From Methylobacter sp. (GTDB lineage: Bacteria; Pseudomonadota; Gammaproteobacteria; Methylococcales; Methylomonadaceae), in NCBI RefSeq assembly GCF_030680395.1, contig NZ_JAUXVR010000007.1, positions 1 through 64,000 on the forward strand: DNA of 64,000 bases, read 5' to 3'. A program made the position numbers and the translations under genes. The notes below the pieces were generated by a model. That model ran no database searches, was not told the origin of the DNA, and worked only from the letters and a program-made list of their open reading frames with translations. Positions 1 through 64,000 of the stretch are shown here, in pieces (positions within the stretch are counted from its first letter, which is position 1; each line of letters begins with the position of its first letter).

Positions 1-165
1 GGTGGGGAGCCTATCTACGAACAAGCTCAGAGCTTAAGGCCGGATCGGCTTCCCCAGAAAATCACTTATCACTATAAACTTTTTTGTGTCACATAATCCT
101 GTGTTTTAGAGATGTATTTAATATACAAGGCCGGAATAAGCTTGTTCGAGCGACAGCAAGAACAG

Positions 166-202
166 GCGTTTCCGGCAGGCGCAACCGCCAAGCCGGAAAC
201 GC
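166..202. repeat. REP-like imperfect palindrome downstream of the RiPP operon
   Basis: Arms GCGTTTCCGGC (166-176) and GCCGGAAACGC (192-202) are perfect inverted repeats around a 15-base loop. A wider pairing (AAGGCCGGAATAAG near 128 with CTTATTCCGACC near 223) encloses it. It sits just past the stop of the minus-strand hvfC-like gene and could end transcription, but no T-run follows, so a dispersed palindromic repeat is equally likely. Confidence 0.5.
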
Positions 203-222
203 CGCTACGCGCTGGGATAGCC

Positions 223-987
223 TTATTCCGACCTGCCCAAGTCAACAAGCGTAATAACAGTCTTTTCAGCCAATTCTTTTAGAATCTGCAAGCCGCCCGA
301 TATAATCATTTCAGGATTGGGATGCTTCGACTCCTCGGCAACCTGCTTTAGACAATCCGCTGTCAACATACCTTCATGCTCCTCAATTATTTGCAACAGC
401 CGGTAAGTAATCGGGGTGATTTCTATAAAATTAACCTCGTCATCCGGATTGCGATAAACAACCAGGAATGTGGCGTGTTCCGGCGCCGTTTCAGGCAAAA
501 AAACGGGGGCTATTTTCTGAACGGGATATTGATAGACTAGCGGCCAAGCTAAAGGCGACAGCCGGATGCTCAGGTTTAGCAGGTTATCCAGGTTCTGGTG
601 ATTGGCGGGCACGGTTTCCTTGGCGATAGATAAAGCCATTTCCACCCATTCGTAATGCGCCAACTCCAGCATAAACGGGAAATCAGCCGCACTGTCCCGC
701 TCGTTTTGCAGATAATCCAGAAACTCTTCCGGGATCTCCGAAAAATGCGGCGAACGACTGGTATGCCTGGCAAAAAAATCCTGTCCCAGCTCAAACCATT
801 GCCGGTCATTTAATAGTGTCCGCAACACCGGAAAATTGGCAGACAGGAAACTGTCGATATTGTTGAAAAACAGTTCGCGATACATCGCCATGCGTTGCGG
901 CTGGACATCGGCAGGCGGCGGATTGTTTTCCGGATCCCTGATATACGCCGCAAACTCAAACTGCTTGGCTTTAAAATCGACTTTCAT
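223..987 (-). CDS. hvfC: HvfC/BufC-like DUF2063 protein, partner of the MNIO enzyme
   Basis: The N-terminal half has the DUF2063 look (FAAYIRDPENNPPP, then RMAMYRELFFNNIDSFLSANFPVL). The C-terminal half contains a winged-helix-like segment (ITYRLLQIIEEHEGML). In known systems of this type, DUF2063 proteins bind the precursor peptide and help the MNIO oxidase modify cysteines. It is the third gene of a minus-strand operon after precursor and MNIO genes. The open frame starts at 1014, but the internal Met at 987 (MKVDFKAKQ), preceded by GAGACCGGA, avoids the longer overlap with the upstream gene and is preferred. Family call is by motif memory. Confidence 0.8.
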   Translation of the reverse strand: MKVDFKAKQFEFAAYIRDPENNPPPADVQPQRMAMYRELFFNNIDSFLSANFPVLRTLLNDRQWFELGQDFFARHTSRSPHFSEIPEEFLDYLQNERDSAADFPFMLELAHYEWVEMALSIAKETVPANHQNLDNLLNLSIRLSPLAWPLVYQYPVQKIAPVFLPETAPEHATFLVVYRNPDDEVNFIEITPITYRLLQIIEEHEGMLTADCLKQVAEESKHPNPEMIISGGLQILKELAEKTVITLVDLGRSE

Positions 988-994
988 TCCGGTC

Positions 995-1846
995 TCATGC
1001 AAATTGCTGGGCATGTTGCTTTTCCCACGCGTTTTGTATCACGCTGATGGTGTTTACTTCCTTGATTAAATCTTCCATGGAAGGGATATTAAAATCCCTT
1101 TCCAACAGTGTAGGAAACACGCCGTAAAGCTCATAAGCCTTGGCCAACAGTTTCCAGACCGGATCGATCACGTCAGCGCCGTGGGTGTCGACCAGAAAAT
1201 CTTCAGCCTCGACATAATGCCCGGCGATATGGGCATAAGCGATACGGTGCGCGGGCATGGCCTTTAAAAAAGCTTCGGCATCGTAACCGTGGTTAACGCT
1301 GTTCACGTAAATATTATTGATGTCGATCAGCACATCGCAGTCCGCTTCTTCGATAACGGCATTGAAAAAATCGATCTCGGCCATTTCCTGACCGGGGGCG
1401 GCGTAATAGGACACATTTTCAATCGCTATCTTTTGCTCCAGAATATCCTGAACGCGCCTGATTCGCCCGGCAACGTGAGTGACCGCTTCCGAGGTAAACG
1501 GAATCGGCATCAGGTCGTATAAGTGCCCGTCTTTGCTGCAATAACTTAAATGTTCGCTGTAAAATTTGATTTGATGTTCAGCCATGAACTGTTTGACTTC
1601 ACGGACGAATTTTTCATCCAGCGGATCGGTGCTGCCTATCGACAATGATAAACCGTGGCAGATAAAATCAAAGCGCTCGGTCATCGCGCGAAATTGTTTG
1701 CCGAATTTTCCGCCGATAGTGATCCAGTTTTCCGGTGCGATTTCATAAAAGCCGACATCTTCGGGGGGCGATTCAACAATCTGACTTAAAAAAGACCGTC
1801 GCAGACCTAAACCGGCACCGTGAACGAGGTTTTGGGTTGTGTCCAT
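995..1846 (-). CDS. hvfB: MNIO family (DUF692) RiPP-modifying oxidase, HvfB/BufB-like
   Basis: 283 residues, normal for the DUF692 TIM-barrel family of multinuclear non-haem iron oxidases that includes MbnB. Family-typical metal-site motifs are visible in order: HGLSLSIG, SEHLSYC, IENVSYY, DINNIYVN, HIAGH, DTHGADV and LERDFNIP. Relatives use two or three iron ions and O2 to turn precursor Cys residues into oxazolone/thioamide or related groups. The start is preceded by AAGGTG at good spacing. The Cys-rich precursor lies upstream and the DUF2063 partner follows, so this is the modifying enzyme of a small RiPP operon. The exact product cannot be read from sequence. Confidence 0.88.
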   Translation of the reverse strand: MDTTQNLVHGAGLGLRRSFLSQIVESPPEDVGFYEIAPENWITIGGKFGKQFRAMTERFDFICHGLSLSIGSTDPLDEKFVREVKQFMAEHQIKFYSEHLSYCSKDGHLYDLMPIPFTSEAVTHVAGRIRRVQDILEQKIAIENVSYYAAPGQEMAEIDFFNAVIEEADCDVLIDINNIYVNSVNHGYDAEAFLKAMPAHRIAYAHIAGHYVEAEDFLVDTHGADVIDPVWKLLAKAYELYGVFPTLLERDFNIPSMEDLIKEVNTISVIQNAWEKQHAQQFA

Positions 1847-1921
1847 AAGAACACCTTACTGTGATTTGATGAGAACGGGAGGGCATGATTAATCATGCCC
1901 TCTGTACTAATGCGCTTAGGC

Positions 1922-2320
1922 TTATTTGCCGGTTGCGTCTTTAGGCATATTGCCGCATGCACCTTCCTTGCCTTTCATCATCGCGCCGCAGGCTGCTTCC
2001 ATACCCGGTTTCATTTTGCCGCCTTGCATCATCGCGCCGCATTTGCTTTCGCCGCATTTTCCTTCGGTAGCTTTAGCCGCATCAGGTTTTTTGTTGCCTG
2101 CACATGCGCCTTCCGCCGCCTTAGGTTTTTCCATTCCGCCCATTGCAGCGCCGCATGCCATTTCAGCCGCTTTATCGGCAGCAGCAACTTGCATGTAACC
2201 GGTCGATAATTCAGTCATACCGAAAGGATTAGCTTCGGCATGAACCGCAGTTGCAGCAAAAGTAGACAAAAAGGCAGCGCCCATTGCAGCAGCTAGAGGT
2301 GTTTTGTTAGTTTTTTTCAT
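1922..2320 (-). CDS. hvfA: Cys-rich secreted RiPP precursor, HvfA-like metallophore
   Basis: About 132 residues. The start at 2320 (MKKTNKTPLAAAMGAAF) opens a Sec signal peptide with a likely cut after AVHA. The mature part is low-complexity, rich in Ala, Gly, Lys and Met, and has six Cys, each followed by Gly or Ala: ACGAA, EGACAG, EGKCGE, SKCGAM, AACGAM and EGACGN. EGKCG-type repeats are the hallmark I recall for HvfA-type precursors, whose cysteines become copper-binding oxazolone/thioamide groups made by an MNIO enzyme. Such an enzyme and its partner follow directly. The longer frame to 2425 lacks a signal-like N-terminus and is rejected. Metal specificity is inference. Confidence 0.83.
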   Translation of the reverse strand: MKKTNKTPLAAAMGAAFLSTFAATAVHAEANPFGMTELSTGYMQVAAADKAAEMACGAAMGGMEKPKAAEGACAGNKKPDAAKATEGKCGESKCGAMMQGGKMKPGMEAACGAMMKGKEGACGNMPKDATGK

Positions 2321-2476
2321 GTTGACTCCAGAGTGTTGATATAAAACATTGAGTTTCAATCCGTTCCCGGCGGTTAACCCGAGAGATGAATCGATACGTA
2401 AAACGCATCGAATGCCGCTTATCATATCAAAATCAACTGAATAAAAAATGAATATCCTTCTCCCCCATAAATTCCG

Positions 2477-3151
2477 TCAGATTATCGGCTGGATCTTCTT
2501 TACAGCATCGTCATCTTGATGTCCGGTTTTATGCTCATACTCGCACAAATCTTCAATGACACAACTTTGGCAGCGCGGCTTTCTGGCAATGCAGGTGTAA
2601 CGACCATGCAAAATCAGTAAATGATGCGCATCTTTCTTATGTTTTTTAGGCACCCATTTATCCAGTTTGCGTTCCACTTCCAGCACATTTTTACCGGGAG
2701 CAATACCGGTACGATTGGCCACTCTGAAGATATGCGTATCCACCGCAATCGTATGCTGTCCAAAAGCAGTATTAAGTATGACGTTGGCGGTTTTTCTGCC
2801 GACTCCCGCCAGCGCCTCCAGCTCTTCCCGCGTTTGAGGCACCTGCCCTGCATGTTTATCAAGCAATTGCCTGCAAAGCGTGATGATATGGCTAGCCTTG
2901 CTGTTAAATAGCCCAATGGTCTTGATGTACTCTTTCAAGCCGGCCTCGCCCAGCGCCAAAACGTCATGAGGGGTGTTAGCGACGGGAAATAATTTTGCGG
3001 TCGCTTTGTTGACGCCTTTATCGGTCGCCTGAGCGGATAAAACGACCGCAATTAACAATTCAAAAGGGCTGGTGTAGTGCAGTTCCGTAGTCGGTTCAGG
3101 TATGGCCGCGGCCAGGCGGTCAAAAATGTCCACGCGTTTTTTTAGGTTCAT
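2477..3151 (-). CDS. nth: endonuclease III (base-excision repair glycosylase/AP lyase)
   Basis: 224 residues, slightly longer than E. coli Nth (211). The helix-hairpin-helix GVGRKTANVIL, with the catalytic Lys nearby, and the aspartate segment AVDTHIFRVANR are present. The C-terminal 4Fe-4S cluster motif C-x6-C-x2-C-x5-C is complete (CIARKPRCQSCVIEDLC). The enzyme removes oxidised pyrimidines from DNA and cuts at the abasic site. It appears to be transcribed alone. The C-terminus is extended by about 15 residues after the cluster. Confidence 0.95.
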   Translation of the reverse strand: MNLKKRVDIFDRLAAAIPEPTTELHYTSPFELLIAVVLSAQATDKGVNKATAKLFPVANTPHDVLALGEAGLKEYIKTIGLFNSKASHIITLCRQLLDKHAGQVPQTREELEALAGVGRKTANVILNTAFGQHTIAVDTHIFRVANRTGIAPGKNVLEVERKLDKWVPKKHKKDAHHLLILHGRYTCIARKPRCQSCVIEDLCEYEHKTGHQDDDAVKKIQPII

Positions 3152-3474
3152 AGTGATATTTGGTTTTACTCAATAATGTGCCACTATTCTCAACATAATC
3201 AAAAATGAAACAAGCTATGGCTGAAAACAAAAAACCGAGGCTGTGTGTTTTTCGACCTTTTGTACAATGAAAATGGATGAAGGTAGCGTATAACGCACAA
3301 TCTGAGTACAACTGTTTTTTGTTTTACGACGAATGAAGCTATTTCCATTAGCCTGAACTGTTATAACGTTTTGTTTTTCATAAAAACTGTGATCTATTTG
3401 GCATAATTAACTTTAAATCATGCAAAACGTTTTTATATGCGGTAGCGTTATAAGTTTTGTCTAAGGAGCGAACA
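3152..3474. other. intergenic region between divergent nth and fapA-like genes
   Basis: 323 bases, AT-rich, presumably holding both divergent promoters. Three related words occur near the fapA-like start: TTATAACGTTTTG (about 3361), CAAAACGTTTTTA (about 3423) and GTTATAAGTTTTG (about 3447). They could be operator half-sites or chance AT-rich similarity. No RNA gene or credible small ORF was seen. Confidence 0.4.
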
Positions 3475-5106
3475 GTGATCGAAGTGACACAGAAGGACGC
3501 ACTGACATTCAAATTGGACGGAGACAACAAATTACTTGCTGTCTACGAATCAGCTGGAGATAAGGTTACTCTGGATGCAACTGCAATCAAGGAAATGCTG
3601 GCTCGTCAGAGCTTATCTGACCTGTTTCTGGATGAAAAAGCGCTTTCGCGTTTAATACAGACATACAACAATAGCAATGCCAGTTTTATTCTGGAAATCG
3701 GTGAACGCCGGGATGGCGAATTCATCATTAAAGTCTCCGACGATAAGATGACCGCCTGGCTCACCATGACTCCTGCGTATGGAGGCTCTCCGGTCACCTT
3801 TGAACAAATTCGTCAATCCCTGAAAGAAAAAGGCATAGTCAGCGGTCTCATCACAAGCGCTGAAATCGAAACCCTCCTGAAAGAAGGGCAAACCACGAAT
3901 TACATCATTGCTCAAGGCTTGCCGGCCGTGCCTGGCCTTGATGCGCAATTTCATAGCCTGGTGCCGGAAATGCAAGAACGACGCCCCCAAATAAATGAAC
4001 GCGGTATTGCTGATTTTCGTGATCTTGGGAATCTTATTCTGGTGAAACAAGGCGATCCCCTCATGCGCCGTACTCTCGCAACCGAGGGCAAAAAAGGGAA
4101 AAACATCCTTGGACAAATACTCACTCCAAAGCCCAGTCAAAATACACCTTTTACCTCGGAGCTAATAGGCTCCATGTTTGACCCTGATGATAAGGACTTG
4201 TTGTTGTCTGCGATCATCGGCCAGCCGTTGCTGATTCCCAATGGCGTTATGGTGTCACCCACTATCACCGTGCCGCAGGTGAATATCTCGACCGGAAACT
4301 TAAGCTTCGACGGTACGATTAATATTTTGGGTGATGTTATGGAAGGGATGAAGGTTTATGCATTAAACGACATATTCATAGGCGGAACCGTTGAAGCTGC
4401 AGAAATTGAAGCCGGCGGAAATATCAGTATCAAAGGCGGCGTGATCGGCAACAGTGACTCCAGCGGTGGATCGACACTATCAATGGGAGGAAAAATTTCT
4501 TGTAAAGGTTCGGTGAGTGCCCGTTTTGCCAAATATGTCAGTATTGAAGCCGGCACCAGCATCGTCATTGAAGAATATTCCATGAATAATCAATTGACTG
4601 CGATGAATCAAATTTTAGTTGGAAAACCTGGCGGGAAAAAGGGACTCATCATCGGCGGTAGCGCCCGTGCAATGATGCTAATACAAGCCGTCTCAATTGG
4701 CTCTGATGCCGGTATCAAAACCTATATTCAGGCCGGTTTAAATCCGCATACTCAAGAGCAACTCAACGGCATTAAGCGTGAAATTGAGGCGAATGAAAAA
4801 AACCAGGACGATATAAAGAAAATTATCGCCTTTATTGAAAACAATCCTGAAAAAAACAAAAACGGGCTGTTAGATAAGGCTCGCCGTACCTTGGACAATC
4901 TGACCACCGAAATGGCCCGGCATCAAGCTGATCAGGAAAGCCTTGTTGCCGAAATGTCGTTTGCGGAATATGCCAAGGTTGTTGTGGAGCGGACTATCTG
5001 TAATGGTGTCGATATCCGAATCGGCAATCAAATATGGAAGGCTCAAGAGGAGCGTGGTAAAACTGATTTTCGGCTTATTGATGGAAAAATCAGCTTTGGG
5101 AGCTAA
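3475..5106 (+). CDS. FapA/DUF342 family protein
   Basis: 543 residues. The central region (about 190-410) shows the FapA-type right-handed beta-solenoid: regular glycine-rich turns such as GDVMEGMKVYALNDIFIGGTVEAAEIEAGGN. The C-terminus (about 430-500) is charged and likely coiled coil. Vibrio FapA is linked to polar flagellum assembly and glucose signalling; most DUF342 proteins have no known role. No flagellar genes lie here, so function is open. The frame can start with TTG at 3457, but AAGGAG (3463-3468) lies 6 bases before GTG at 3475, which fixes the start there. Confidence 0.85.
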   Translation: MIEVTQKDALTFKLDGDNKLLAVYESAGDKVTLDATAIKEMLARQSLSDLFLDEKALSRLIQTYNNSNASFILEIGERRDGEFIIKVSDDKMTAWLTMTPAYGGSPVTFEQIRQSLKEKGIVSGLITSAEIETLLKEGQTTNYIIAQGLPAVPGLDAQFHSLVPEMQERRPQINERGIADFRDLGNLILVKQGDPLMRRTLATEGKKGKNILGQILTPKPSQNTPFTSELIGSMFDPDDKDLLLSAIIGQPLLIPNGVMVSPTITVPQVNISTGNLSFDGTINILGDVMEGMKVYALNDIFIGGTVEAAEIEAGGNISIKGGVIGNSDSSGGSTLSMGGKISCKGSVSARFAKYVSIEAGTSIVIEEYSMNNQLTAMNQILVGKPGGKKGLIIGGSARAMMLIQAVSIGSDAGIKTYIQAGLNPHTQEQLNGIKREIEANEKNQDDIKKIIAFIENNPEKNKNGLLDKARRTLDNLTTEMARHQADQESLVAEMSFAEYAKVVVERTICNGVDIRIGNQIWKAQEERGKTDFRLIDGKISFGS

Positions 5107-5261
5107 TCCCGCATGGTACCCTTCCACACTAAAATCAAAGAAAACGCCGCGCCATCTCATCCCGAATTTTACAGCGTTATCCTTTTTTAACCTTCTTACC
5201 ACCAAAAAACAGGGTATTTAATCCCATGAATAAAACAGTAGCTCCATCTTATGAGCGCTGT

Positions 5262-5546
5262 TTAATTTTTTTCGGCAGCATCCGCCAATAACTTTTTTCT
5301 GATTAAAAAAGCCGCACCGATCGCACATAGAGCCGGTATTTGTATAAGCAAAAAAGTTCCTGTTGGATTTTTAGCGACCATTCCTGATAAAGCGGAAACC
5401 ACCGTCAGCTTAACCGCCCACCAGGTAATCCAATAACCGATCAATCCTGTGATAGCCCAGTTAATAGGCGACTCTCCCTTTTCCTTTGCGGTCATATAAA
5501 ACCATACAAGAACCGCAATTGCGGCAAATCTGGCTAAATGCAACAT
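5262..5546 (-). CDS. small inner-membrane protein of unknown function
   Basis: 94 residues with about three hydrophobic segments: LARFAAIAVLVWFYM near the N-terminus, WAITGLIGYWITWWAVKL in the middle and FLLIQIPALCAIGAAFLI near the end. The tail KKLLADAAEKN is charged. GAGGTG lies four bases before the ATG at 5546, preferring it to the ATG at 5558. It converges on the fapA-like gene and is divergent from the asmA-like gene. I do not recognise the family. Confidence 0.65.
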   Translation of the reverse strand: MLHLARFAAIAVLVWFYMTAKEKGESPINWAITGLIGYWITWWAVKLTVVSALSGMVAKNPTGTFLLIQIPALCAIGAAFLIRKKLLADAAEKN

Positions 5547-5688
5547 TTTACACCTCATTTTTAATTATAATAAACAAACAGTGATTTAGACTCTACCTAA
5601 TTAGCGTTTAACTGGCAACAGCTGTTATAAGTAGATAATCATATTCCATAATTAACCGCCATCACATTTTTTACGCAAGGAGAATATT

Positions 5689-7800
5689 GTGGGAAAACCG
5701 TTTAAAATCATCCTATCGACAATTGCCGCAATACTTTTGTTGCTGATAGCCGCGGCCTGCATCCTGCCATTCGTCATCGATCCCAATGACTTTAAGCCTG
5801 AAATTGCCGCCGCAGTTAAAGACAAAACCGGCCGAGATCTGGTACTGGACGGTGATTTAAAACTCTCGCTGTTTCCCTGGATCGGTATTTCAACAGAAAA
5901 AATGACACTGAGTAATGCGCCGGGGTTTCAAGACCGTCCCTTTGCAACTATTGAAGAAAGCCATGTAAACGTGCTGTTACTGCCATTGTTATCAAAAAAG
6001 TTAGAAGTCAGCCGCATTGACTTAAAAGGCCTGATTTTAAACCTTGCCAGAAACAAACAAGGCCTTACCAACTGGAGTGACCTAATCGATTCTGCCGCCG
6101 CCAAAACCGCGGCACCTGCACCCGCTGTCATCGACAAACAGGATGAACAATCGATCTCCACCGCAACGCCAGTGACTTTTACCATCGGCGGCATTGCTGT
6201 TGAAAATGCCCGGATTAACTGGGACGACTTGAAAACCGAAAAACACATCGAAATAAAAGACCTTAACCTGAATACCGATAAATTCACCTTTGATCAGCCG
6301 GTTGGCATCGCCGTTTCCATGACCGCCTTGGAAGCCGGGTCCAAGGCGGTCCAAGCCATCAAACTAAACACCGAATTAACCGTTAATGAAAAACTCGATA
6401 GTTTTGCGCTACGCCATAGCGATCTGCAAGTCACTTCGTCAGGTGAAACCGTTCCCGGTAAATCGTTAACAACGGCGTTAACCATTGCTGATGCAGCACT
6501 GGATATGAACCAACAAACAGCCAAAATTTACGGGTTGCAGCTCAAATCGGGCGATGTCACGCTCGTCGCTGCCGAAATGGCGGGCACCTCTATTAAGGAT
6601 AAACCCTCTTTTCAGGGCCCTGTTGCCATTGCGTCATTCAGTCCCGCCAAAGTGTTGCAGCAACTGGCGATCTCCTTGCCCGCAATGCAGGACGCCAATG
6701 CCCTAAGCAAGCTATCCGCTAACTTTGACTTGACCGCGACAGCCGATTCGGCTGATCTGCAAAATCTGGCGCTAACGCTGGACGATACCCAAATTAAAGG
6801 CTTCATCAGCGTTAAAGACTTTGCCCAATCGATTATCAACTTCAGCTTGGACATTGATGCGCTTGATGTCGATCGTTATTTATCCCCTGCCGATAAATCA
6901 CCCAAACCCATCGCCAGCCCTGCCGTTTTATTGGCAGCCGGCCTTTCCGCTTTGCCTGTTGAAACCTTGAGAAAGCTCAATGCCGATGGCGCAGTGTCAC
7001 TGAGCAAACTTAAAGTCAACGATTTGGCAATGCAGGATATCCATATAAACCTGAGCAGCAAAAACGGCGTGGTTACCACGCAACAGTCGATCAAGCACTT
7101 TTACCAGGGTAGCTATTCCGGCAATCTCAGCATGGATACGCATGGCAGCAAATCGACACTGGCTGTAACCGAAAAAATAGACCATGTGCAAATTGAACCG
7201 TTGCTGAAAGATTACAAGGGTGAAGCTAAAATGAGCGGCATTGTTAACGCATCCGCACAGCTGCACGGACTGGGACACAAAGCAGACGAATTGAAAGCGT
7301 CGCTCAACGGCCAGTTAAGTTTCTTGTTCAAAGACGGCATGATCAAGGGTTTTAATCTGCAAAAAATCATTGATGAAGGCAAGGCGATCATTAAAGGTTC
7401 TGCTCTGCCCTCGGACAATAAAAACGACCAAACGCTATTTTCGGAAATGAGCGGCACGGCCACGATCACTAACGGCCTGATCCAGAATAACGACCTTGCA
7501 GCCAAGTCCTCCAAATTACGTGTCGACGGCAAGGGCAACGTAAACCTGAATTCTGAAGCGCTGGACTATAAAATCGATGCCAAGCTGCTTGATTCAGAGG
7601 CGACTGCTACTGAGCCGGAACAGGTTAAAGGCGCTGTCGCCATTGATGTTGCCGGAACGCTAAGCAACCCGACTTATACGATAAACATAGCTTCATTGTT
7701 AACCGATAAGAACAAAGCCAAGGTTGAAAAACTAATCGATAAACTCGACAAAAAAATAGGCCCCGGCCTGGGCAATCTGTTGAAAGGTCTTTTGAGGTGA
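5689..7800 (+). CDS. AsmA family envelope protein
   Basis: 703 residues. One N-terminal transmembrane anchor (IILSTIAAILLLLIAAACILPFVI) is followed at once by the AsmA N-terminal signature (IDPNDFKPEIAAAVKDKTG, then DGDLKLSLFPWIGIS). The C-terminal AsmA_2-like part contains LNGQLSFLFKDGMIKGFNL and GKGNVNLNSEALDYKIDAKL, ending DKKIGPGLGNLLKGLLR. AsmA-like proteins are periplasmic repeating-beta-groove proteins linked to lipid transport to, or assembly of, the outer membrane. The GTG start has AAGGAG at 5677-5682. It is followed by a palindromic repeat and mutY; asmA-mutY-yggX adjacency is common in gammaproteobacteria. Confidence 0.9.
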   Translation: MGKPFKIILSTIAAILLLLIAAACILPFVIDPNDFKPEIAAAVKDKTGRDLVLDGDLKLSLFPWIGISTEKMTLSNAPGFQDRPFATIEESHVNVLLLPLLSKKLEVSRIDLKGLILNLARNKQGLTNWSDLIDSAAAKTAAPAPAVIDKQDEQSISTATPVTFTIGGIAVENARINWDDLKTEKHIEIKDLNLNTDKFTFDQPVGIAVSMTALEAGSKAVQAIKLNTELTVNEKLDSFALRHSDLQVTSSGETVPGKSLTTALTIADAALDMNQQTAKIYGLQLKSGDVTLVAAEMAGTSIKDKPSFQGPVAIASFSPAKVLQQLAISLPAMQDANALSKLSANFDLTATADSADLQNLALTLDDTQIKGFISVKDFAQSIINFSLDIDALDVDRYLSPADKSPKPIASPAVLLAAGLSALPVETLRKLNADGAVSLSKLKVNDLAMQDIHINLSSKNGVVTTQQSIKHFYQGSYSGNLSMDTHGSKSTLAVTEKIDHVQIEPLLKDYKGEAKMSGIVNASAQLHGLGHKADELKASLNGQLSFLFKDGMIKGFNLQKIIDEGKAIIKGSALPSDNKNDQTLFSEMSGTATITNGLIQNNDLAAKSSKLRVDGKGNVNLNSEALDYKIDAKLLDSEATATEPEQVKGAVAIDVAGTLSNPTYTINIASLLTDKNKAKVEKLIDKLDKKIGPGLGNLLKGLLR

Positions 7801-7808
7801 GGAGGAGC

Positions 7809-7891
7809 AGGCAAAAGGCTAAAGGCGCAGGGCGAAAAAAGCAGCCCTTAAACTCCACAACCCTTCGCCCTTCATCTTTAGTCTTTTGCCT
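7809..7891. repeat. long imperfect inverted repeat between asmA and mutY
   Basis: The outer arms AGGCAAAAGGCTAAAG (7809-7824) and CTTTAGTCTTTTGCCT (7876-7891) pair at 15 of 16 positions. Inner arms GGGCGAA (7830-7836) and TTCGCCC (7864-7870) continue the stem. The element ends three bases before the mutY ATG, so a folded transcript would mask the mutY start region. It looks like a dispersed non-coding repeat inserted in the operon. Confidence 0.7.
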
Positions 7892-7894
7892 CTT

Positions 7895-8944
7895 ATGAGC
7901 CCATCCGCTTTTCAACACAATATCCTCGCCTGGTTCGATCAACACGGCCGTAAAGACCTGCCTTGGCAAAAAGACCTTACGCCTTACCGCGTGTGGCTTT
8001 CCGAAACCATGTTGCAGCAAACCCAGGTTACGACCGTTATTCCTTATTTCAATACTTTTATAGAAAAATTTCCCGATATTACAAGTTTGGCGAATGCGCC
8101 AGTCGATGAAGTCCTCCATCTTTGGTCGGGGCTGGGCTACTACGCACGCGCTCGCAACCTGCACAAAACAGCGCAACTTATTGCCGAACGGGATCGTTTT
8201 CCCGATACGCTGGATGAGCTTATCGCCTTGCCCGGCATAGGCTTGTCGACAGCGGGAGCCATATTGAGCATCGCTTTTAATAACAGCCAACCGATTCTCG
8301 ACGGCAATGTCAAAAGAGTACTAACCCGGTTTAGAGCCGTTTCCGGCTGGCCGGGCAACAGCGCAGTCAACAAAGCGCTGTGGGCGATCAGTGCCAAGCT
8401 GACCCCCATAGCCCGCGTCGCGGATTACACTCAGGCCATGATGGACTTGGGCGCAACTGTCTGTACCCGTAGCAAACCTGCGTGTGCGACCTGCCCGCTT
8501 AATGCCGATTGCTTGGCCAGACTTGCCGATAATGTATCGGCATTCCCCACGCCGAAACCCGCCAAGATCTTGCCGGTCAAACAACTTACTTTTTTATTGC
8601 TGAGTAATGCCGATAACCGGATATTGCTGGAAAAAAGACCTCCAACCGGTATCTGGGGCGGCTTGTGGAGTCTGCCTGAATTCGACAGCATTGAAGCGGC
8701 ACACAACTGGTGCTTAAGCAAAAACATTCATATTACCGGCCAGCAGACATTGGCAACCCGGCGCCATACCTTTTCCCATTATCATTTGGATTACACGCCG
8801 CTGCTTGTTCAATCCGATAACCCTATAAATTTTGTGATGGAAGCCGATCAATCTGTCTGGTATAAAGCTGAGCAGGTTAATAAGCTTGGCTTAGCCGCAC
8901 CGATTAAGCTGCTGCTTCAACCATCACACAAGAGAATAAAATGA
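7895..8944 (+). CDS. mutY: A/G-specific adenine glycosylase
   Basis: 349 residues, typical of MutY. The N-terminal part has LPWQKDLTPYRVWLSETMLQQTQV, with the catalytic Glu, then the HhH motif LPGIGLSTAGAIL. The 4Fe-4S motif C-x6-C-x2-C-x5-C is present (CTRSKPACATCPLNADC). The C-terminal NUDIX-like domain, which senses 8-oxoG, is present (LLEKRPPTGIWGGLWSLPEF). It removes A mispaired with 8-oxoguanine. The ATG at 7895 is chosen over an upstream TTG at 7886. No clear ribosome binding site is seen because a palindrome abuts the start. It overlaps yggX by four bases (ATGA). Confidence 0.96.
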   Translation: MSPSAFQHNILAWFDQHGRKDLPWQKDLTPYRVWLSETMLQQTQVTTVIPYFNTFIEKFPDITSLANAPVDEVLHLWSGLGYYARARNLHKTAQLIAERDRFPDTLDELIALPGIGLSTAGAILSIAFNNSQPILDGNVKRVLTRFRAVSGWPGNSAVNKALWAISAKLTPIARVADYTQAMMDLGATVCTRSKPACATCPLNADCLARLADNVSAFPTPKPAKILPVKQLTFLLLSNADNRILLEKRPPTGIWGGLWSLPEFDSIEAAHNWCLSKNIHITGQQTLATRRHTFSHYHLDYTPLLVQSDNPINFVMEADQSVWYKAEQVNKLGLAAPIKLLLQPSHKRIK

Positions 8945-9213
8945 CTAGACTGGTTAAATGCGTAAAATTGGGAATAGAAACCGAAGGCTTGGATACACCG
9001 CCATTTCCAGGCCCCAAAGGTCAGGAAATATTTGAAAAGGTCTCCAAACAAGCCTGGAAGGAATGGTTAGCCAAGCAAACCATGCTGATTAATGAGGGGA
9101 AATTGGCCAGCTTTGACCCGAAAGCCCGAGCCTTTTTAGCCGAAGAGAGAACCAAGTTTCTGTTTGAAGGTAACAACGAAATGCCGGAAGGCTATGTGCC
9201 GCCAAAGGACTGA
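8941..9213 (+). CDS. yggX: YggX, Fe(2+)-trafficking / oxidative-damage protection protein
   Basis: 90 residues, the normal length. Family features are visible: N-terminal VKCVKLG with the conserved Cys, PPFPGPKGQEIFEKVSKQAW, and KARAFLAEERTKFLF before an EGYVPPKD tail. YggX protects Fe-S enzymes and iron pools from oxidation. It overlaps mutY in the E. coli arrangement, pairing repair of oxidised DNA with iron homeostasis. It is followed by a REP-type palindrome that separates it from the convergent rho gene. Confidence 0.95.
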   Translation: MTRLVKCVKLGIETEGLDTPPFPGPKGQEIFEKVSKQAWKEWLAKQTMLINEGKLASFDPKARAFLAEERTKFLFEGNNEMPEGYVPPKD

Positions 9214-9214
9214 T

Positions 9215-9273
9215 GTAGGGGCATCCCTTGTGGATGCCCTAATCCAATGGGCGGGCGCAAGACCCGCTCCTAC
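9215..9273. repeat. REP/BIME-type palindrome pair between yggX and rho
   Basis: GTAGGGGCATCCCTTGTGGATGCCC (9215-9239) and an opposite unit ending CCCGCTCCTAC (9249-9273) each fold as a small hairpin. The outer ends GTAGG / CTCCTAC match the REP units around the hsd genes (34801, 35445, 35586, 36122). It lies between two convergent genes, where REPs often sit. Confidence 0.7.
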
Positions 9274-9275
9274 TA

Positions 9276-10532
9276 CTACCGCTTCATCGAATCAAAAAAC
9301 TCTGCGTTGGTTTTAAAATCTTTAAGCTTACCGATCAAAAATTCTGAAGCTGCAGTTTCATCCATGGGTTGAAGAATCTTGCGCAAGATCCAGGTCTTTT
9401 GCAGGGTATCTGGATCAACGAGATACTCTTCACGACGTGTGCCGGAACGGTTGATGTTAATCGCAGGATAAATTCTTTTCTCGGCAATTTTGCGGTCCAG
9501 ATGCAGTTCCATGTTGCCGGTACCTTTGAATTCCTCGTAAATAACTTCGTCCATTCTTGAACCGGTATCAACCAGTGCGGTGGCTATGATCGTCAAGCTG
9601 CCGCCTTCTTCTATATTCCGCGCCGCACCGAAGAACCGTTTCGGTTTTTCCAGTGCATTCGCATCGACACCGCCGGTTAATATCTTGCCGGACGAAGGAA
9701 CAACAGTGTTATAAGCTCGGGCCAAACGGGTAATCGAGTCTAACAAAATGACCACGTCGTGTTTGTGCTCGACCAACCGGCGCGCCTTTTCGATAACCAT
9801 TTCCGCAACCTGTACGTGGCGCGTTGCCGGCTCGTCAAAGGTACTGGAAATGACTTCGCCGCGGACACAACGCTCCATTTCCGTGACTTCTTCGGGACGT
9901 TCATCTATCAATAAAACAATCAGATAACACTCGGGATTCTGTTCTGCAATCGCCTGCGCCAGACTTTGCAGGATCATGGTTTTACCGGCTTTAGGCGGCG
10001 ATACGATCAAACCGCGCTGGCCTTTGCCAATCGGGGCGATCAAGTCGATCATTCGTCCGGTTAAATCTTCGCTGGTGCCATTGCCCTGTTCAAGGACAAA
10101 TCGTTGTTTAGCGAATAACGGAGTCAGGTTTGAGAAAGTGATTTTGTTTTTGGTATTTTCGGGGGGTTCAAAATTGATCTGGTCAACCTTGAGCATTGCG
10201 AAATAACGTTCGTTATCTTTGGGGGGTCTAATCTTTCCGCTAATCGTATCGCCGGTCTTTAAAGAAAATCGCCTGATTTGACTGGGTGAAACATAAATAT
10301 CGTCAGGACCCGCTAAATAAGAACAACCCGGTGTCCGTAAAAAACCAAAACCATCCTGTAAAATTTCCAGGACGCCGTCGCCTGATATATCGTCACCGGC
10401 CTTTGCCTGTTTTTTCAAGATGGCAAAAATCAAATCCTGCTTTCGCGATCTGGCTACATTTTCAAGCCCGAGGGACTCGGCGATTTCAATAACTTCACTT
10501 ATTTGTTTTAGTTTTAACTCAGTTAGATTCAT
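9276..10532 (-). CDS. rho: transcription termination factor Rho
   Basis: 418 residues, nearly the same as E. coli Rho. MNLTELKLK opens the N-terminal domain; the cold-shock-like RNA-binding domain includes [22 protein letters not shown]. The RecA-type ATPase has Walker [12 protein letters not shown], Walker [17 protein letters not shown] and the Q/R-loop region [16 protein letters not shown]. Rho is a hexameric RNA helicase that ends unstructured transcripts. It lies 195 bases downstream of trxA on the same strand, the conserved rhlB/trxA/rho order. Confidence 0.98.
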
Positions 10533-10727
10533 ATAAAAGATAACTCAAGGAAAAGTACATACGGTGTTAAACCGCAACTACTAGGACAGGAATAATTCAG
10601 GGGTGTAGTTTATCGGACGATAGATTGGGTGCGCATGATTATCGCACCGCATAAGTGTAACTCAAGTACTCAGCCCCGTCCAACCTTTTGTGACAGGCCT
10701 GAGTTGAATCTGAGTAAGGGGATGAGT

Positions 10728-11054
10728 TTAAATGTTGCTATCAAGAAAAGCGGCAAGCTGCGATTTCGACAATGCGCCTACTTTAGTCGCTTCCACTTCG
10801 CCGTCCTTGAACAGCATCAATGTCGGAATGCCGCGTACACCATAGTGTTGAGGAGTTTCCGGATTTTCGTCGATGTTTAATTTTACAACGGTCAGCTTGC
10901 CGGCATATTCTTTGGCAATGTCATCCAGAATCGGTGCAATCATTTTGCAAGGTCCGCACCATTCAGCCCAATAGTCAACCAGGACGGGACCCGCAGCTTT
11001 AATAACAGTTTCGTTAAACTCACTATCGCTTACATGAAGGACTGAATCGCTCAC
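10728..11054 (-). CDS. trxA: thioredoxin 1
   Basis: 108 residues. The active site [13 protein letters not shown] and the cis-Pro segment [12 protein letters not shown] are intact. It reduces protein disulfides in the cytoplasm and supplies electrons to ribonucleotide reductase and similar enzymes. The open frame reaches back to 11111, but the GTG at 11054 ([14 protein letters not shown]), with GGAG eight bases upstream, gives the usual thioredoxin length. It is divergent from rhlB and upstream of rho. Confidence 0.96.
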
Positions 11055-11152
11055 ACTATTTCTCCAAAAATTTAAAACCAAAACTATAGGAGGGATAAAG
11101 CTGGTAGTCAATCAATTTCAGCTGTTTTGATTTTTACGTTATGCTATAGCCT

Positions 11153-12526
11153 ATGAACAATACACATTTAACAGAAACTCGCTTCAGCAATCTTGAACTG
11201 TCTGATTCTATCTTATGCAGCTTAAAAGATGCCGGCTTTAATCACTGCACCCCGATCCAAAGACAAGCTCTACCTTTATCGTTACGGGGCAAGGATATTG
11301 CGGGGCAAGCCCAAACCGGAACCGGCAAGACCGCCGCTTTTTTGCTGGCCACTTTTCAGTATTTGATTAATGATGCCGAGGATGATGAGATCGATGAGGA
11401 TGATGCAGAAGCACAAGCCGACGATGACATGGAGACAGAAAAACCAGCTCCAAAAACCGTTGCCAAAAACAAGCAAATCAAATATCCCAGGGCCATTATT
11501 CTTGCGCCAACCCGCGAGTTAGCCATTCAAATCCACAAGGATGCCTTGCAACTGGGCAAACATCTTAATCTTAAATTGGCGCTCATTTACGGCGGCACCG
11601 ACTACCAAAAACAACTGGACAGCCTAAAATCCAATGTCGATATTATCATCGGCACGCCCGGCCGCATTATCGACTTTTACCGGCAAAATGCCTTCACCCT
11701 GGATAACGTGAAAGTCACGGTGATGGATGAGGCCGACCGCATGTTCGATTTGGGATTTATTAAGGACATTCGTTTTTTACTACGACGCATGCCGCCGCCG
11801 GAGCAGCGCCTGAATATGTTGTTCTCGGCAACCTTGTCCTACAAAGTGACCGAACTGGCTTATGAGCACATGAACAATCCGGTTTTGATTCGCATCGAAA
11901 CCGAAGAAGTCACCTCCAAAGCCATCCAGCAAAGCGCATTTTGTCCATCGAACGAGCAAAAAATCCCTTTGCTGGTCGGCATATTGAATCAGCATCAGCC
12001 GCAACGCAGTATTATTTTTGTTAACACCAAGCGCTGTGCAGAAAAACTTGACGACACCCTCAACGCTAACGGCTACAAAACTGCCGCTCTCAGCGGTGAT
12101 GTGCCGCAAGACAAGCGCCAACGCTTGTTGAGCGATTTTCAGGAAAACAAAATCACCTTATTGATTGCAACCGATGTTGCCGCCAGAGGCCTGCATATTG
12201 CCGATGTTTCCCATGTATTCAATTACGATCTGCCGCAGGATGTGGAAGATTACGTACATAGAATCGGCCGCACGGCGCGCTTTGGCGCCAGCGGTGTAGC
12301 CATCAGTTTTATCTGCGAGCAATACGCTTATTCAATGCCCGATATCGAAGAATACATTGGACAGAAAGTTCCGGTTCTACCCATTACAGCTGATCTTTTA
12401 GCTGAAATTATAAAGCCGGAAAAAAGACCTGAAAAAATCAAAACCGAATATCAGGGAAAACGTCCGAATCAAGACAAAAACTGGAAACCTAAAGCCCAGC
12501 CATCAACTCCCGAAAATCCTCAATAG
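11153..12526 (+). CDS. rhlB: DEAD-box RNA helicase RhlB-like
   Basis: 457 residues, longer than E. coli RhlB (421). Motifs: Q motif FNHCTPIQRQALP, Walker A AQTGTGKT, PTRELA, DEAD (VMDEADRMFDLGF), SAT, and the C-terminal HRIGRTAR. RhlB unwinds RNA and in E. coli works in the degradosome with RNase E. An insertion of about 35 residues after FQYLIND (residues about 75-110) is highly acidic (EDDEIDEDDAEAQADDD) and then Lys/Pro-rich. The basic C-terminal tail KRPNQDKNWKPKAQ may bind RNA. Divergent from trxA, it overlaps the 3' end of the convergent yrfG-like gene by 38 bases. Confidence 0.93.
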   Translation: MNNTHLTETRFSNLELSDSILCSLKDAGFNHCTPIQRQALPLSLRGKDIAGQAQTGTGKTAAFLLATFQYLINDAEDDEIDEDDAEAQADDDMETEKPAPKTVAKNKQIKYPRAIILAPTRELAIQIHKDALQLGKHLNLKLALIYGGTDYQKQLDSLKSNVDIIIGTPGRIIDFYRQNAFTLDNVKVTVMDEADRMFDLGFIKDIRFLLRRMPPPEQRLNMLFSATLSYKVTELAYEHMNNPVLIRIETEEVTSKAIQQSAFCPSNEQKIPLLVGILNQHQPQRSIIFVNTKRCAEKLDDTLNANGYKTAALSGDVPQDKRQRLLSDFQENKITLLIATDVAARGLHIADVSHVFNYDLPQDVEDYVHRIGRTARFGASGVAISFICEQYAYSMPDIEEYIGQKVPVLPITADLLAEIIKPEKRPEKIKTEYQGKRPNQDKNWKPKAQPSTPENPQ

Positions 12527-13145
12527 CGGGATAACCGGCTATTTCTTTTTTAGGCAGCAGGGAATCAGGCCTGCTCACCGAAATCAAATGCGCTATACCG
12601 AACTGCCTGGCTGAATTAAGCACTGCCAGACTATCATCAATCAGCAGTGTAGTTTGCTTTTCAAACGGCACCCGCTGCTGCAACAATCTCCAAAAATCGG
12701 CATGCTCTTTGGGAAATCCTAAATCATGGGAGCTGATAATGCCGTCGAAAAATTCCTGCAGGCAGGTTTTTTCCATCTTAAGTCCCAGGCTGCCCCGATG
12801 CGCATTGGTTACTAAATACACCTTTTTGGGCGATTGATGCGCTTTTTCCAGAAACTCCGTGACATGCGGCAATACGGCAATTAAGCCGGAAATTTCCGCT
12901 TTCAGTCCGGCAATATCCAGCGCTAAAACATCGCTCCAGTAATCCAGGCAATACCATTCCAACTTGCCTTCCATGCTTTTAAAGCGCGGCTGTAATTGTA
13001 ACTTTGCAGCTTCTATAGACAAGCCCTGTTTTTCGGCAAACTTAAGCGGCACAAACTCTTTCCAGAAATGATTATCAAAATTCAAATCCAGCAGTGTTCC
13101 ATCCATATCCAGTAAAACAGTATCAATTTTTTTCCAATCAATCAT
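12489..13145 (-). CDS. yrfG: HAD family GMP/IMP nucleotidase YrfG-like
   Basis: 218 residues. HAD motif I DMDGTLLDL carries the nucleophile and acid Asp; motif II is VTNAHR; motif III Lys is in FPKEHADFW; motif IV is LLIDDSLAVLNSA. E. coli YrfG dephosphorylates GMP and IMP and is close in length and N-terminal sequence (FDNHFWKEFVPLKFAEK). It is divergent from nudE, its neighbour in E. coli as well, which supports orthology. Confidence 0.9.
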   Translation of the reverse strand: MIDWKKIDTVLLDMDGTLLDLNFDNHFWKEFVPLKFAEKQGLSIEAAKLQLQPRFKSMEGKLEWYCLDYWSDVLALDIAGLKAEISGLIAVLPHVTEFLEKAHQSPKKVYLVTNAHRGSLGLKMEKTCLQEFFDGIISSHDLGFPKEHADFWRLLQQRVPFEKQTTLLIDDSLAVLNSARQFGIAHLISVSRPDSLLPKKEIAGYPAIEDFRELMAGL

Positions 13146-13190
13146 CAGAGTGCGTTATATTTGCAAAAAAATACTTAATAAAATAGCACA

Positions 13191-13748
13191 ATGGCTGAAA
13201 AACCAACCATCCGTAACAAAACAACGATCGCTACCAGCCGCTTATTTCGCATCGAATCGCTGGATATTGAATTCAGCAATGGCGAACTGCGCAACTACGA
13301 ACGCCTGGCCCGAAGCAGCTCGGGCGGAGCCGTGCTGATTGTGCCGATGCTGGATGATGAAACGGTGTTGCTAATCAGGGAATATTCCGCCGGTGTGCAT
13401 CGTTATGAGCTGGGTTTGCCCAAGGGCAAAACCGACGCCGGTGAGTCCTTCCTGGAGGCCGCAAACCGTGAGCTTAAAGAAGAAGTCGGCTTTGGCGCCA
13501 GAAGCCTGCATCATTTAAGCTCTTTTTCCATCGCACCGTCCTATCTGGAACACATGACCGAGATTGTTATCGCCCAGGATTTATATGAAGAAAAACTGGA
13601 AGGTGACGAACCCGAAGAATTGGAAGTTATCCCGTGGAAATTAAGCCGTATCAATGAATTATTAGCGACCGGCGAATGTACCGAAGCCCGTTCAATTGCC
13701 GCGCTGTTTATGGCGCTGGAGTATTTTAAGGCGCTTCCTTCCGACTAA
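13191..13748 (+). CDS. nudE: ADP compounds hydrolase NudE (Nudix)
   Basis: 185 residues, matching E. coli NudE (186). The Nudix box is intact: G at GLPKGKTDAGES, then the REL-EEVGFGA part. NudE hydrolyses ADP-ribose, NADH and diadenosine polyphosphates. It pairs with the divergent yrfG, both acting on purine nucleotides. A long inverted repeat follows the stop. Confidence 0.93.
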   Translation: MAEKPTIRNKTTIATSRLFRIESLDIEFSNGELRNYERLARSSSGGAVLIVPMLDDETVLLIREYSAGVHRYELGLPKGKTDAGESFLEAANRELKEEVGFGARSLHHLSSFSIAPSYLEHMTEIVIAQDLYEEKLEGDEPEELEVIPWKLSRINELLATGECTEARSIAALFMALEYFKALPSD

Positions 13749-13769
13749 ATAAATTTTAAAATGATTTTT

Positions 13770-13838
13770 CACCACGAAGACACTGAAGAAAAGCAAAAGA
13801 CGAATTAAAAACTTCGTGTTCTTCGTGTCTTCGTGGTG
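13770..13838. repeat. dispersed CACCACGAAGACAC inverted repeat, copy 1
   Basis: CACCACGAAGACAC (13770-13783) and GTGTCTTCGTGGTG (13825-13838) are perfect 14-base inverted arms; the loop contains further GAAG/CTTC pairing. A second copy with the same arms lies at 31098-31158. Between convergent nudE and batD it could act as a bidirectional terminator, but the copy upstream of hcp shows it is a mobile-type dispersed repeat. Confidence 0.85.
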
Positions 13839-13845
13839 CCTGCCT

Positions 13846-15525
13846 TTATAATCGATAAAGCGGTTCCAGTTTGTCATCGTCCGTAACCGCTATCTTTTCC
13901 CTGGCTTTATTTTCAACAAACGCTTGAAACAGCTTTTTGCCTTGCCACTGATCCGGCGCCTTGCCATACAGAACCTGGTTCAAGTTCAGGATTTCATCCC
14001 TTAACCTTGCGTCGCTTAGCTCGGCGATGGCGCCCAGACTCGCCGCCCCATACTTTTGCCGTCCCCATGCCAGCAAGGCATCCTTGGCAGCCACGGCATT
14101 ATTATCCGCGCAGGCTTTTTTCAGGCTTTTTACGCTATCTTCCAAACGTATTTCCACCTCACTTTTTTCCGCAACCGGTTTTTTAACCGTACGTTTAATC
14201 AGGAAATAAGCCAGTGTCGCCAACCAGCCTGACGCCAAAAATAAAGCCGCCCAAAACCAAGTATTTTGTTGTTGCGGCTGAGTAAGCGGCACAACTTCAA
14301 TTTTTTGCGGTTGCGCCACTACCGGAGCCACCGGTGTAACAGGAGCTTGTTGGGTTCCTATCGCCTCAAGCGCCGTAATGGTGGTTTCCGGGATTTTGGC
14401 TATTTCCATTTTTTGGCTTTGGCTGTTAAACCAGGGAATTTCTATCGCCGGTAATTTATAGAAGCCCGCTTTCGATGGGATTACGGCTATTTTTTCTTCC
14501 CTGAAAGCAATCAGGCCTTCCGGTTTTTTTTGTTCGCGCAAGACCGGCTGATCGGGATAGGTTTTCAACTGATCATCAATTTTGCCGATATTTAACTCGG
14601 GCAATTGGCCGACTGTTGTGCCTTTTGCCAGCAGCGTCAAGGTTCTGGTCAAAGGCTCGCCGACTTTCATTTGCTGGTTATCGCCCGACCATTCTTCCTT
14701 TAAAACCAGCTGTTCCGCCGAAAGCCAGTGCCGACCGGTAAACGTTGCCGGAGCCGGTTTTACATCCAGCGTCACCGATTTGGATGAAATCTTTTTGGTT
14801 TTGGTCATCTGCGAATTAAAAAAGCCATTAAAATTCGGACGCGTATTAGCCACGACCTCTGCCGTTAACATCAAGGGTTTGATGGTTAAAGCACCGCTTT
14901 TTTGCGGAAAAATTGAATACTTACGCTCGGTAACCAGATAATTAACGCCATTGATCTGGGTATTATAATTACTGTCATCGCCCAGTTTTTCAATCACCGC
15001 ATCGCCCAGTTCCGGTTCATTCAAGCTGGCCTGGGCGATCTCGACTCTTCTATATAAGCGCACGGTGTAGAGAACCTGGGATTGCACATAAGGGCTTTGC
15101 GGCGTCGCCTCAACCTCCAGAAACAAATCATCATCGGTATCCACGGCTTTATTGGCCGCCGCCTGAGTAACCAGAATGCTTGCCGCCTGACTGACATCAT
15201 CGCCAAACTTCACCACCGGAACAATCAGGCTGCCGGGATGTTTGGCCATGACGTTAAGCGTCCACTGTATGGTCTTGCTGGACTGCCCGTTAATCCATGA
15301 CGAATTGCTGCTCTGGCTTTGGCCGAGTATCTCGAAATCCTGTTCCAGTGGGCCAAAATCCGGGTCGTTATCCGGCGTGTCATTGGCGGTAAAAATGATC
15401 TGGAAAGATTCATCCAGGCTGACCGGGTTGCGATCGAACGACACACTGATTTGTGCAGCGAATACATTGCCGGGCACAAAATTCAACAGCAACAACAGAA
15501 AAAATAATTTTTTTATAGTATTCAT
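13846..15525 (-). CDS. batD: BatD-like membrane protein
   Basis: About 559 residues. The start at 15525 opens a signal peptide (MNTIKKLFFLLLLLNFVPG, cut near VFAA). The periplasmic region carries BatD repeats (ISVSFDRNPVSLDESFQIIF; FEILGQSQSSNSSWINGQ). A transmembrane helix (TWFWAALFLASGWLATLAYFLI, about residues 425-450) precedes a cytoplasmic helical tail. Bat proteins were named for aerotolerance in Bacteroides; their biochemical role is unsettled. It is the last gene of the moxR operon, with a 131-base gap from batB/C. A TTG eight codons upstream is an alternative start. Confidence 0.87.
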   Translation of the reverse strand: MNTIKKLFFLLLLLNFVPGNVFAAQISVSFDRNPVSLDESFQIIFTANDTPDNDPDFGPLEQDFEILGQSQSSNSSWINGQSSKTIQWTLNVMAKHPGSLIVPVVKFGDDVSQAASILVTQAAANKAVDTDDDLFLEVEATPQSPYVQSQVLYTVRLYRRVEIAQASLNEPELGDAVIEKLGDDSNYNTQINGVNYLVTERKYSIFPQKSGALTIKPLMLTAEVVANTRPNFNGFFNSQMTKTKKISSKSVTLDVKPAPATFTGRHWLSAEQLVLKEEWSGDNQQMKVGEPLTRTLTLLAKGTTVGQLPELNIGKIDDQLKTYPDQPVLREQKKPEGLIAFREEKIAVIPSKAGFYKLPAIEIPWFNSQSQKMEIAKIPETTITALEAIGTQQAPVTPVAPVVAQPQKIEVVPLTQPQQQNTWFWAALFLASGWLATLAYFLIKRTVKKPVAEKSEVEIRLEDSVKSLKKACADNNAVAAKDALLAWGRQKYGAASLGAIAELSDARLRDEILNLNQVLYGKAPDQWQGKKLFQAFVENKAREKIAVTDDDKLEPLYRL

Positions 15526-15656
15526 AGCTTCATCATTTACATTAATCAAGATTCCGGACGTCCATAAACGGCCGATAAAAACTCAAATCCTGAACCGTGG
15601 CCCCCTTACTCTTACTTATCCTTGTAGGCAAAACTCCGCGATTCAACTGGCGAAGC

Positions 15657-17462
15657 CTACCAACCATCAGCATCACCGCTTGCCTGACGGCCACGCTGCC
15701 CGTATTGATATTTAAATTTACGTTTTAACAATCCGGCCGGATCGTCGGGGATTCTTTTGAGCCATTGTTCGTTGGCTTGCTGTTGTTCATCCGATGGCTC
15801 TGTTTTAGCGGGCGCTTGTTCTTTAGCTTGCTCCTTGGCTTCGGCTTCGGCTTCGGCTTTGCCCTGCTCGGCTTGTTGGGACTTGTCATCTTCCGGTTTT
15901 TTTTCCTCGGCTTTATCTTGCTGTTGCTTTTCTTCAGACGGTTGTTTGTCCGATTGCTTCTGCTCCGGCTTTTGTTCGGGCTTTTCCCCTGATTTATTTT
16001 GGTCCGGTTTCTGTTCGTCGGATTTTTCCGATTGTTCGTCGTCCTTGTTTTGTCGGGAATCGTCTTTGGATTGTTGTTTATCGTCCTTTTGCTGTTTCTG
16101 CTGTTTTTCCAGTTCTTTTTCCACGATATCCTTGTTGTGTTTGGCATCGGCATCGTTAGGATTAAAGCCCAAAGCTTTCTCGTAGGCTTTTATAGCGTCT
16201 TCCAGCTGACCGGCTTTTGCCAGCGTATTGCCCTGGTTGTAAGCGCCATTTTCTGACTTGCTGCTTTTCAGGCTTTCCAGCGCCTTGTCGTACTCACCCT
16301 CCTTGTAATGCGCCGCCGCTTTCCAATCCGGATTTTCAAATTGCTCCGCCGCCTTGGCATAATCCTGTTTCTTATAAGCCTGTTGCGCCTGTTGGTCCTT
16401 GGTCTGCCATAAATCCTGCCACCCCATCGCATAACTGTTTTTAGGCAGCGGCAAGATCAGCAGCAGGGCAAAACATAACAGGCCTTTTCTGAACGTCAGG
16501 GCCGCTAAAGGTAAAACCAGCAATAATAACCAGGGACCTTTTTCCGCCCACTGATCCAATAATAAATTATCGTTTTGCTTGCCCTGCTGCTCGACCGATC
16601 TATCCACGTCTGCCAGCACGGTTTGAATATCCGCATCATTGGCCGTTATGGTTTGATAAACGCCGTTCCCTATCTGCGCCAGTTTTGCGAGCTCGCTGGA
16701 ATCTAGTTTTGGCACCACAATATCGCCTCGCTCATCTTTAAGGAATCCGCCCTCAGGCAGCGCTACCGGCGCACCGTCATCTGTTCCGATACCCAGTATC
16801 GATAGTTGATATTTATCCAATGACTTGACTATGGCCAAGGTTTTACCGACATCAACGCCATCGGTGACCAACAATATCCGGCCTTTTTGCAGGCCTGCCT
16901 GCTTGAACAGCTCGACGGCCTTTTCCAGTGCCAACACGGTATTGCTGCCCTGGCTGGGCATAATATCGGTATTCAATGCCGACAGCTGGCTGTCTATAGT
17001 CTCGGTGTCATCGGTCAGCGGCGTTACGGTAAAAGCGTCACCGGCATAAACCAGCAATGCTGTTTGGCCGTCTTTGCGCTGTTTTAGAATATCGGCAATT
17101 TTGTATCGCGCCATAATCAAACGGCTGGGTTTAATATCGGCGGCATCCATCGACCGGGACAAATCCAACGCAATAATCAGGGCCGAGTCGTTTCTAAATA
17201 CCGGAGAGGGCAAGCGTTCCCAAGTTGGCCCTGCCAACGCAATAATCACCAGCAGCGCGGCAATAGCTCCAGCCGTTATCGGCCAACGGCTTTGGTTGAC
17301 CGGCTTTTCCTGCAACAGATACGGTAACAGTGCGGCATCGCATACCGCCGACCAGTTGCCGTGAGCCAGTTTATTTCTGAACATTAAAGCCAGAATCACA
17401 ACATAAGGTATGGCTGCCAGCAGCCAGTACGGCCTGATAAAATGGAATTCGGTTATGTTCAT
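15657..17462 (-). CDS. batB: BatB/BatC fusion: VWA domain plus TPR repeats
   Basis: 601 residues. Two N-terminal transmembrane helices, then a von Willebrand A domain (about 90-285) with the MIDAS motif DLSRS and distal TDGVDVG. Two more helices lie near 310-345. TPR units follow: WKAAAHYKEGEYDKALESL and AIKAYEKALGFNPNDADAKHN. The tail (about 450-575) is very low in complexity, rich in K, Q, E and D. Separate BatB and BatC are fused here, as in many proteobacteria. It probably scaffolds a membrane complex acted on by the MoxR ATPase. It overlaps batA by four bases. Confidence 0.88.
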   Translation of the reverse strand: MNITEFHFIRPYWLLAAIPYVVILALMFRNKLAHGNWSAVCDAALLPYLLQEKPVNQSRWPITAGAIAALLVIIALAGPTWERLPSPVFRNDSALIIALDLSRSMDAADIKPSRLIMARYKIADILKQRKDGQTALLVYAGDAFTVTPLTDDTETIDSQLSALNTDIMPSQGSNTVLALEKAVELFKQAGLQKGRILLVTDGVDVGKTLAIVKSLDKYQLSILGIGTDDGAPVALPEGGFLKDERGDIVVPKLDSSELAKLAQIGNGVYQTITANDADIQTVLADVDRSVEQQGKQNDNLLLDQWAEKGPWLLLLVLPLAALTFRKGLLCFALLLILPLPKNSYAMGWQDLWQTKDQQAQQAYKKQDYAKAAEQFENPDWKAAAHYKEGEYDKALESLKSSKSENGAYNQGNTLAKAGQLEDAIKAYEKALGFNPNDADAKHNKDIVEKELEKQQKQQKDDKQQSKDDSRQNKDDEQSEKSDEQKPDQNKSGEKPEQKPEQKQSDKQPSEEKQQQDKAEEKKPEDDKSQQAEQGKAEAEAEAKEQAKEQAPAKTEPSDEQQQANEQWLKRIPDDPAGLLKRKFKYQYGQRGRQASGDADGW

Positions 17463-18439
17463 GTCAATCGCACCTTGGACAACGCAATGACTGCCGCCAG
17501 AGCCAATGCCAGTGACAGCGGCCAGTAATACAATTCACTGCGGGGCCTGAAATATTGTTTGTCTTTTTCAACCGGTTCCAGTTCGTCCAGTCTCATATAG
17601 ATATTATTCAGCTCATCGGTATTTCTGGCCCGGTAATATTGCCCGCCGGTGCTTTCGGCAATCTTGATCAAGGTTTTTTCATCCAGGTCGACGGATGGAT
17701 TAACCTTACGATTACCAAAAAAACTGCGCACGATCATTTCATCCGCGCCTATGCCGATGGTGTAAATTTTCAGATGATTGTCTGCGGCTAATTCGGCGGC
17801 CTTTAAGGGTGAAATTTCACCGGCGGTATTGGCACCGTCAGTCATCAACACCAAAACCCGGCTGTTGGTCTGCTCGTTTTTAAGGCGCTTGACCGCCAAA
17901 CCGATAGCATCGCCTATCGCGGTATTGTCGCCGGCAAGACCGATGACCGCCTCATTCAATAAGGTCATTACCGTTTTTCGGTCAAAGGTTAATGGCGTTT
18001 GCAAATAAGCCTGAGTGCCGAACAAGATCAAACCCACCCTGTCGCCGACACGCCGGTTGATAAATTCGCCCGCAACCCCCTTCGCCGCTGTCAGCCTGTC
18101 AACAGCCCGCTTGTTAATAACAAAATCCTGCTCTTCCATACTGCCGGACAAATCCACCGCCAGCATTAAATCCCGGCCGCTGACCGCCTGTTCAATCGGC
18201 TCACCCAGCCATTGCGGCCGAGTACAGGCGATGACCAGCAACAACCAGGCAATCGCCGCCAGCAATAACGGCCATTGTCGGGTTTGGGAGACTGCCCTGG
18301 TTTCGCCATCGGAAAAATCCTCCAGAAACGGGACTTTTAATGCCGCCTGCTCGACCGGCATCTTGGCCGGAACCAGCCAGCGGATCAATAAGGGTAAGGG
18401 TAAAGCGGCCAGCAGCCAAGGCCATTCAAAATGAATCAT
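17459..18439 (-). CDS. batA: BatA-like VWA domain membrane protein
   Basis: 326 residues. The N-terminus has WPWLLAALPLPLLIRWLVPA and a second helix WPLLLAAIAWLLLVIACTRP; the VWA domain starts at DLMLAVDLSGSMEEQDF with an intact DxSxS MIDAS. A C-terminal helix (YYWPLSLALALAAVIALS) closes the BatA topology. It overlaps both neighbours by four bases, so translation is probably coupled. Partners are likely the batB/C product and the MoxR chaperone ATPase. Confidence 0.9.
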   Translation of the reverse strand: MIHFEWPWLLAALPLPLLIRWLVPAKMPVEQAALKVPFLEDFSDGETRAVSQTRQWPLLLAAIAWLLLVIACTRPQWLGEPIEQAVSGRDLMLAVDLSGSMEEQDFVINKRAVDRLTAAKGVAGEFINRRVGDRVGLILFGTQAYLQTPLTFDRKTVMTLLNEAVIGLAGDNTAIGDAIGLAVKRLKNEQTNSRVLVLMTDGANTAGEISPLKAAELAADNHLKIYTIGIGADEMIVRSFFGNRKVNPSVDLDEKTLIKIAESTGGQYYRARNTDELNNIYMRLDELEPVEKDKQYFRPRSELYYWPLSLALALAAVIALSKVRLT

Positions 18440-18912
18440 GATTTTTGTTTTGTCTGGGATTTAAGCCAGTCTTCGCATAGACCAATTAATTGGGAAATTT
18501 CCAGTTCTGTTGGCGGCGTTTTCCGATAAGGCCCGTCAGCCAGAAGTTGGCCGATACCTTCGCTGAACGGCAAGCCTTTTACCGAAGTATCGAGAAATTC
18601 CAGCCATTGCCGTCCGGTCAAACCGGCGGACCTAGTCCGGGGCGATACGCTGATCGCGACACGCCTGATCAGTATCGAAAGGTCGGATAATTTCTGAAGA
18701 CTATCCCGTGTTGCATCCTGTTTGATTCGGGCCAATATTTTGTTGGCGGTTTTAAGCGCGGTCTTGCGGGTCAATCTTTTATAAAGCCAGACCAGGAAAA
18801 TGATCAGCAACGGGATTGTTACCGCCAGAATCCACCAGCCGACAGCCGGAGGCCACCAGCCGATGGCTTCGGGTTCGTGAATATCTTTTAAATCAAGAAG
18901 AGTTGGATTCAT
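18436..18912 (-). CDS. DUF4381 membrane protein of the moxR-bat operon
   Basis: 158 residues. Family features: N-terminal LLDLKDIHEPEAIGWWPPAVGWW leading into one transmembrane helix (ILAVTIPLLIIFLVWLY), then a helical cytoplasmic domain with RSAGLTGRQWLEFLD. DUF4381 genes almost always sit between the DUF58 and batA genes in MoxR operons, as here. Its biochemical function is unknown. The stop abuts a four-base overlap with batA. Confidence 0.85.
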   Translation of the reverse strand: MNPTLLDLKDIHEPEAIGWWPPAVGWWILAVTIPLLIIFLVWLYKRLTRKTALKTANKILARIKQDATRDSLQKLSDLSILIRRVAISVSPRTRSAGLTGRQWLEFLDTSVKGLPFSEGIGQLLADGPYRKTPPTELEISQLIGLCEDWLKSQTKQKS

Positions 18913-19887
18913 TTATCTTAAACGTTGTATCGGATCGTCTGTCGTACTGCATTGAATAAATGCCAGATTCATTTTTTTGGCTATCTGCTCCAGCTGATGC
19001 AGTCGCTGGGTGAAGTGTTGTTGATATTTTAATAGCCGTTGCCGGTCACCGGTATCGATAACCACATCCCGTTTATCGTCGATCGCCGCGCCTGTTCCCG
19101 GCCGGCTTGCGGCATACACACCATCCTTGGCGATAAATCGATATCGGCCTTTTTCCGGCAAATGGCTTTCCAGCGGGTCATAAACAAAAATCAGCACCAC
19201 CTCGCAATGTCGCGACAGCTTTGCCAGATACGATTCAACCTGATCATTAATGCCGCGAAAATCGCTGATAATATAAACCAAACTGCCGGGGCGGGCGTGT
19301 TGCATCAGCCTTGCCAACACATGTTCCAACGTAATCGTTGCTTGATCAAGACGATTATAATCATCTTGATTACTGATTGCGTTTAAAAACCGCAGCACGG
19401 CATGTTTGCCGTTTTGCGGTTTCAATTCACGGCAGACACTACCTGTAAATATCTGCCCGCCAATTCTGTCGCCATGATGTTGGGCTGCCCACGCCAACAA
19501 TCCGGCAAGTTTAGCGGCCAGTACCGATTTAAAAACGCCCCGTGTGGCAAAATGCATGGCAGGGCGGTTATCCACAGAAATAAATACCGGTCTTTCACGT
19601 TCCTCGCGAAACACCTTGGTATGAGTTTCACCGGTACGTGCCGTAACCCGCCAATCAATACTGCGTATGTCATCGCCCGGTTGATAACCTCTGGCTTCTT
19701 CAAACTCCATGCCGCGGCCTTTGAATCGGGATACATAGCCGCCGCTTTGCCCGGAACGTATGGCTGAATGTTTCAGGTTTAACCCGGCGGCCGGTCTCGC
19801 CAGATCGACCAGGGTCTTTAATGACACTGAAATTAATTCGCTGGCAGAGACGTTAGCCGGATCAGCTTGCTTAATAAAAGACATCAA
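18913..19887 (-). CDS. DUF58 domain protein of the moxR-bat operon
   Basis: 324 residues. The DUF58 core is plain: SRFKGRGMEFEEARGYQPGD, then RSIDWRVTARTGETHTKVF and the VWA-like SVDNRPAMHFATRG. DUF58 proteins are soluble partners of MoxR AAA ATPases, thought to help assemble or activate other proteins. The start overlaps the moxR stop by four bases, and the next gene starts right after its stop. Met1 and Met2 are both possible starts. Confidence 0.92.
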   Translation of the reverse strand: MMSFIKQADPANVSASELISVSLKTLVDLARPAAGLNLKHSAIRSGQSGGYVSRFKGRGMEFEEARGYQPGDDIRSIDWRVTARTGETHTKVFREERERPVFISVDNRPAMHFATRGVFKSVLAAKLAGLLAWAAQHHGDRIGGQIFTGSVCRELKPQNGKHAVLRFLNAISNQDDYNRLDQATITLEHVLARLMQHARPGSLVYIISDFRGINDQVESYLAKLSRHCEVVLIFVYDPLESHLPEKGRYRFIAKDGVYAASRPGTGAAIDDKRDVVIDTGDRQRLLKYQQHFTQRLHQLEQIAKKMNLAFIQCSTTDDPIQRLR

Positions 19888-20876
19888 GGCACAGCAACTC
19901 TGGCAATAAGTTCTTTAATAAAATGATCGGTAGTGATGCCTTCCGCTTCGGCTTCGTAAGACAATATCAAGCGATGCCGCAATACGTCAAAAGCCATATC
20001 CTGAATATCTTCCGGACTGACAAAATCGCGTTGCGCTAACCAGGCTTTGGCTCTGGAACAGCGATCCAGCGCTATACTGGCTCTCGGACTTGCACCATAT
20101 TGCAGCCATGCCGCCAGATCCTGTCCGTAAGCAGCAGGATTACGGGTAGCCAAAATAATTTGCAACAAATAGTTTTCAAGACTTTCCGCCATGTGCAAAT
20201 CCAGTACTTCATTGCGCGCGGCAAACAGGGTCTTTTGCTCAATCGGCTCGTATTGGTTACCTGCTTTTATCGAGCCGGAACGGGCTTCTTCTCTGGCCAA
20301 ATGCAAAATGCTTTTTTCATGTTCCGCTTTTGGGTAATCGATTTTTACATGCAGTAAAAATCGATCCAGCTGCGCTTCCGGCAACGGATAAGTGCCTTCC
20401 TGCTCGATAGGGTTTTGCGTTGCCATGACCATGAATAATTTTGGCAACGGATAAGTCGCCTGACCTACGGTTATTTGCCGCTCGGCCATAGCTTCCAATA
20501 AAGCTGCCTGCACTTTCGCCGGCGACCGGTTGATTTCATCGGCCAGGATCAGGTTATGAAACAACGGCCCTTTCTGGAATTCAAAAGTGCCTTGCTGGGG
20601 ACGGTAAATTTCAGTGCCGGTCAAATCGGCGGGCAATAAATCGGGAGTGAACTGCACCCGATGAAAATCGCCTTGTATGCCTTTGCTTAATACATTGATC
20701 GCTCGGGTCTTGGCAAGACCGGGAGCCCCTTCAACCAGGATATGACCATCAGCCAACAAACCGATCAGCATCCGCTCAACCAGCACATCCTGCCCGATAA
20801 TCTCCTGATTAATATAGTTTTTCAACCGCATTAATGCCGGTTGAGCGGTGGTTTTATTGCCGTTTTTTTCTAACAT
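19884..20876 (-). CDS. moxR: MoxR family AAA+ ATPase
   Basis: About 330 residues from the ATG at 20876 (MLEKNGNKTTAQPALMRL); the frame extends to a GTG at 20912. Walker A EGAPGLAKTRAI, Walker B LILADEINRSPAKVQAALLEAM, sensor 1 MATQNPIEQEGTYPLPEAQLDRF and an arginine finger region ASPRASIAL are all present. MoxR ATPases act as chaperones, for example in loading metals or assembling complexes. It is the first gene of the moxR-DUF58-DUF4381-batA-batB/C-batD operon. Its upstream region holds DnaA boxes. Confidence 0.93.
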   Translation of the reverse strand: MLEKNGNKTTAQPALMRLKNYINQEIIGQDVLVERMLIGLLADGHILVEGAPGLAKTRAINVLSKGIQGDFHRVQFTPDLLPADLTGTEIYRPQQGTFEFQKGPLFHNLILADEINRSPAKVQAALLEAMAERQITVGQATYPLPKLFMVMATQNPIEQEGTYPLPEAQLDRFLLHVKIDYPKAEHEKSILHLAREEARSGSIKAGNQYEPIEQKTLFAARNEVLDLHMAESLENYLLQIILATRNPAAYGQDLAAWLQYGASPRASIALDRCSRAKAWLAQRDFVSPEDIQDMAFDVLRHRLILSYEAEAEGITTDHFIKELIARVAVP

Positions 20877-21342
20877 AGTTGTTCTGACATGATGGTGTTT
20901 AGTCTTAAACACGGTACGAAAGCCTCACACATTAAGCGTCAGGCAGGTTTTATTTAACAAATATATTGTCTGCAAATCATCTTTTCAATGAAAGATTACC
21001 TATTTTATACAGTTATGGCTCAAGGCAACATAGAGTAAACCTGTTAAGTAATTCTTAATAAGTTGTGGATGAAGATGTGGATAACGTTGAGGCTTTAGTT
21101 ATCCACAGTCCATACACAAGATCAGGATAATCTTAACTGCATTTTACCATGTTATTCAAGTATCTGATTTTATATGTAAATAAACACTTATCAACAGGTT
21201 TACGCTTAGCTAATAGTAATAATAGGTTTTTAATATCTCTAATTTGTTATTATTATTCCGAACAAAAAAATCTGCCCTAGCCCCAATCACCTATACTCTT
21301 TGCTAACTGTTTATATTTGCGCTGGAGCAACCGAGGAAAAAA
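20877..21342. other. origin-like region: four DnaA boxes plus DnaA-trio-like tract
   Basis: No gene in 466 bases. DnaA boxes (consensus TTATCCACA): 21064-21072 reverse, one mismatch; 21076-21084 reverse, perfect; 21099-21107 forward, perfect; 21188-21196 forward TTATCAACA, one mismatch. Eighteen bases after the last box lies TAGTAATAATAG (21214-21225), then AT-rich sequence to about 21260. The pattern CAACAGGTT-N7-AGCTA-N-TAGTAATAATAG recurs with identical spacing at 44883-44916 before dnaN. This is the layout of a basal unwinding module (DnaA box, then TAG/TAA trios). Origin part, DnaA-titration site or old duplication cannot be decided here. The moxR and DUF4124 promoters must also lie here. 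Confidence 0.7.
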
Positions 21343-21915
21343 ATGAGAATTACACTGCTTATTTTAGGGAGCCTTTTTTCTACCGGTACTGTTGCCGGTA
21401 TTTACAAATGCACCGACATTAATGGCAAGACGGATTACCAATCAAAACCTTGTGACTTGGGACATAAGACCGTGCAAATTAATGTTAAATCAGGACGCTC
21501 TACCGAACTGGACCAGGAAAAACAAAAACAGGATTTAGCAAAAAAAGAACAGGATGAAAATCTTGAGAAAGAACAGATACTGAAAAAACAGGCTCAGTTA
21601 AAACAAGATGCAATGAGTGAAAGCGCAAAAAACCAGTTTCTTATTAAAAATAATCCGGAGAAGTTTTCAGCATTTTCTATCCCGCCTTATGTTCTTGACC
21701 AATTACCGGAATTGGTCAAAGAGCATCAAACCAGACTTCCCGACATTGAACGTTTAAGAAGGCAAGCCGCAGAAAAAGCATTGGCTTCAGGTCAATGCAC
21801 TCGTGTCGAAGCATCTGAATTACATAGTAAAAGCACCAAGAAGACGTTAGTCTTTTCAGTCAGTTGCAGCAGCGGGGAAAATTTCTATTTTACCGAACAG
21901 GAATTAGCCAAATAA
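21343..21915 (+). CDS. DUF4124 domain secreted protein
   Basis: 190 residues. A signal peptide (MRITLLILGSLFSTGTVAG) is followed by the DUF4124 motif IYKCTDINGKTDYQSKPCD with its two Cys. The middle (about 60-100) is a charged K/E/Q helix, probably coiled coil, and a C-terminal pair of Cys (GQCTRVE, FSVSCSS) may form a disulfide. DUF4124 proteins are common, mostly periplasmic and of unknown role. A good ribosome site (GAGG) precedes the ATG. An SDR gene follows after 8 bases, probably co-transcribed. Confidence 0.85.
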   Translation: MRITLLILGSLFSTGTVAGIYKCTDINGKTDYQSKPCDLGHKTVQINVKSGRSTELDQEKQKQDLAKKEQDENLEKEQILKKQAQLKQDAMSESAKNQFLIKNNPEKFSAFSIPPYVLDQLPELVKEHQTRLPDIERLRRQAAEKALASGQCTRVEASELHSKSTKKTLVFSVSCSSGENFYFTEQELAK

Positions 21916-21923
21916 TTGCCTAA

Positions 21924-22754
21924 ATGAATTCATCAAAAACCATATTAATCACAGGCTGCTCTACCGGCATTGGCTACACCACAGCCGTTGAATTAAAAAA
22001 ACGCGGGCATAACGTTATTGCCACGGCAAGAAAACAGGACGATGTATTGCGGTTGCAAGAGGAAGGCTTTAGCGCAATCCAACTGGATTTAGCCGACAGC
22101 AACAACATTCAACAAGCGGTCAGTTCGGCAATTAAACTAACCGACGGAAAAATCGATGCACTGTTTAACAATGGCGCTTTCGGTCAGCCCGGCGCGGTTG
22201 AGGATTTATCCCGCGATGTACTCAGGTTTCAGTTTGAAACCAATCTGTTTGGCACTCATGAACTGACCAACCTGATCATACCCTTGATGCGAAAACAGGG
22301 GCATGGACGGATTATCTATAACAGTTCAATATTGGGACTCGTCGCCATGACTTATCGGGGAGCTTATAATGCCAGCAAGTTTGCACTGGAAGGTTTGGCT
22401 GATACCTTACGGCTTGAGCTTTACGGCACTAATATTCATATTTCGTTGATTGAACCCGGGCCGATCCTAAGCAACTTTAGAGCAAACGCTTTTGCCCTGT
22501 ACAAGAAAAATATAGACCCGTCTCACAGCCACCATAAAGACACCTATAAAGCCATGGAAGCGCGCTTACAAAAAGAAGGCGCGGCCGTTCCGTTTACCCT
22601 GCCGGCTTTTGCCGTTACCGAAAAAGTTATCCACGCGCTGGAAGCCAGACAACCTAGAATGCGATATTACGTCACCTTTCCAACCTATCTATTTGCCTTT
22701 CTTAAACGTATACTGCCTATGTCCTGGCTGGACGCTTTACTCAGAAAGGTTTAA
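21924..22754 (+). CDS. short-chain dehydrogenase/reductase (classical SDR)
   Basis: 276 residues. The cofactor motif TGCSTGIGY, the NNGA-type motif (LFNNGAFGQPG), catalytic Ser (YNSSILG) and Y-x3-K (YNASK) are all present. The Arg in ATARKQDD suggests NADP(H), not NAD(H). The C-terminal part (YYVTFPTYLFAFLKRILP) is hydrophobic and may touch the membrane. E. coli YbbO has a similar build. The substrate is unknown. It is followed after two bases by a small zinc-ribbon gene. Confidence 0.9.
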   Translation: MNSSKTILITGCSTGIGYTTAVELKKRGHNVIATARKQDDVLRLQEEGFSAIQLDLADSNNIQQAVSSAIKLTDGKIDALFNNGAFGQPGAVEDLSRDVLRFQFETNLFGTHELTNLIIPLMRKQGHGRIIYNSSILGLVAMTYRGAYNASKFALEGLADTLRLELYGTNIHISLIEPGPILSNFRANAFALYKKNIDPSHSHHKDTYKAMEARLQKEGAAVPFTLPAFAVTEKVIHALEARQPRMRYYVTFPTYLFAFLKRILPMSWLDALLRKV

Positions 22755-22756
22755 TC

Positions 22757-22948
22757 ATGCACGAGCTGGATGAAATTATTATCGTCTGCCCCTATTGCGA
22801 CGAATCCCTGGACGTATTGGTGGATACGAGTTCCGGGCCGCAGCAATATTACGAAGACTGTGCGGTTTGCTGTGCACCGATTTTATTTATCTTATCCGAA
22901 GATGATTCCGGGGAAATGGTTATCGATGTTAAAAGAGATGACGAATAA
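22757..22948 (+). CDS. CPXCG-motif small cysteine-rich protein
   Basis: 63 residues. Two Cys pairs, CPYCDESL near the N-terminus and CAVCCAPI near residue 35, fit a small zinc ribbon; the rest is acidic. Family members are annotated as CPXCG motif-containing cysteine-rich proteins with no known function. It is the last gene of the DUF4124-SDR cluster. Confidence 0.82.
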   Translation: MHELDEIIIVCPYCDESLDVLVDTSSGPQQYYEDCAVCCAPILFILSEDDSGEMVIDVKRDDE

Positions 22949-23384
22949 GTCCGCGCTCTTTAAATTCTAGTTCCATCTTATTGGCAAGTCATATGCTTTT
23001 GCAAAATCTTACAACCATTGTTTTATAATGGATTTTGATAATTCAAAACGAGCGTATTTTCATGCCACTTTGAGAAAAGGCGTGGCGACTTATTGCTCGG
23101 GTTGTAACTTTAAATAGAGGTATTGCGTGAAAGGCAGCCAATAAACAATAACGCTGATCATTGGTTGGAAAATATGAGGCATCAGCAATTATCATAAATC
23201 TTACTGTGGAGCTTGTAGAGGGTATAGCACGCTGCCACTTGCATGGGCATCATTCGGAATGACGACATCACTGCCTGTCTGCCGACACATTCGCGCAAAA
23301 TGCCGGGCAACGAAAAATGTTGTTAACCTACTTAACTATCAGAATTGAAATTGAGTGTGTAGCATTTCTAGGCGTAGAAAATAA
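22949..23384. other. intergenic region without recognised genes
   Basis: About 436 bases between a plus-strand small gene and the terminator of a minus-strand gene. No ORF with a ribosome site, tRNA or strong hairpin was recognised. AAAAGGCGTGGCG and TGCCACTT near 23070 give a weak pairing. It could hold a small RNA, but nothing in the sequence demands one. Confidence 0.35.
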
Positions 23385-23418
23385 AAAAGGGGGGATTGGC
23401 TCACCAATCCCCCCTTTT
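23385..23418 (-). terminator. Rho-independent terminator of the minus-strand helical protein gene
   Basis: A perfect 15-base stem (AAAAGGGGGGATTGG at 23385-23399 with its complement at 23404-23418) and a four-base loop. Read on the minus strand it ends in a run of T. It lies 18 bases past the stop of the gene at 23437, and may work in both directions. Confidence 0.9.
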
Positions 23419-23436
23419 ATTAAATCTTAAAGAGCC

Positions 23437-23847
23437 TTAGAAGCTAAGGTATATTTTTTTAAGCTCTTTAAACTTTTCAACAGCCGAAGTCATTGAGGCT
23501 TTTGATGCTGTAAGATCACCTTTGATTAAAGCCCCGCGAGCATCTTTAAGAAAACCGTTTGCTCTTTCCTTTTCTCTATTAACTGTAGCGCTCTCAATAT
23601 GATTTAGTGCTTGTTTTGCTTCTTTCATTAGCTCTAAAACAGCATCGTTATTTGCGCCAGGAGTCAATGCTTGCAAAGCGGCGTCAGCTGCTTCAGCTGC
23701 TGCTATTGCTTCATCAAATGCAGCCTTAACACCTTCTGGTGATTGGTTTTCTATTTTGCCTGCTGGCTTTGCCATCGCAGTAGGAGCGGCTGCAAGAAAC
23801 GCAGTACCAATAAATAAAGCGATTACTAATTTTTTCAATAAAGTCAT
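23437..23847 (-). CDS. small periplasmic helical protein, paralogue of the gene at 24173
   Basis: 136 residues. A signal peptide (LLKKLVIALFIGTAFLAAA, cut near TAMA) is followed by an almost wholly alpha-helical, Ala/Lys/Glu-rich domain without Cys. Residues about 70-136 align with the C-terminal half of the divergent gene 325 bases away: ELMKEAKQALNHIES / RANGFLKDARGAL / FKELKKI against DLIKDALDASKEINA / RANNKLKSAKTHA / FEALKGL. The two are paralogues. The helical bundle recalls small metal-binding or stress periplasmic proteins, but no metal-ligand pattern is visible and function is unknown. Confidence 0.8.
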   Translation of the reverse strand: MTLLKKLVIALFIGTAFLAAAPTAMAKPAGKIENQSPEGVKAAFDEAIAAAEAADAALQALTPGANNDAVLELMKEAKQALNHIESATVNREKERANGFLKDARGALIKGDLTASKASMTSAVEKFKELKKIYLSF

Positions 23848-23968
23848 TAAACTTTTTCCTCATGGAAGTAATTTTGATGTTTATGCGTAATAAACCAGAT
23901 ACACATTGTATCGCATTCTAGCACGGGCCTAGAAAAATTACTTTAATTAACGAAGACATCTATGTGCT

Positions 23969-24017
23969 AAAAAGTTAGATTGAATTATGTTTTCGACATA
24001 ATTCAATCTAACTTTTT
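23969..24017. repeat. perfect 21-base inverted repeat between divergent paralogues
   Basis: The left arm (23969-23989, beginning AAAAAGTTAGATTG) is exactly complementary to the right arm (23997-24017, ending CAATCTAACTTTTT) around a 7-base loop, with an A-run on one side and a T-run on the other. It is a textbook bidirectional terminator shape, yet lies between two genes that diverge. It may end a short untranslated RNA or be an operator or mobile palindrome. The flanking 23848-23968 and 24018-24172 is AT-rich and without ORFs. Confidence 0.85.
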
Positions 24018-24172
24018 ATTCAACAATTAAACCTTGCTAAAAACACTCTTCCACATCTGGTTGAATAGTTTCAAAATGTGTTAAAATTATTTCCGGTATC
24101 TGGCTATTATCATTCAATAGTTACACAGCCAATTTAATTAAAAATTAACAACAACTTGAGGACGAGTGCAAT

Positions 24173-24559
24173 ATGAAAATCTTAAAAAAAATCTTACTAT
24201 CTTTATTAATTGCAGCTTCTATGGGTGCTGTTTCAACTTCAGTTCTGGCTGAAACTGATAAAGGTAGAGTGACATATGCTCCTGCTGATGCAATTGACAT
24301 AGTATCCGGTAAAATTAAATTAGCTCTGGATGCTGTAACTAGTGGTGCAGAAGGGGAAAAAGTTGCTGATCTTATCAAAGATGCATTGGACGCAAGCAAA
24401 GAAATCAACGCTAATGATAAAGTTGATATGGCGCGCTCAAGAGCTAATAACAAACTGAAATCTGCCAAAACTCATGCTAAAGAAGCAGCTTTACAAGAAG
24501 CTGAACAAGAACTAAGAGAAGCAGCTAAAATGTTTGAAGCTTTGAAAGGTTTAATCTAA
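24173..24559 (+). CDS. small periplasmic helical protein, paralogue of the gene at 23437
   Basis: 128 residues. A signal peptide (MKILKKILLSLLIAASMGA, cut near VLAE) precedes an all-helical domain rich in Ala, Lys, Glu and Asp, with no Cys or His clusters. It shares RANNKLKSAK and FEALKGL with the divergent neighbour's RANGFLKDAR and FKELKKI. A clear terminator follows. Own strong terminators on both genes suggest high, separate expression. Function unknown. Confidence 0.8.
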   Translation: MKILKKILLSLLIAASMGAVSTSVLAETDKGRVTYAPADAIDIVSGKIKLALDAVTSGAEGEKVADLIKDALDASKEINANDKVDMARSRANNKLKSAKTHAKEAALQEAEQELREAAKMFEALKGLI

Positions 24560-24568
24560 TATCGATTT

Positions 24569-24606
24569 AACCCTATCAAGATACCATCCTGTTTCCTGAT
24601 AGGGTT
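24569..24606 (+). terminator. Rho-independent terminator
   Basis: Stem AACCCTATCA (24569-24578) with TGATAGGGTT (24597-24606), followed by TT, starting 10 bases after the stop of the small helical protein gene. Confidence 0.82.
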
Positions 24607-24759
24607 TTAACTGCTACCAATTTGCTTGGCGGACACTGTTCGCAACTTCTGCATTACTCCCCTCCTTCTTTTTTATACAAACCCTGTTGCGCTTGCATCG
24701 CAAGCTTTTCTATTTACAAATCCGATCTCAAGTTTGCCAATCAAAGGTCTATAAAGCTA

Positions 24760-25209
24760 TTAGACTTGGCTGTTAAAACGGTATTGCTCTGATGCCAACA
24801 GAAAAGTGACCAATCCTTTGTCAGTGTTAAGAATGTGATTGATTAGCCAGCTGTTGAGGAAGGAAAGCAAATCTTCCCGCGAAATTAAAATTCCAGTTTT
24901 AATATCATTATGCACGGCGACTACCTTGGCTGAAAAACTGCGGTGCTGCCGGATGTGAGTGTCAGCATCCTCAATGTTATCCTCGATGTAGTCGTATTTC
25001 TGCATCAAGCCTTCTTCGGTTTCAAAGTGGTACAGTGCGTAGCTGAGCAAATTACGGGTAATTTCTTCCATGAATTTGGCGTTATTATTAGTGGTCAGCT
25101 TGATATTGGCCTCATTAAAAAGGTTGACGAGAATTTGATGTTGCTCGTCGATTTTACCAATTCCGGTGACCAGCTTGTCATTCCATACGATAAGATCGTA
25201 ATCGGCCAT
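24760..25209 (-). CDS. bacteriohemerythrin
   Basis: 149 residues. The di-iron ligands of hemerythrin are in place: His in IDEQHQILV, HFETEE, the HxxxH of DTHIRQHRSF, and HILNTDKG. The N-terminal IVWNDKLVTGIGKIDEQH is typical. These proteins bind O2 reversibly and, in methanotrophs, have been proposed to carry O2 to methane monooxygenase; others sense or store O2. The gene is 21 bases downstream of the PAS-GGDEF-EAL-CZB gene on the same strand, which makes a link to O2-related signalling plausible. Confidence 0.93.
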   Translation of the reverse strand: MADYDLIVWNDKLVTGIGKIDEQHQILVNLFNEANIKLTTNNNAKFMEEITRNLLSYALYHFETEEGLMQKYDYIEDNIEDADTHIRQHRSFSAKVVAVHNDIKTGILISREDLLSFLNSWLINHILNTDKGLVTFLLASEQYRFNSQV

Positions 25210-25230
25210 ATCTACTTTCCTTATGGTTTG

Positions 25231-27936
25231 CTATTTGAGTAACTCATCAGACAGCAAGTGGTGTACCAGACTGGTCATATTATGCTGCTCGACCAGCAAT
25301 TGGGCTTTGTCCGCGTCGGCCTCAACATCCATACCGGCCTGATGATGCTCGCACAGATGCGCGCTAATCTGATGGATATTTTGATGCACGGCGTCAAGTG
25401 CATCAAACTCGCTTACATCGTGAAAATGACTGGCGCCTTCCTCAGAATACCACTGGCCAAAACGACATTGCTGATGATCCAGCAGCGACTCCGGAGTCGT
25501 GTGGTCACATGGATCATCAAGATTAGCGATCACCCGATTAGTCCAGCTGCGGTGCTTGGCTTCCGTGAGCAGCAACTCGAAATAATCCCGCGAAGTTAAA
25601 TAGGAGACGGGTAAGTTCCACAGCGGGTCCGGCGTAAACGCTGCCAGCCAGGTGTGCATGCGCTTCGCCGGCATCGGCTTGGCGAATCCGGAACCCTGCA
25701 TAACATCGCACCCCAGTTCCATTAACATTAATATCTGGTCGACGTACTCTACACCTTTAGCAATCACTTGAAACCGGGAGGATGCGGCCAATCCGACCAC
25801 ACCCTCAACAATTGCCATGTCTTCCCGGTCTGTCAGCATATCGGAAACAAAACTCAAGTCGACTTTCAAGGCATCGACAGCAAGATGATTCAAGCGTACC
25901 AGCGATTGCACCAGCGATGAAAACCCGGTGCCAAAGTCATCCAGCGTAACGCGGATTCCCATGGCACGGCATCTGCGAATCGCATCCGCTCCGGCAATCA
26001 CATCCTTTAATGCGGCCGTTTCAATAATTTCTATTTCCAATCTCTGAATGATTTCAGAGTCATGCCCGGCAAGCAATTCTTGCAGACGTTGTAAAAATTG
26101 CTGATTGTGGAATTGGCGGGCGGAAATATTGACGCTGACCTGAATGTTAAATCCCGCCTTACGCCATTCATTCAGTTGCAGCAAGGCTTTCTGTATTGTC
26201 CATTCGCCCAAGGCGATAATCAGGTCATCGTGTTCGATCACGGGCATGAATTCGGACGGCGCCAATATACCAAGCACAGCATGATTCCAGTATACCGATG
26301 CGTCGGCGCCCACTACTTTACCCAAGCGGCAATTAACTTTGGGTTGATAATAAAGTTCGAATTGCCCTTTAACCAATGCGTCGTCGATTTTCTTGAGAAA
26401 ATCCTGAGTCGTTTGATTACGTATTTCGTGTACGGAGTTAAACAGTTTGTAGCCATTTTTGCTATTTTGCTTAACCTCATACATGACCTGATCGGCATGG
26501 CGTAACAGTAAATCCGGGTCGCTACTGTCTTCGGGAAACAGAGTGACGCCGATGCTGGCTGAAATATGCGCAACCTGTCCGAAGATTCGGTACGGGGCCG
26601 CTATGGCGGAGACGATGCGTGCCAGCGTCTGTTCGCATTCACTGACTGTTGTAAAGCCGCCGAGCAGCAGGGCAAACTCATCGCCACCGAAACGGGCGGC
26701 GGTGTCTTCCTGACGTATACATTCTTTTAAGCGCTGAGCCACATCCCATAACAGCTGGTCGCCTGATGCATGACCTAGCGTATCGTTAACTTGTTTGAAG
26801 CCATCCAGATCAAGCATACAGACGGCGGCAATCTCCTTGTTACGACGACAGCGAGCCAAAGTCTGGTGCATGCGGTCAGCCAATAAAACCCGGTTAGGTA
26901 ATTGGGTAAGCGAGTCGTAGAAAGCCAGATTGTTGATTTTTTCTTCTATAACCTTGCGCTCGGTAATATCGGTATAAGTAGCGACATAATTGATAACCTC
27001 GCCACCATTGTTTTTGACTGCCGTGATAGTGACAAAGGTAGGAAGCACCTCCGCATTTTTGAGCTGATTCCAGATTTCGCCCTGCCATGTACCTGTATGA
27101 GTAATACTGTCCCACATCGAGGCATAAAAATCCTCATCATGCCGGCCGGATTTTAATATATTCATCCTCCGATTAAGCAGCTCTTCGCTTGAATAACCGG
27201 TGAGCCTGATAAAGGCCTGATTGACTTTGATAATGACATTGTTGGTGTCGGTGATGACCATGCCTTCCTGGGACTCGAAGGCGGTGGCGGCGATATGAAG
27301 TTCGGTTTCCGCCTGTTTGCGCTCGGTGATGTCGGTGATAAAGCCGTGCCAGAGTGTTGAGCCGTCAGCCAGCCGTTGCGGTAGCGCATTGCCGAATAAC
27401 CAGCATTCCGGCTCATCGCCGAACTTCAACCGATATTCCTGAGTCCAAGGTATTAAGTCTTGGGCCGAGGTTTGAATGGAGGCTAGATGATTCTCTAAAT
27501 CATCGGGATGTACAACGGTAAACACATAGGATGCATCTTCACGAACATCCTCCGGACTAATCCGATAAATCTTAAGCAGACCTTCATTGGCGTAAGGCAC
27601 GCAACAACTGCCGTCGAGGCGCAGTTGAAATTGAAAAACAATTCCAGGCGCCTGGCTGGCGATTTTTTGGAGTCGATCCACCGCTTCCTGCCGCATTGTT
27701 TCCGCTTGTTTCTGCTTAATTAATTGAGTCTTAAGCGGGCGAAATACCAGAAAATAGATAGCGGGAAAGATCAGAGTCAAAAGCCACACAGCATCAATCA
27801 GCGCGGTGAGCCAACGCGAAAGCGGCGGCAACAACATGTCGATAAACAACATGACCAGCGCTTCGCCGACAAAAATGGAAGCGATCAATGCTAACAGCAG
27901 ATATTTGACTGACCGAGAATCTTTAATTGAAATCAT
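25231..27936 (-). CDS. membrane PAS-GGDEF-EAL-CZB sensor protein
   Basis: About 901 residues. Two N-terminal transmembrane helices (about 10-65), two PAS domains (about 80-205 and 215-330), then GGDEF with an intact active site (RFGGDEFALLL), so cyclic-di-GMP synthesis is likely. The EAL domain (about 510-760) is degenerate: GADASVYWN replaces G-x-EAL-x-RW and AKGVEY replaces AEGVET, though DDFGTGFSSL is kept. The C-terminus is a CZB zinc-binding domain (HRSW, CRFGQWY, HQNIH, EHHQAG). The ATG at 27936 is preferred to a GTG at 27948. A bacteriohemerythrin gene follows. Likely a redox or zinc-responsive diguanylate cyclase. Confidence 0.9.
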   Translation of the reverse strand: MISIKDSRSVKYLLLALIASIFVGEALVMLFIDMLLPPLSRWLTALIDAVWLLTLIFPAIYFLVFRPLKTQLIKQKQAETMRQEAVDRLQKIASQAPGIVFQFQLRLDGSCCVPYANEGLLKIYRISPEDVREDASYVFTVVHPDDLENHLASIQTSAQDLIPWTQEYRLKFGDEPECWLFGNALPQRLADGSTLWHGFITDITERKQAETELHIAATAFESQEGMVITDTNNVIIKVNQAFIRLTGYSSEELLNRRMNILKSGRHDEDFYASMWDSITHTGTWQGEIWNQLKNAEVLPTFVTITAVKNNGGEVINYVATYTDITERKVIEEKINNLAFYDSLTQLPNRVLLADRMHQTLARCRRNKEIAAVCMLDLDGFKQVNDTLGHASGDQLLWDVAQRLKECIRQEDTAARFGGDEFALLLGGFTTVSECEQTLARIVSAIAAPYRIFGQVAHISASIGVTLFPEDSSDPDLLLRHADQVMYEVKQNSKNGYKLFNSVHEIRNQTTQDFLKKIDDALVKGQFELYYQPKVNCRLGKVVGADASVYWNHAVLGILAPSEFMPVIEHDDLIIALGEWTIQKALLQLNEWRKAGFNIQVSVNISARQFHNQQFLQRLQELLAGHDSEIIQRLEIEIIETAALKDVIAGADAIRRCRAMGIRVTLDDFGTGFSSLVQSLVRLNHLAVDALKVDLSFVSDMLTDREDMAIVEGVVGLAASSRFQVIAKGVEYVDQILMLMELGCDVMQGSGFAKPMPAKRMHTWLAAFTPDPLWNLPVSYLTSRDYFELLLTEAKHRSWTNRVIANLDDPCDHTTPESLLDHQQCRFGQWYSEEGASHFHDVSEFDALDAVHQNIHQISAHLCEHHQAGMDVEADADKAQLLVEQHNMTSLVHHLLSDELLK

Positions 27937-28172
27937 GCCAATTCTCACTCATCAAAGACGCATTTTTTGGGAGTGGAAACCCGCTCATTACTTCTTTCCT
28001 TCAGGCAGTCAAATTGTGTGTAATCATTTACTGATACTGTAGCAGCATAACAATAACCTTCCAATTTGTCTAACGGCGTTTATCCTTGCCGGTTTAGAGA
28101 GCGAATTTATTCCCTGTCTTTTTTTATTGCCGTTTTATAGAGACCTCCACTTAAAGATGGAAAGGTTACCGG

Positions 28173-29210
28173 TCACGCAGTAGGCAAGAATCTTTCGCTC
28201 AGCACCTGTTTATCGGGCACACCTTTGGCGTGCGCGGCCGCTTCGGCAGCATCGATCAAAGCCGGCGGTCCGCACAGGTAAATGTCAGGCAACACAGCCG
28301 CAGCCGCCAGATCTTGAGTCAGGGCATCCACCGGCGTACCGCTAAAACCCAGCCAGTTATCTTCCGGTTTCCAGACGCAGTAAATTACCTGAAGCTGGGG
28401 CAGTTCCGCTTGCAACGCTTCCAGCTCGGTCTGGCAAAACAAATCTTCGGCCCGATTTGCGCCGAAATAGAGCCGTGCCGGATGCGGTTCCTGAAACTCG
28501 GCCATGCGTCTTAACATGGACATCATCGGTGCCAGACCTGTGCCGCCGGCTACAAACCAGCGCGGTCTCAGGCCGCTTTCATGCAAGCCGAACGCGCCTT
28601 TGGGACCGTGAACGATCAACGTTTGTCCGACAGCCGCCTGCTCCCGTAGCCAAGTGGAAAAAAGCCCGCCGGGTTGCAGACGGATCAAAAACTCCAGCCG
28701 ACCTTCCCAGTTGCCGGTATTGGCAAGCGAATAGGCGCGCTTGATGTCTTGTCCAGGCACTTCCAGTTCCATAAACTGGCCGGGTTCAAACTCGGCCACG
28801 CTGCCGCTGTCTTCATCCTGCGCCAAGCGCAGTTCCAAACGCAGGGTATTTTCGCCCACGGAATCGATAGCAGTAATTTCGGCGTTTCTGACCTTGATTT
28901 CACCGATCAGAATACGGTCATGATCAAAGGGCAGGTCAATGCGCAAATCGCTTTGAGGAAAGGTGCAACAAAGCAGGGTGCCGCCCTTTGCTTTATCGTC
29001 TACGGGCAAGGCGGCGGGGTTGTGTTTGCCCAAGGTAAAGTCGCCGTGGGTGACATCGGCATAGCAAGTACCGCAACTGCCCTGTCCGCACTGAGCGGGC
29101 AATACGATATGCGCATCGGCGGCCGCTTCCAGCAGATTTTGGTCTGCGGCGCATTCGAAACGGAGCTGTTCCCCGTCTCGGGTGGTCAGTTCAATAGTGT
29201 GAGTGTTCAT
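28173..29210 (-). CDS. MmoC-like ferredoxin/FAD NADH reductase, probable Hcp partner
   Basis: 345 residues. The N-terminal plant-type 2Fe-2S domain has CGQGSCGTCYAD and a distal Cys (LLCCTF). The FAD domain has RAYSLANTG and the NAD domain GGTGLAPMMSMLR and CGPPALIDAA. Length and many stretches (FEPGQFMELEVPGQD, EGRLEFLIR) resemble the methane monooxygenase reductase MmoC. No mmo hydroxylase genes are near; the gene follows hcp by 141 bases, so it more likely feeds electrons to Hcp (the role of Hcr in E. coli). The start at 29210 is chosen because the upstream extension to 29324 is encoded by a dispersed repeat. Confidence 0.88.
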   Translation of the reverse strand: MNTHTIELTTRDGEQLRFECAADQNLLEAAADAHIVLPAQCGQGSCGTCYADVTHGDFTLGKHNPAALPVDDKAKGGTLLCCTFPQSDLRIDLPFDHDRILIGEIKVRNAEITAIDSVGENTLRLELRLAQDEDSGSVAEFEPGQFMELEVPGQDIKRAYSLANTGNWEGRLEFLIRLQPGGLFSTWLREQAAVGQTLIVHGPKGAFGLHESGLRPRWFVAGGTGLAPMMSMLRRMAEFQEPHPARLYFGANRAEDLFCQTELEALQAELPQLQVIYCVWKPEDNWLGFSGTPVDALTQDLAAAAVLPDIYLCGPPALIDAAEAAAHAKGVPDKQVLSERFLPTA

Positions 29211-29291
29211 GTTTCGGTTGGACTCCAAATAAAAAATGTTGCCGGAAAAACTTACGTTTCCGGCAGCAAGAGGGAGGATTAGGCTCCTGTC

Positions 29292-29329
29292 CGTTCGCCC
29301 TGAGCTTGTCGAAAGGCTCAGCACGAACG
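29292..29329. repeat. dispersed palindromic repeat (CGTTCGCCCTGAGC type)
   Basis: CGTTCGCCCTGAGC then CTTGTCGAAAG then GCTCAGCACGAACG: nested arms CGTTCG/CGAACG and TGAGC/GCTCA. This sequence type is, as I recall, scattered in many proteobacterial genomes. It lies between hcp and the reductase gene and could process or attenuate the joint transcript. Confidence 0.75.
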
Positions 29330-29351
29330 ACTTAAATCAACAGTATTAAGA

Positions 29352-31019
29352 TTAAGCCGCTTTGCGCGTCAGCGATGCTTCGATGTCAGCCTGCGCGGTG
29401 GTAATCGGCAACAGCCCGTATTTATCGACCAGTACCTGGACCAAATTTGGCGTCAGGAAGGCGGGCAGCGTGGGGCCGAGGCGAATATTGCGGATACCCA
29501 GCGCCAGCAAGGTCAGCAGCACGGCGGCGGCTTTTTGCTCAAACCATGATACGACCAGTGATAAGGGCAGCTCGTTAACGCCGCACTCAAAAGCGCCGGC
29601 CAGCGCGGTGGCAATTTTGATCGCCGAATAACTGTCGTTGCATTGGCCTAAATCCAGCAGGCGCGGAATGCCGCCGATATCGCCGAAATCATGCTGATTA
29701 AAGCGGTATTTGGCGCAGCCCAAGGTCATCACCACAGTGTCCTGCGGGGCCTGTTCGGCGAAATCAGTGTAGTAATTGCGACCTGATGCAGCGCCGTCAC
29801 AGCCGCCTACCAGAAAGAAGTGGCGAATGGCGCCGGACTTGACCGCGTCAATCACCTTGTCGGCCACGCCCAGCACAGCATCGTGACCGAAACCGACGGT
29901 GACGACTTTTTCGTCGGCATCCTCTTTAAAGCCGGGTAATGCATTGGCAGCCTGGATTAGCGGCGCAAAATTCTTGTCGCTGATATGGCGCACGCCGGGC
30001 CAGCCTACCGGGCCTGCGGTAAAAATACGCTGACGGTATTGGGCTTGCGGCTCGATGATGCAGTTGGAGGTCATCAAAATGGCGCCCGGAAACTCGGCAA
30101 ACTCTTTTTGTTGATCCTGCCATGCGCCGCCGTAATTGCCGACCAGATGCGGATAAGCCTTGAGCTTCGGGTAAGCATGGGAAGGCAGCATTTCGCCGTG
30201 CGTGTAAATATTGATGCCTGTGTCTTTGGTTTGCTCCAGCAAAGCGGCCAGATCGCCCAGATCGTGACCGGAGACCAGAATGGCTTTGCCTTTGATCGGA
30301 GTAATGCGGACTTGAGTCGGCTGTTGCGCGCCGAAAGTGCCGGTGTTGGCCTTATCCAATAACGCCATGACTTCAAGATTTAAAGTACCCAACGCCATAG
30401 ACTGATTCAACAACGCTTCGGTATCGGTGGGATCATTGCTTAAAAAATCCAGCGCATCTTCGATTCCGGCATAAACAGTATCGCTTTCCCCGCCCAACAC
30501 GTAAGCATGATGAGCATAGGCGCAAACGCCCTTAAGACCGTAAAGCACCAACGAACGCAGGCCGATAATGTCCTCGCCGACTTGGTCGAGTCCGGCATTG
30601 ATGCCCACGTCGGCAGCCTGTTTGAGCATTCCGTCCATGTCGGCAGCGGGCTGCCAGGCAGCTGGACCGGTGAGTTGTTCAGGCGTAAGGCCTGATGCAA
30701 GCGCAGCTTGAATGTAGCTCGCCTTGACCCGATCCCGTACCTGGGCGGCTTCCTGTATCAGGGTAACGAAGCGGGTGGCGTTGAAGTTCACATTGGTCAA
30801 GGTAGTGAACATCGCGTACAGCATAAATTCGCCGGCTGCATTATCCGGGGCATTCAGGGCGCGGGCGCGTTTGGCGTACTGGGCAATGCCCTTGACGCCG
30901 TGAATCAGTAAATCCTGCAAATCGGAAGTCGTGGCGTCTTTGCCGCACATGCCTTTGGCAGTAGCGCAACCGCTGTCGGCATTGGAGCGGTCGGTTTGTT
31001 CGCATTGGTAACAAAACAT
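29352..31019 (-). CDS. hcp: hybrid-cluster protein (hydroxylamine / NO reductase)
   Basis: 555 residues, as in E. coli Hcp. The N-terminal cluster motif CYQCEQT with [10 protein letters not shown] is the proximal Fe-S site. Hybrid-cluster ligands appear in the C-terminal two-thirds: [32 protein letters not shown] and FECGVNELP. Hcp reduces nitric oxide or hydroxylamine in nitrosative stress, with electrons from an NADH reductase encoded next. The divergent norR-type gene indicates NO-dependent, sigma-54 control; I did not find a -24/-12 promoter with exact spacing. Confidence 0.96.
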
Positions 31020-31097
31020 CAGGTACTCTCCTCAAATTAATAAATCAGCTAGGGTGGCAGAAGAATGCTGCCCCATATGTAGCAACTTAAGACATAT

Positions 31098-31158
31098 CAC
31101 CACGAAGACACGAAGAACAACCAAGGTAAAACTTCGTGCCCTTCGTGTCTTCGTGGTG
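31098..31158. repeat. dispersed CACCACGAAGACAC inverted repeat, copy 2
   Basis: CACCACGAAGACAC (31098-31111) and GTGTCTTCGTGGTG (31145-31158) are the same perfect 14-base arms as at 13770-13838. Here the repeat sits in the hcp/norR divergent promoter region, about 80 bases upstream of hcp, where a bidirectional terminator would not be expected. Confidence 0.85.
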
Positions 31159-31301
31159 AATTAATTAATCTAAGTTGGTGCTTATAGATAAGAGCACTTA
31201 CCATGCCAAGCAAAAAACCTTATGTTTTCAGGTGTTGCCAAAGTATCGTTGTATAATTAACATCAGCTTCAAGTTGTTTAATTGACATCAACGTTATCAC
31301 T

Positions 31302-32843
31302 ATGACGACAAACTCATTTTCCGCCTCGTTAATTTCCATTGTTGCCGACCTGTCCGCGCGCATGTCGGCGGAACAACGCTACCAACGTTTGTTGGAACAT
31401 TTGTGCCGGATTTTTCCTTGCGATGCAGCGGCGTTGCTCAGGTTTGAAAACCATTGCCTGATACCGCTGGCAGTTAACGGCTTATCGGAAGATACCTTGG
31501 GACGGCGTTTTGTCGTCAGCGAGCATCCGCGTCTGGCGCAGATTTTGGCCTCCACTCAATCGGTGCGCTTTGCCGCCGATTCCGACCTGCCCGATCCGTA
31601 CGACGGATTGATTGAAACAGATAACGATCAACTGCTGGTGCATGATTGCATGGGGGTTACGCTGTTTATCGATGGCGAACCCTGGGGCGTTTTAACACTG
31701 GACGCGCTGACTCCCGGGATTTTTGACAATATCGACCCGCTGCAACTCAACACCTTTATCAGCCTGACAGCGGCCACGGTCAAGGCGGCGGGACTGATTG
31801 CCTCGTTGGAACAGCGGGTGCGTTATGCGACCCAAACCTTATTCAAGGAAAATACCGACCACGACATGATCGGCGACAGCGACTGCATGCGGAAATTGCG
31901 TAATGAAATTTCCATCGTCGCCCCGTCGGAGCTGGCGGTTTTAATTTTGGGCGAAACGGGAGTTGGTAAAGAACTGGTTGCCCTGCGCATTCATATGGAA
32001 TCGAATCGCGCCGATCAAGTCATGGTCTACGTCAATTGCGCGGCATTGCCTGAGAGTATTGCCGAGAGCGAGTTATTCGGCCATATTAAAGGTGCATTTT
32101 CCGGCGCCATCAGCGACCGGACCGGCAAGTTCGAGCTGGCCAACGGCGGCACGATTTTTCTGGATGAAATCGGCGAACTGCCGCTTTCCATACAGGCCAA
32201 GTTATTGCGCACCTTGCAAAACGGCGAGATACAGCGCGTCGGCAGCGATAAGCAAATCAAAGTCAATGTGCGGGTCATTGCCGCAACCAACCGCAATCTG
32301 CAACAGGAAGTCGCGGCGGGGTTGTTTCGCCCGGATCTTTACCATCGTCTGGCTGTTTATCCGATGCAGGTTCCGGCATTGCGCGAGCGGGGAAAAGACG
32401 TTTTATTGCTGGCCGGTGCTTTTCTGGAAAAAAACCAGCAGCGTTTGGGCGTTAAAAAGTTGCGTCTGGATCAGGACGCCAGGAAAGCCCTGTTGGATTA
32501 CCACTGGCCGGGCAACATCCGCGAGCTGGAGCATCTACTCAGCCGGGTGGCGTTAAAATCGGCGACCCCGGAAAATCGCCAGGCGGATTTCATCACCATT
32601 TCCCTGGCCTATCTGGATATAGTACCGAAGCCTTTGAATGCTCCGCATGTCGACGCCGTACTGGATTCATCGACAGCTTTGCCCGCGTCGATAGACTTTA
32701 AAAACACGGTTGACGAGTTTCAGCGCCAACTCATCCAGCAACAATTAGCGGCGCAACAGGGGAATATGGCTGCGACGGCGCGGGTACTGGGACTGGACCG
32801 GGGGAATTTTCATCGTCTGCTGAAACGCTTGGCGATTAAATAA
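31302..32843 (+). CDS. norR: NorR-type sigma-54-dependent activator
   Basis: 513 residues. An N-terminal GAF domain (about 20-170), a AAA+ domain with Walker A GETGVGKELVA and Walker B ANGGTIFLDEIGELP, and a C-terminal Fis-type helix-turn-helix (MAATARVLGLDRGNFHRLLKRL). The sigma-54-contacting loop reads GAFSGA instead of the usual GAFTGA. NorR senses NO through non-haem iron in its GAF domain and activates NO-detoxifying genes; hcp is divergent, its likely target. The stop is three bases from the convergent hsdM stop. Confidence 0.9.
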   Translation: MTTNSFSASLISIVADLSARMSAEQRYQRLLEHLCRIFPCDAAALLRFENHCLIPLAVNGLSEDTLGRRFVVSEHPRLAQILASTQSVRFAADSDLPDPYDGLIETDNDQLLVHDCMGVTLFIDGEPWGVLTLDALTPGIFDNIDPLQLNTFISLTAATVKAAGLIASLEQRVRYATQTLFKENTDHDMIGDSDCMRKLRNEISIVAPSELAVLILGETGVGKELVALRIHMESNRADQVMVYVNCAALPESIAESELFGHIKGAFSGAISDRTGKFELANGGTIFLDEIGELPLSIQAKLLRTLQNGEIQRVGSDKQIKVNVRVIAATNRNLQQEVAAGLFRPDLYHRLAVYPMQVPALRERGKDVLLLAGAFLEKNQQRLGVKKLRLDQDARKALLDYHWPGNIRELEHLLSRVALKSATPENRQADFITISLAYLDIVPKPLNAPHVDAVLDSSTALPASIDFKNTVDEFQRQLIQQQLAAQQGNMAATARVLGLDRGNFHRLLKRLAIK

Positions 32844-32846
32844 TGA

Positions 32847-34784
32847 TTACTCCACCAACAAACCCCGCAAATTGGCCATAGCCGTAGCCGCAATCTGCCC
32901 TTGCAGATTGATATTGTCGATAATCTCCAACACGGTGCGGGTATCAACAATTGCTTTAACATTGGGATTAACGGCTTTTAAATCATAAACCGCTGCATCA
33001 ATGTCAGCGGCCTTGGTTTGCGCCTCACGAACGGCTTTTTCCTTGATTTTTATCGCCTCTTCGATAGCCGATATTTTTTCCTTATCGGCCTTATCTTTTT
33101 TCAGCGCTTTCAAATCTTCTTTCAGCGGTAGTAATGCTTCAGTGAGGTTTTTAACCTCCTCCAGAAACGGCAGCATATCTGCCTGAGCCTTTGCACGGCG
33201 GGCGGTAAAGTCCATCGTCCAGGAAAAATCGCTGTTCGCTTCAGGAGTTCCATGTTTGGCAAGCAACCTTGCAACCGAAGGGAAAAATTTATCCTGATTG
33301 CCTTCCTGTTCCAGCCATTCAGCGGTCAATGGCCTAGGCAAATCAGCATCATCTAAAATGCCACCTTGCTTATCAAAGCCAAAATACGCCAAAGTCGTCG
33401 GCGTTTTCTTGCCGACCTTAATTTGCGACAAATCGTAATACCAGATGCGTTCGGTTTTTTTGCCCTTGGTAAAAAACAGCAGATTGGTTTTAACTCCGGC
33501 CCCCGCCGTTGAAAACACGCCGCCGGGCAAACTGATAATGCACCACAAATCGCATTCATCGACCAGCTTACGCTTGGTTTCGACAAAAGCGCTTTCATTG
33601 GTTCGGAACAACAAGCCCTCATCCAGCACAATGCCGCAACGCCCGCCTGCTTTGCCGTCCATCGGCATTTTCAGGTCAGCCAAAATATGTTGCAGGAATA
33701 AAACCTGGGTCGAACCGGTCTCAAAACTGTAATTCTTTTGCGCATCAGTGCCTTCCTTGCCGCCAAACGGCGGATTGGTCAGGATCACATCGAAAGTGGC
33801 CGGGGCTTGCTCAAACAAACCGGCATACGTAGGCCGGTTGGTCAGCGTATTGCCGTGCCATAAATTCGGTTGATCTATACCGTGCAAAATCAAATTGGCT
33901 AACGCAATAGGAAAAACCAGGTTCTCTTTTTCCCTACCGAAAAAAGTATCGTGTTTCAGCACATCCAACATCGTAGCGGCGGGCGCATTGCCCAAATTGC
34001 GGCTGATATGCTCAAACGCCACCGCCAAAAACCCGCCGGTGCCGCAACAAGGGTCGTAAACCGTCTCCCCGGCTTGCGGATCGAGAATATGCACCATGCC
34101 TCGAATCACTTCGCGCGGGGTAAAAAACTGGCCGCCGTCGGAGTTTTTCTCGCCCATTTTCAACAGCAAATCTTCATAGACTTGCGACAAGGTAAAAAAG
34201 TGAGTGTCGTCGATATGGTCGATATGGATTTCATGCACCTTGTCGAGAATATCGCGCAGATTGGTTTCACTATCGACCCGCACTTTTTCCACCGCCGTCA
34301 TAATCCGGCCGATTACTCGTTGCTTGCGGCTGGCATTGCTATTGGGCAACTGGCTGATAGGATCAATATCCAAACTGTGCAAATGCGGCAACAGCTCGTT
34401 ATTGATAAACTCGAACAGCTTGCCGTCGCCCGCCGCGTAAAGCTCCTTGCGCTTCCAGCCGATAGCTTGTTCTTCCGTATCCTCTTTATCGGCAAACGGC
34501 GCGGCCCAATCCTGCCAACGGTACGGCGCAGTCAAGGCCGGTGCATAATCGTTACCCAAAGCCTCGGCTTCTTCCCGCGCCTTTTGCTCTTGAGCATCCA
34601 GAATGCGCAAAAACAGGATCCAGGTCAATTCCGGCACATACTGCAAGGCGCTGGCGCAATTGGAGCGGCGCATCACATCGCAAATGGCTTTGACAAATGA
34701 GGATAGCGATTGCGTGGAAGCGATGGACTTGGGCGATTTGCCTTTTTTCGCTGTTTTTATCGTGTTGTCCAACTTGTTCTTCAT
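32847..34784 (-). CDS. hsdM: type I restriction-modification DNA methyltransferase HsdM
   Basis: 645 residues. An N-terminal helical HsdM_N domain with MRRSNCASALQYVPELTWILFLRILD, then the methylase: motif I VYDPCCGTGGFLAVAFEHIS and motif IV ILTNPPFGGKEG (NPPF, adenine N6 methylation). The C-terminal coiled coil (about 560-610, K/E/A-rich) probably contacts HsdS. It is the last gene of the operon hsdR-hsdS-(RAYT)-hsdM. The gap to hsdS is filled by REPs and a transposase, so its co-transcription with hsdR/S may be disturbed. Confidence 0.95.
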   Translation of the reverse strand: MKNKLDNTIKTAKKGKSPKSIASTQSLSSFVKAICDVMRRSNCASALQYVPELTWILFLRILDAQEQKAREEAEALGNDYAPALTAPYRWQDWAAPFADKEDTEEQAIGWKRKELYAAGDGKLFEFINNELLPHLHSLDIDPISQLPNSNASRKQRVIGRIMTAVEKVRVDSETNLRDILDKVHEIHIDHIDDTHFFTLSQVYEDLLLKMGEKNSDGGQFFTPREVIRGMVHILDPQAGETVYDPCCGTGGFLAVAFEHISRNLGNAPAATMLDVLKHDTFFGREKENLVFPIALANLILHGIDQPNLWHGNTLTNRPTYAGLFEQAPATFDVILTNPPFGGKEGTDAQKNYSFETGSTQVLFLQHILADLKMPMDGKAGGRCGIVLDEGLLFRTNESAFVETKRKLVDECDLWCIISLPGGVFSTAGAGVKTNLLFFTKGKKTERIWYYDLSQIKVGKKTPTTLAYFGFDKQGGILDDADLPRPLTAEWLEQEGNQDKFFPSVARLLAKHGTPEANSDFSWTMDFTARRAKAQADMLPFLEEVKNLTEALLPLKEDLKALKKDKADKEKISAIEEAIKIKEKAVREAQTKAADIDAAVYDLKAVNPNVKAIVDTRTVLEIIDNINLQGQIAATAMANLRGLLVE

Positions 34785-34800
34785 AATTGATGATAATTTC

Positions 34801-34823
34801 GTAGGAGCGGGCCATGCCCGCGA
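34801..34823. repeat. REP unit upstream of hsdM
   Basis: GTAGGAGCGGGCCATGCCCG followed by CGA: a GCGGGC/GCCCGC hairpin with a GTAGGA lead. It is the same unit as at 35445, 35586, 35631, 36122 and 36167. It lies 17 bases before the hsdM start and in inverted orientation to the REP at 35445, so the two REPs bracket the RAYT gene. Confidence 0.88.
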
Positions 34824-34871
34824 AAATAATATTTAAATAACCTGAAATTCGAGAGCTCATATTTTAATTTC

Positions 34872-34901
34872 GACCATTACGAGGACATCCTCGTAATGGT
34901 C
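34872..34901. repeat. perfect 14-base inverted repeat between RAYT gene and hsdM
   Basis: GACCATTACGAGGA (34872-34885) and TCCTCGTAATGGTC (34888-34901) pair perfectly around a 2-base gap. It lies between the RAYT stop and the REP before hsdM. There is no T-run on the minus-strand side, so a terminator role is uncertain. Confidence 0.75.
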
Positions 34902-34939
34902 TTAAATCACCTGATTAAAACCACGTTTGTGACTAACAA

Positions 34940-35491
34940 TCAAACCCAAATCGCATTCCAAAACGGATAATCCCCTACCCGTTGAACCAGCCCCGCCCGC
35001 AAAGGATTGGCAATAATGTATCGAGCGATATTGAGTAAATCCTCCTCGGCGCGTAAGGCGTGATCATGATACCCCGGGTCCCAGAGCGTCCCGCGCCGTT
35101 CCAGAACACAATTCGCCAATCTTGAGCTGGACGATTTCAGTCGATTCACGACAATGCCCAAGTTATCTTGAATGCCCAAACCAACCAGCCAATGCGCATG
35201 ATCCGGCATCAGAACCCAAGCAAGTATTCGGGCATCGCCAAGAATTTCGTTGTTTTCAAAGCACCGGGCTGCGGCGCAACCGGCGTTAAATTCATCAAAA
35301 AAACGTTGCCGATTAAGTGTTGTAGCGGTTATCAAATAAACGTGGTTGGGCAAAGACACCCTTCCCTTGCGCAAAGCCTGCTGTCCGGGTCGATTCTTTT
35401 GTGGGAACGGGGCGCGCCCTCGATTATTACCGACCGTAATCTGTTCGCGGGCATGGCCCGCTCCTACAATAAATTTATTTGAACATGGCAT
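34940..35491 (-). CDS. REP-associated tyrosine transposase (RAYT)
   Basis: Up to 183 residues. Core RAYT (Y1_Tnp, IS200-like) features: KGRVSLPNHVYLITATT, the HUH pair MPDHAHWLVG, and the catalytic-Tyr region IARYIIANPLRAGLV. RAYTs cut and move single-stranded REP hairpins. REP units of the matching family flank it on both sides (34801 and 35445). Residues 9-16 (VGAGHARE) of the longest frame are encoded by the REP itself, so the true start may be further in, though AAGGAG precedes the ATG at 35491. It separates hsdS from hsdM. Confidence 0.9.
   Translation of the reverse strand: MPCSNKFIVGAGHAREQITVGNNRGRAPFPQKNRPGQQALRKGRVSLPNHVYLITATTLNRQRFFDEFNAGCAAARCFENNEILGDARILAWVLMPDHAHWLVGLGIQDNLGIVVNRLKSSSSRLANCVLERRGTLWDPGYHDHALRAEEDLLNIARYIIANPLRAGLVQRVGDYPFWNAIWV
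35445..35467. repeat. REP unit at the RAYT 5' end
   Basis: TCGCGGGCATGGCCCGCTCC then TAC: the inverse-orientation REP, matching the unit at 34801 including the CATG loop centre. It overlaps the first codons of the longest RAYT reading frame. Confidence 0.88.
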
Positions 35492-35585
35492 TCTTACTCC
35501 TTCTCAATGACTTGAGTCGGTAAGTCTTCTCAGAAGGTTTGTTGAGATTATTCTGCTGCATATTGAGCTGCCAAGGTTCTGTCCT

Positions 35586-35653
35586 GTAGGAGTGGGCCGT
35601 GCCCGCGAATGGGGCTAGGCATGACTCAGATCGCGGGCACGGCCCGCTCCTAC
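35586..35653. repeat. BIME: two inverted REP units between hsdS and RAYT gene
   Basis: A forward REP at 35586-35608 and a reverse REP at 35631-35653 are separated by 22 bases. Both have GTG/CAC loop centres, like the BIME inside hsdS (36122-36189), which has the same 68-base length and a closely similar spacer. It lies just downstream of the hsdS stop. Confidence 0.9.
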
Positions 35654-35679
35654 AACGAATTTATTGACACATCGCATTC

Positions 35680-36912
35680 TTATTTCTGCTCAAAAGCTTT
35701 GGCGAGTAAGCGTTCAGGGATTTTATTAAGCTCATTCAACTGTTCTTGCATCGCTGATTTAACCGACTTTAACGTTGCCAAGGCTTTAGACACCCTGAGC
35801 TGTTCTTGATAAGGCGGCAGCAAAATCGAACCTTCCGCCAGCCGATTAAACAACATTCGTTCCCGTACCGCGCCGCGCGCCAATGAATTGATGCATTGCT
35901 CGCCATAAGGCGACCTGAGCCAATAATAAAACCAGCGCGAATCGACCAGCCCGGCTTTGCCTTGCAAGGCGACATAATCCGGGCTGGTGATTCCGGGTTC
36001 ATCGTCGTCATCGACAAAGGCAATCGAGCCGATCAAGATACGCATCGGGTTATAAAAAACCGTGCCGCAAAATACCGGCTTGTAGCGTTGCGGCTGTTTG
36101 CCCGGCGGTTCTCTCGTCGTCGTAGGAGCGGGCCGTGCCCGCGATTGGGCTTCAACGTGACTCAAATCGCGGGCACGGCCCGCTCCTACGGTTTTAGCTG
36201 CGGCTAAGCCGCCACGGGTTGCACCCAATACCGGGTAATCCGCCCAGGTTTCGCCTATGCCTTTTTTGACTTCTGCCAACACCTCGCCCAAACGGGTTTC
36301 GGTGACCGGCGATTGTTCAATGCTTTCGCGGATATAAGCATTCGCCAGATTGACGATTTCCTGTTGTTGTAATTCTAAGGCTTTGCGGGCGGTTTCTACT
36401 TCGGCGAGTTGGGCTTTAAGTTTAGTGGTTATTTGGCACTGTTCTTCAATATCGGGAATTACTAATTCTTGATTTAAGTATTCCTTCATCTGCAAATTTC
36501 TAATTCCCGTCGTAGCAGTTTGAAATTTTTCAGTCTGTCCGCTCCAATGAACATTTAGTAGTCTTAGTAACAAATATTCAGGTTCAACAACGCTTTTTTT
36601 AACTCTTAAACACGAAATAAAATTACCACAAATAAATCTCCCTTCCTCTTTGAAAATCGCTACTCTCCCTACTGGCTGTTTTTCACCACCCCCTGACCTT
36701 TCAAGTAAAATATCATTCAGAAAAAGCTTTTTCTTCTCGTAAATCACATCTGGAATATCCAACAATGCTTGGTTCTTTAAAGCTAATTCTCCTGAATTTA
36801 GAAAGTTTGTAGACCTCAATACTGAAACAGCGGTTGCCTGATCTATTGCCGATTCGCCCCACGCTCCAGCGTCCCATGATTCAAGTAAATCTAAAAGCTT
36901 GAGCTTATTCAT
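35680..36912 (-). CDS. hsdS: type I restriction specificity subunit HsdS with in-frame BIME
   Basis: 410 residues. Two target-recognition halves are each followed by a conserved helical segment: ELVIPDIEEQCQITTKLKAQLAEVE in the middle and SILLPPYQEQLRVSKALATLKS at the end. HsdS reads the split DNA target for HsdM and HsdR. Residues about 242-264 of the second recognition domain (TVGAGRARDL to SRARPAPT) are encoded by a 68-base BIME at 36122-36189, with the frame kept open. It overlaps hsdR by four bases. Whether the protein still recognises its target is uncertain. Confidence 0.9.
   Translation of the reverse strand: MNKLKLLDLLESWDAGAWGESAIDQATAVSVLRSTNFLNSGELALKNQALLDIPDVIYEKKKLFLNDILLERSGGGEKQPVGRVAIFKEEGRFICGNFISCLRVKKSVVEPEYLLLRLLNVHWSGQTEKFQTATTGIRNLQMKEYLNQELVIPDIEEQCQITTKLKAQLAEVETARKALELQQQEIVNLANAYIRESIEQSPVTETRLGEVLAEVKKGIGETWADYPVLGATRGGLAAAKTVGAGRARDLSHVEAQSRARPAPTTTREPPGKQPQRYKPVFCGTVFYNPMRILIGSIAFVDDDDEPGITSPDYVALQGKAGLVDSRWFYYWLRSPYGEQCINSLARGAVRERMLFNRLAEGSILLPPYQEQLRVSKALATLKSVKSAMQEQLNELNKIPERLLAKAFEQK
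36122..36189. repeat. BIME inserted in the hsdS coding sequence
   Basis: A forward REP (36122-36144, GTAGGAGCGGGCCGTGCCCG then CGA) and a reverse REP (36167-36189) with a 22-base spacer, the same architecture as the BIME at 35586-35653. It lies wholly inside the open hsdS frame and adds Gly/Ala/Arg/Pro-rich residues. Confidence 0.92.
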
Positions 36913-39311
36913 ATCCCAAATAACCTTCCTTTAGCTTCCAATATAACCGCACCCGGTTGTCCCCATTTTTTCAATGCCGCCAATCCCCCAGCCCGGCTGA
37001 TTTCCGGCACTTGCCAGAGCGAGTCAGATTCCAATGCCTCGGTGCCGCCCAAGCCAAACTGATGACCGAAGCCTTTCAGCACAACCGCAGTATCGCTCGG
37101 CATGTCTTCGAACCAGGGTAGATTCCGGTCGAGATAACCTTGGCCGCGCTCCTGCCGTTTCAAGGCTTGGGCGCGATAGCCGTGGTGGGCGAACATGTCG
37201 TAATAATCAAAATCCTGCATTTCTTCCAGTTCCCGTAAGACTTCGGGCGAGTAGTTTTCGCCCAGCAAATGATCGATCAAGTCGCGGCGTTTTTTGTTTT
37301 CTATCCACAGTTGCCGGAAATCCTGCAAGTTGCCCGCTTCGCGTAGCACCTGTTGCAGCATTTCCCGACGGTATTCTTCTATCGGGATTTTCACATCCCG
37401 GCCTTCGCGGCGGGTCAGGATAAATCGGCCTTCGGAGTTGACGCTGACAGTTTGCCCGTCAATTTGAATCACCGGCGGTTCGTCTCCTCCCTCGCCACCA
37501 TCCCCGCCGTCTTCGCCACCGCCGCCGGTTTTCTTTCTACCTGAACTGTGCGCGGTAATGAAATCGGTGCCGAACAAATCGGTTACGCCGGTGTAGTCGT
37601 ACAGCCAGAATTTGTATTTTTGTGTGACTTCGTCGATGCGTGTGCCGCGTCCGAGCATTTGGTAAAACAGGATGCTGGATTCGAGATAACGAAAAAACAC
37701 CACCGCATTGAGCCGTTCTATATCGACGCCGGTCGCCAACAAATCGACGGTACAGGCGATAAAGGCCCGTTCGCCGGAGCCGCGCATCGGTTCGATCATC
37801 TCGCGCCCGCCGTTAGCGGTGCCCATGCATTTGAACGCGTAATGTTCTTTGGCGGTGCGGCCCTGTTGTTTGCACCATTGGCTGTAAAGGTTGTTCATCT
37901 GCATCGCTACACGATCGGCGTGGATTTCGCGGGTGCAGAAAATAATCGCTTTTTGCTCGGGACCGCCGTGCAGGCAAAGCTGCTTGAACAAATCCTCGCA
38001 CATGGCCGCAATGCGTTCCGGCATCAGTAGTTGGCTGTCGAAATGCCGGGACGTGTATTGGTCTTTGATTTCTTCTTGCCTGATTTCTCTGCCGGTTTTG
38101 GCATCAATTGGGTTGGCTTTGAGCACTTCGTCGCTGGTAAAAGTTTTGCCGTCTATCGAGGCCTTGCGTTTGACGATTTCGCAGGCGGCCAGATACCCGT
38201 CTTCTTGGGCTTGGATCAGGTTGTATTCGTAAACCGGTTCGCCAAAATACTTTAGGTTGTTGGCGGTGATCAGGGCATCATCTTTGTTTTGCGTTTTAGA
38301 TTCGCGCAGTTGTCGGGGCGTGGCGGTCAAGCCAATCTGCACCGCATTGGGATTGCGCAGTAACACTTCCGACCAACGGCCCCAGGCGGAACGATGACAT
38401 TCGTCAATGATAATCATGCTGAAAGCATCGGGAGGGTAATGTTCGCTAAGAAAGCTGGTTGTGTCATTGTCTTCGTCATCCAGACCTAAAGTTTGATAAG
38501 TGGCGATATGAATCCGGGCATTTTTTGCGCTGTTTTCCCCTTTGCTGTTAGTAACGATACGAGCATTGTCACCGAAGACTGCTTTGAGTTTGTTGTAACC
38601 CTGTTCGCGTAGTTCGTCCCGATCGCAAAGAAATAAGGCCGGTTTAGGCAAACGCTGAGCTTGATGCAAGCGCCACAACAGGTTTGCCGCAATGACGGTT
38701 TTACCGGCCCCGGTGGCTAATGACAACAACACTCGACTGGGCTGCCCATTTTGTTCGCAACGCAGAATTTTTTCAAAACAGGCGCGAATCGCGGCATCCT
38801 GATAATAACGGGCTTTAGGATAAGCCGGACTGTCGGCCATGAATAACAAGGCCGATTCGGGTTTGCCAATATCAATTCCCGTATCGTTGGCATAACGTCG
38901 GGTTAAGTCATCGTGGCTGGGAAAATGGTCTTTGAGTGAATGCGGCCCGGCCTGCAAGCCGCTGATTTTATGGTATTCGCCGTACAAATGGCCGTTGGTG
39001 GCAAACACATACTGAACGTTAAAGCGGCTGCATTCGGAATAACCTTTGGCTTGCTGCATGCCTTTGAGCGGGTCTTCCGATTGTTTTTTGGCTTCCAATA
39101 CGCCGACCGGTAACGGCTTAGGCATGTCGCCTGCTTGTACGCAAAGCAGGTAATCGGTGCGGCCGCCGCCTGCGCGCCGACGGCCTTTATGGCCGATGGC
39201 TTCTACCGGCGCAGGCGTTTCAAGTTTGAGTTTGGAATGATCGTCATACCCTTTTTCGCGAAGTACCGGATCAATCAGGTAATAGCGGGTTTCTTGTTCG
39301 TTATAGCTCAT
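36909..39311 (-). CDS. hsdR: type I restriction endonuclease subunit HsdR (EcoEI-like)
   Basis: 800 residues. The N-terminal PD-(D/E)xK nuclease is visible as GRTDYLLC, then VGVLEAKKQSEDPLKGMQQA (D and ExK). The SF2 helicase motor has Walker A LATGAGKTVIAANLLWRLHQ and IIIDECHRSAWGRW (DECH), SAT-like LTATPRQL, and the motif VI region QMLGRGTRID. A G/E/D-rich linker near 590-610 (GGGGEDGGDGGEGGDE) precedes the EcoEI_R C-terminal domain that joins the MTase. First gene of the operon. An intact frame suggests the nuclease is functional. Confidence 0.95.
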   Translation of the reverse strand: MSYNEQETRYYLIDPVLREKGYDDHSKLKLETPAPVEAIGHKGRRRAGGGRTDYLLCVQAGDMPKPLPVGVLEAKKQSEDPLKGMQQAKGYSECSRFNVQYVFATNGHLYGEYHKISGLQAGPHSLKDHFPSHDDLTRRYANDTGIDIGKPESALLFMADSPAYPKARYYQDAAIRACFEKILRCEQNGQPSRVLLSLATGAGKTVIAANLLWRLHQAQRLPKPALFLCDRDELREQGYNKLKAVFGDNARIVTNSKGENSAKNARIHIATYQTLGLDDEDNDTTSFLSEHYPPDAFSMIIIDECHRSAWGRWSEVLLRNPNAVQIGLTATPRQLRESKTQNKDDALITANNLKYFGEPVYEYNLIQAQEDGYLAACEIVKRKASIDGKTFTSDEVLKANPIDAKTGREIRQEEIKDQYTSRHFDSQLLMPERIAAMCEDLFKQLCLHGGPEQKAIIFCTREIHADRVAMQMNNLYSQWCKQQGRTAKEHYAFKCMGTANGGREMIEPMRGSGERAFIACTVDLLATGVDIERLNAVVFFRYLESSILFYQMLGRGTRIDEVTQKYKFWLYDYTGVTDLFGTDFITAHSSGRKKTGGGGEDGGDGGEGGDEPPVIQIDGQTVSVNSEGRFILTRREGRDVKIPIEEYRREMLQQVLREAGNLQDFRQLWIENKKRRDLIDHLLGENYSPEVLRELEEMQDFDYYDMFAHHGYRAQALKRQERGQGYLDRNLPWFEDMPSDTAVVLKGFGHQFGLGGTEALESDSLWQVPEISRAGGLAALKKWGQPGAVILEAKGRLFGI

Positions 39312-39473
39312 GGTATTTCCCTATTGATGGGGTTCCTTGCGAACTGATTAAAACTGACTATGAAACATTCTCTGGTAAAAACTATTTTGCTGCAACTTGG
39401 GCTAAACGTAGGTTAATTTGTAAAGCCTTTAATTTTCTTTGGGGAGGCTTAGAAGGGCTAATTATTTAAACTA

Positions 39474-40817
39474 TTACTTTCCGATGCAAAAACTGGAAAA
39501 TATTTTCCCGAGTAAATCATCCGAGGTGAATTTTCCGGTAATTTCCGCAAGGCTGTTTTGAGCCTGTCTTAAATCTTCCGCGACCAGTTCTCCGGCTTGG
39601 CTGCCTCTTAACTGGTCTAAAGCGCTTTCGACAAACTCATGGCCTTTGCTCAAGGCTTCGATATGCCGTCTTCGGGCGATAAAAACGTTATCGGTAGCCT
39701 CGTTAAAACCGACGCTCTGTTTGAGGTGTTCTTTCAACAGTTCCATGCCGCTGCCGGTTTTTATCGACAGGTAGATTTGGGTGCCGGACTCGGTTTGTTT
39801 TATTTCCGGTTCTAACCCTAACAGGTCTATTTTGTTGTAGATTCGGGTGATGTTGCCGGATGGCAGTGTTGTTAATATCGACTCAACTTCCGGGTCTCTT
39901 GCATCGATCAGCAATAAGATTTTATCGGCGTTTTTGATTTCCTGGTGAGCCCTGCGGATGCCTTCTTGTTCTATCGGATTGTCGCTTTCGCGCAGGCCTG
40001 CGGTGTCGATGATATGCAGGGGCATGCCGTCCAGCTGGATGCGCTCTTTTAACACGTCGCGGGTGGTTCCGGCTATGTCGGTGACTATCGCGGCTTCGTG
40101 TCCGGCCAGCGCATTAAGCAGGCTGGATTTTCCGGCGTTGGGTTTGCCTGCCAAGACGACGGTCATGCCGTCGCGCAATAAGCGTCCCTGTTGTGCGGTT
40201 TTTTGGATTTGTTCGATGCGGTGCAGTATGTTGACAATCCGGTTTTCGACCACGCCATCGGTCAAAAAATCGATTTCCTCATCGACAAAATCGATAGCTG
40301 CTTCGACGTAGGTTCTGAGCTCGGTCAGTTCTTCGACCAGCTCATTGATCTGTACTGAAAAAACGCCCTGCATCGATTTTTGCGCCGAGCGGACCGATTG
40401 TTCGGTGCTGCTTTCAATCAAGTCGGCGACAGCTTCAGCTTGAGCTAAATCGAGTTTGTCATTAAGAAAGGCGCGTTCGGTAAATTCACCGGGGTTGGCT
40501 AAGCGTGCGCCCAACGATAAAACCCGCCGCAACAGCATGTCCAATACAACCGAGCCGCCGTGACCTTGAAGTTCGAGTATGTCTTCACCGGTGTATGAAG
40601 CCGGAGCAGGAAAATAGAGGCTGATGCCGGAATCGATGACCGAGCCGTTGTCATCGGTAAACGATGAATATTGGGCCAGTCTGGGAATTAACGTTTTATT
40701 GACGAGGTGTTTGGCGATTTCGGGAACCAATGCCCCCGAAATGCGAATGATGCCGACACCGCCATTCCCTGGCGGTGTCGCAATGGCTGCAATGGTATCT
40801 CGGTTTTCTATGTCCAC
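39474..40817 (-). CDS. mnmE: tRNA uridine-5-carboxymethylaminomethyl GTPase MnmE
   Basis: 447 residues. N-terminal TrmE domain (DTIAAIATPPGNGGVGIIRIS), G domain with P-loop GKPNAGKSSLLNALAG, DIAGTTRD and DTAG (HIIDTAGLRES), and the C-terminal CIGK (C-x-G-K) motif. With MnmG it modifies wobble uridine in several tRNAs. MnmG, often the neighbour, is not here; the hsd operon occupies that side instead. It is six bases downstream of yidC, in the conserved rpmH-rnpA-yidD-yidC-mnmE order. Confidence 0.97.
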   Translation of the reverse strand: MDIENRDTIAAIATPPGNGGVGIIRISGALVPEIAKHLVNKTLIPRLAQYSSFTDDNGSVIDSGISLYFPAPASYTGEDILELQGHGGSVVLDMLLRRVLSLGARLANPGEFTERAFLNDKLDLAQAEAVADLIESSTEQSVRSAQKSMQGVFSVQINELVEELTELRTYVEAAIDFVDEEIDFLTDGVVENRIVNILHRIEQIQKTAQQGRLLRDGMTVVLAGKPNAGKSSLLNALAGHEAAIVTDIAGTTRDVLKERIQLDGMPLHIIDTAGLRESDNPIEQEGIRRAHQEIKNADKILLLIDARDPEVESILTTLPSGNITRIYNKIDLLGLEPEIKQTESGTQIYLSIKTGSGMELLKEHLKQSVGFNEATDNVFIARRRHIEALSKGHEFVESALDQLRGSQAGELVAEDLRQAQNSLAEITGKFTSDDLLGKIFSSFCIGK

Positions 40818-40823
40818 TTAAGC

Positions 40824-42536
40824 CTATGGCATTTTAGCTATTTGCTTGGTGATATACGACTGTTGAATAATAGACAGGGTATTGTTGACTACCCAGTATA
40901 AAACCAGACCGGCCGGGAAAAACAGGAAGAATATGGTAAAGACGATCGGGAACATCTTCATCACTTTAGCCTGTATCGGATCAATCGGCGCAGGATTTAA
41001 GCCTTGCTGAATTTTCATGGTGATACCCATGATGACCGGCAATACATAAAACGGGTCCTGTATCGATAAGTCCTGTATCCATAACATGAAAGGCGCCTGA
41101 CGAAATTCGACGGTTTCGCTCAATACCCAGTATAAACACATAAACACCGGAATCTGCACCAAGATAGGCAAGCAGCCGCCCAATGGATTGACCTTTTCTT
41201 TTTTATACAGGGCCATCATTTCGGTGTTGAAACGCTGTCTGTCATCAGCAAATCGTTCTTGCAGTTCTTTAAGACGCGGCTGAATTTTGCGCATCTTGGC
41301 CATTGATTTATAGCTGGATTGCGACAATGGAAAAAACAGTAATTTAATACACAGTGTTACGCCGATAATGGCTACGCCCCAGTTACCGGCAGCATCGTGG
41401 ATCTGGTTCAATAACCAATAAATGGGTTTGCCGATAAAGGTTAAAAAGCTGTAATCAACAGTCAACTCAAGACCCGGCGCTATGTTTTCCATCATCGGCT
41501 GGATTTTAGGACCGGCGAATAATTTGGCAACAAATTGAGCGTCTGAATTTGCGTTAACGGTAACCGGTGGAGAATAAGTTCCGATAACATATTGTCCGTC
41601 ACTCAATGACTTGGTATAGAAATGATTTTCCTGATCGGCCGGTGGAATCCACGCAGAAGCAAAATAATGCTGAATCATTGCTGTCCAACCGCCTTTGGTT
41701 GCCACATCAAGATTTTCATCAACCATGTCATCAAAGCTTATTTTTTGGTATTTTTCTTTTTCGGTATAAATAACGCCGCCGTCATAAGCTCTCATACCGC
41801 CAGTCAGCATCCCTCCTTTGCTGCCGGTATCCGGTGCTTTAAGCAGCTGACTGTATTGTCTGCCTGACCAGGGCTTACCGGAATCATTTTTTACTTTTTG
41901 TTCCAGTGTTATTTCATAACTGCCGCGTTTAAAGGTAAACAGTTTGGTAATAGTCAGGCCATTATTATCAGTCCATGTTAAGGGTACCGTTAAACTGTCT
42001 TGCCCCGGTTTTAGATCGTAACTGGTCGCTTCATTTTTAAATACGCTGTGGTGGCTCGGCGCAATTGCAAAACCGCTGTCGGCAATTAAACCGCTTTGCG
42101 CAACAAATAATTTTTCCTGACTACTGTCGAATAAGCGTACTGGAGCGGTGTTTTTTTCCGCAACGGATAAACCGACCATTGTTCGTAGCTTATCTACGAC
42201 AGTGTTGGATTTTTCTATCGGGTAGTTCAGTAAATCCAGATTCTGGATTGTGCCCCCTTTCGGATCAATTTGGAGCGCAAGCACATCGGTTTTAACGGTA
42301 ATGACATTGGCAGATGAAACTGTTGACAATGGAACGGCTGCGGTATTTTGCTCTGCCGGTTCTGTTTGCGCCGATGCACCTGTGGCAGAAGGTAAATCTT
42401 CTTTGGTATTGGCGGCTACAGTGTCTGTAATAGCGGCAACTTCAGGTTTCGGGCCATAATCCAGTTGCCAGGCTTGTTGCAGCATAAAAACAAGCATTGC
42501 AAAAGTAACGATCAGTACAAATCTTATATTATCCAT
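40824..42536 (-). CDS. yidC: membrane protein insertase YidC
   Basis: About 570 residues from [20 protein letters not shown] at 42536; the frame extends upstream to 42581 but overlaps yidD more. Periplasmic P1 domain (about 60-340) is followed by the conserved core: [20 protein letters not shown], the Arg-bearing region after it, [20 protein letters not shown], and the last helices to LSIIQQSYI. YidC inserts and folds inner-membrane proteins alone or with SecYEG. It overlaps yidD by eight bases. Confidence 0.97.
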
Positions 42537-42762
42537 TCTTATTACCAAATTTTTCCGGAACGGGATCAATGCCACCTTCATGGAACGGATGGCATTTCAA
42601 TAATCTTTTGAGGGAGAGATAAGAGCCGATAATGGCCCCGTGGAGCTGAAGCGCTTCCAGAGAATAACTTGAACAACTTGGATAGAAACGACATCTATCG
42701 CCTAGCAGAGGGCTAATAAAGTATTTATAAAACTTTATAATTGCTATGAGTATGAATCGCAT
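42529..42762 (-). CDS. yidD: membrane protein insertion efficiency factor YidD
   Basis: 77 residues. Family features: [30 protein letters not shown] and [24 protein letters not shown], with conserved Cys. It helps YidC-dependent insertion. It overlaps rnpA by 19 bases and yidC by 8, as in most bacteria. Confidence 0.96.
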
Positions 42763-43112
42763 CGGGATACCAGCTTAAGCCAATGCCTTTCCAATGATTT
42801 TCTTAACAAATCCAGCGGAGCATCTACGGCTTCTCTACGAGCCAAAACAACAATATCAATATTTCCCAAGCCATGTTGTTTTATTCTAAAGTTTTCCCGG
42901 ACAGTTCGTTTAATTACATTCCTTTGCACTGCCTTTCTTATATTTTTTTTAGCAATTGCCAAGCCTAGCCGCGGATGATCGAAATCATTTCTTATGGCTA
43001 ATAGGGTAAAATATTGGTCACTTGATTTTACAGGCTTAGCAAAAACCTTTTTATATTCAGCCGGTTTTTTTAACCGTAACTGCGGGGGGAAACTAAAAAC
43101 TTCTTCAGCCAC
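42744..43112 (-). CDS. rnpA: ribonuclease P protein component
   Basis: About 122 residues. Signature [12 protein letters not shown] at the N-terminus and the basic RNR motif region [25 protein letters not shown]. It aids the RNase P RNA in tRNA 5' processing. Start choice is uncertain: GTG at 43112 or TTG at 43115, neither with a clear ribosome site; both lie within about 10 bases of the rpmH stop, suggesting coupled translation. Confidence 0.95.
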
Positions 43113-43122
43113 CAACCGTCAA

Positions 43123-43257
43123 CTAAACGGTTAACTGGGCGCGACCTTTTGCTCTGCGAGCATTGAGAACTTTACGGCCGCCTACGGTTGCCATTCTTGC
43201 ACGAAAACCGTGGGTTCTTGCGCGTTTGATTTTACTTGGTTGGTATGTTCTTTTCAT
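43123..43257 (-). CDS. rpmH: 50S ribosomal protein L34
   Basis: A 44-residue frame too short for routine ORF lists: starts [18 protein letters not shown], continues [20 protein letters not shown] and ends RAQLTV. This is a canonical L34. First gene of the rpmH-rnpA-yidD-yidC-mnmE cluster, divergent from dnaA. The 168 bases between the two starts must hold both promoters; I see no good DnaA box there. Confidence 0.97.
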
Positions 43258-43425
43258 TTTACTTAAGGCCTGATCGGATGAGTGTTAACAAAAACAGATA
43301 AAAAAGACAGCGGATGATAAAATAAACCATTAGGCCTGTCAATTCTGTAGCGCAATGTTTTATTGCTGTATAGTGATAAAAAGCAAAATTACACTATTAA
43401 TTTTAATCAACTTTTTACTATTTCA

Positions 43426-44742
43426 ATGAGCTCAATTTGGAACAACTGCCTTTCTAAACTTGAAAATGAAATTTCAGGTTCTGACTTCAGTACATGGATA
43501 CGGCCCCTTCAGGCCATAGAAAGCGATGAACAAATAAAATTATTAGCGCCCAACCGTTTTGTACTGGACTGGGTTAAAGAGCATCACTTTGCAAAAATTG
43601 AAGAGACCATTCATGAGTTTTCTAACGGCACATTAAATTTGAGCCTGGAAATCGGTTCCAGAAATTCGTCCGTTGCAACGGCTGCAAAAGTAGCCAAGCC
43701 TGCCGGAACTCAAAAAACCAGCCCCAACTTCCTGAATAAGGCATTTACTTTCGACAGTTTTGTTGAAGGTAAATCCAATCAGTTGGCAAGGGCTGCTTCA
43801 ATGCAGGTTTCCGAGAACATCGGCAAGGCTTATAACCCATTACTTATTTACGGCAGTTCAGGTTTGGGTAAAACCCACATGATGCACGCAATAGGCAATG
43901 CCGTTTTACAAAAAAATCCTTCCGCGACCGTCGTTTATCTGCACTCTGAAAAATTCGTTCAGGATATGGTTAAGGCATTGCAGCAAAATTCGATCAATGC
44001 GTTCAAGGAGTTTTATCGGGGCGTTGATGTGCTGCTAATTGACGACATTCAATTTTTTGCCGGCAAGGAACGCTCGCAGGAAGAGTTCTTTCATACGTTC
44101 AATACGCTGTTGGAAAAGAAACATCAGGTGATTTTAACCTGCGACAAATATCCCAAAGAAATCATAGGTCTTGAAGACCGCTTAAAATCACGGTTTGGCT
44201 GGGGACTTCCTGTTCTAATCGAGCCCCCGGATATGGAAACCAGAGCCGCTATTTTAATGAAGAAGGCGGCTTTTGTTAATATTGAACTAGCCCAGGATGT
44301 GGCTTTTTTTATCGCTAAAAGAATCCCCTCCAACGTTCGGGATCTGGAAGGCGCTCTAAGACGAGTCATTGCCAACGCACAGTTTACCGGTCGTGAAATT
44401 ACTATCGAATTCACCAAGGAAGCGCTGCATGATTTAATTTCCTTGCAGGACAAACTCGTTAATATCGACAATATCCAGAAAACGGTTGCCGAATATTTTA
44501 AAATTCGAGTTGCCGATTTGTCGTCTAAAAATAGAAAACAATCGATTACCCGACCGCGACAAATGGCTATGTGCCTGGCCAGAGAACTGACATCGCACAG
44601 CTTTCCTGAAATTGGCGATGCATTTGGCGGTCGTGATCATACAACAGTAATGAACGCCTGCAAACGAATTGCCGAGCTAAAAGAAGCTGACAACAAGATT
44701 GCTGAAGATTATTCGAACCTGTTGAGAACCCTGTCACATTGA
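43426..44742 (+). CDS. dnaA: chromosomal replication initiator DnaA
   Basis: 438 residues from [16 protein letters not shown]; the longer frame from 43363 adds a non-DnaA leader and is rejected. Domain I (1-75), Pro/Lys/Ala linker (about 80-105), AAA+ domain III with Walker [15 protein letters not shown] and Walker [21 protein letters not shown], and DNA-binding domain IV with [15 protein letters not shown]. It opens the origin by binding DnaA boxes. Box-like sites follow in the dnaN upstream region and another set lies at 21 kb. Confidence 0.98.
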
Positions 44743-44754
44743 CGGGGAACAACC

Positions 44755-44916
44755 TGTGGATAAAATGTACTTTTACTAACATCATTTAGTTAACTACAAT
44801 CCGTACACGTTAAACCAGCACCCTTAACCACATTGTTTATAACAACACAACTAATTGATTATTAAGGATAAAAATCTGTTTTCAACAGGTTCCTTTTAAG
44901 CTAGTAGTAATAATAG
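44755..44916. other. oriC-like module between dnaA and dnaN
   Basis: DnaA-box-like sites: TGTGGATAA at 44755-44763 (perfect, reverse), TTAACCACA at 44824-44832 (one mismatch) and TTTTCAACA at 44879-44887 (two mismatches). The last is followed after AGGTT-N7-AGCTA by TAGTAATAATAG (44905-44916), a DnaA-trio-like tract, then an AT-rich stretch up to the dnaN ATG. The coding-strand bias flips at rpmH/dnaA, which fits an origin here. Spacing equals that at 21192-21225. Confidence 0.72.
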
Positions 44917-44930
44917 AAAAATATTCTTTT

Positions 44931-46031
44931 ATGAAATTTATTATTAATAGAGAAGAAATCCTGGCCCCTTTGCAGCAAATAGTCAGCGTGATAGAGAAAA
45001 GGCAAACGATGCCTATTCTTTCCAATGTCCTAATGGTTATTGATAAAGATGAACTTATTTTGACGGGTACTGATCTGGAAATTCAGATCATCGCTAAAAT
45101 CAATATCGCAACAGCTACGCCGGGGTCGATTACGGTACCGGCCAGAAAATTCCTGGATATTTGCAGGCTTCTACCTAACGGAGCCGAAATAAAATTTGAG
45201 TTGCAGGACGATAAAGTAAAAATCGCCTCCAGTCGCAGCCGTTTTTCCTTGAGTTGTTTGCCTGCAGATAATTATCCTGAATTTGCTGAATCCGAATTAG
45301 AGAATCATTTGTTCATCAATGCCGGCAAATTTAAAAAAGCACTCGATAAGACGGTTTTTTGCATGGCCAATCAGGATGTTCGTTATTACCTGAACGGCTT
45401 ATTGCTTAATGTATCCAACAGTAAGTTGAAACTGGTTGCATCGGATGGACACCGCTTGTCCATTTATGAGGATAATCTTGATCAGGCGACCGGTTTTGAA
45501 GCCCGAATTATTTTGCCCAGAAAAGGCGTTCTTGAACTGAGTCGCTTGCTGGACGACTCGGAAGCTGAATTGAAAGTTGAGTTTTCCAGCAACAATATTA
45601 GAATTTTTATCAAGAACCTGATTTTCTCGGCGAAACTGGTGGACTCTAAATATCCTGATTTCGGCAAAGTTTTCCAGCAAGAATTTTTTAACCAAATCCA
45701 TATTCAAAAGCAGATATTGAAAGAAGCATTGACTCGTGTCGCTATCTTGTCGAATGAAAAATTCAAGGGCGTGACCTTTGACATTAAATCTGACAGCCTG
45801 AAAATCAGCACTCATAATCCCGAGCATGATGAAGCTGAGGAAGAACTGTTTATTGAATACACGGGTGAACCGTTAACGATTGCTTTTAATGCGCAATATT
45901 TACTGGATGCTGTTTCAAACCTGGATTCCGAGCTTGCGGTTCTGACCATTGCGAGCAATGCCAGCAGTTGTTTTATAGATGAGCCTGGTGATTGCGGGTA
46001 TAAGTTTATTGTTATGCCCATGAGACTGTAA
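44931..46031 (+). CDS. dnaN: DNA polymerase III beta sliding clamp
   Basis: 366 residues, exactly the E. coli length. Three clamp repeats are visible; MKFIINREEILAPLQQIVSVIEKRQTMPILSN opens and VIMPMRL-like FIVMPMRL closes the protein. It encircles DNA and tethers polymerase III. It follows the origin-like region and is 10 bases before recF. Confidence 0.98.
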   Translation: MKFIINREEILAPLQQIVSVIEKRQTMPILSNVLMVIDKDELILTGTDLEIQIIAKINIATATPGSITVPARKFLDICRLLPNGAEIKFELQDDKVKIASSRSRFSLSCLPADNYPEFAESELENHLFINAGKFKKALDKTVFCMANQDVRYYLNGLLLNVSNSKLKLVASDGHRLSIYEDNLDQATGFEARIILPRKGVLELSRLLDDSEAELKVEFSSNNIRIFIKNLIFSAKLVDSKYPDFGKVFQQEFFNQIHIQKQILKEALTRVAILSNEKFKGVTFDIKSDSLKISTHNPEHDEAEEELFIEYTGEPLTIAFNAQYLLDAVSNLDSELAVLTIASNASSCFIDEPGDCGYKFIVMPMRL

Positions 46032-46041
46032 TATTGCAGTT

Positions 46042-49630
<3,589 letters not shown>

Positions 49631-49632
49631 TT

Positions 49633-50421
49633 ATGCTGAATTTTCCACAAATTGATCCCATCGCTGTAAGCTTAGGCCCGGTAAAGATTCACTGGTACGG
49701 CCTGATGTATCTGATCGGTTTTGCCGCCGTGTGGTTTTTAGGGCAAAAACGCGCCGAACAACCGTGGTCGCCGATTAAACCGGAAGCCATAGAAGACTTG
49801 GTTACTTACGGCGCGTTCGGCGTCATTCTCGGCGGCAGGATCGGCTATATCCTGTTTTATAATTTTGAAGGATTTCTCAGCAATCCGCTGATCCTGATTA
49901 AAATATGGCAGGGCGGCATGTCCTTTCATGGCGGCATGTTGGGTGTTTTTATCGCGATGTGGTTATTCGCAAAAAAGCAGCAATGCAGCATGTTGCAATT
50001 GACTGATATTATCGCACCGCTGGCGCCTATAGGTTTGGCAGCCGGTCGTATCGGTAATTTTATCAATTCAGAATTATGGGGCCGACCCACCGATGTGTCT
50101 TGGGCAATGGTCTTTCCTAACGGCGGCCCGTTAGCCCGTCATCCTTCGCAATTGTATGAAGCCTTTTTAGAGGGTGTTGTGCTGTTCGCCATACTCTGGG
50201 TGTATTCCAGCAAACCGAGACCGGTTATGGCTACGACCGGCATGGCACTGTTTTTTTATGGCTGCTTTAGATTTTTTGTGGAGTTTTTCAGGATGCCTGA
50301 CGTGCAATTAGGCTATATAGCCTTGGACTGGCTGACTATGGGACAGATACTGTCAACCCCGATGATCTTGATCGGTGCTACTTTATTCTACTTTGCGCAT
50401 AAAGCCAATGTCCCAAAATAA
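49633..50421 (+). CDS. lgt: prolipoprotein diacylglyceryl transferase
   Basis: 262 residues with about seven transmembrane helices. Signature motifs: HWYGLMYLIGF, GGMSFHGGMLGV (catalytic His), GRIGNFINSELWGRPTD and the late RFFVEFFRMPD. Lgt transfers diacylglycerol to the lipobox Cys of prelipoproteins in the inner membrane. In E. coli and many relatives thyA follows directly; here 3 kb of foreign-looking DNA intervenes. Confidence 0.97.
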   Translation: MLNFPQIDPIAVSLGPVKIHWYGLMYLIGFAAVWFLGQKRAEQPWSPIKPEAIEDLVTYGAFGVILGGRIGYILFYNFEGFLSNPLILIKIWQGGMSFHGGMLGVFIAMWLFAKKQQCSMLQLTDIIAPLAPIGLAAGRIGNFINSELWGRPTDVSWAMVFPNGGPLARHPSQLYEAFLEGVVLFAILWVYSSKPRPVMATTGMALFFYGCFRFFVEFFRMPDVQLGYIALDWLTMGQILSTPMILIGATLFYFAHKANVPK

Positions 50422-50601
50422 CTAAACAACCATCAGCTAAAGCTTATTGCCTTATTTGATTAGCAATATATTTCAATCAAGCCCAAGTATTAAGTCAATG
50501 GATAGTATAAATAGAACTGTCCATTGCCTAAAAAATTGGTTAGTGTCCTGGCAACGCGTTCAGTTCCAAGCGGGCTTTTAATAAGTTATGAATGTGAATA
50601 A

Positions 50602-51306
50602 TTACTCAAAGTTTAAATTTTTTAATGAGTCTATATAAAAATCAATATTATCTGATAGCCCTGATCCATGCATTGGTAAAATAATTTCTATTTCATTTTC
50701 ATTTATTTTATTTAAAGCATTAACTAGATGAGTATGCGAAGGTAAATAGTCATCTTTTTTTATTGAATCAACTATTTCTGAAATGCAATTGTTCGTATTT
50801 ATACCCGTAAATTCGCCGCCTTGTATGAACAGATCAGAAGAAAATAATATTTTTTGTTCGACCCAATAAACGACTAAGCTATCCCATTGATGAACATGTT
50901 TTGTATGTATAAACTTTAAAGAGCATCCTTCAAAGATAGATATAATCTCATTATCTTTTACGGGTTTTGCTTTTGTATTAAAAATATCATTTAAACCAAA
51001 TGTGCAAATAGGATGAGCATATATATTTACTTTTTTATTTGATACCTTTAATATTTCAGGCACAGCTCCCATTTCATCCGCTTCGAAGTGCGGTACTATT
51101 ATATTTTCTATGTTTTCAGGAAGTAACCCAATAAATGTCATGTTTTTACATAACTCATTGAAATTTTTTCTAAAGCCGGTTTCTATTATGGTTATATTTT
51201 TATCTTTTGATACTACTATAAATTGATTAAATGATAGCCCTAATTTATCTATATATAGAGAGTTAACATAAAGATTTTCTTTTATTGTATATATTTTTGA
51301 TAGCAT
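50602..51306 (-). CDS. stand-alone flavodiiron-type metallo-beta-lactamase domain protein
   Basis: 234 residues, strongly AT-rich with Lys/Asn/Ile-heavy composition unlike its neighbours. The metal motif is H-x-E-x-D (PHFEADEMG, His73, Glu75, Asp77), followed by His near 137-139 (TKHVHQWD), Asp158 (FSSDLF) and His213 (LPMHGSG). This is the full di-metal set of flavodiiron proteins, not the HxHxDH of hydrolases. No flavodoxin domain is present, so it resembles oxygen-binding di-iron domain proteins. It follows the 51475 gene on the same strand, 168 bases away. Reaction unknown; O2 or NO chemistry or sensing is a guess. Confidence 0.75.
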   Translation of the reverse strand: MLSKIYTIKENLYVNSLYIDKLGLSFNQFIVVSKDKNITIIETGFRKNFNELCKNMTFIGLLPENIENIIVPHFEADEMGAVPEILKVSNKKVNIYAHPICTFGLNDIFNTKAKPVKDNEIISIFEGCSLKFIHTKHVHQWDSLVVYWVEQKILFSSDLFIQGGEFTGINTNNCISEIVDSIKKDDYLPSHTHLVNALNKINENEIEIILPMHGSGLSDNIDFYIDSLKNLNFE

Positions 51307-51474
51307 AATAATATATGATGATATTTAAAGTTATTATAAGTGTTGTAAGTGCCCGTTCATTATTAGTTTGAAAACGAAAATATCAATTCTCAGTAACGCA
51401 TCATCAACCAATAACTTACAGATCGACCCGGACAAGATGAAGAAAGGGGAGTGCTTATCCCTATCCCTGTTTAA

Positions 51475-52074
51475 TTATATCGATTTATTACGCTCCATAA
51501 GTTTTTTTAAAAAATCCTCCCCTCTTTTTCCGAAGTGCTGTAAATATTTTTCTATAAAATAATTATTTGACATTAAAAAAGCAATATCAGTTATTGCCAT
51601 ATTTCTGATAGCCAAGAAGCTTATAGGGCTATCAAGAGGGAAAAAGTTATCATTCCAAAGTCCTTTTTCTTTGCATCCAGGATAAAATTGTCCAATCATT
51701 AAACTTTCTTCGACAAATACTGGTTTTAATTCATTTTGGATTAATTCAATTTTATTATATTCACTTTTATTAATATAAGGGTAAGCGTTTATTATTACTT
51801 TATAATCTTCATTATTATCAATTTTTAGTTCTTTAAATAGTCTAATTTGATTGGTTATTTTTTTTATCTCATGCTCTTTATCCAAGTAAAAAGAATTCTC
51901 TAATGTAAAGTAAATGCTATCTTTATCAATGGCTTCTCTAGCGAATGGGCAAACATTGCCTGTACGTCCTAATGATGGATGAGGGTTACATAAGAATTCG
52001 CTTATCCAGTTTTTTATACTGTTTAATTCTTCCTTATTGCTATTTTTCCATGACAGTAATTCAGATTGATTCAT
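51475..52074 (-). CDS. uncharacterised protein with HPSLGRTGNVCPF motif (DUF6875-like?)
   Basis: 199 residues, AT-rich codon use like the next gene. The best mark is NPHPSLGRTGNVCPF at residues 30-44, which I associate tentatively with DUF6875. Further on, FVEESLMIGQFYPGCKEKGLW and SPISFLAIRNMAITDIAFL look like a folded core with one conserved Cys. No signal peptide or membrane helix. Catalytic role unknown. It forms a two-gene minus-strand unit with the flavodiiron-type domain gene and appears horizontally acquired. Confidence 0.65.
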   Translation of the reverse strand: MNQSELLSWKNSNKEELNSIKNWISEFLCNPHPSLGRTGNVCPFAREAIDKDSIYFTLENSFYLDKEHEIKKITNQIRLFKELKIDNNEDYKVIINAYPYINKSEYNKIELIQNELKPVFVEESLMIGQFYPGCKEKGLWNDNFFPLDSPISFLAIRNMAITDIAFLMSNNYFIEKYLQHFGKRGEDFLKKLMERNKSI

Positions 52075-53213
52075 ATTGGTTTTTAATAATATTTTTTAAG
52101 TTGTACACCAATACTAAGTTTCAGAAAGAGCTTCGTTTACATTCTTGGCGTAGCGTAGTGTGTTGATAAGCAAATATCGATGACCAACGGACTTCATGAG
52201 AATCATTAATATGGGAATCTAAAAAGGCTTTTATCGGTGTCTAATATTTTGAAAAAATTTAAAAAACCCAAGATAAAACGGTAGTTTATTCTGAGAGATT
52301 TCTCTATGTGATCTTAACCGTGATTTAATTAGTAGTTGATAATATAGACTCTGCTACGACAAAATATCTATTGGTACGAATACTGATAAGGGATAACAAC
52401 TATCGTGCAACGCTCTGTCCATGAGGCGGGAATTGCAGGGATACCGAACGTGAACTGTATCTATACTGTACAAGCGCTATGTTTAAACAGACCGAAAGTT
52501 TGCTTAATTTTGATTCTGGATGAAACGGGGAAGTTCAGTTGATTAGCTGACGTCCGCCGCAAAAAATCATCTAACGGCCCAGGCCGTGTCAAAACGCACA
52601 AGCAAAATCTAAAGCGGCGGCATTTACTCCATCTACTTGTCAAACATGGTAAAATTTCAACGGTTAGCACCACTTCGTAGTGTAATTAAGGTGATAATCA
52701 GTTTATGATCTCCATCAGAGTGAGGGATTTTACGTTTTGACGCAGCCTCGGTCCAAAGCTGACACAGGTGTTTATTTGGAAGATAACGTTCGTGGTAACG
52801 GGCAAAACCCTGTTGATCAAAGAAAGCGTCAATGCCCGGTCTATCTATTGGGATATTTGCTTGGCATTTATTGCGCTGGAAGCCTTGATTAAAGCATTCA
52901 AGCAGGCTTTTTACAGAATCTACCCTCAAGTTCCAGTGGGATCGATAGTGTAATTTTGAGTGTATGTGTCTACCATTTAAACAGGGTTGTTCTAAAGGAG
53001 CGATTTCCAGGTGCATCAATAAACAGCATCGGCATGTTTATGCAGTCTTGGAAAAAAGTTGGCGATAACCGTTATTATGATGTGATTCTTATCGCGAGTT
53101 CGGCGATTACGTGGCCGATTTAAACCCAAGCAAAATTTAATCCAGCATCTGGATTAAGTGGACAGTTATGCACAAAAATCCAATAATTTATTGAAGGAGA
53201 CGACATAAAGGTA
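52075..53213. other. non-coding, probably decayed region
   Basis: About 1.1 kb without a convincing gene. Frames on both strands at 52461-53019 reach only 60-120 codons, overlap each other, and lack ribosome sites and family motifs. In-frame stops break one plus-strand frame (ADVRRKKSSNGPGR near 52550, then FIWKITFVVTGKTLL near 52770), which suggests an old gene or insertion sequence broken by mutations. Part of the sequence (52075-52350) is AT-rich like the island beside it. Confidence 0.45.
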
Positions 53214-53221
53214 ATAATCCA

Positions 53222-53428
53222 CTTGATTAGCAAGCTGCTTCAGCTAGCACCGTCATACTGGCAGGGATGCCAGTATCCAGAGCCAGGGATGGTAACTTTA
53301 CCGATACCGCTGTGGCATGATTTAGGCTTGATCCCAAGCCATAGTCTCACATCCATGTGACTGGATTCCGGCATCCCTGCCAGAATGACGAGCTTTTTGG
53401 CGCTAGCTGAAGCATCTTGCTAATCAGG
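53222..53428. mobile_element. MITE-like element with 8-bp target duplication
   Basis: Terminal inverted repeats: left CTTGATTAGCAAGCTGCTTC, continuing AGCTAGC; the complement of the right end reads CCTGATTAGCAAGATGCTTC, continuing AGCTAGC (25 of 27 match). Inner arms with GGCAGGGATGCC (left) and GGCATCCCTGCC (right) continue the palindrome. ATAATCCA flanks both sides (53214-53221 and 53429-53436), a clear 8-base target-site duplication. At 207 bases and without a gene it fits a non-autonomous transposable element. Confidence 0.88.
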
Positions 53429-53503
53429 ATAATCCATGTCGAGATAACAACACCAAACTGACCCGTAAATTTTGTTAAAAACCAATAGTCATGAAAAAAA
53501 CGC

Positions 53504-54337
53504 ATGAAGCAATATTTAGAATTATTCGATAAAATCCTGGCTGAGGGAAACCCAAAAGGCGACAGAACGGGTAGCGGCACGCTGTCGATTTTCGGTCACC
53601 AGATGCGTTTTCCGCTGGCGGAAGGGTTTCCGCTGGTTACCACCAAAAAGATACATTTAAAATCAATAATTTATGAATTAATTTGGTTTTTAAAAGGCGA
53701 CACTAACCTGAATTTTTTGCATCAGCATAATGTCAACATCTGGAATGAATGGGCTGATGAAAACGGTGAGTTAGGCCCAGTGTACGGTCATCAATGGCGC
53801 TCGTGGCCGACACCGGACGGTCGGCATATCGACCAGATTCAGCAAGTTATCGACCAACTTAAAAAAACGCCCAACAGCCGCCGGATTATCGTTTCCGCCT
53901 GGAATGTCGCGGATTTGCCGGATGAAAGTATTAGTCCCCAGCAGAATGTGGCGCAAGGCAAAATGGCTTTGGCGCCTTGTCATGCCTTTTTTCAGTTTTA
54001 TGTGGCCGACGGCAAGCTGTCTTGTCAGCTTTATCAGCGCAGCTGCGACACGTTTTTGGGTTTGCCGTTCAATATAGCCAGTTACGCCTTGTTGACGCAT
54101 ATGGTTGCCCAGCAGTGCGATTTGGAAGTTGGCGATTTTATCTGGACCGGCGGCGACGTGCATCTTTACCTGAATCATCAGCAACAGGCTAACTTGCAGC
54201 TAACCCGCAAGCCTTTCACGCTGCCGACATTAAAAATAAAGCGTAGACCTGAATCGATATTCGATTATCAATACGAAGATTTTGAAGTCATCGATTATCA
54301 GGCTCATGAACATATCAAGGCACCGATTTCTGTTTAG
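53504..54337 (+). CDS. thyA: thymidylate synthase
   Basis: 277 residues, slightly longer than E. coli ThyA (264). N-terminal [18 protein letters not shown], catalytic [20 protein letters not shown] (Cys), and [20 protein letters not shown] with the dUMP-binding Arg, Ser and Asn. It methylates dUMP to dTMP with methylene-tetrahydrofolate. The ribosome site is weak. The MITE-like element ends 76 bases upstream and may carry or have displaced its promoter. In relatives it is co-transcribed with lgt. Confidence 0.97.
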
Positions 54338-54398
54338 TGATTTAGCGCTCAAGACAGAAACAGGCATTTCCCATTTTTAAACAAATGAACCATTACTC

Positions 54399-55013
54399 AT
54401 GAATATACAATACAAAGCGCATCCCTGGCACGGCATTAGTCCGGGCAATCATGCACCGGACATCGTTACGGCCTTTATCGAAATTGTTCCGTCGGATACC
54501 GTTAAGTATGAAATCGACAAAGAAACCGGGTACCTTAAAATCGATCGGCCGCAAAAGTTTTCCAACACGGTGCCCACGCTTTACGGCTTTATTCCGCAAA
54601 CCTATTGTGCGGATCGGGTTGCCGAATATGCCGAATTAAAATCGGGTAAATCGGTTGCCAAGGGCGATGGCGATCCGCTGGATATTTGCGTTTTGAGTGA
54701 ACGCAGCGTGACGCATGGCGATATTCTTTTACAGGCGATTCCCATCGGCGGTTTTCGTTTGCTGGACGGTGGCGAAGCCGACGACAAGATTATAGCGGTA
54801 ATGAAAGGCGACGAGTTTTACCGGCAATGGAACGACGTATCAGACTGTCCTGAGTCTTATATCAACCGTCTGAAACATTATTTCCTGACGTATAAACATC
54901 TTCCGAGTGAAAAGAGCTCCTGCGAAATAACCAATGTTTATGGACGGGAAGAAGCGCATGAAGTGATTAGACGAGCCATGGACGATTATCAAAATCATTT
55001 TATTGCTGAATAA
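54399..55013 (+). CDS. ppa: inorganic pyrophosphatase, family I
   Basis: 204 residues. The family I signature is visible as GDGDPLDICVL with its metal-binding Asp residues, plus FIEIVPSDTVKYEIDKETG and the late YFLTYKHLP. It hydrolyses pyrophosphate to drive biosynthetic reactions. The insertion AELKSGKSVAKG and the longer C-terminal part resemble the plant/protist-like subgroup more than E. coli Ppa (175). It follows thyA by 61 bases. Confidence 0.93.
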   Translation: MNIQYKAHPWHGISPGNHAPDIVTAFIEIVPSDTVKYEIDKETGYLKIDRPQKFSNTVPTLYGFIPQTYCADRVAEYAELKSGKSVAKGDGDPLDICVLSERSVTHGDILLQAIPIGGFRLLDGGEADDKIIAVMKGDEFYRQWNDVSDCPESYINRLKHYFLTYKHLPSEKSSCEITNVYGREEAHEVIRRAMDDYQNHFIAE

Positions 55014-55097
55014 CGGCGTCCGCGATACTGTTCGTCATTCCCCGTTTCTATGACGAACAGCCGCAAAATAATGGCTCTGTAGACTCATTAACGGTGA

Positions 55098-56114
55098 CTA
55101 AAGGTGTTCCCCGGCAATATCTTCGATAATAAAATCCATTATCTCCTGCTTATCGTCAAAATTCGCATAAGCCAGCAGCAGTTTTACATAAGCGGCTTCA
55201 ATCGACATATTCCAGATTATTTTGGCACCTTGTTCAATTAAGGCTTGGGTGCTTTGGTAAGCGTCTGCTGATTTAATCGCCGGAGCCAGATAAACGGTGA
55301 TGCCTTGTTTTTCGCAGCGTTTTATAAACTCAAGCAACGAATAGTTTTCACCCCATTGCAATGATGCACAGGCAGTTCCGGAGTGATATAAATCATGCAA
55401 AACGGCATCGACATCGTCCAGGTTAAATCTGGCGTAATCGAGTCCGGGATAGGGCTTTACCATTAAGATGCGGTCGGAAAAATCGGCCTTTAACGGAATA
55501 CGCCGTGCTGACGTTTGTTGTGTCGGGGGATTTAATAATGAAAACTGCCGGTTTTCAAATTGCATGTAACTTTTACCCTGAACGCTGAAAAAATCGCCGC
55601 TTAACTGTAAAGAACAGGCCAGGCGGTTGCCTTGATGCAGTTGGGTCGTTTGTTGGTGGTTTCGATAGGGGACAAAAACGCCGGTTCGGTTTATTTGCCG
55701 GATAAATTCAACAGCGCAGATAAAGTTTTCAAGTCCGTTGGCTTTAGGATGATCCAATGGATAATCGCTGGAAACCAGCAGCATCGGAATTTTGGCGGCA
55801 TGAAAATAAAAACTCAACGCACAAGCTGTATAAGCCAGGGTATCTGTGCCGTGAGTCATGATGATACCGTCATATTGATCGGGCCGGGCGGCTTCAATGG
55901 CTTCAATGATGGTTTTCCAGGCACCGGGCGCAAGGTTCTCGCTTAAAACCTGTAGAGGCTGAATAGTGTCGAAATGAATTTGCCGGTGATTTTCGTAATG
56001 TTGTTGAAACTGCCGGATTAGTTTGAATGATGTGGTATCGGAGGTATTAATTGTGCCGTCAATTGCAACAGAACCGATAGTACCGCCGGTAAATACAACC
56101 AGTATATTTTTCAT
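55098..56114 (-). CDS. ansA: type I L-asparaginase
   Basis: 338 residues from the ATG at 56114 (MKNILVVFTGGTIGSVAIDG); the longer frame to 56153 adds a non-family leader. Catalytic triad elements are seen: TGGTIG with the nucleophilic Thr, the second Thr in the HGTDT motif (IIMTHGTDTLAYTA), and the Lys-containing ALSFYFHAAKIPMLLVSSD region shifted from other members. The cytoplasmic AnsA-type enzyme converts asparagine to aspartate and ammonia. Stands alone; convergent with ppa. Confidence 0.88.
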   Translation of the reverse strand: MKNILVVFTGGTIGSVAIDGTINTSDTTSFKLIRQFQQHYENHRQIHFDTIQPLQVLSENLAPGAWKTIIEAIEAARPDQYDGIIMTHGTDTLAYTACALSFYFHAAKIPMLLVSSDYPLDHPKANGLENFICAVEFIRQINRTGVFVPYRNHQQTTQLHQGNRLACSLQLSGDFFSVQGKSYMQFENRQFSLLNPPTQQTSARRIPLKADFSDRILMVKPYPGLDYARFNLDDVDAVLHDLYHSGTACASLQWGENYSLLEFIKRCEKQGITVYLAPAIKSADAYQSTQALIEQGAKIIWNMSIEAAYVKLLLAYANFDDKQEIMDFIIEDIAGEHL

Positions 56115-56630
56115 AGACTTATTATTTTGTAGTGACTTGATAGTAAGAATCAACTGTTTATAGCGTTTTTAAGAAAACGGGATAGAGATATGAAAGACGG
56201 CGATAAATTTTAAAGTGATTCTTAATCAATTGGTTACGTTTTCATGATGGTTCACCGAGATTTTAACAGAAATCCCTGTTTTCTTTCGAATGAAGAATCA
56301 CCAAATAAAATTTGAATCGAATAAGTTGTATAGTTTGCATCAATAGAGGTCAATATTAGTTTATAACGCATCAAGAAAAAGAGCTTCACTGAGGTGGCGT
56401 TTATTATCGATAAATACCATGGTGCTCAAACTATTCAAAAACTGAATGGCTCTGTTTCAGGCTGGCACCGACCCTCAGCCTCAGACGGCATAACCGATAC
56501 GAATGGTAGGAAGGGCGTAGTGATCAAGGTAATGTACTGGCTTCGTTGATTCCGGCAATTTAGACTTCAAAATGAATACCCCTCAATTAGCGTATAATAA
56601 AATATTATTGCAGATATCTCAGTGTTTCTA
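56115..56630. other. intergenic region before the polysaccharide locus
   Basis: 516 bases with no ORF or RNA gene I can support. A TATAAT (56593-56598) 33 bases before the wzm-like ATG is a candidate -10 box, but no good -35 lies at 16-18 bases. It probably holds the promoters of ansA and of the polysaccharide locus. Confidence 0.4.
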
Positions 56631-57431
56631 ATGCGCAACAGCTCAATAATTATCGCCTTATCGGACATAGCTTTAGCAATAAGACGTTATTCCATGGTTG
56701 GAATGCTCGGGTGGCAGGATGTTCGCCAACGTTATCAAAGGTCGGCCTTGGGGCCGTTCTGGCTCACCATTACTATGGGCGTAATGATTGGCACCATTGG
56801 GATTGTTTTTGGGCAAATTTTCAACTCTACCATGGCTGATTTTCTGCCATTTCTTGCCACAGGTATAATTTTTTGGGGGTTCATATCTTCAGTCATTATC
56901 GAAGGATGTACCGGTTTTATTGCAGCGGAAGCGATTATTAAACAGCTCCCCATCCCTTTATTTGTTCATGTCTTACGCATGATTTGGCGTAACATATTAA
57001 TTCTGGCTCATAATATTGTAATCTTTCCGCTCGTATTTCTCGCCGTTGGCAAGCCATTGAGCTGGATAGCATTTATTAGCATCCCTGGCCTTTTGCTGGT
57101 CGTTGTTAATTTGACCTGGATTGCCCTTGTTCTAGGAATTCTTTGTGCAAGGTATCGTGATCTTCCACAAATTGTTGGAAGTATTCTTCAAGTTCTATTC
57201 TATCTGACGCCAATCATGTGGATGCCGAACCTTCTACCGCAACGAGCGGGTCTTTATTTGCTCGATTTAAATCCCGCCTATCATCTGCTTGAAATTGTTC
57301 GTGCGCCATTGCTAGGACAATTACCCCCTGCGATAAACTGGGAGGTATCACTAGGGTTGGCATTGGTTGGATGGAGTCTGTCGATAATGGTATATGGCCG
57401 CTATAAATGCCGTATCGCTTACTGGCTATAG
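56631..57431 (+). CDS. wzm: ABC-2 type polysaccharide export permease (Wzm-like)
   Basis: 266 residues with six transmembrane helices. N-terminal DVRQRYQRSALGPFWLTITM is the ABC-2 family hallmark; LTPIMWMPNLLPQRAG and LNPAYHLLEIVRAPLLG mark the C-terminal half. It exports O-antigen or a capsule chain with its ATPase across the inner membrane. The ATPase start lies inside the last nine bases region of this gene's end (57440 versus stop 57431, 8-base gap), so the two form an operon. Confidence 0.92.
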   Translation: MRNSSIIIALSDIALAIRRYSMVGMLGWQDVRQRYQRSALGPFWLTITMGVMIGTIGIVFGQIFNSTMADFLPFLATGIIFWGFISSVIIEGCTGFIAAEAIIKQLPIPLFVHVLRMIWRNILILAHNIVIFPLVFLAVGKPLSWIAFISIPGLLLVVVNLTWIALVLGILCARYRDLPQIVGSILQVLFYLTPIMWMPNLLPQRAGLYLLDLNPAYHLLEIVRAPLLGQLPPAINWEVSLGLALVGWSLSIMVYGRYKCRIAYWL

Positions 57432-57439
57432 AAAGAACC

Positions 57440-58186
57440 ATGGCATCTATCGAATTTAACAACGTTTCCGTTGATTTCCCTATATACAACGCACATAGCA
57501 GGTCGCTCAAGAGGCGCCTGATGCAAGTTGCAACAGGTGGACTACTCGGCGCTGATCGGCAAGGACGAGTTGTTGTCAGAGCATTGGAGGGCTTGTGTTT
57601 CACCCTTAAAGATGGCGATCGTGTTGGGCTTTTAGGACATAATGGCGCAGGCAAAAGTACGTTGCTTCGCTTGCTCTGTGGTGTCTACGAGCCTTCATCG
57701 GGAAGTGCGTGTGTTAAAGGTGTGGTTGGGTCATTAATTGACATTTCCCTCGGGATCGATCCTGAAGCTACCGGAAGAGAAAATATCTATTTTCGCGGCG
57801 GACTGCTAGGAATGACCAAGGCTGAAATCAATAAACAAATCGACGGTATTATTGAGTTTTCGGAACTAGGAAACTTTATTGACATGCCGATGCGTACGTA
57901 TTCAAGTGGAATGCACCTTCGTTTGGCATTTGCAGTTTCGACTATTCTACGCCCTGAAATCCTCTTGATGGATGAGTGGTTATCGGTGGGTGATGAAAGG
58001 TTCAAGCATAAAGCTGAAAAGCGCATGGCCGAGTTAGTCCAAGCCACGAACATCCTTGTTATTGCCAGTCATTCACGCGAGATTATTTTACAAACCTGTA
58101 ACCGTGCTATCTGGCTTGAGCACGGTAAAATCCGAATGGATGGCGATGTCCATACCGTTGCAGAAAATTATTTTACGAACAGCTAG
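57440..58186 (+). CDS. wzt: polysaccharide export ABC ATPase (Wzt-like, short form)
   Basis: 248 residues. Walker A GHNGAGKSTLLRLLCGVYEP, signature TYSSGMHLRLAFAV and Walker B ILLMDEWLSVGDERFK are intact. It lacks the C-terminal sugar-binding domain of the long Wzt form, so export does not seem to require recognition of a chain terminus by the ATPase. The start at 57440 (MASIEFNNVSVDF) is preferred to 57407. It pairs with the permease just upstream. Confidence 0.93.
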   Translation: MASIEFNNVSVDFPIYNAHSRSLKRRLMQVATGGLLGADRQGRVVVRALEGLCFTLKDGDRVGLLGHNGAGKSTLLRLLCGVYEPSSGSACVKGVVGSLIDISLGIDPEATGRENIYFRGGLLGMTKAEINKQIDGIIEFSELGNFIDMPMRTYSSGMHLRLAFAVSTILRPEILLMDEWLSVGDERFKHKAEKRMAELVQATNILVIASHSREIILQTCNRAIWLEHGKIRMDGDVHTVAENYFTNS

Positions 58187-58283
58187 CTTGCTATCTGTTT
58201 AGTCCCACAATTGAACTGTCATAGTCAATCCGTAGTTTATTATCTAAATAACTATAGTCAGAGATGATAAACGGAAAGCATGG

Positions 58284-59150
58284 ATGAAAATTGACCTTTA
58301 CACGAGATGTTGGAACGATAGCGAAATGCTGGATTTTTTCTTTCGACACTACGATCCTTTTGTTGATCGTTATGTAATTTACGATGATGAATCAACGGAC
58401 GATTCGCTTGAAAAGCTAGCCAAAAATCCAAAAGTCGAAGTGCGATCAATGCCGACATACTGCGATATGGACTCGCGTATCCTCTCGAATCATGCAATTC
58501 TTGAGGAATGTTGGAAAGAAAGTCGCTTTGTAGCTGATTGGGTAATTGTCACCGATATCGATGAGCATCTGTATCATCCGAATATTAAACATTATCTCAA
58601 GGTTTCAAAAAAACAAGGTGTAACAATCATTCCTGCTATGGGATACCAAATGCTTTCCGAGGTGTTCCCTCAACCCAACTCATTACTCTGTAAAATCTTG
58701 ACAAAGGGCGCTCCTTCTTCCGAGTACAGCAAGCTGAATATATTTGCACCTAATGAACTCGATGCAACCAATTTTAAATTGGGCCGTCACCGTGCACAGC
58801 CAACTGGGAATGTAATCGCCCCATATCGGGATGAGTTGCGCCTCCTTCACTATAAGCATATAGGCTTTGAACGGCTTATGCGTCGTCATGAGTTATACCT
58901 GACAAGACAAAGAAAAAAGGACTTGGAAAACGGATGGGGTAATCAATATTCATGGAGCGAAGAACAATTTCGGGACGAATGGAAAGAGTTTGAAGCCAAC
59001 CTAATTGATATTAAAAATTCGGATTTCAAGTTATGGGAAAATAAAGGCGGGGAGCGCTGGTGGGAAGAATGTACGAGAGCCCCCCGATCAAGTCTGTCGA
59101 GCCATTTCAGAGGCCATATCCGCAAGTTTTTTTCGAGCCTCTTCTCTTAA
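58284..59150 (+). CDS. glycosyltransferase family 2-like protein
   Basis: 288 residues. It resembles the Glyco_tranf_2_4 group: IDLYTRCWNDSEMLDFFFRHY opens, YVIYDDESTDDS and VIVTDIDEHLYHP (a DxD-like motif) follow. The C-terminal RHELYLTRQRKKDLENGW and late basic RGHIRKFFSSLF suggest a peripheral membrane enzyme. Donor and acceptor sugars are unknown. It follows the ABC exporter and overlaps the convergent aldolase gene by 63 bases at its 3' end. Confidence 0.8.
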   Translation: MKIDLYTRCWNDSEMLDFFFRHYDPFVDRYVIYDDESTDDSLEKLAKNPKVEVRSMPTYCDMDSRILSNHAILEECWKESRFVADWVIVTDIDEHLYHPNIKHYLKVSKKQGVTIIPAMGYQMLSEVFPQPNSLLCKILTKGAPSSEYSKLNIFAPNELDATNFKLGRHRAQPTGNVIAPYRDELRLLHYKHIGFERLMRRHELYLTRQRKKDLENGWGNQYSWSEEQFRDEWKEFEANLIDIKNSDFKLWENKGGERWWEECTRAPRSSLSSHFRGHIRKFFSSLFS

Positions 59151-59909
59151 TTCCGGCGAGGTTTCAGACCATTCTGTAAGTCTTTTTCTTAGAAATAAAA
59201 CTGATTGTTCAAAATCCCAGTCTGATGGCATGCCATGAAAAAAAGATCGTGATATCCAGGCACCTGTGGCTCCGAGCCGCGGATACTGCGCCAATACCAA
59301 ATTTGGATCAATTGATAGAGATTGGTCATCTGGACGCGCCACTCCACCAACTGAAAATGCAAGTCCTGCCCGGTTTGCTTCCCAAGCGATTGTGTCAACT
59401 ATCGATGAAGCCAGCACTTCGAAATGGTTATTTACAGCCAATTCAATGCGAAGATCATTAAGACCAACCATAACTTCCTGCAGCCCAGGAATGGCGAGTA
59501 TTTCACGAACTCGCACTAAGGCAGAGGCAGTTTCAAGCAAAATAACAAGGTGAGCACGCCCATCAACAAGGCGAACGAATTTTTCAACTTCTTGTGGCGT
59601 GCGAAAAAAAGGCAGCATAAGAACGTTAGCCCCGCTATGCAAAACTTCCTCAATTTCAATGGATGTCTTTGCATTAATCGGATTAAGGCGAACAAATAAT
59701 TTGGCTTTACTAATACATCTACCAATCCTGGCTACATCTTTTATTTGGTGGTTAGAAAATCTTGTGTCATGGCCTTGTTGACGTTCAGTTTTGCCTAAAT
59801 ACTCTAAATCGACTCCTACACGATTAACCCCACAGCGATCTGCAGTAGCAGCCAAAACCGGATCGTTAGTGATCAATGTCAGCTTGAATTTATCGCCAAA
59901 ACTTGTCAT
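59088..59909 (-). CDS. HpcH/HpaI family aldolase/lyase
   Basis: 273 residues. A TIM-barrel of the HpcH/HpaI (phosphoenolpyruvate/pyruvate) family: GVDLEYLGKTERQQGHDTR near the N-terminus, metal Glu in LLETASALV and Asp in VGLNDLRIEL. It may make or cleave a 2-keto acid sugar precursor, for example a nonulosonate-like unit, but no synthase for such a sugar is in the window. Its 3' end overlaps the convergent glycosyltransferase gene. Separated by 215 bases from the upstream cupin gene on the same strand. Confidence 0.78.
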   Translation of the reverse strand: MTSFGDKFKLTLITNDPVLAATADRCGVNRVGVDLEYLGKTERQQGHDTRFSNHQIKDVARIGRCISKAKLFVRLNPINAKTSIEIEEVLHSGANVLMLPFFRTPQEVEKFVRLVDGRAHLVILLETASALVRVREILAIPGLQEVMVGLNDLRIELAVNNHFEVLASSIVDTIAWEANRAGLAFSVGGVARPDDQSLSIDPNLVLAQYPRLGATGAWISRSFFHGMPSDWDFEQSVLFLRKRLTEWSETSPELREEARKKLADMASEMARQT

Positions 59910-60124
59910 TAAATTTGTAGGTATTAAAGAGCTTATCTAAAAGCTGTTTTTGCAGGTTGTTGCGTTGTAATGTTTAATACTTTACGAGCACAGGACGGAT
60001 TTTGAATTATTACTCTCAACTGAGTAGAAAATCGCATAGTCGGCAATATATTAGCTTTTGATTTATAAGTATCTCATTGCTTTGAAGTTGTACATTTTTA
60101 GGGTGCGATAGCAGTAGAGGTGTA

Positions 60125-60634
60125 TTAAAGAATGTCCGGTATTTCTGATGTTCTACTAGGGAGCCTAAAATTATCAGGAGATTCATAATTATATAGCTCG
60201 TTAATCACATTGATATAGCCGGCATATACACCACTCTCGTTACGTAAACCATGCCATACACCAGGAGGAACAACCACAATTATAGGGCGCGTGGCTCCAA
60301 AACGAATAATTTCTGACGCTCCTTTTGTAGGAGAATCCGGCCTTCCATCCCACAAAGCCAATTTGATGTTACCGCCGACGCCAACTAGATGATCGGTTTG
60401 TTTGGAGTGACAGTGCCAATCTGTAAGCCCATCGGGATTTAACTGTACCCAATTAATTTGGCTAACCTTGATATCAAAATGAAGCCAATCATTGCGGAAT
60501 AATTCCATCAGGGAACCACTGCGTGTCAAGACATTCCCCAGTTCATAGAAATGGACGCCGCTAATCTTAGGTGGAGCATATCTATGCCCACCGGCTATAA
60601 CAGATTGCTTATCCTTATTCCCTATCAGAGACAT
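60125..60634 (-). CDS. RmlC-like cupin, possible sugar epimerase
   Basis: 169 residues. A cupin related to dTDP-4-dehydrorhamnose 3,5-epimerase: NWVQLNPDGLTDWHCHSKQ, VGVGGNIKLALWDGR and VVPPGVWHGLRNESG. The His at H-x-H and the final PxGxWHG are kept. It may epimerise or isomerise a nucleotide sugar for the surface glycan, or have lost activity. A second cupin of this type lies at 61780. Confidence 0.78.
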   Translation of the reverse strand: MSLIGNKDKQSVIAGGHRYAPPKISGVHFYELGNVLTRSGSLMELFRNDWLHFDIKVSQINWVQLNPDGLTDWHCHSKQTDHLVGVGGNIKLALWDGRPDSPTKGASEIIRFGATRPIIVVVPPGVWHGLRNESGVYAGYINVINELYNYESPDNFRLPSRTSEIPDIL

Positions 60635-60859
60635 ATACCCGGATCCCCTATTGATCGTTATTGTGTAATACTAACGGCTGATTATAATCCAAATGCCGAA
60701 ATACAGAGTTACAATATAAGAAACCCCAAGGTTTTGGTATCCGGGAAAACTAGACCACCACACACGGACTGCTAGCCAGCGGATGCACAATGATGAAGAG
60801 ATCGTGCAAGGTATATCTTTGTTTTAATGCCCGAGTGACATTACAAAACTACAACGGCC

Positions 60860-61786
60860 TCATATTGAATCAGCCACTCTCGCCAGTTTACGGAGTTTTG
60901 CAATGGTTTCAACCACCTGCAATCCTTCCAAAGCCGAACTTTTCGGCATAGGCCCCGTACCTTCGACGTATTCGATAAAAGCGGTTATTTCAGCTAGGAG
61001 CGGCATGCTGTCGACAAAGGGACGTTGTTCATACATCGGTGGTTCCCGGCGCCGGGAACCCAAGTCTGAACGCAGCACAGAAATATGTTGGTCGTAGGAA
61101 TCCGCCAACACTGCCACCCCATCCCTGCAACGCAATTCTATTTTCCTTTTATACTGTGGTGAACGTGTACCCACTTCACAATGTAGCCAAGCTGGGCCGG
61201 ATAGCCAAGCTGATAACCCAAATAGCCCGTCTGCATCCGATTCAGCAATTGCATGGACAGGTTTTGGCAAGAAGCCTAATATTTCTAATGCAATAGTTAA
61301 ATCATGCGGAAGCAGTATCCACGCAGGATCCACGTCGTCATGTGGGCAACCCCATTGCAATCGTGTCGTTTTGACGCCAAGTACCGGCCCCAACTCGCCA
61401 CTGCGCACTAGATCGCGTAACGCATGCACACCCGCGTGGTAGCGCCATTTATCCATAACAAACACTTGATCTGCCGCAGTCTCAACTATTTCTTGAGCGG
61501 AACCAACATTGTTTGTGAGCGGTTTCTCGCAGTAAATAGGGACGCCACGCGGAACCAAACGTAAAACCACTTCGCCGTGTAGAATAGTGGGAACCGCAAC
61601 AATATATGCATCCAACTCTGGCAGCTCATCAATTGTCGGAACGATTAAATCAGCGAAGGCGGACTGCGCATTTGCAATGCTTCCAGAGTTTGCTGCAACC
61701 ACGCCTACCCAGCATCCTAAAACTTTAAGATCCCGAAGAATTAAGCGGCCCCAACGACCACAACCAATCAATCCAACCCTTACCAT
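60860..61786 (-). CDS. Gfo/Idh/MocA family sugar oxidoreductase
   Basis: 308 residues. N-terminal Rossmann fold VRVGLIGCGRWGRLILRDLK, then PTILHGEVVLR and the EKP motif (YCEKPLTNN), typical of the family. The likely substrate is a nucleotide-linked sugar, oxidised or reduced with NAD(P). It overlaps the 61780 cupin by seven bases on the same strand, so the two products may act in sequence on one sugar. Confidence 0.87.
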   Translation of the reverse strand: MVRVGLIGCGRWGRLILRDLKVLGCWVGVVAANSGSIANAQSAFADLIVPTIDELPELDAYIVAVPTILHGEVVLRLVPRGVPIYCEKPLTNNVGSAQEIVETAADQVFVMDKWRYHAGVHALRDLVRSGELGPVLGVKTTRLQWGCPHDDVDPAWILLPHDLTIALEILGFLPKPVHAIAESDADGLFGLSAWLSGPAWLHCEVGTRSPQYKRKIELRCRDGVAVLADSYDQHISVLRSDLGSRRREPPMYEQRPFVDSMPLLAEITAFIEYVEGTGPMPKSSALEGLQVVETIAKLRKLARVADSI

Positions 61787-62304
61787 GGTTTATTCCTTTC
61801 GCTGTGGAGTTTTAATAACAATTCTTCCAACGAACACGCTGCGTCGTCGCGCTCTGATAATAACGGTGCAACGGCCTCCTCGGGCCAAGGGATACCCAAT
61901 GCGGGATCGTCCCAGCGGCATCCAAGCTCATCGTGAACAGGATCCCAATACTCTGAAACTCCATACACAAATGTCGTTGGTTCAGGAAAGTAAAAGCCAT
62001 GAGCAATACCTTGCGGAATCATCAACATCGACCGATGCCCCTCTGATAGTTCTATCAGCGATCCAACTCTTTTAGCTTTTCCGCGCAGATCAGTCAAGCC
62101 GACCTGCATGCGTCCTTTTATCACCACCAAATAATCAACATGCTTCACATGCACATGGACGCCACGCAAAACATGCGCCTCAGATTGAACAAGGTTCCAT
62201 TGTACAGGTAATGGCATATCCACCCAGTCATGTCGAAAAATTTCAGTAAGAGTACCCCGAGAATCGCTGCATGCAGATAATGCTACATTTTTTATAGACT
62301 TCAC
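61780..62304 (-). CDS. RmlC-like dTDP-4-dehydrorhamnose 3,5-epimerase family protein
   Basis: 174 residues. Cupin motifs: EIFRHDW, VLRGVHVHVKHVDYLVVIKG (H-x-H), MLIPQGIAHGFYFPEPTTFVYGVSEYWDP. The HGFYF and Y-WDP parts match RmlC-type epimerases. It probably epimerises a dTDP-keto-sugar for the polysaccharide; rmlA, rmlB and rmlD are not in the window. First gene of the cupin-dehydrogenase pair. Confidence 0.82.
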   Translation of the reverse strand: MKSIKNVALSACSDSRGTLTEIFRHDWVDMPLPVQWNLVQSEAHVLRGVHVHVKHVDYLVVIKGRMQVGLTDLRGKAKRVGSLIELSEGHRSMLMIPQGIAHGFYFPEPTTFVYGVSEYWDPVHDELGCRWDDPALGIPWPEEAVAPLLSERDDAACSLEELLLKLHSERNKPW

Positions 62305-62520
62305 TTACCCCCCGGTCGTATTTAATAGGCCAGATTATTATGTATTACTGACAAATGTACATTATAAGGTTTAAATTACCCATTCTATTCGATGAGTCTT
62401 ATGAAACGATGAATCATGTTCGGCTACAACTATCTTGACCGGTTGACCGATATGTTGGACAAGGGTGTATTTCAATTTTATTTGGAGTCCGCTTTTGCCT
62501 GAAAAACGTATCACTCAACA

Positions 62521-63009
62521 TCAAAGTTGATTTTGCCGGCATACCCGCAGCATTTGGCGTAGCTGCCCGTTTTTGGTAAGAGCGCTGTGGCGCTTAACCT
62601 GCGGGATTTGCATATCGCAAAACAGCAAATCCTTGTCAACGATTTCGAAGGCGACAGGCACATTGATGCCATTGGCGTGATACAGACAATTGAGGATATT
62701 GGCGCCTTTGACGGTGCGATTTTGGCAATGGTCGAAATGCCGGGTGATGATCTCGTTTTCATCGGTATAGGTTTTTTCCTCAAGGGTGTCATCGAAGATC
62801 AGCACGCCCTCGTCCGCCTCAATAGTGTGGACGGTTGGTTTCACCAACGACCACAAGTCCCGTGATGTGTAATCAGTGCCTGCTAAAAATCGGGTGATTT
62901 GATCATGGCTGACCTCATGGTCCGGCAGTTGGGACAAACCGGTCGCGGTGATCCGGGCAAACGAACTCATCAGATAATCGCGGTATAACGCCAACAGAGA
63001 ATTTTTCAT
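62521..63009 (-). pseudogene. truncated DDE transposase (IS701/IS4-like N-terminal part)
   Basis: 162 residues matching the N-terminal part of a DDE transposase: LYRDYLMSSFARITATGLSQ, HDQITRFLAGTDYTSRDLW and the first catalytic Asp in VLIFDDTLEEKTY. The frame stops after RVCRQNQL, where full proteins continue to the second Asp and the Glu. Another frame carries the continuation KINFDVE for a few codons, so a frameshift and then loss of the C-terminal half is likely. It interrupts the polysaccharide locus and is probably inactive. Confidence 0.82.
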
Positions 63010-63098
63010 GACAGCTACCTCACATGAATTCAGTCAACAGGCAATATTCCATGCCTTTATCAACTTCAGTGTGTAACATCAGTTACTTAAGAATTCTG

Positions 63099-64000
63099 CT
63101 ATCTGCGGTAAATGAAGCGACGAATGGCCCGTAACGGGTATGTAATTCTCCAACTGCGAGAATTTTTCAATGAAACATTGCTTTGAGCTAACGTAGCAAG
63201 ACATTCATCATACGAATGTACAAGTGCTTCAAGACGTTTACTATGCGAATGCACAAGCACTTCAAGATGTTCGTCATACGAATGTACAAGTGTTTCAAGG
63301 CTTTCACTATGCGAATGTACAAGTGCTTCAAGACGTTCACTATGCGAATGCATAAGTACTTCAAGACGTTCATCATACGAATGTGCAAGTGCTTCAAATT
63401 GTTCATCATAAGAACCAATTAGCGCTTCAAGACGATTAATCTGATTTCTATCCTCTTGGTTCTGGGGAGTGATGGGTACGGCTGGCGTAAGTTGAGTCTG
63501 CCAATCCCCCATCACTGTTTCTACAAGATATTGAGAGAACGTCGGATCCGTTATCTTTTCGAGCCATAAGTCCAGCTCTGCGCAACGGACTTCCAGTGAG
63601 ATATCAAGTCGCAATGGACTCGGAAAGTGTAGCGTTGTCGGTAGCGGATGGGAGTAAAAGTGGCAGTCAGGCATGTCGATCCACTGCCTCCACATATATA
63701 AATCACTCCAAATGCCATCAGGTCGCGGGCGCCAGCCATAGGGTAATCGATGGTAGGCCTGCAGGGTATGTCCAACGCAGGTAGGGCCAAAAATATTCCA
63801 TTTGTTTCGCGCCATAATTTCACGAGTCGCAGCATCATCGATACGTCCACCCAGACTATGGATAGTTCCATCGGTATGTACACTTGTGTGTAGGGTATGA
63901 ACGAAATCATTCGATTCAAGCAACTTGACCATCACGTCAAGATGATGCGGTAGCCACAAATCATCATCGCCCAAATAGCAGATAAAGGCACAGTCCAGCT
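63099..64000 (-). CDS. glycosyltransferase, partial at window edge, with hendecad repeat tail
   Basis: About 300 residues; the frame runs off the window at 64000 (LDCAFICYLGDDDLWLPHHL at the edge), so the N-terminus is missing. GDDDLWLPHHLDVM matches a GT-A family 2 active-site region (D-x-D type). Residues after about 175 form seven or more 11-residue repeats (pattern LVHSYDERLEA) likely to make a coiled coil, then a basic C-terminus RITYPLRAIRRFIYRR that may bind membrane. The repeat tail could set oligomer state or enzyme position. Part of the glycan locus. Confidence 0.82.
   Translation of the reverse strand, partial: LDCAFICYLGDDDLWLPHHLDVMVKLLESNDFVHTLHTSVHTDGTIHSLGGRIDDAATREIMARNKWNIFGPTCVGHTLQAYHRLPYGWRPRPDGIWSDLYMWRQWIDMPDCHFYSHPLPTTLHFPSPLRLDISLEVRCAELDLWLEKITDPTFSQYLVETVMGDWQTQLTPAVPITPQNQEDRNQINRLEALIGSYDEQFEALAHSYDERLEVLMHSHSERLEALVHSHSESLETLVHSYDEHLEVLVHSHSKRLEALVHSYDECLATLAQSNVSLKNSRSWRITYPLRAIRRFIYRR
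63188..63420. repeat. 33-bp tandem repeat inside the glycosyltransferase gene
   Basis: About seven copies of a 33-base unit (core CGAATGTACAAGTGCTTCAA, then ACGTTCACTATG) differ from each other by a few substitutions. They encode 11-residue units L-x-HS-x-x-E-x-LE-x. Because the unit is a multiple of three, copy-number change would keep the frame. Confidence 0.9.

Follow-up and report, generated by a model that had tools for sequence, protein, structure and literature searches.

The window, by which we mean the whole stretch of DNA analysed here, covers the 64 kb at the start of a 452,780-base contig of Methylobacter sp., a methanotroph of the Methylococcales whose genome comprises 4,355,590 bases in 49 contigs. 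An oriC-type module (21061-21231, plus strand) lies between moxR, an AAA_3 ATPase gene, on its left (19884-20912, minus strand; Pfam AAA_3, 3.4e-63) and a DUF4124 gene on its right (21343-21915, plus strand; Pfam DUF4124, 5.7e-05). The zone joining the module to moxR (20991-21060, minus strand), which has a mean identity to the window of 0.82 across 18 other genomes of the genus, is probably the moxR promoter.

We scanned for DnaA boxes with the consensus TTWTNCACA and for IHF sites with WATCAANNNNTTR. Two minus-strand DnaA boxes, one with a single mismatch (TCATCCACA, 21064-21072) and one perfect (21076-21084), are followed by a perfect plus-strand box (21099-21107) that lies 89 bp ahead of the DUE-side, R1-like box (21188-21196, plus strand), which has one mismatch (TTATCAACA). 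A preliminary description had reported two perfect and two one-mismatch boxes within 133 bases at this place, together with a spaced string repeated before dnaN, and as an observation it is confirmed. Two more one-mismatch boxes occur in the moxR gap, at 21003 and 21175. Between the upstream boxes and the DUE-side box is an IHF-like site with one mismatch to the consensus (21157-21169, minus strand), and beyond the DUE-side box are a CTAATA/DnaA-trio tract (TAATAGTAATAATAG, 21211-21225, plus strand) and an AT-rich unwinding stretch (21207-21256), a predicted DUE that by nearest-neighbour energy is among the weakest 0.09% of window 50-mers. The layout is of the E. coli type: opposed DnaA boxes, IHF-like site, DUE-side box, CTAATA, DnaA-trio and AT-rich stretch.

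A second oriC-type module (44753-44922, plus strand) occupies the gap of about 191 bp between dnaA (43363-44742, plus strand; Pfam Bac_DnaA, 4e-72) and the ORF at 44931-46031 (plus strand), which we take to be dnaN from its place after dnaA and its translation, and which we used as a query. The consensus scan found a perfect box at 44755-44763 (minus strand). A one-mismatch box at 44824-44832 (plus strand) is 55 bp ahead of the DUE-side, R1-like box, the position of R5M in E. coli, and the DUE-side box itself has one mismatch (44879-44887, plus strand). Here the IHF-like site is perfect (44848-44860, minus strand). The trio tract (TAGTAGTAATAATAG, 44902-44916, plus strand) is accompanied by an AT-rich stretch at 44901-44950 that is the weakest or nearly the weakest 50-mer of the window (fraction as weak, 0.0000). 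With one perfect and three one-mismatch boxes, the dnaA-dnaN gap matches the consensus less well than the moxR gap, as the preliminary description had noted. About 2.2 kb from this module, at the recF-gyrB boundary, the palindrome TGTTCCACGTGGAACA occurs twice (47081-47096 and 47119-47134); we take these copies, which have two mismatches to the consensus, to be parS-like.

The modules share one orientation and are 23.7 kb apart. This figure had been given as the distance to dnaA; it is correct from module to module, whereas the start of the dnaA ORF is 22.2 kb away. The DNA between them contains a type I restriction-modification set (32847-39311), in which the N6 methylase was identified by Pfam and the specificity and restriction genes were assigned from position and translation, and a small protein (34940-35491) that, we presume, resembles a REP-associated transposase. 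The type I set and the transposase-like gene may account for part of the long inter-module distance.

Both modules carry the string CAACAGGTT-N7-AGCTA-N-TAGTAATAATAG, at 21192-21225 and 44883-44916, on the plus strand and with identical spacing. With up to three mismatches permitted, these are the only two sites in the whole 4,355,590-base genome, and no match was found in any of 100 shuffles; occurrence at many unrelated sites, which had been named as an outcome that would speak against a second origin-like module, is not what the genome contains. A profile search (profile R1, described below) of the same genome gave 112.8 bits at the moxR-side module, its top place, and 108.8 bits at the dnaN-side module; the next match, at 17.3 bits, overlaps the moxR-side module on the opposite strand, and the one after it scored 13.7. 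When the window's genome and 60 relatives were scanned, 19 of the 61 had the string with at most three mismatches, every one of the same genus. Within the loci returned it lies upstream of moxR in G001, G007, G008, G011, G019 and G021 besides the window, and before dnaN in the others. The relatives' strings differ from the window's by one to three letters while the spacing is constant, and an exact-letter scan of the named genome collection found no spaced string. The letter-for-letter identity of the two strings in the window is thus partly chance.

Conservation and paralogy of the two modules

Profile R1 was built from 43 modules of both classes, mostly from the window's genus. These remained of 54 candidate rows once three moxR modules (G004, G027 and G030) and eight dnaN-gap rows (G016, G024, G025, G027, G028, G031, G034 and G043) had been set aside. 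Scores inside the genus depend on the profile's own training rows, and faint second modules in distant genomes may escape it. Anchors for the modules of G006, G025, G027, G030 and G036 were placed by hand. The region ahead of moxR was inspected in 41 genomes, a set of 30 and a further 11.

By profile R1, the moxR module is present in 21 of the 23 genomes of the genus (all except G009 and G012), which is the comparison of the locus among relatives that the preliminary description had called for. It was also found in 5 of 14 other family genera examined (G025, G027, G030, G032 and G036); its absence by R1 at moxR in the remaining nine (G023, G024, G026, G028, G029, G031, G033, G034 and G035) counts against the paired-origin reading that we develop below. 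Boxes with at most one mismatch recur at fixed offsets from the DUE-side box, forming the box cluster of an oriC: at -124 in 18, at -112 in 21, at -89 in 20 and at 0 in 20 of the 21 genus modules. The R5M position (-55) is weak in this class (1 of 21 perfect, none with one mismatch, 13 with two). An IHF-like site lies between the DUE-side and upstream boxes at one offset, -30 from the base preceding the DUE-side box, with at most one mismatch in 19 of 22 moxR modules and 22 of 28 dnaN-gap modules, a count in which G025, misanchored in both classes, is scored as a miss. The DUE-side box, trio and AT-rich element were likewise found, by sequence and predicted stability.

Across the 18 other genus genomes, identity to the window was 0.89 to 0.98 in the four boxes and 0.90 in the trio, 0.56 in the spacer between boxes and trio, and 0.42 in the DUF4124 leader. 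The boxes and trio stand out in this comparison; the module as a whole (0.73) does not, since on the moxR side the moxR leader stands at 0.69 and the zone that joins the module to it at 0.82.

Boxes with at most one mismatch take up 1.46% of places in moxR modules and 0.105% in the window. When the window was simulated 40 times with a first-order Markov model, one simulation gave a cluster of comparable box strength, so the moxR-gap boxes by themselves are suggestive; it is the spaced string and its conservation that lead us to accept the second module as real. That simulated cluster, and the acquired-looking genes between the modules, such as the type I N6 methylase, are what one would cite for a chance cluster or a functionless relic of an inserted or duplicated block. 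However, 21 of the 23 genus genomes and five other genera keep the offsets, boxes and trio, and the division into two classes is old, and we regard this explanation as extremely improbable. The idea of an inserted relic, raised in the preliminary description, finds no support in a moxR-module pairing that is present in several genera.

The boxes of the dnaA-dnaN gap fall at places of the moxR class (-124, -89, -55 and 0), with their strengths reversed: in the dnaN class the -55 box is strong (at most one mismatch in 18 of 20) and the -89 box weak (4 of 19), whereas in the moxR class -89 is strong and -55 weak. When the two class consensuses were compared without gaps and with the DUE-side box and trio excluded, register 0 was the best of 81 offsets (z 7.6). 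The 43 modules of both classes align over 173 columns with hardly a gap. In the module tree, whose bootstrap is unsettled and which has two long-branch rows, a single branch (100/100) parts the 23 rows of the moxR class, which come from four genera, from the 20 of the dnaN class, which come from two, and G036, of another genus, contributes one row to each side. Because that one branch parts the classes and G036 is represented in both, the split predates those genera, and the two copies have stayed distinct without homogenisation. Judged from their sequences, the two modules are ancient collinear paralogues, although the shared register could conceivably stem from convergence under the same mechanical demands.

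The profile also found the oriC of E. coli (NC_000913.3, 3925744-3925975), with 22.2 bits and an E value of 4.7e-8 in 501 bases. Once turned so that its DUE is at the right, E. coli oriC has its R1-type box, R5M at -55, CTAATA after R1 and AT-rich stretch in columns that match those of the methanotroph modules, the -55 position being strong in the dnaN class and weak in the moxR class. Its IHF column, 30 bp ahead of R1, is shared with both methanotroph classes; it has two mismatches to the consensus and was missed by our one-mismatch scan. There are differences: E. coli has a single oriC, between mnmG and mioC and with GATC sites, whereas here there are two modules, at moxR and dnaN; the methanotroph modules have a TAG/TAA trio, and their R2 and right-half layout is unlike that of E. 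coli. By its anatomy, the element in the moxR gap is strongly supported as an oriC-like module, and it is probably a complete one of the gammaproteobacterial (E. coli) kind. The suggestion of a second oriC-like module is thereby borne out by conservation, architecture, paralogy with the dnaN module and the profile match to E. coli oriC. The earlier interpretation is supported in part, since a split origin is disfavoured and an inserted relic finds no support.

Distribution in the family and loss of either copy

Profile R1 matches 128 of 151 genomes of the family. At least 43 have two places, at least 35 on one contig and at least 32 outside the genus; these are lower bounds, with two places counted as separate if they lay on different contigs or, on a shared contig, more than 1 kb from each other. 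Across the Gammaproteobacteria, 50 of 115 genomes, the window's included, have a match, and the other 49 are single-locus. A second separate R1 locus was found in none of the 114 gammaproteobacteria other than the window's, where the profile is less sensitive and where nine genomes with match pairs that overlap or lie no more than about 130 bp apart were scored as having one locus each. Among 80 named moxR loci, eight have an R1 match immediately upstream of moxR.

Within the genus, both modules score above 75 bits in 18 of 23 genomes. G009 and G012, which are sister genomes in a protein tree (3 of its 37 rows, G003, G014 and G026, have under half of the columns), have the dnaN module only, and G010, sister to both, has its modules 67 kb apart. 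The converse state is found in G016 (90.1 bits at moxR and a decayed 35.1 at dnaN) and in G004 (78.6 bits at moxR, where the match ends at the contig end, and a decayed 23.7 at dnaN). G030, of another genus and assembled in one 2.97-Mb contig, has seven perfect boxes at moxR and an 80-bp dnaA-dnaN gap without boxes. G014 has a moxR module of 89.0 bits, and there is no dnaA match in its assembly.

The distance between modules ranges from less than 2 kb to 67 kb, and their relative orientation is inverted in G001 and G010. In G117 (Methylobacter luteus), where they are 13.4 kb apart, the order is moxR, module, a gene that presumably resembles a transporter, DUF4124, SDR, mnmE, yidC, rnpA, dnaA, module, dnaN; G074 has the same gene order and a distance of 9.4 kb. 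In Ca. Methylobacter oryzae KRF1 the modules are separated by 15.1 kb. In genus g26 (G061, G087, G109 and G126) the modules sit directly on either side of dnaA. In G105 and G136 of the Methylomonas group (group g12, with G033), the second module is 7.3 and 5 kb upstream of dnaA, the G105 distance assuming a circular join, and the gene beside it is one that we take to resemble rmuC.

Several loci have other arrangements. G007 (L076) has, beside its own moxR module, a 531-bp dnaA-dnaN gap with two R1 matches 340 bp apart (2878-3046 and 3218-3386), a tandem module duplication. Tandem modules about 400 bp apart also precede dnaN in G165 (L303) and G122 (L304), both of the Methylomonas group; the 9 to 10 kb inspected at these loci contained no dnaA. 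In G128 (L294) and G161 (L307), both of group g30, the module pair lies on either side of a 471-aa gene or after it; the 12 kb read in G128 contained no dnaA, dnaN or moxR, and the G161 locus contained dnaN and no dnaA. The moxR gap of G009 (L049) has, at the expected place of the module, an inverted repeat (GTAGAGACGCGA...TCGCGTCTCTAC) that may represent a small mobile element. One MAG contig (L260) bears the title Klebsiella pneumoniae, which looks doubtful, and encodes a MoxR 67% identical to the methanotroph's.

Could the two modules be halves of one bipartite origin that cooperate over 24 kb, as the preliminary description had considered? DnaA-box clusters on both sides of dnaA recall known bipartite origins, and in g26 the modules flank dnaA directly. 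Yet each module has a DUE-side box, IHF-like site, trio and AT-rich stretch of its own rather than a share in a single unwinding element. Moreover, the separation varies from under 2 kb to 67 kb, the orientation is inverted in G001 and G010, and either module can be lost or decay alone, as the single-module relatives G009, G012 and G030 illustrate. A split origin therefore seems to us very unlikely.

The reading that we favour, and consider reasonably probable, is that the moxR-gap and dnaN modules are two autonomous and redundant oriC-type modules, ancient paralogues now 23.7 kb apart. Redundancy is suggested because either module has been lost while the other stays (G009 and G012 as against G016, G004 and G030). 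At each module, DnaA would load onto the box array and IHF would introduce a bend between the R1-like box and those upstream of it; a DnaA filament would extend from the R1-like box onto the trio, and the AT-rich stretch would then open for the helicase to load. These steps follow the accounts of oriC (DnaA boxes, IHF bend, filament to trio, DUE opening, helicase) given in PMC5742627 and PMC6669920. The anatomy, the uniqueness in the genome, the paralogy and its age, and the loss in either direction are established here; DnaA and IHF binding, unwinding, firing and the share of firing between modules are what we infer for this organism. In genomes that keep the pair, each module can probably initiate replication.

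Strand skew and the firing module

Skew is negative to the left of the moxR module and positive to the right of the dnaN module in all 11 genomes, and in all 11 the inter-module DNA has a value between those of the two arms (the right arm of G011 being just 3.3 kb). Such intermediate skew counts in favour of two redundant modules, but it could instead come from later insertions between them. Five genomes (G008, G011, G015, G036 and G117) have their raw minimum no more than 4 kb from moxR, and two have it no more than 5.3 kb from dnaN (G010, where it is 5.2 kb past the dnaN module, and G132); in four it is between the modules. A cumulative skew had been proposed as a check of the moxR locus: in the window's genome the arms do change sign across the region, but the minimum falls 16.3 kb to the right of the moxR module and 7.3 kb to the left of the dnaN module.

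We also fitted third-position skew with replication side and gene strand. By this strand-corrected fit, the interval belongs with the moxR-origin side in nine of the 11 genomes, G010 and G132 being opposite. The pooled value was 0.50 (bootstrap 0.14 to 0.96), and it dropped from 0.64 to 0.37 with longer arms. Control segments had a mean of -0.50 for 45 in the left arm (sd 0.97, 29% above 0) and 1.11 for 113 in the right arm (sd 0.65). Because the controls scatter this widely and related genomes are not independent, we treat the moxR-side skew as a lean only. In G030, which has the moxR module alone, the deepest point of the 400 kb examined is at 838 kb, with a second low at about 913 kb and moxR at 909 kb; this is ambiguous and at face value does not favour a moxR origin. 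The skew does not settle which module fires.

This lean, together with the better boxes at moxR and the dnaN module that has decayed in G016 and G004 and gone from G030, would agree with a moxR module acting as the sole working oriC, remote from dnaA as oriC is in E. coli, and with a dnaN module that is an ex-origin, regulating dnaA-dnaN or slowly decaying. The skew lean in 9 of 11 genomes makes the moxR module a possible main origin, as had been proposed. On the other hand, the R1 box, trio and spacing of the dnaN module are kept in most of the genus, and it is the sole module in G009 and G012; the raw minimum in the window's genome is nearer dnaN, G010 and G132 point the opposite way, the controls scatter and G030 is ambiguous. 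We think a sole moxR origin rather unlikely.

The reverse assignment would make the dnaN module the sole working oriC; the moxR module would then be either an origin that lies dormant or a datA/DARS-type control site that binds DnaA. An oriC commonly lies next to dnaA, the raw minimum is closer to the dnaN module in G000, G019, G021, G010 and G132, the parS-like pair at 47081 and 47119 is 2.2 kb from the dnaN module, and G009 and G012 manage without the moxR module. E. coli datA and DARS2, as described in PMC5742627, likewise combine DnaA boxes with IHF, and the moxR layout is compatible with such a control site because boxes and an IHF-like site are present. But a titration or reactivation site would have no need of the DUE-side box, the in-register trio or the AT-rich stretch of the moxR module, and the datA/DARS structures that PMC5742627 describes include no trio and AT-rich stretch in register, which weighs against the titration or reactivation site considered in the preliminary description. 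In addition, the moxR module is kept in G016, G004 and G030 despite a decayed or absent dnaN module, and the raw minimum is within 4 kb of moxR in the five genomes named above. A sole dnaN origin is, in our view, quite unlikely.

Returning to two redundant modules, one may speculate further that Methylobacter and much of its family start replication from two DnaA-dependent oriC modules, and that origins move via a two-origin state in which one is later dropped. We offer this wider statement tentatively and hold it to be possible but doubtful.

Comparison with known origins

Bacterial chromosomes are usually described with one oriC. A family in which oriC paralogues persist and species drop different copies would be a natural series of one- and two-origin chromosomes, and it would make testable how origins move, how two oriCs operate under one DnaA cycle and how a back-up origin is kept up. 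It also means that calling oriC by proximity to dnaA may mislead in the family of Methylobacter. In the literature covered, which omits most subscription journals, we came upon no account of paired oriCs in Methylobacter or elsewhere in its family.

In the basal unwinding system of Bacillus subtilis, as described in PMC6669920, a DnaA box leads into a series of trios alongside AT-rich DNA, as is the case here; B. subtilis has one origin per chromosome, in the incC region, and the methanotroph pair adds IHF-like sites and duplication. The bipartite oriCs of Helicobacter pylori and B. subtilis are presented in PMC6742236 as two box clusters around dnaA that act as one origin, whereas the methanotroph clusters each have their own trio and either can be lost.

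Two origins on one chromosome have precedents. Pseudomonas aeruginosa has two autonomously replicating DnaA-type origins, of which only one is essential in the laboratory (PMC4403523); the methanotroph pair differs in showing paralogy, a conserved register and two-way loss across many species. Vibrio cholerae NSCV1, according to the account in PMC6284228, has a natural single chromosome on which marker frequency shows two origins to be active; one is DnaA-type and the other plasmid-type (RctB), and they lie more than 1 Mb apart as a result of chromosome fusion, while the methanotroph pair consists of two DnaA-type paralogues close together and is known from sequence. The putative double origins of DoriC (Gao 2015; PMC4403523) are predicted second origins on a single bacterial chromosome, called from boxes, neighbour genes and skew in single strains, whereas in the methanotrophs the anatomy is conserved over many genomes. 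The kind of oriC described here is already known; as paralogues that are paired, conserved and lost in both directions, those of this family appear to be new.
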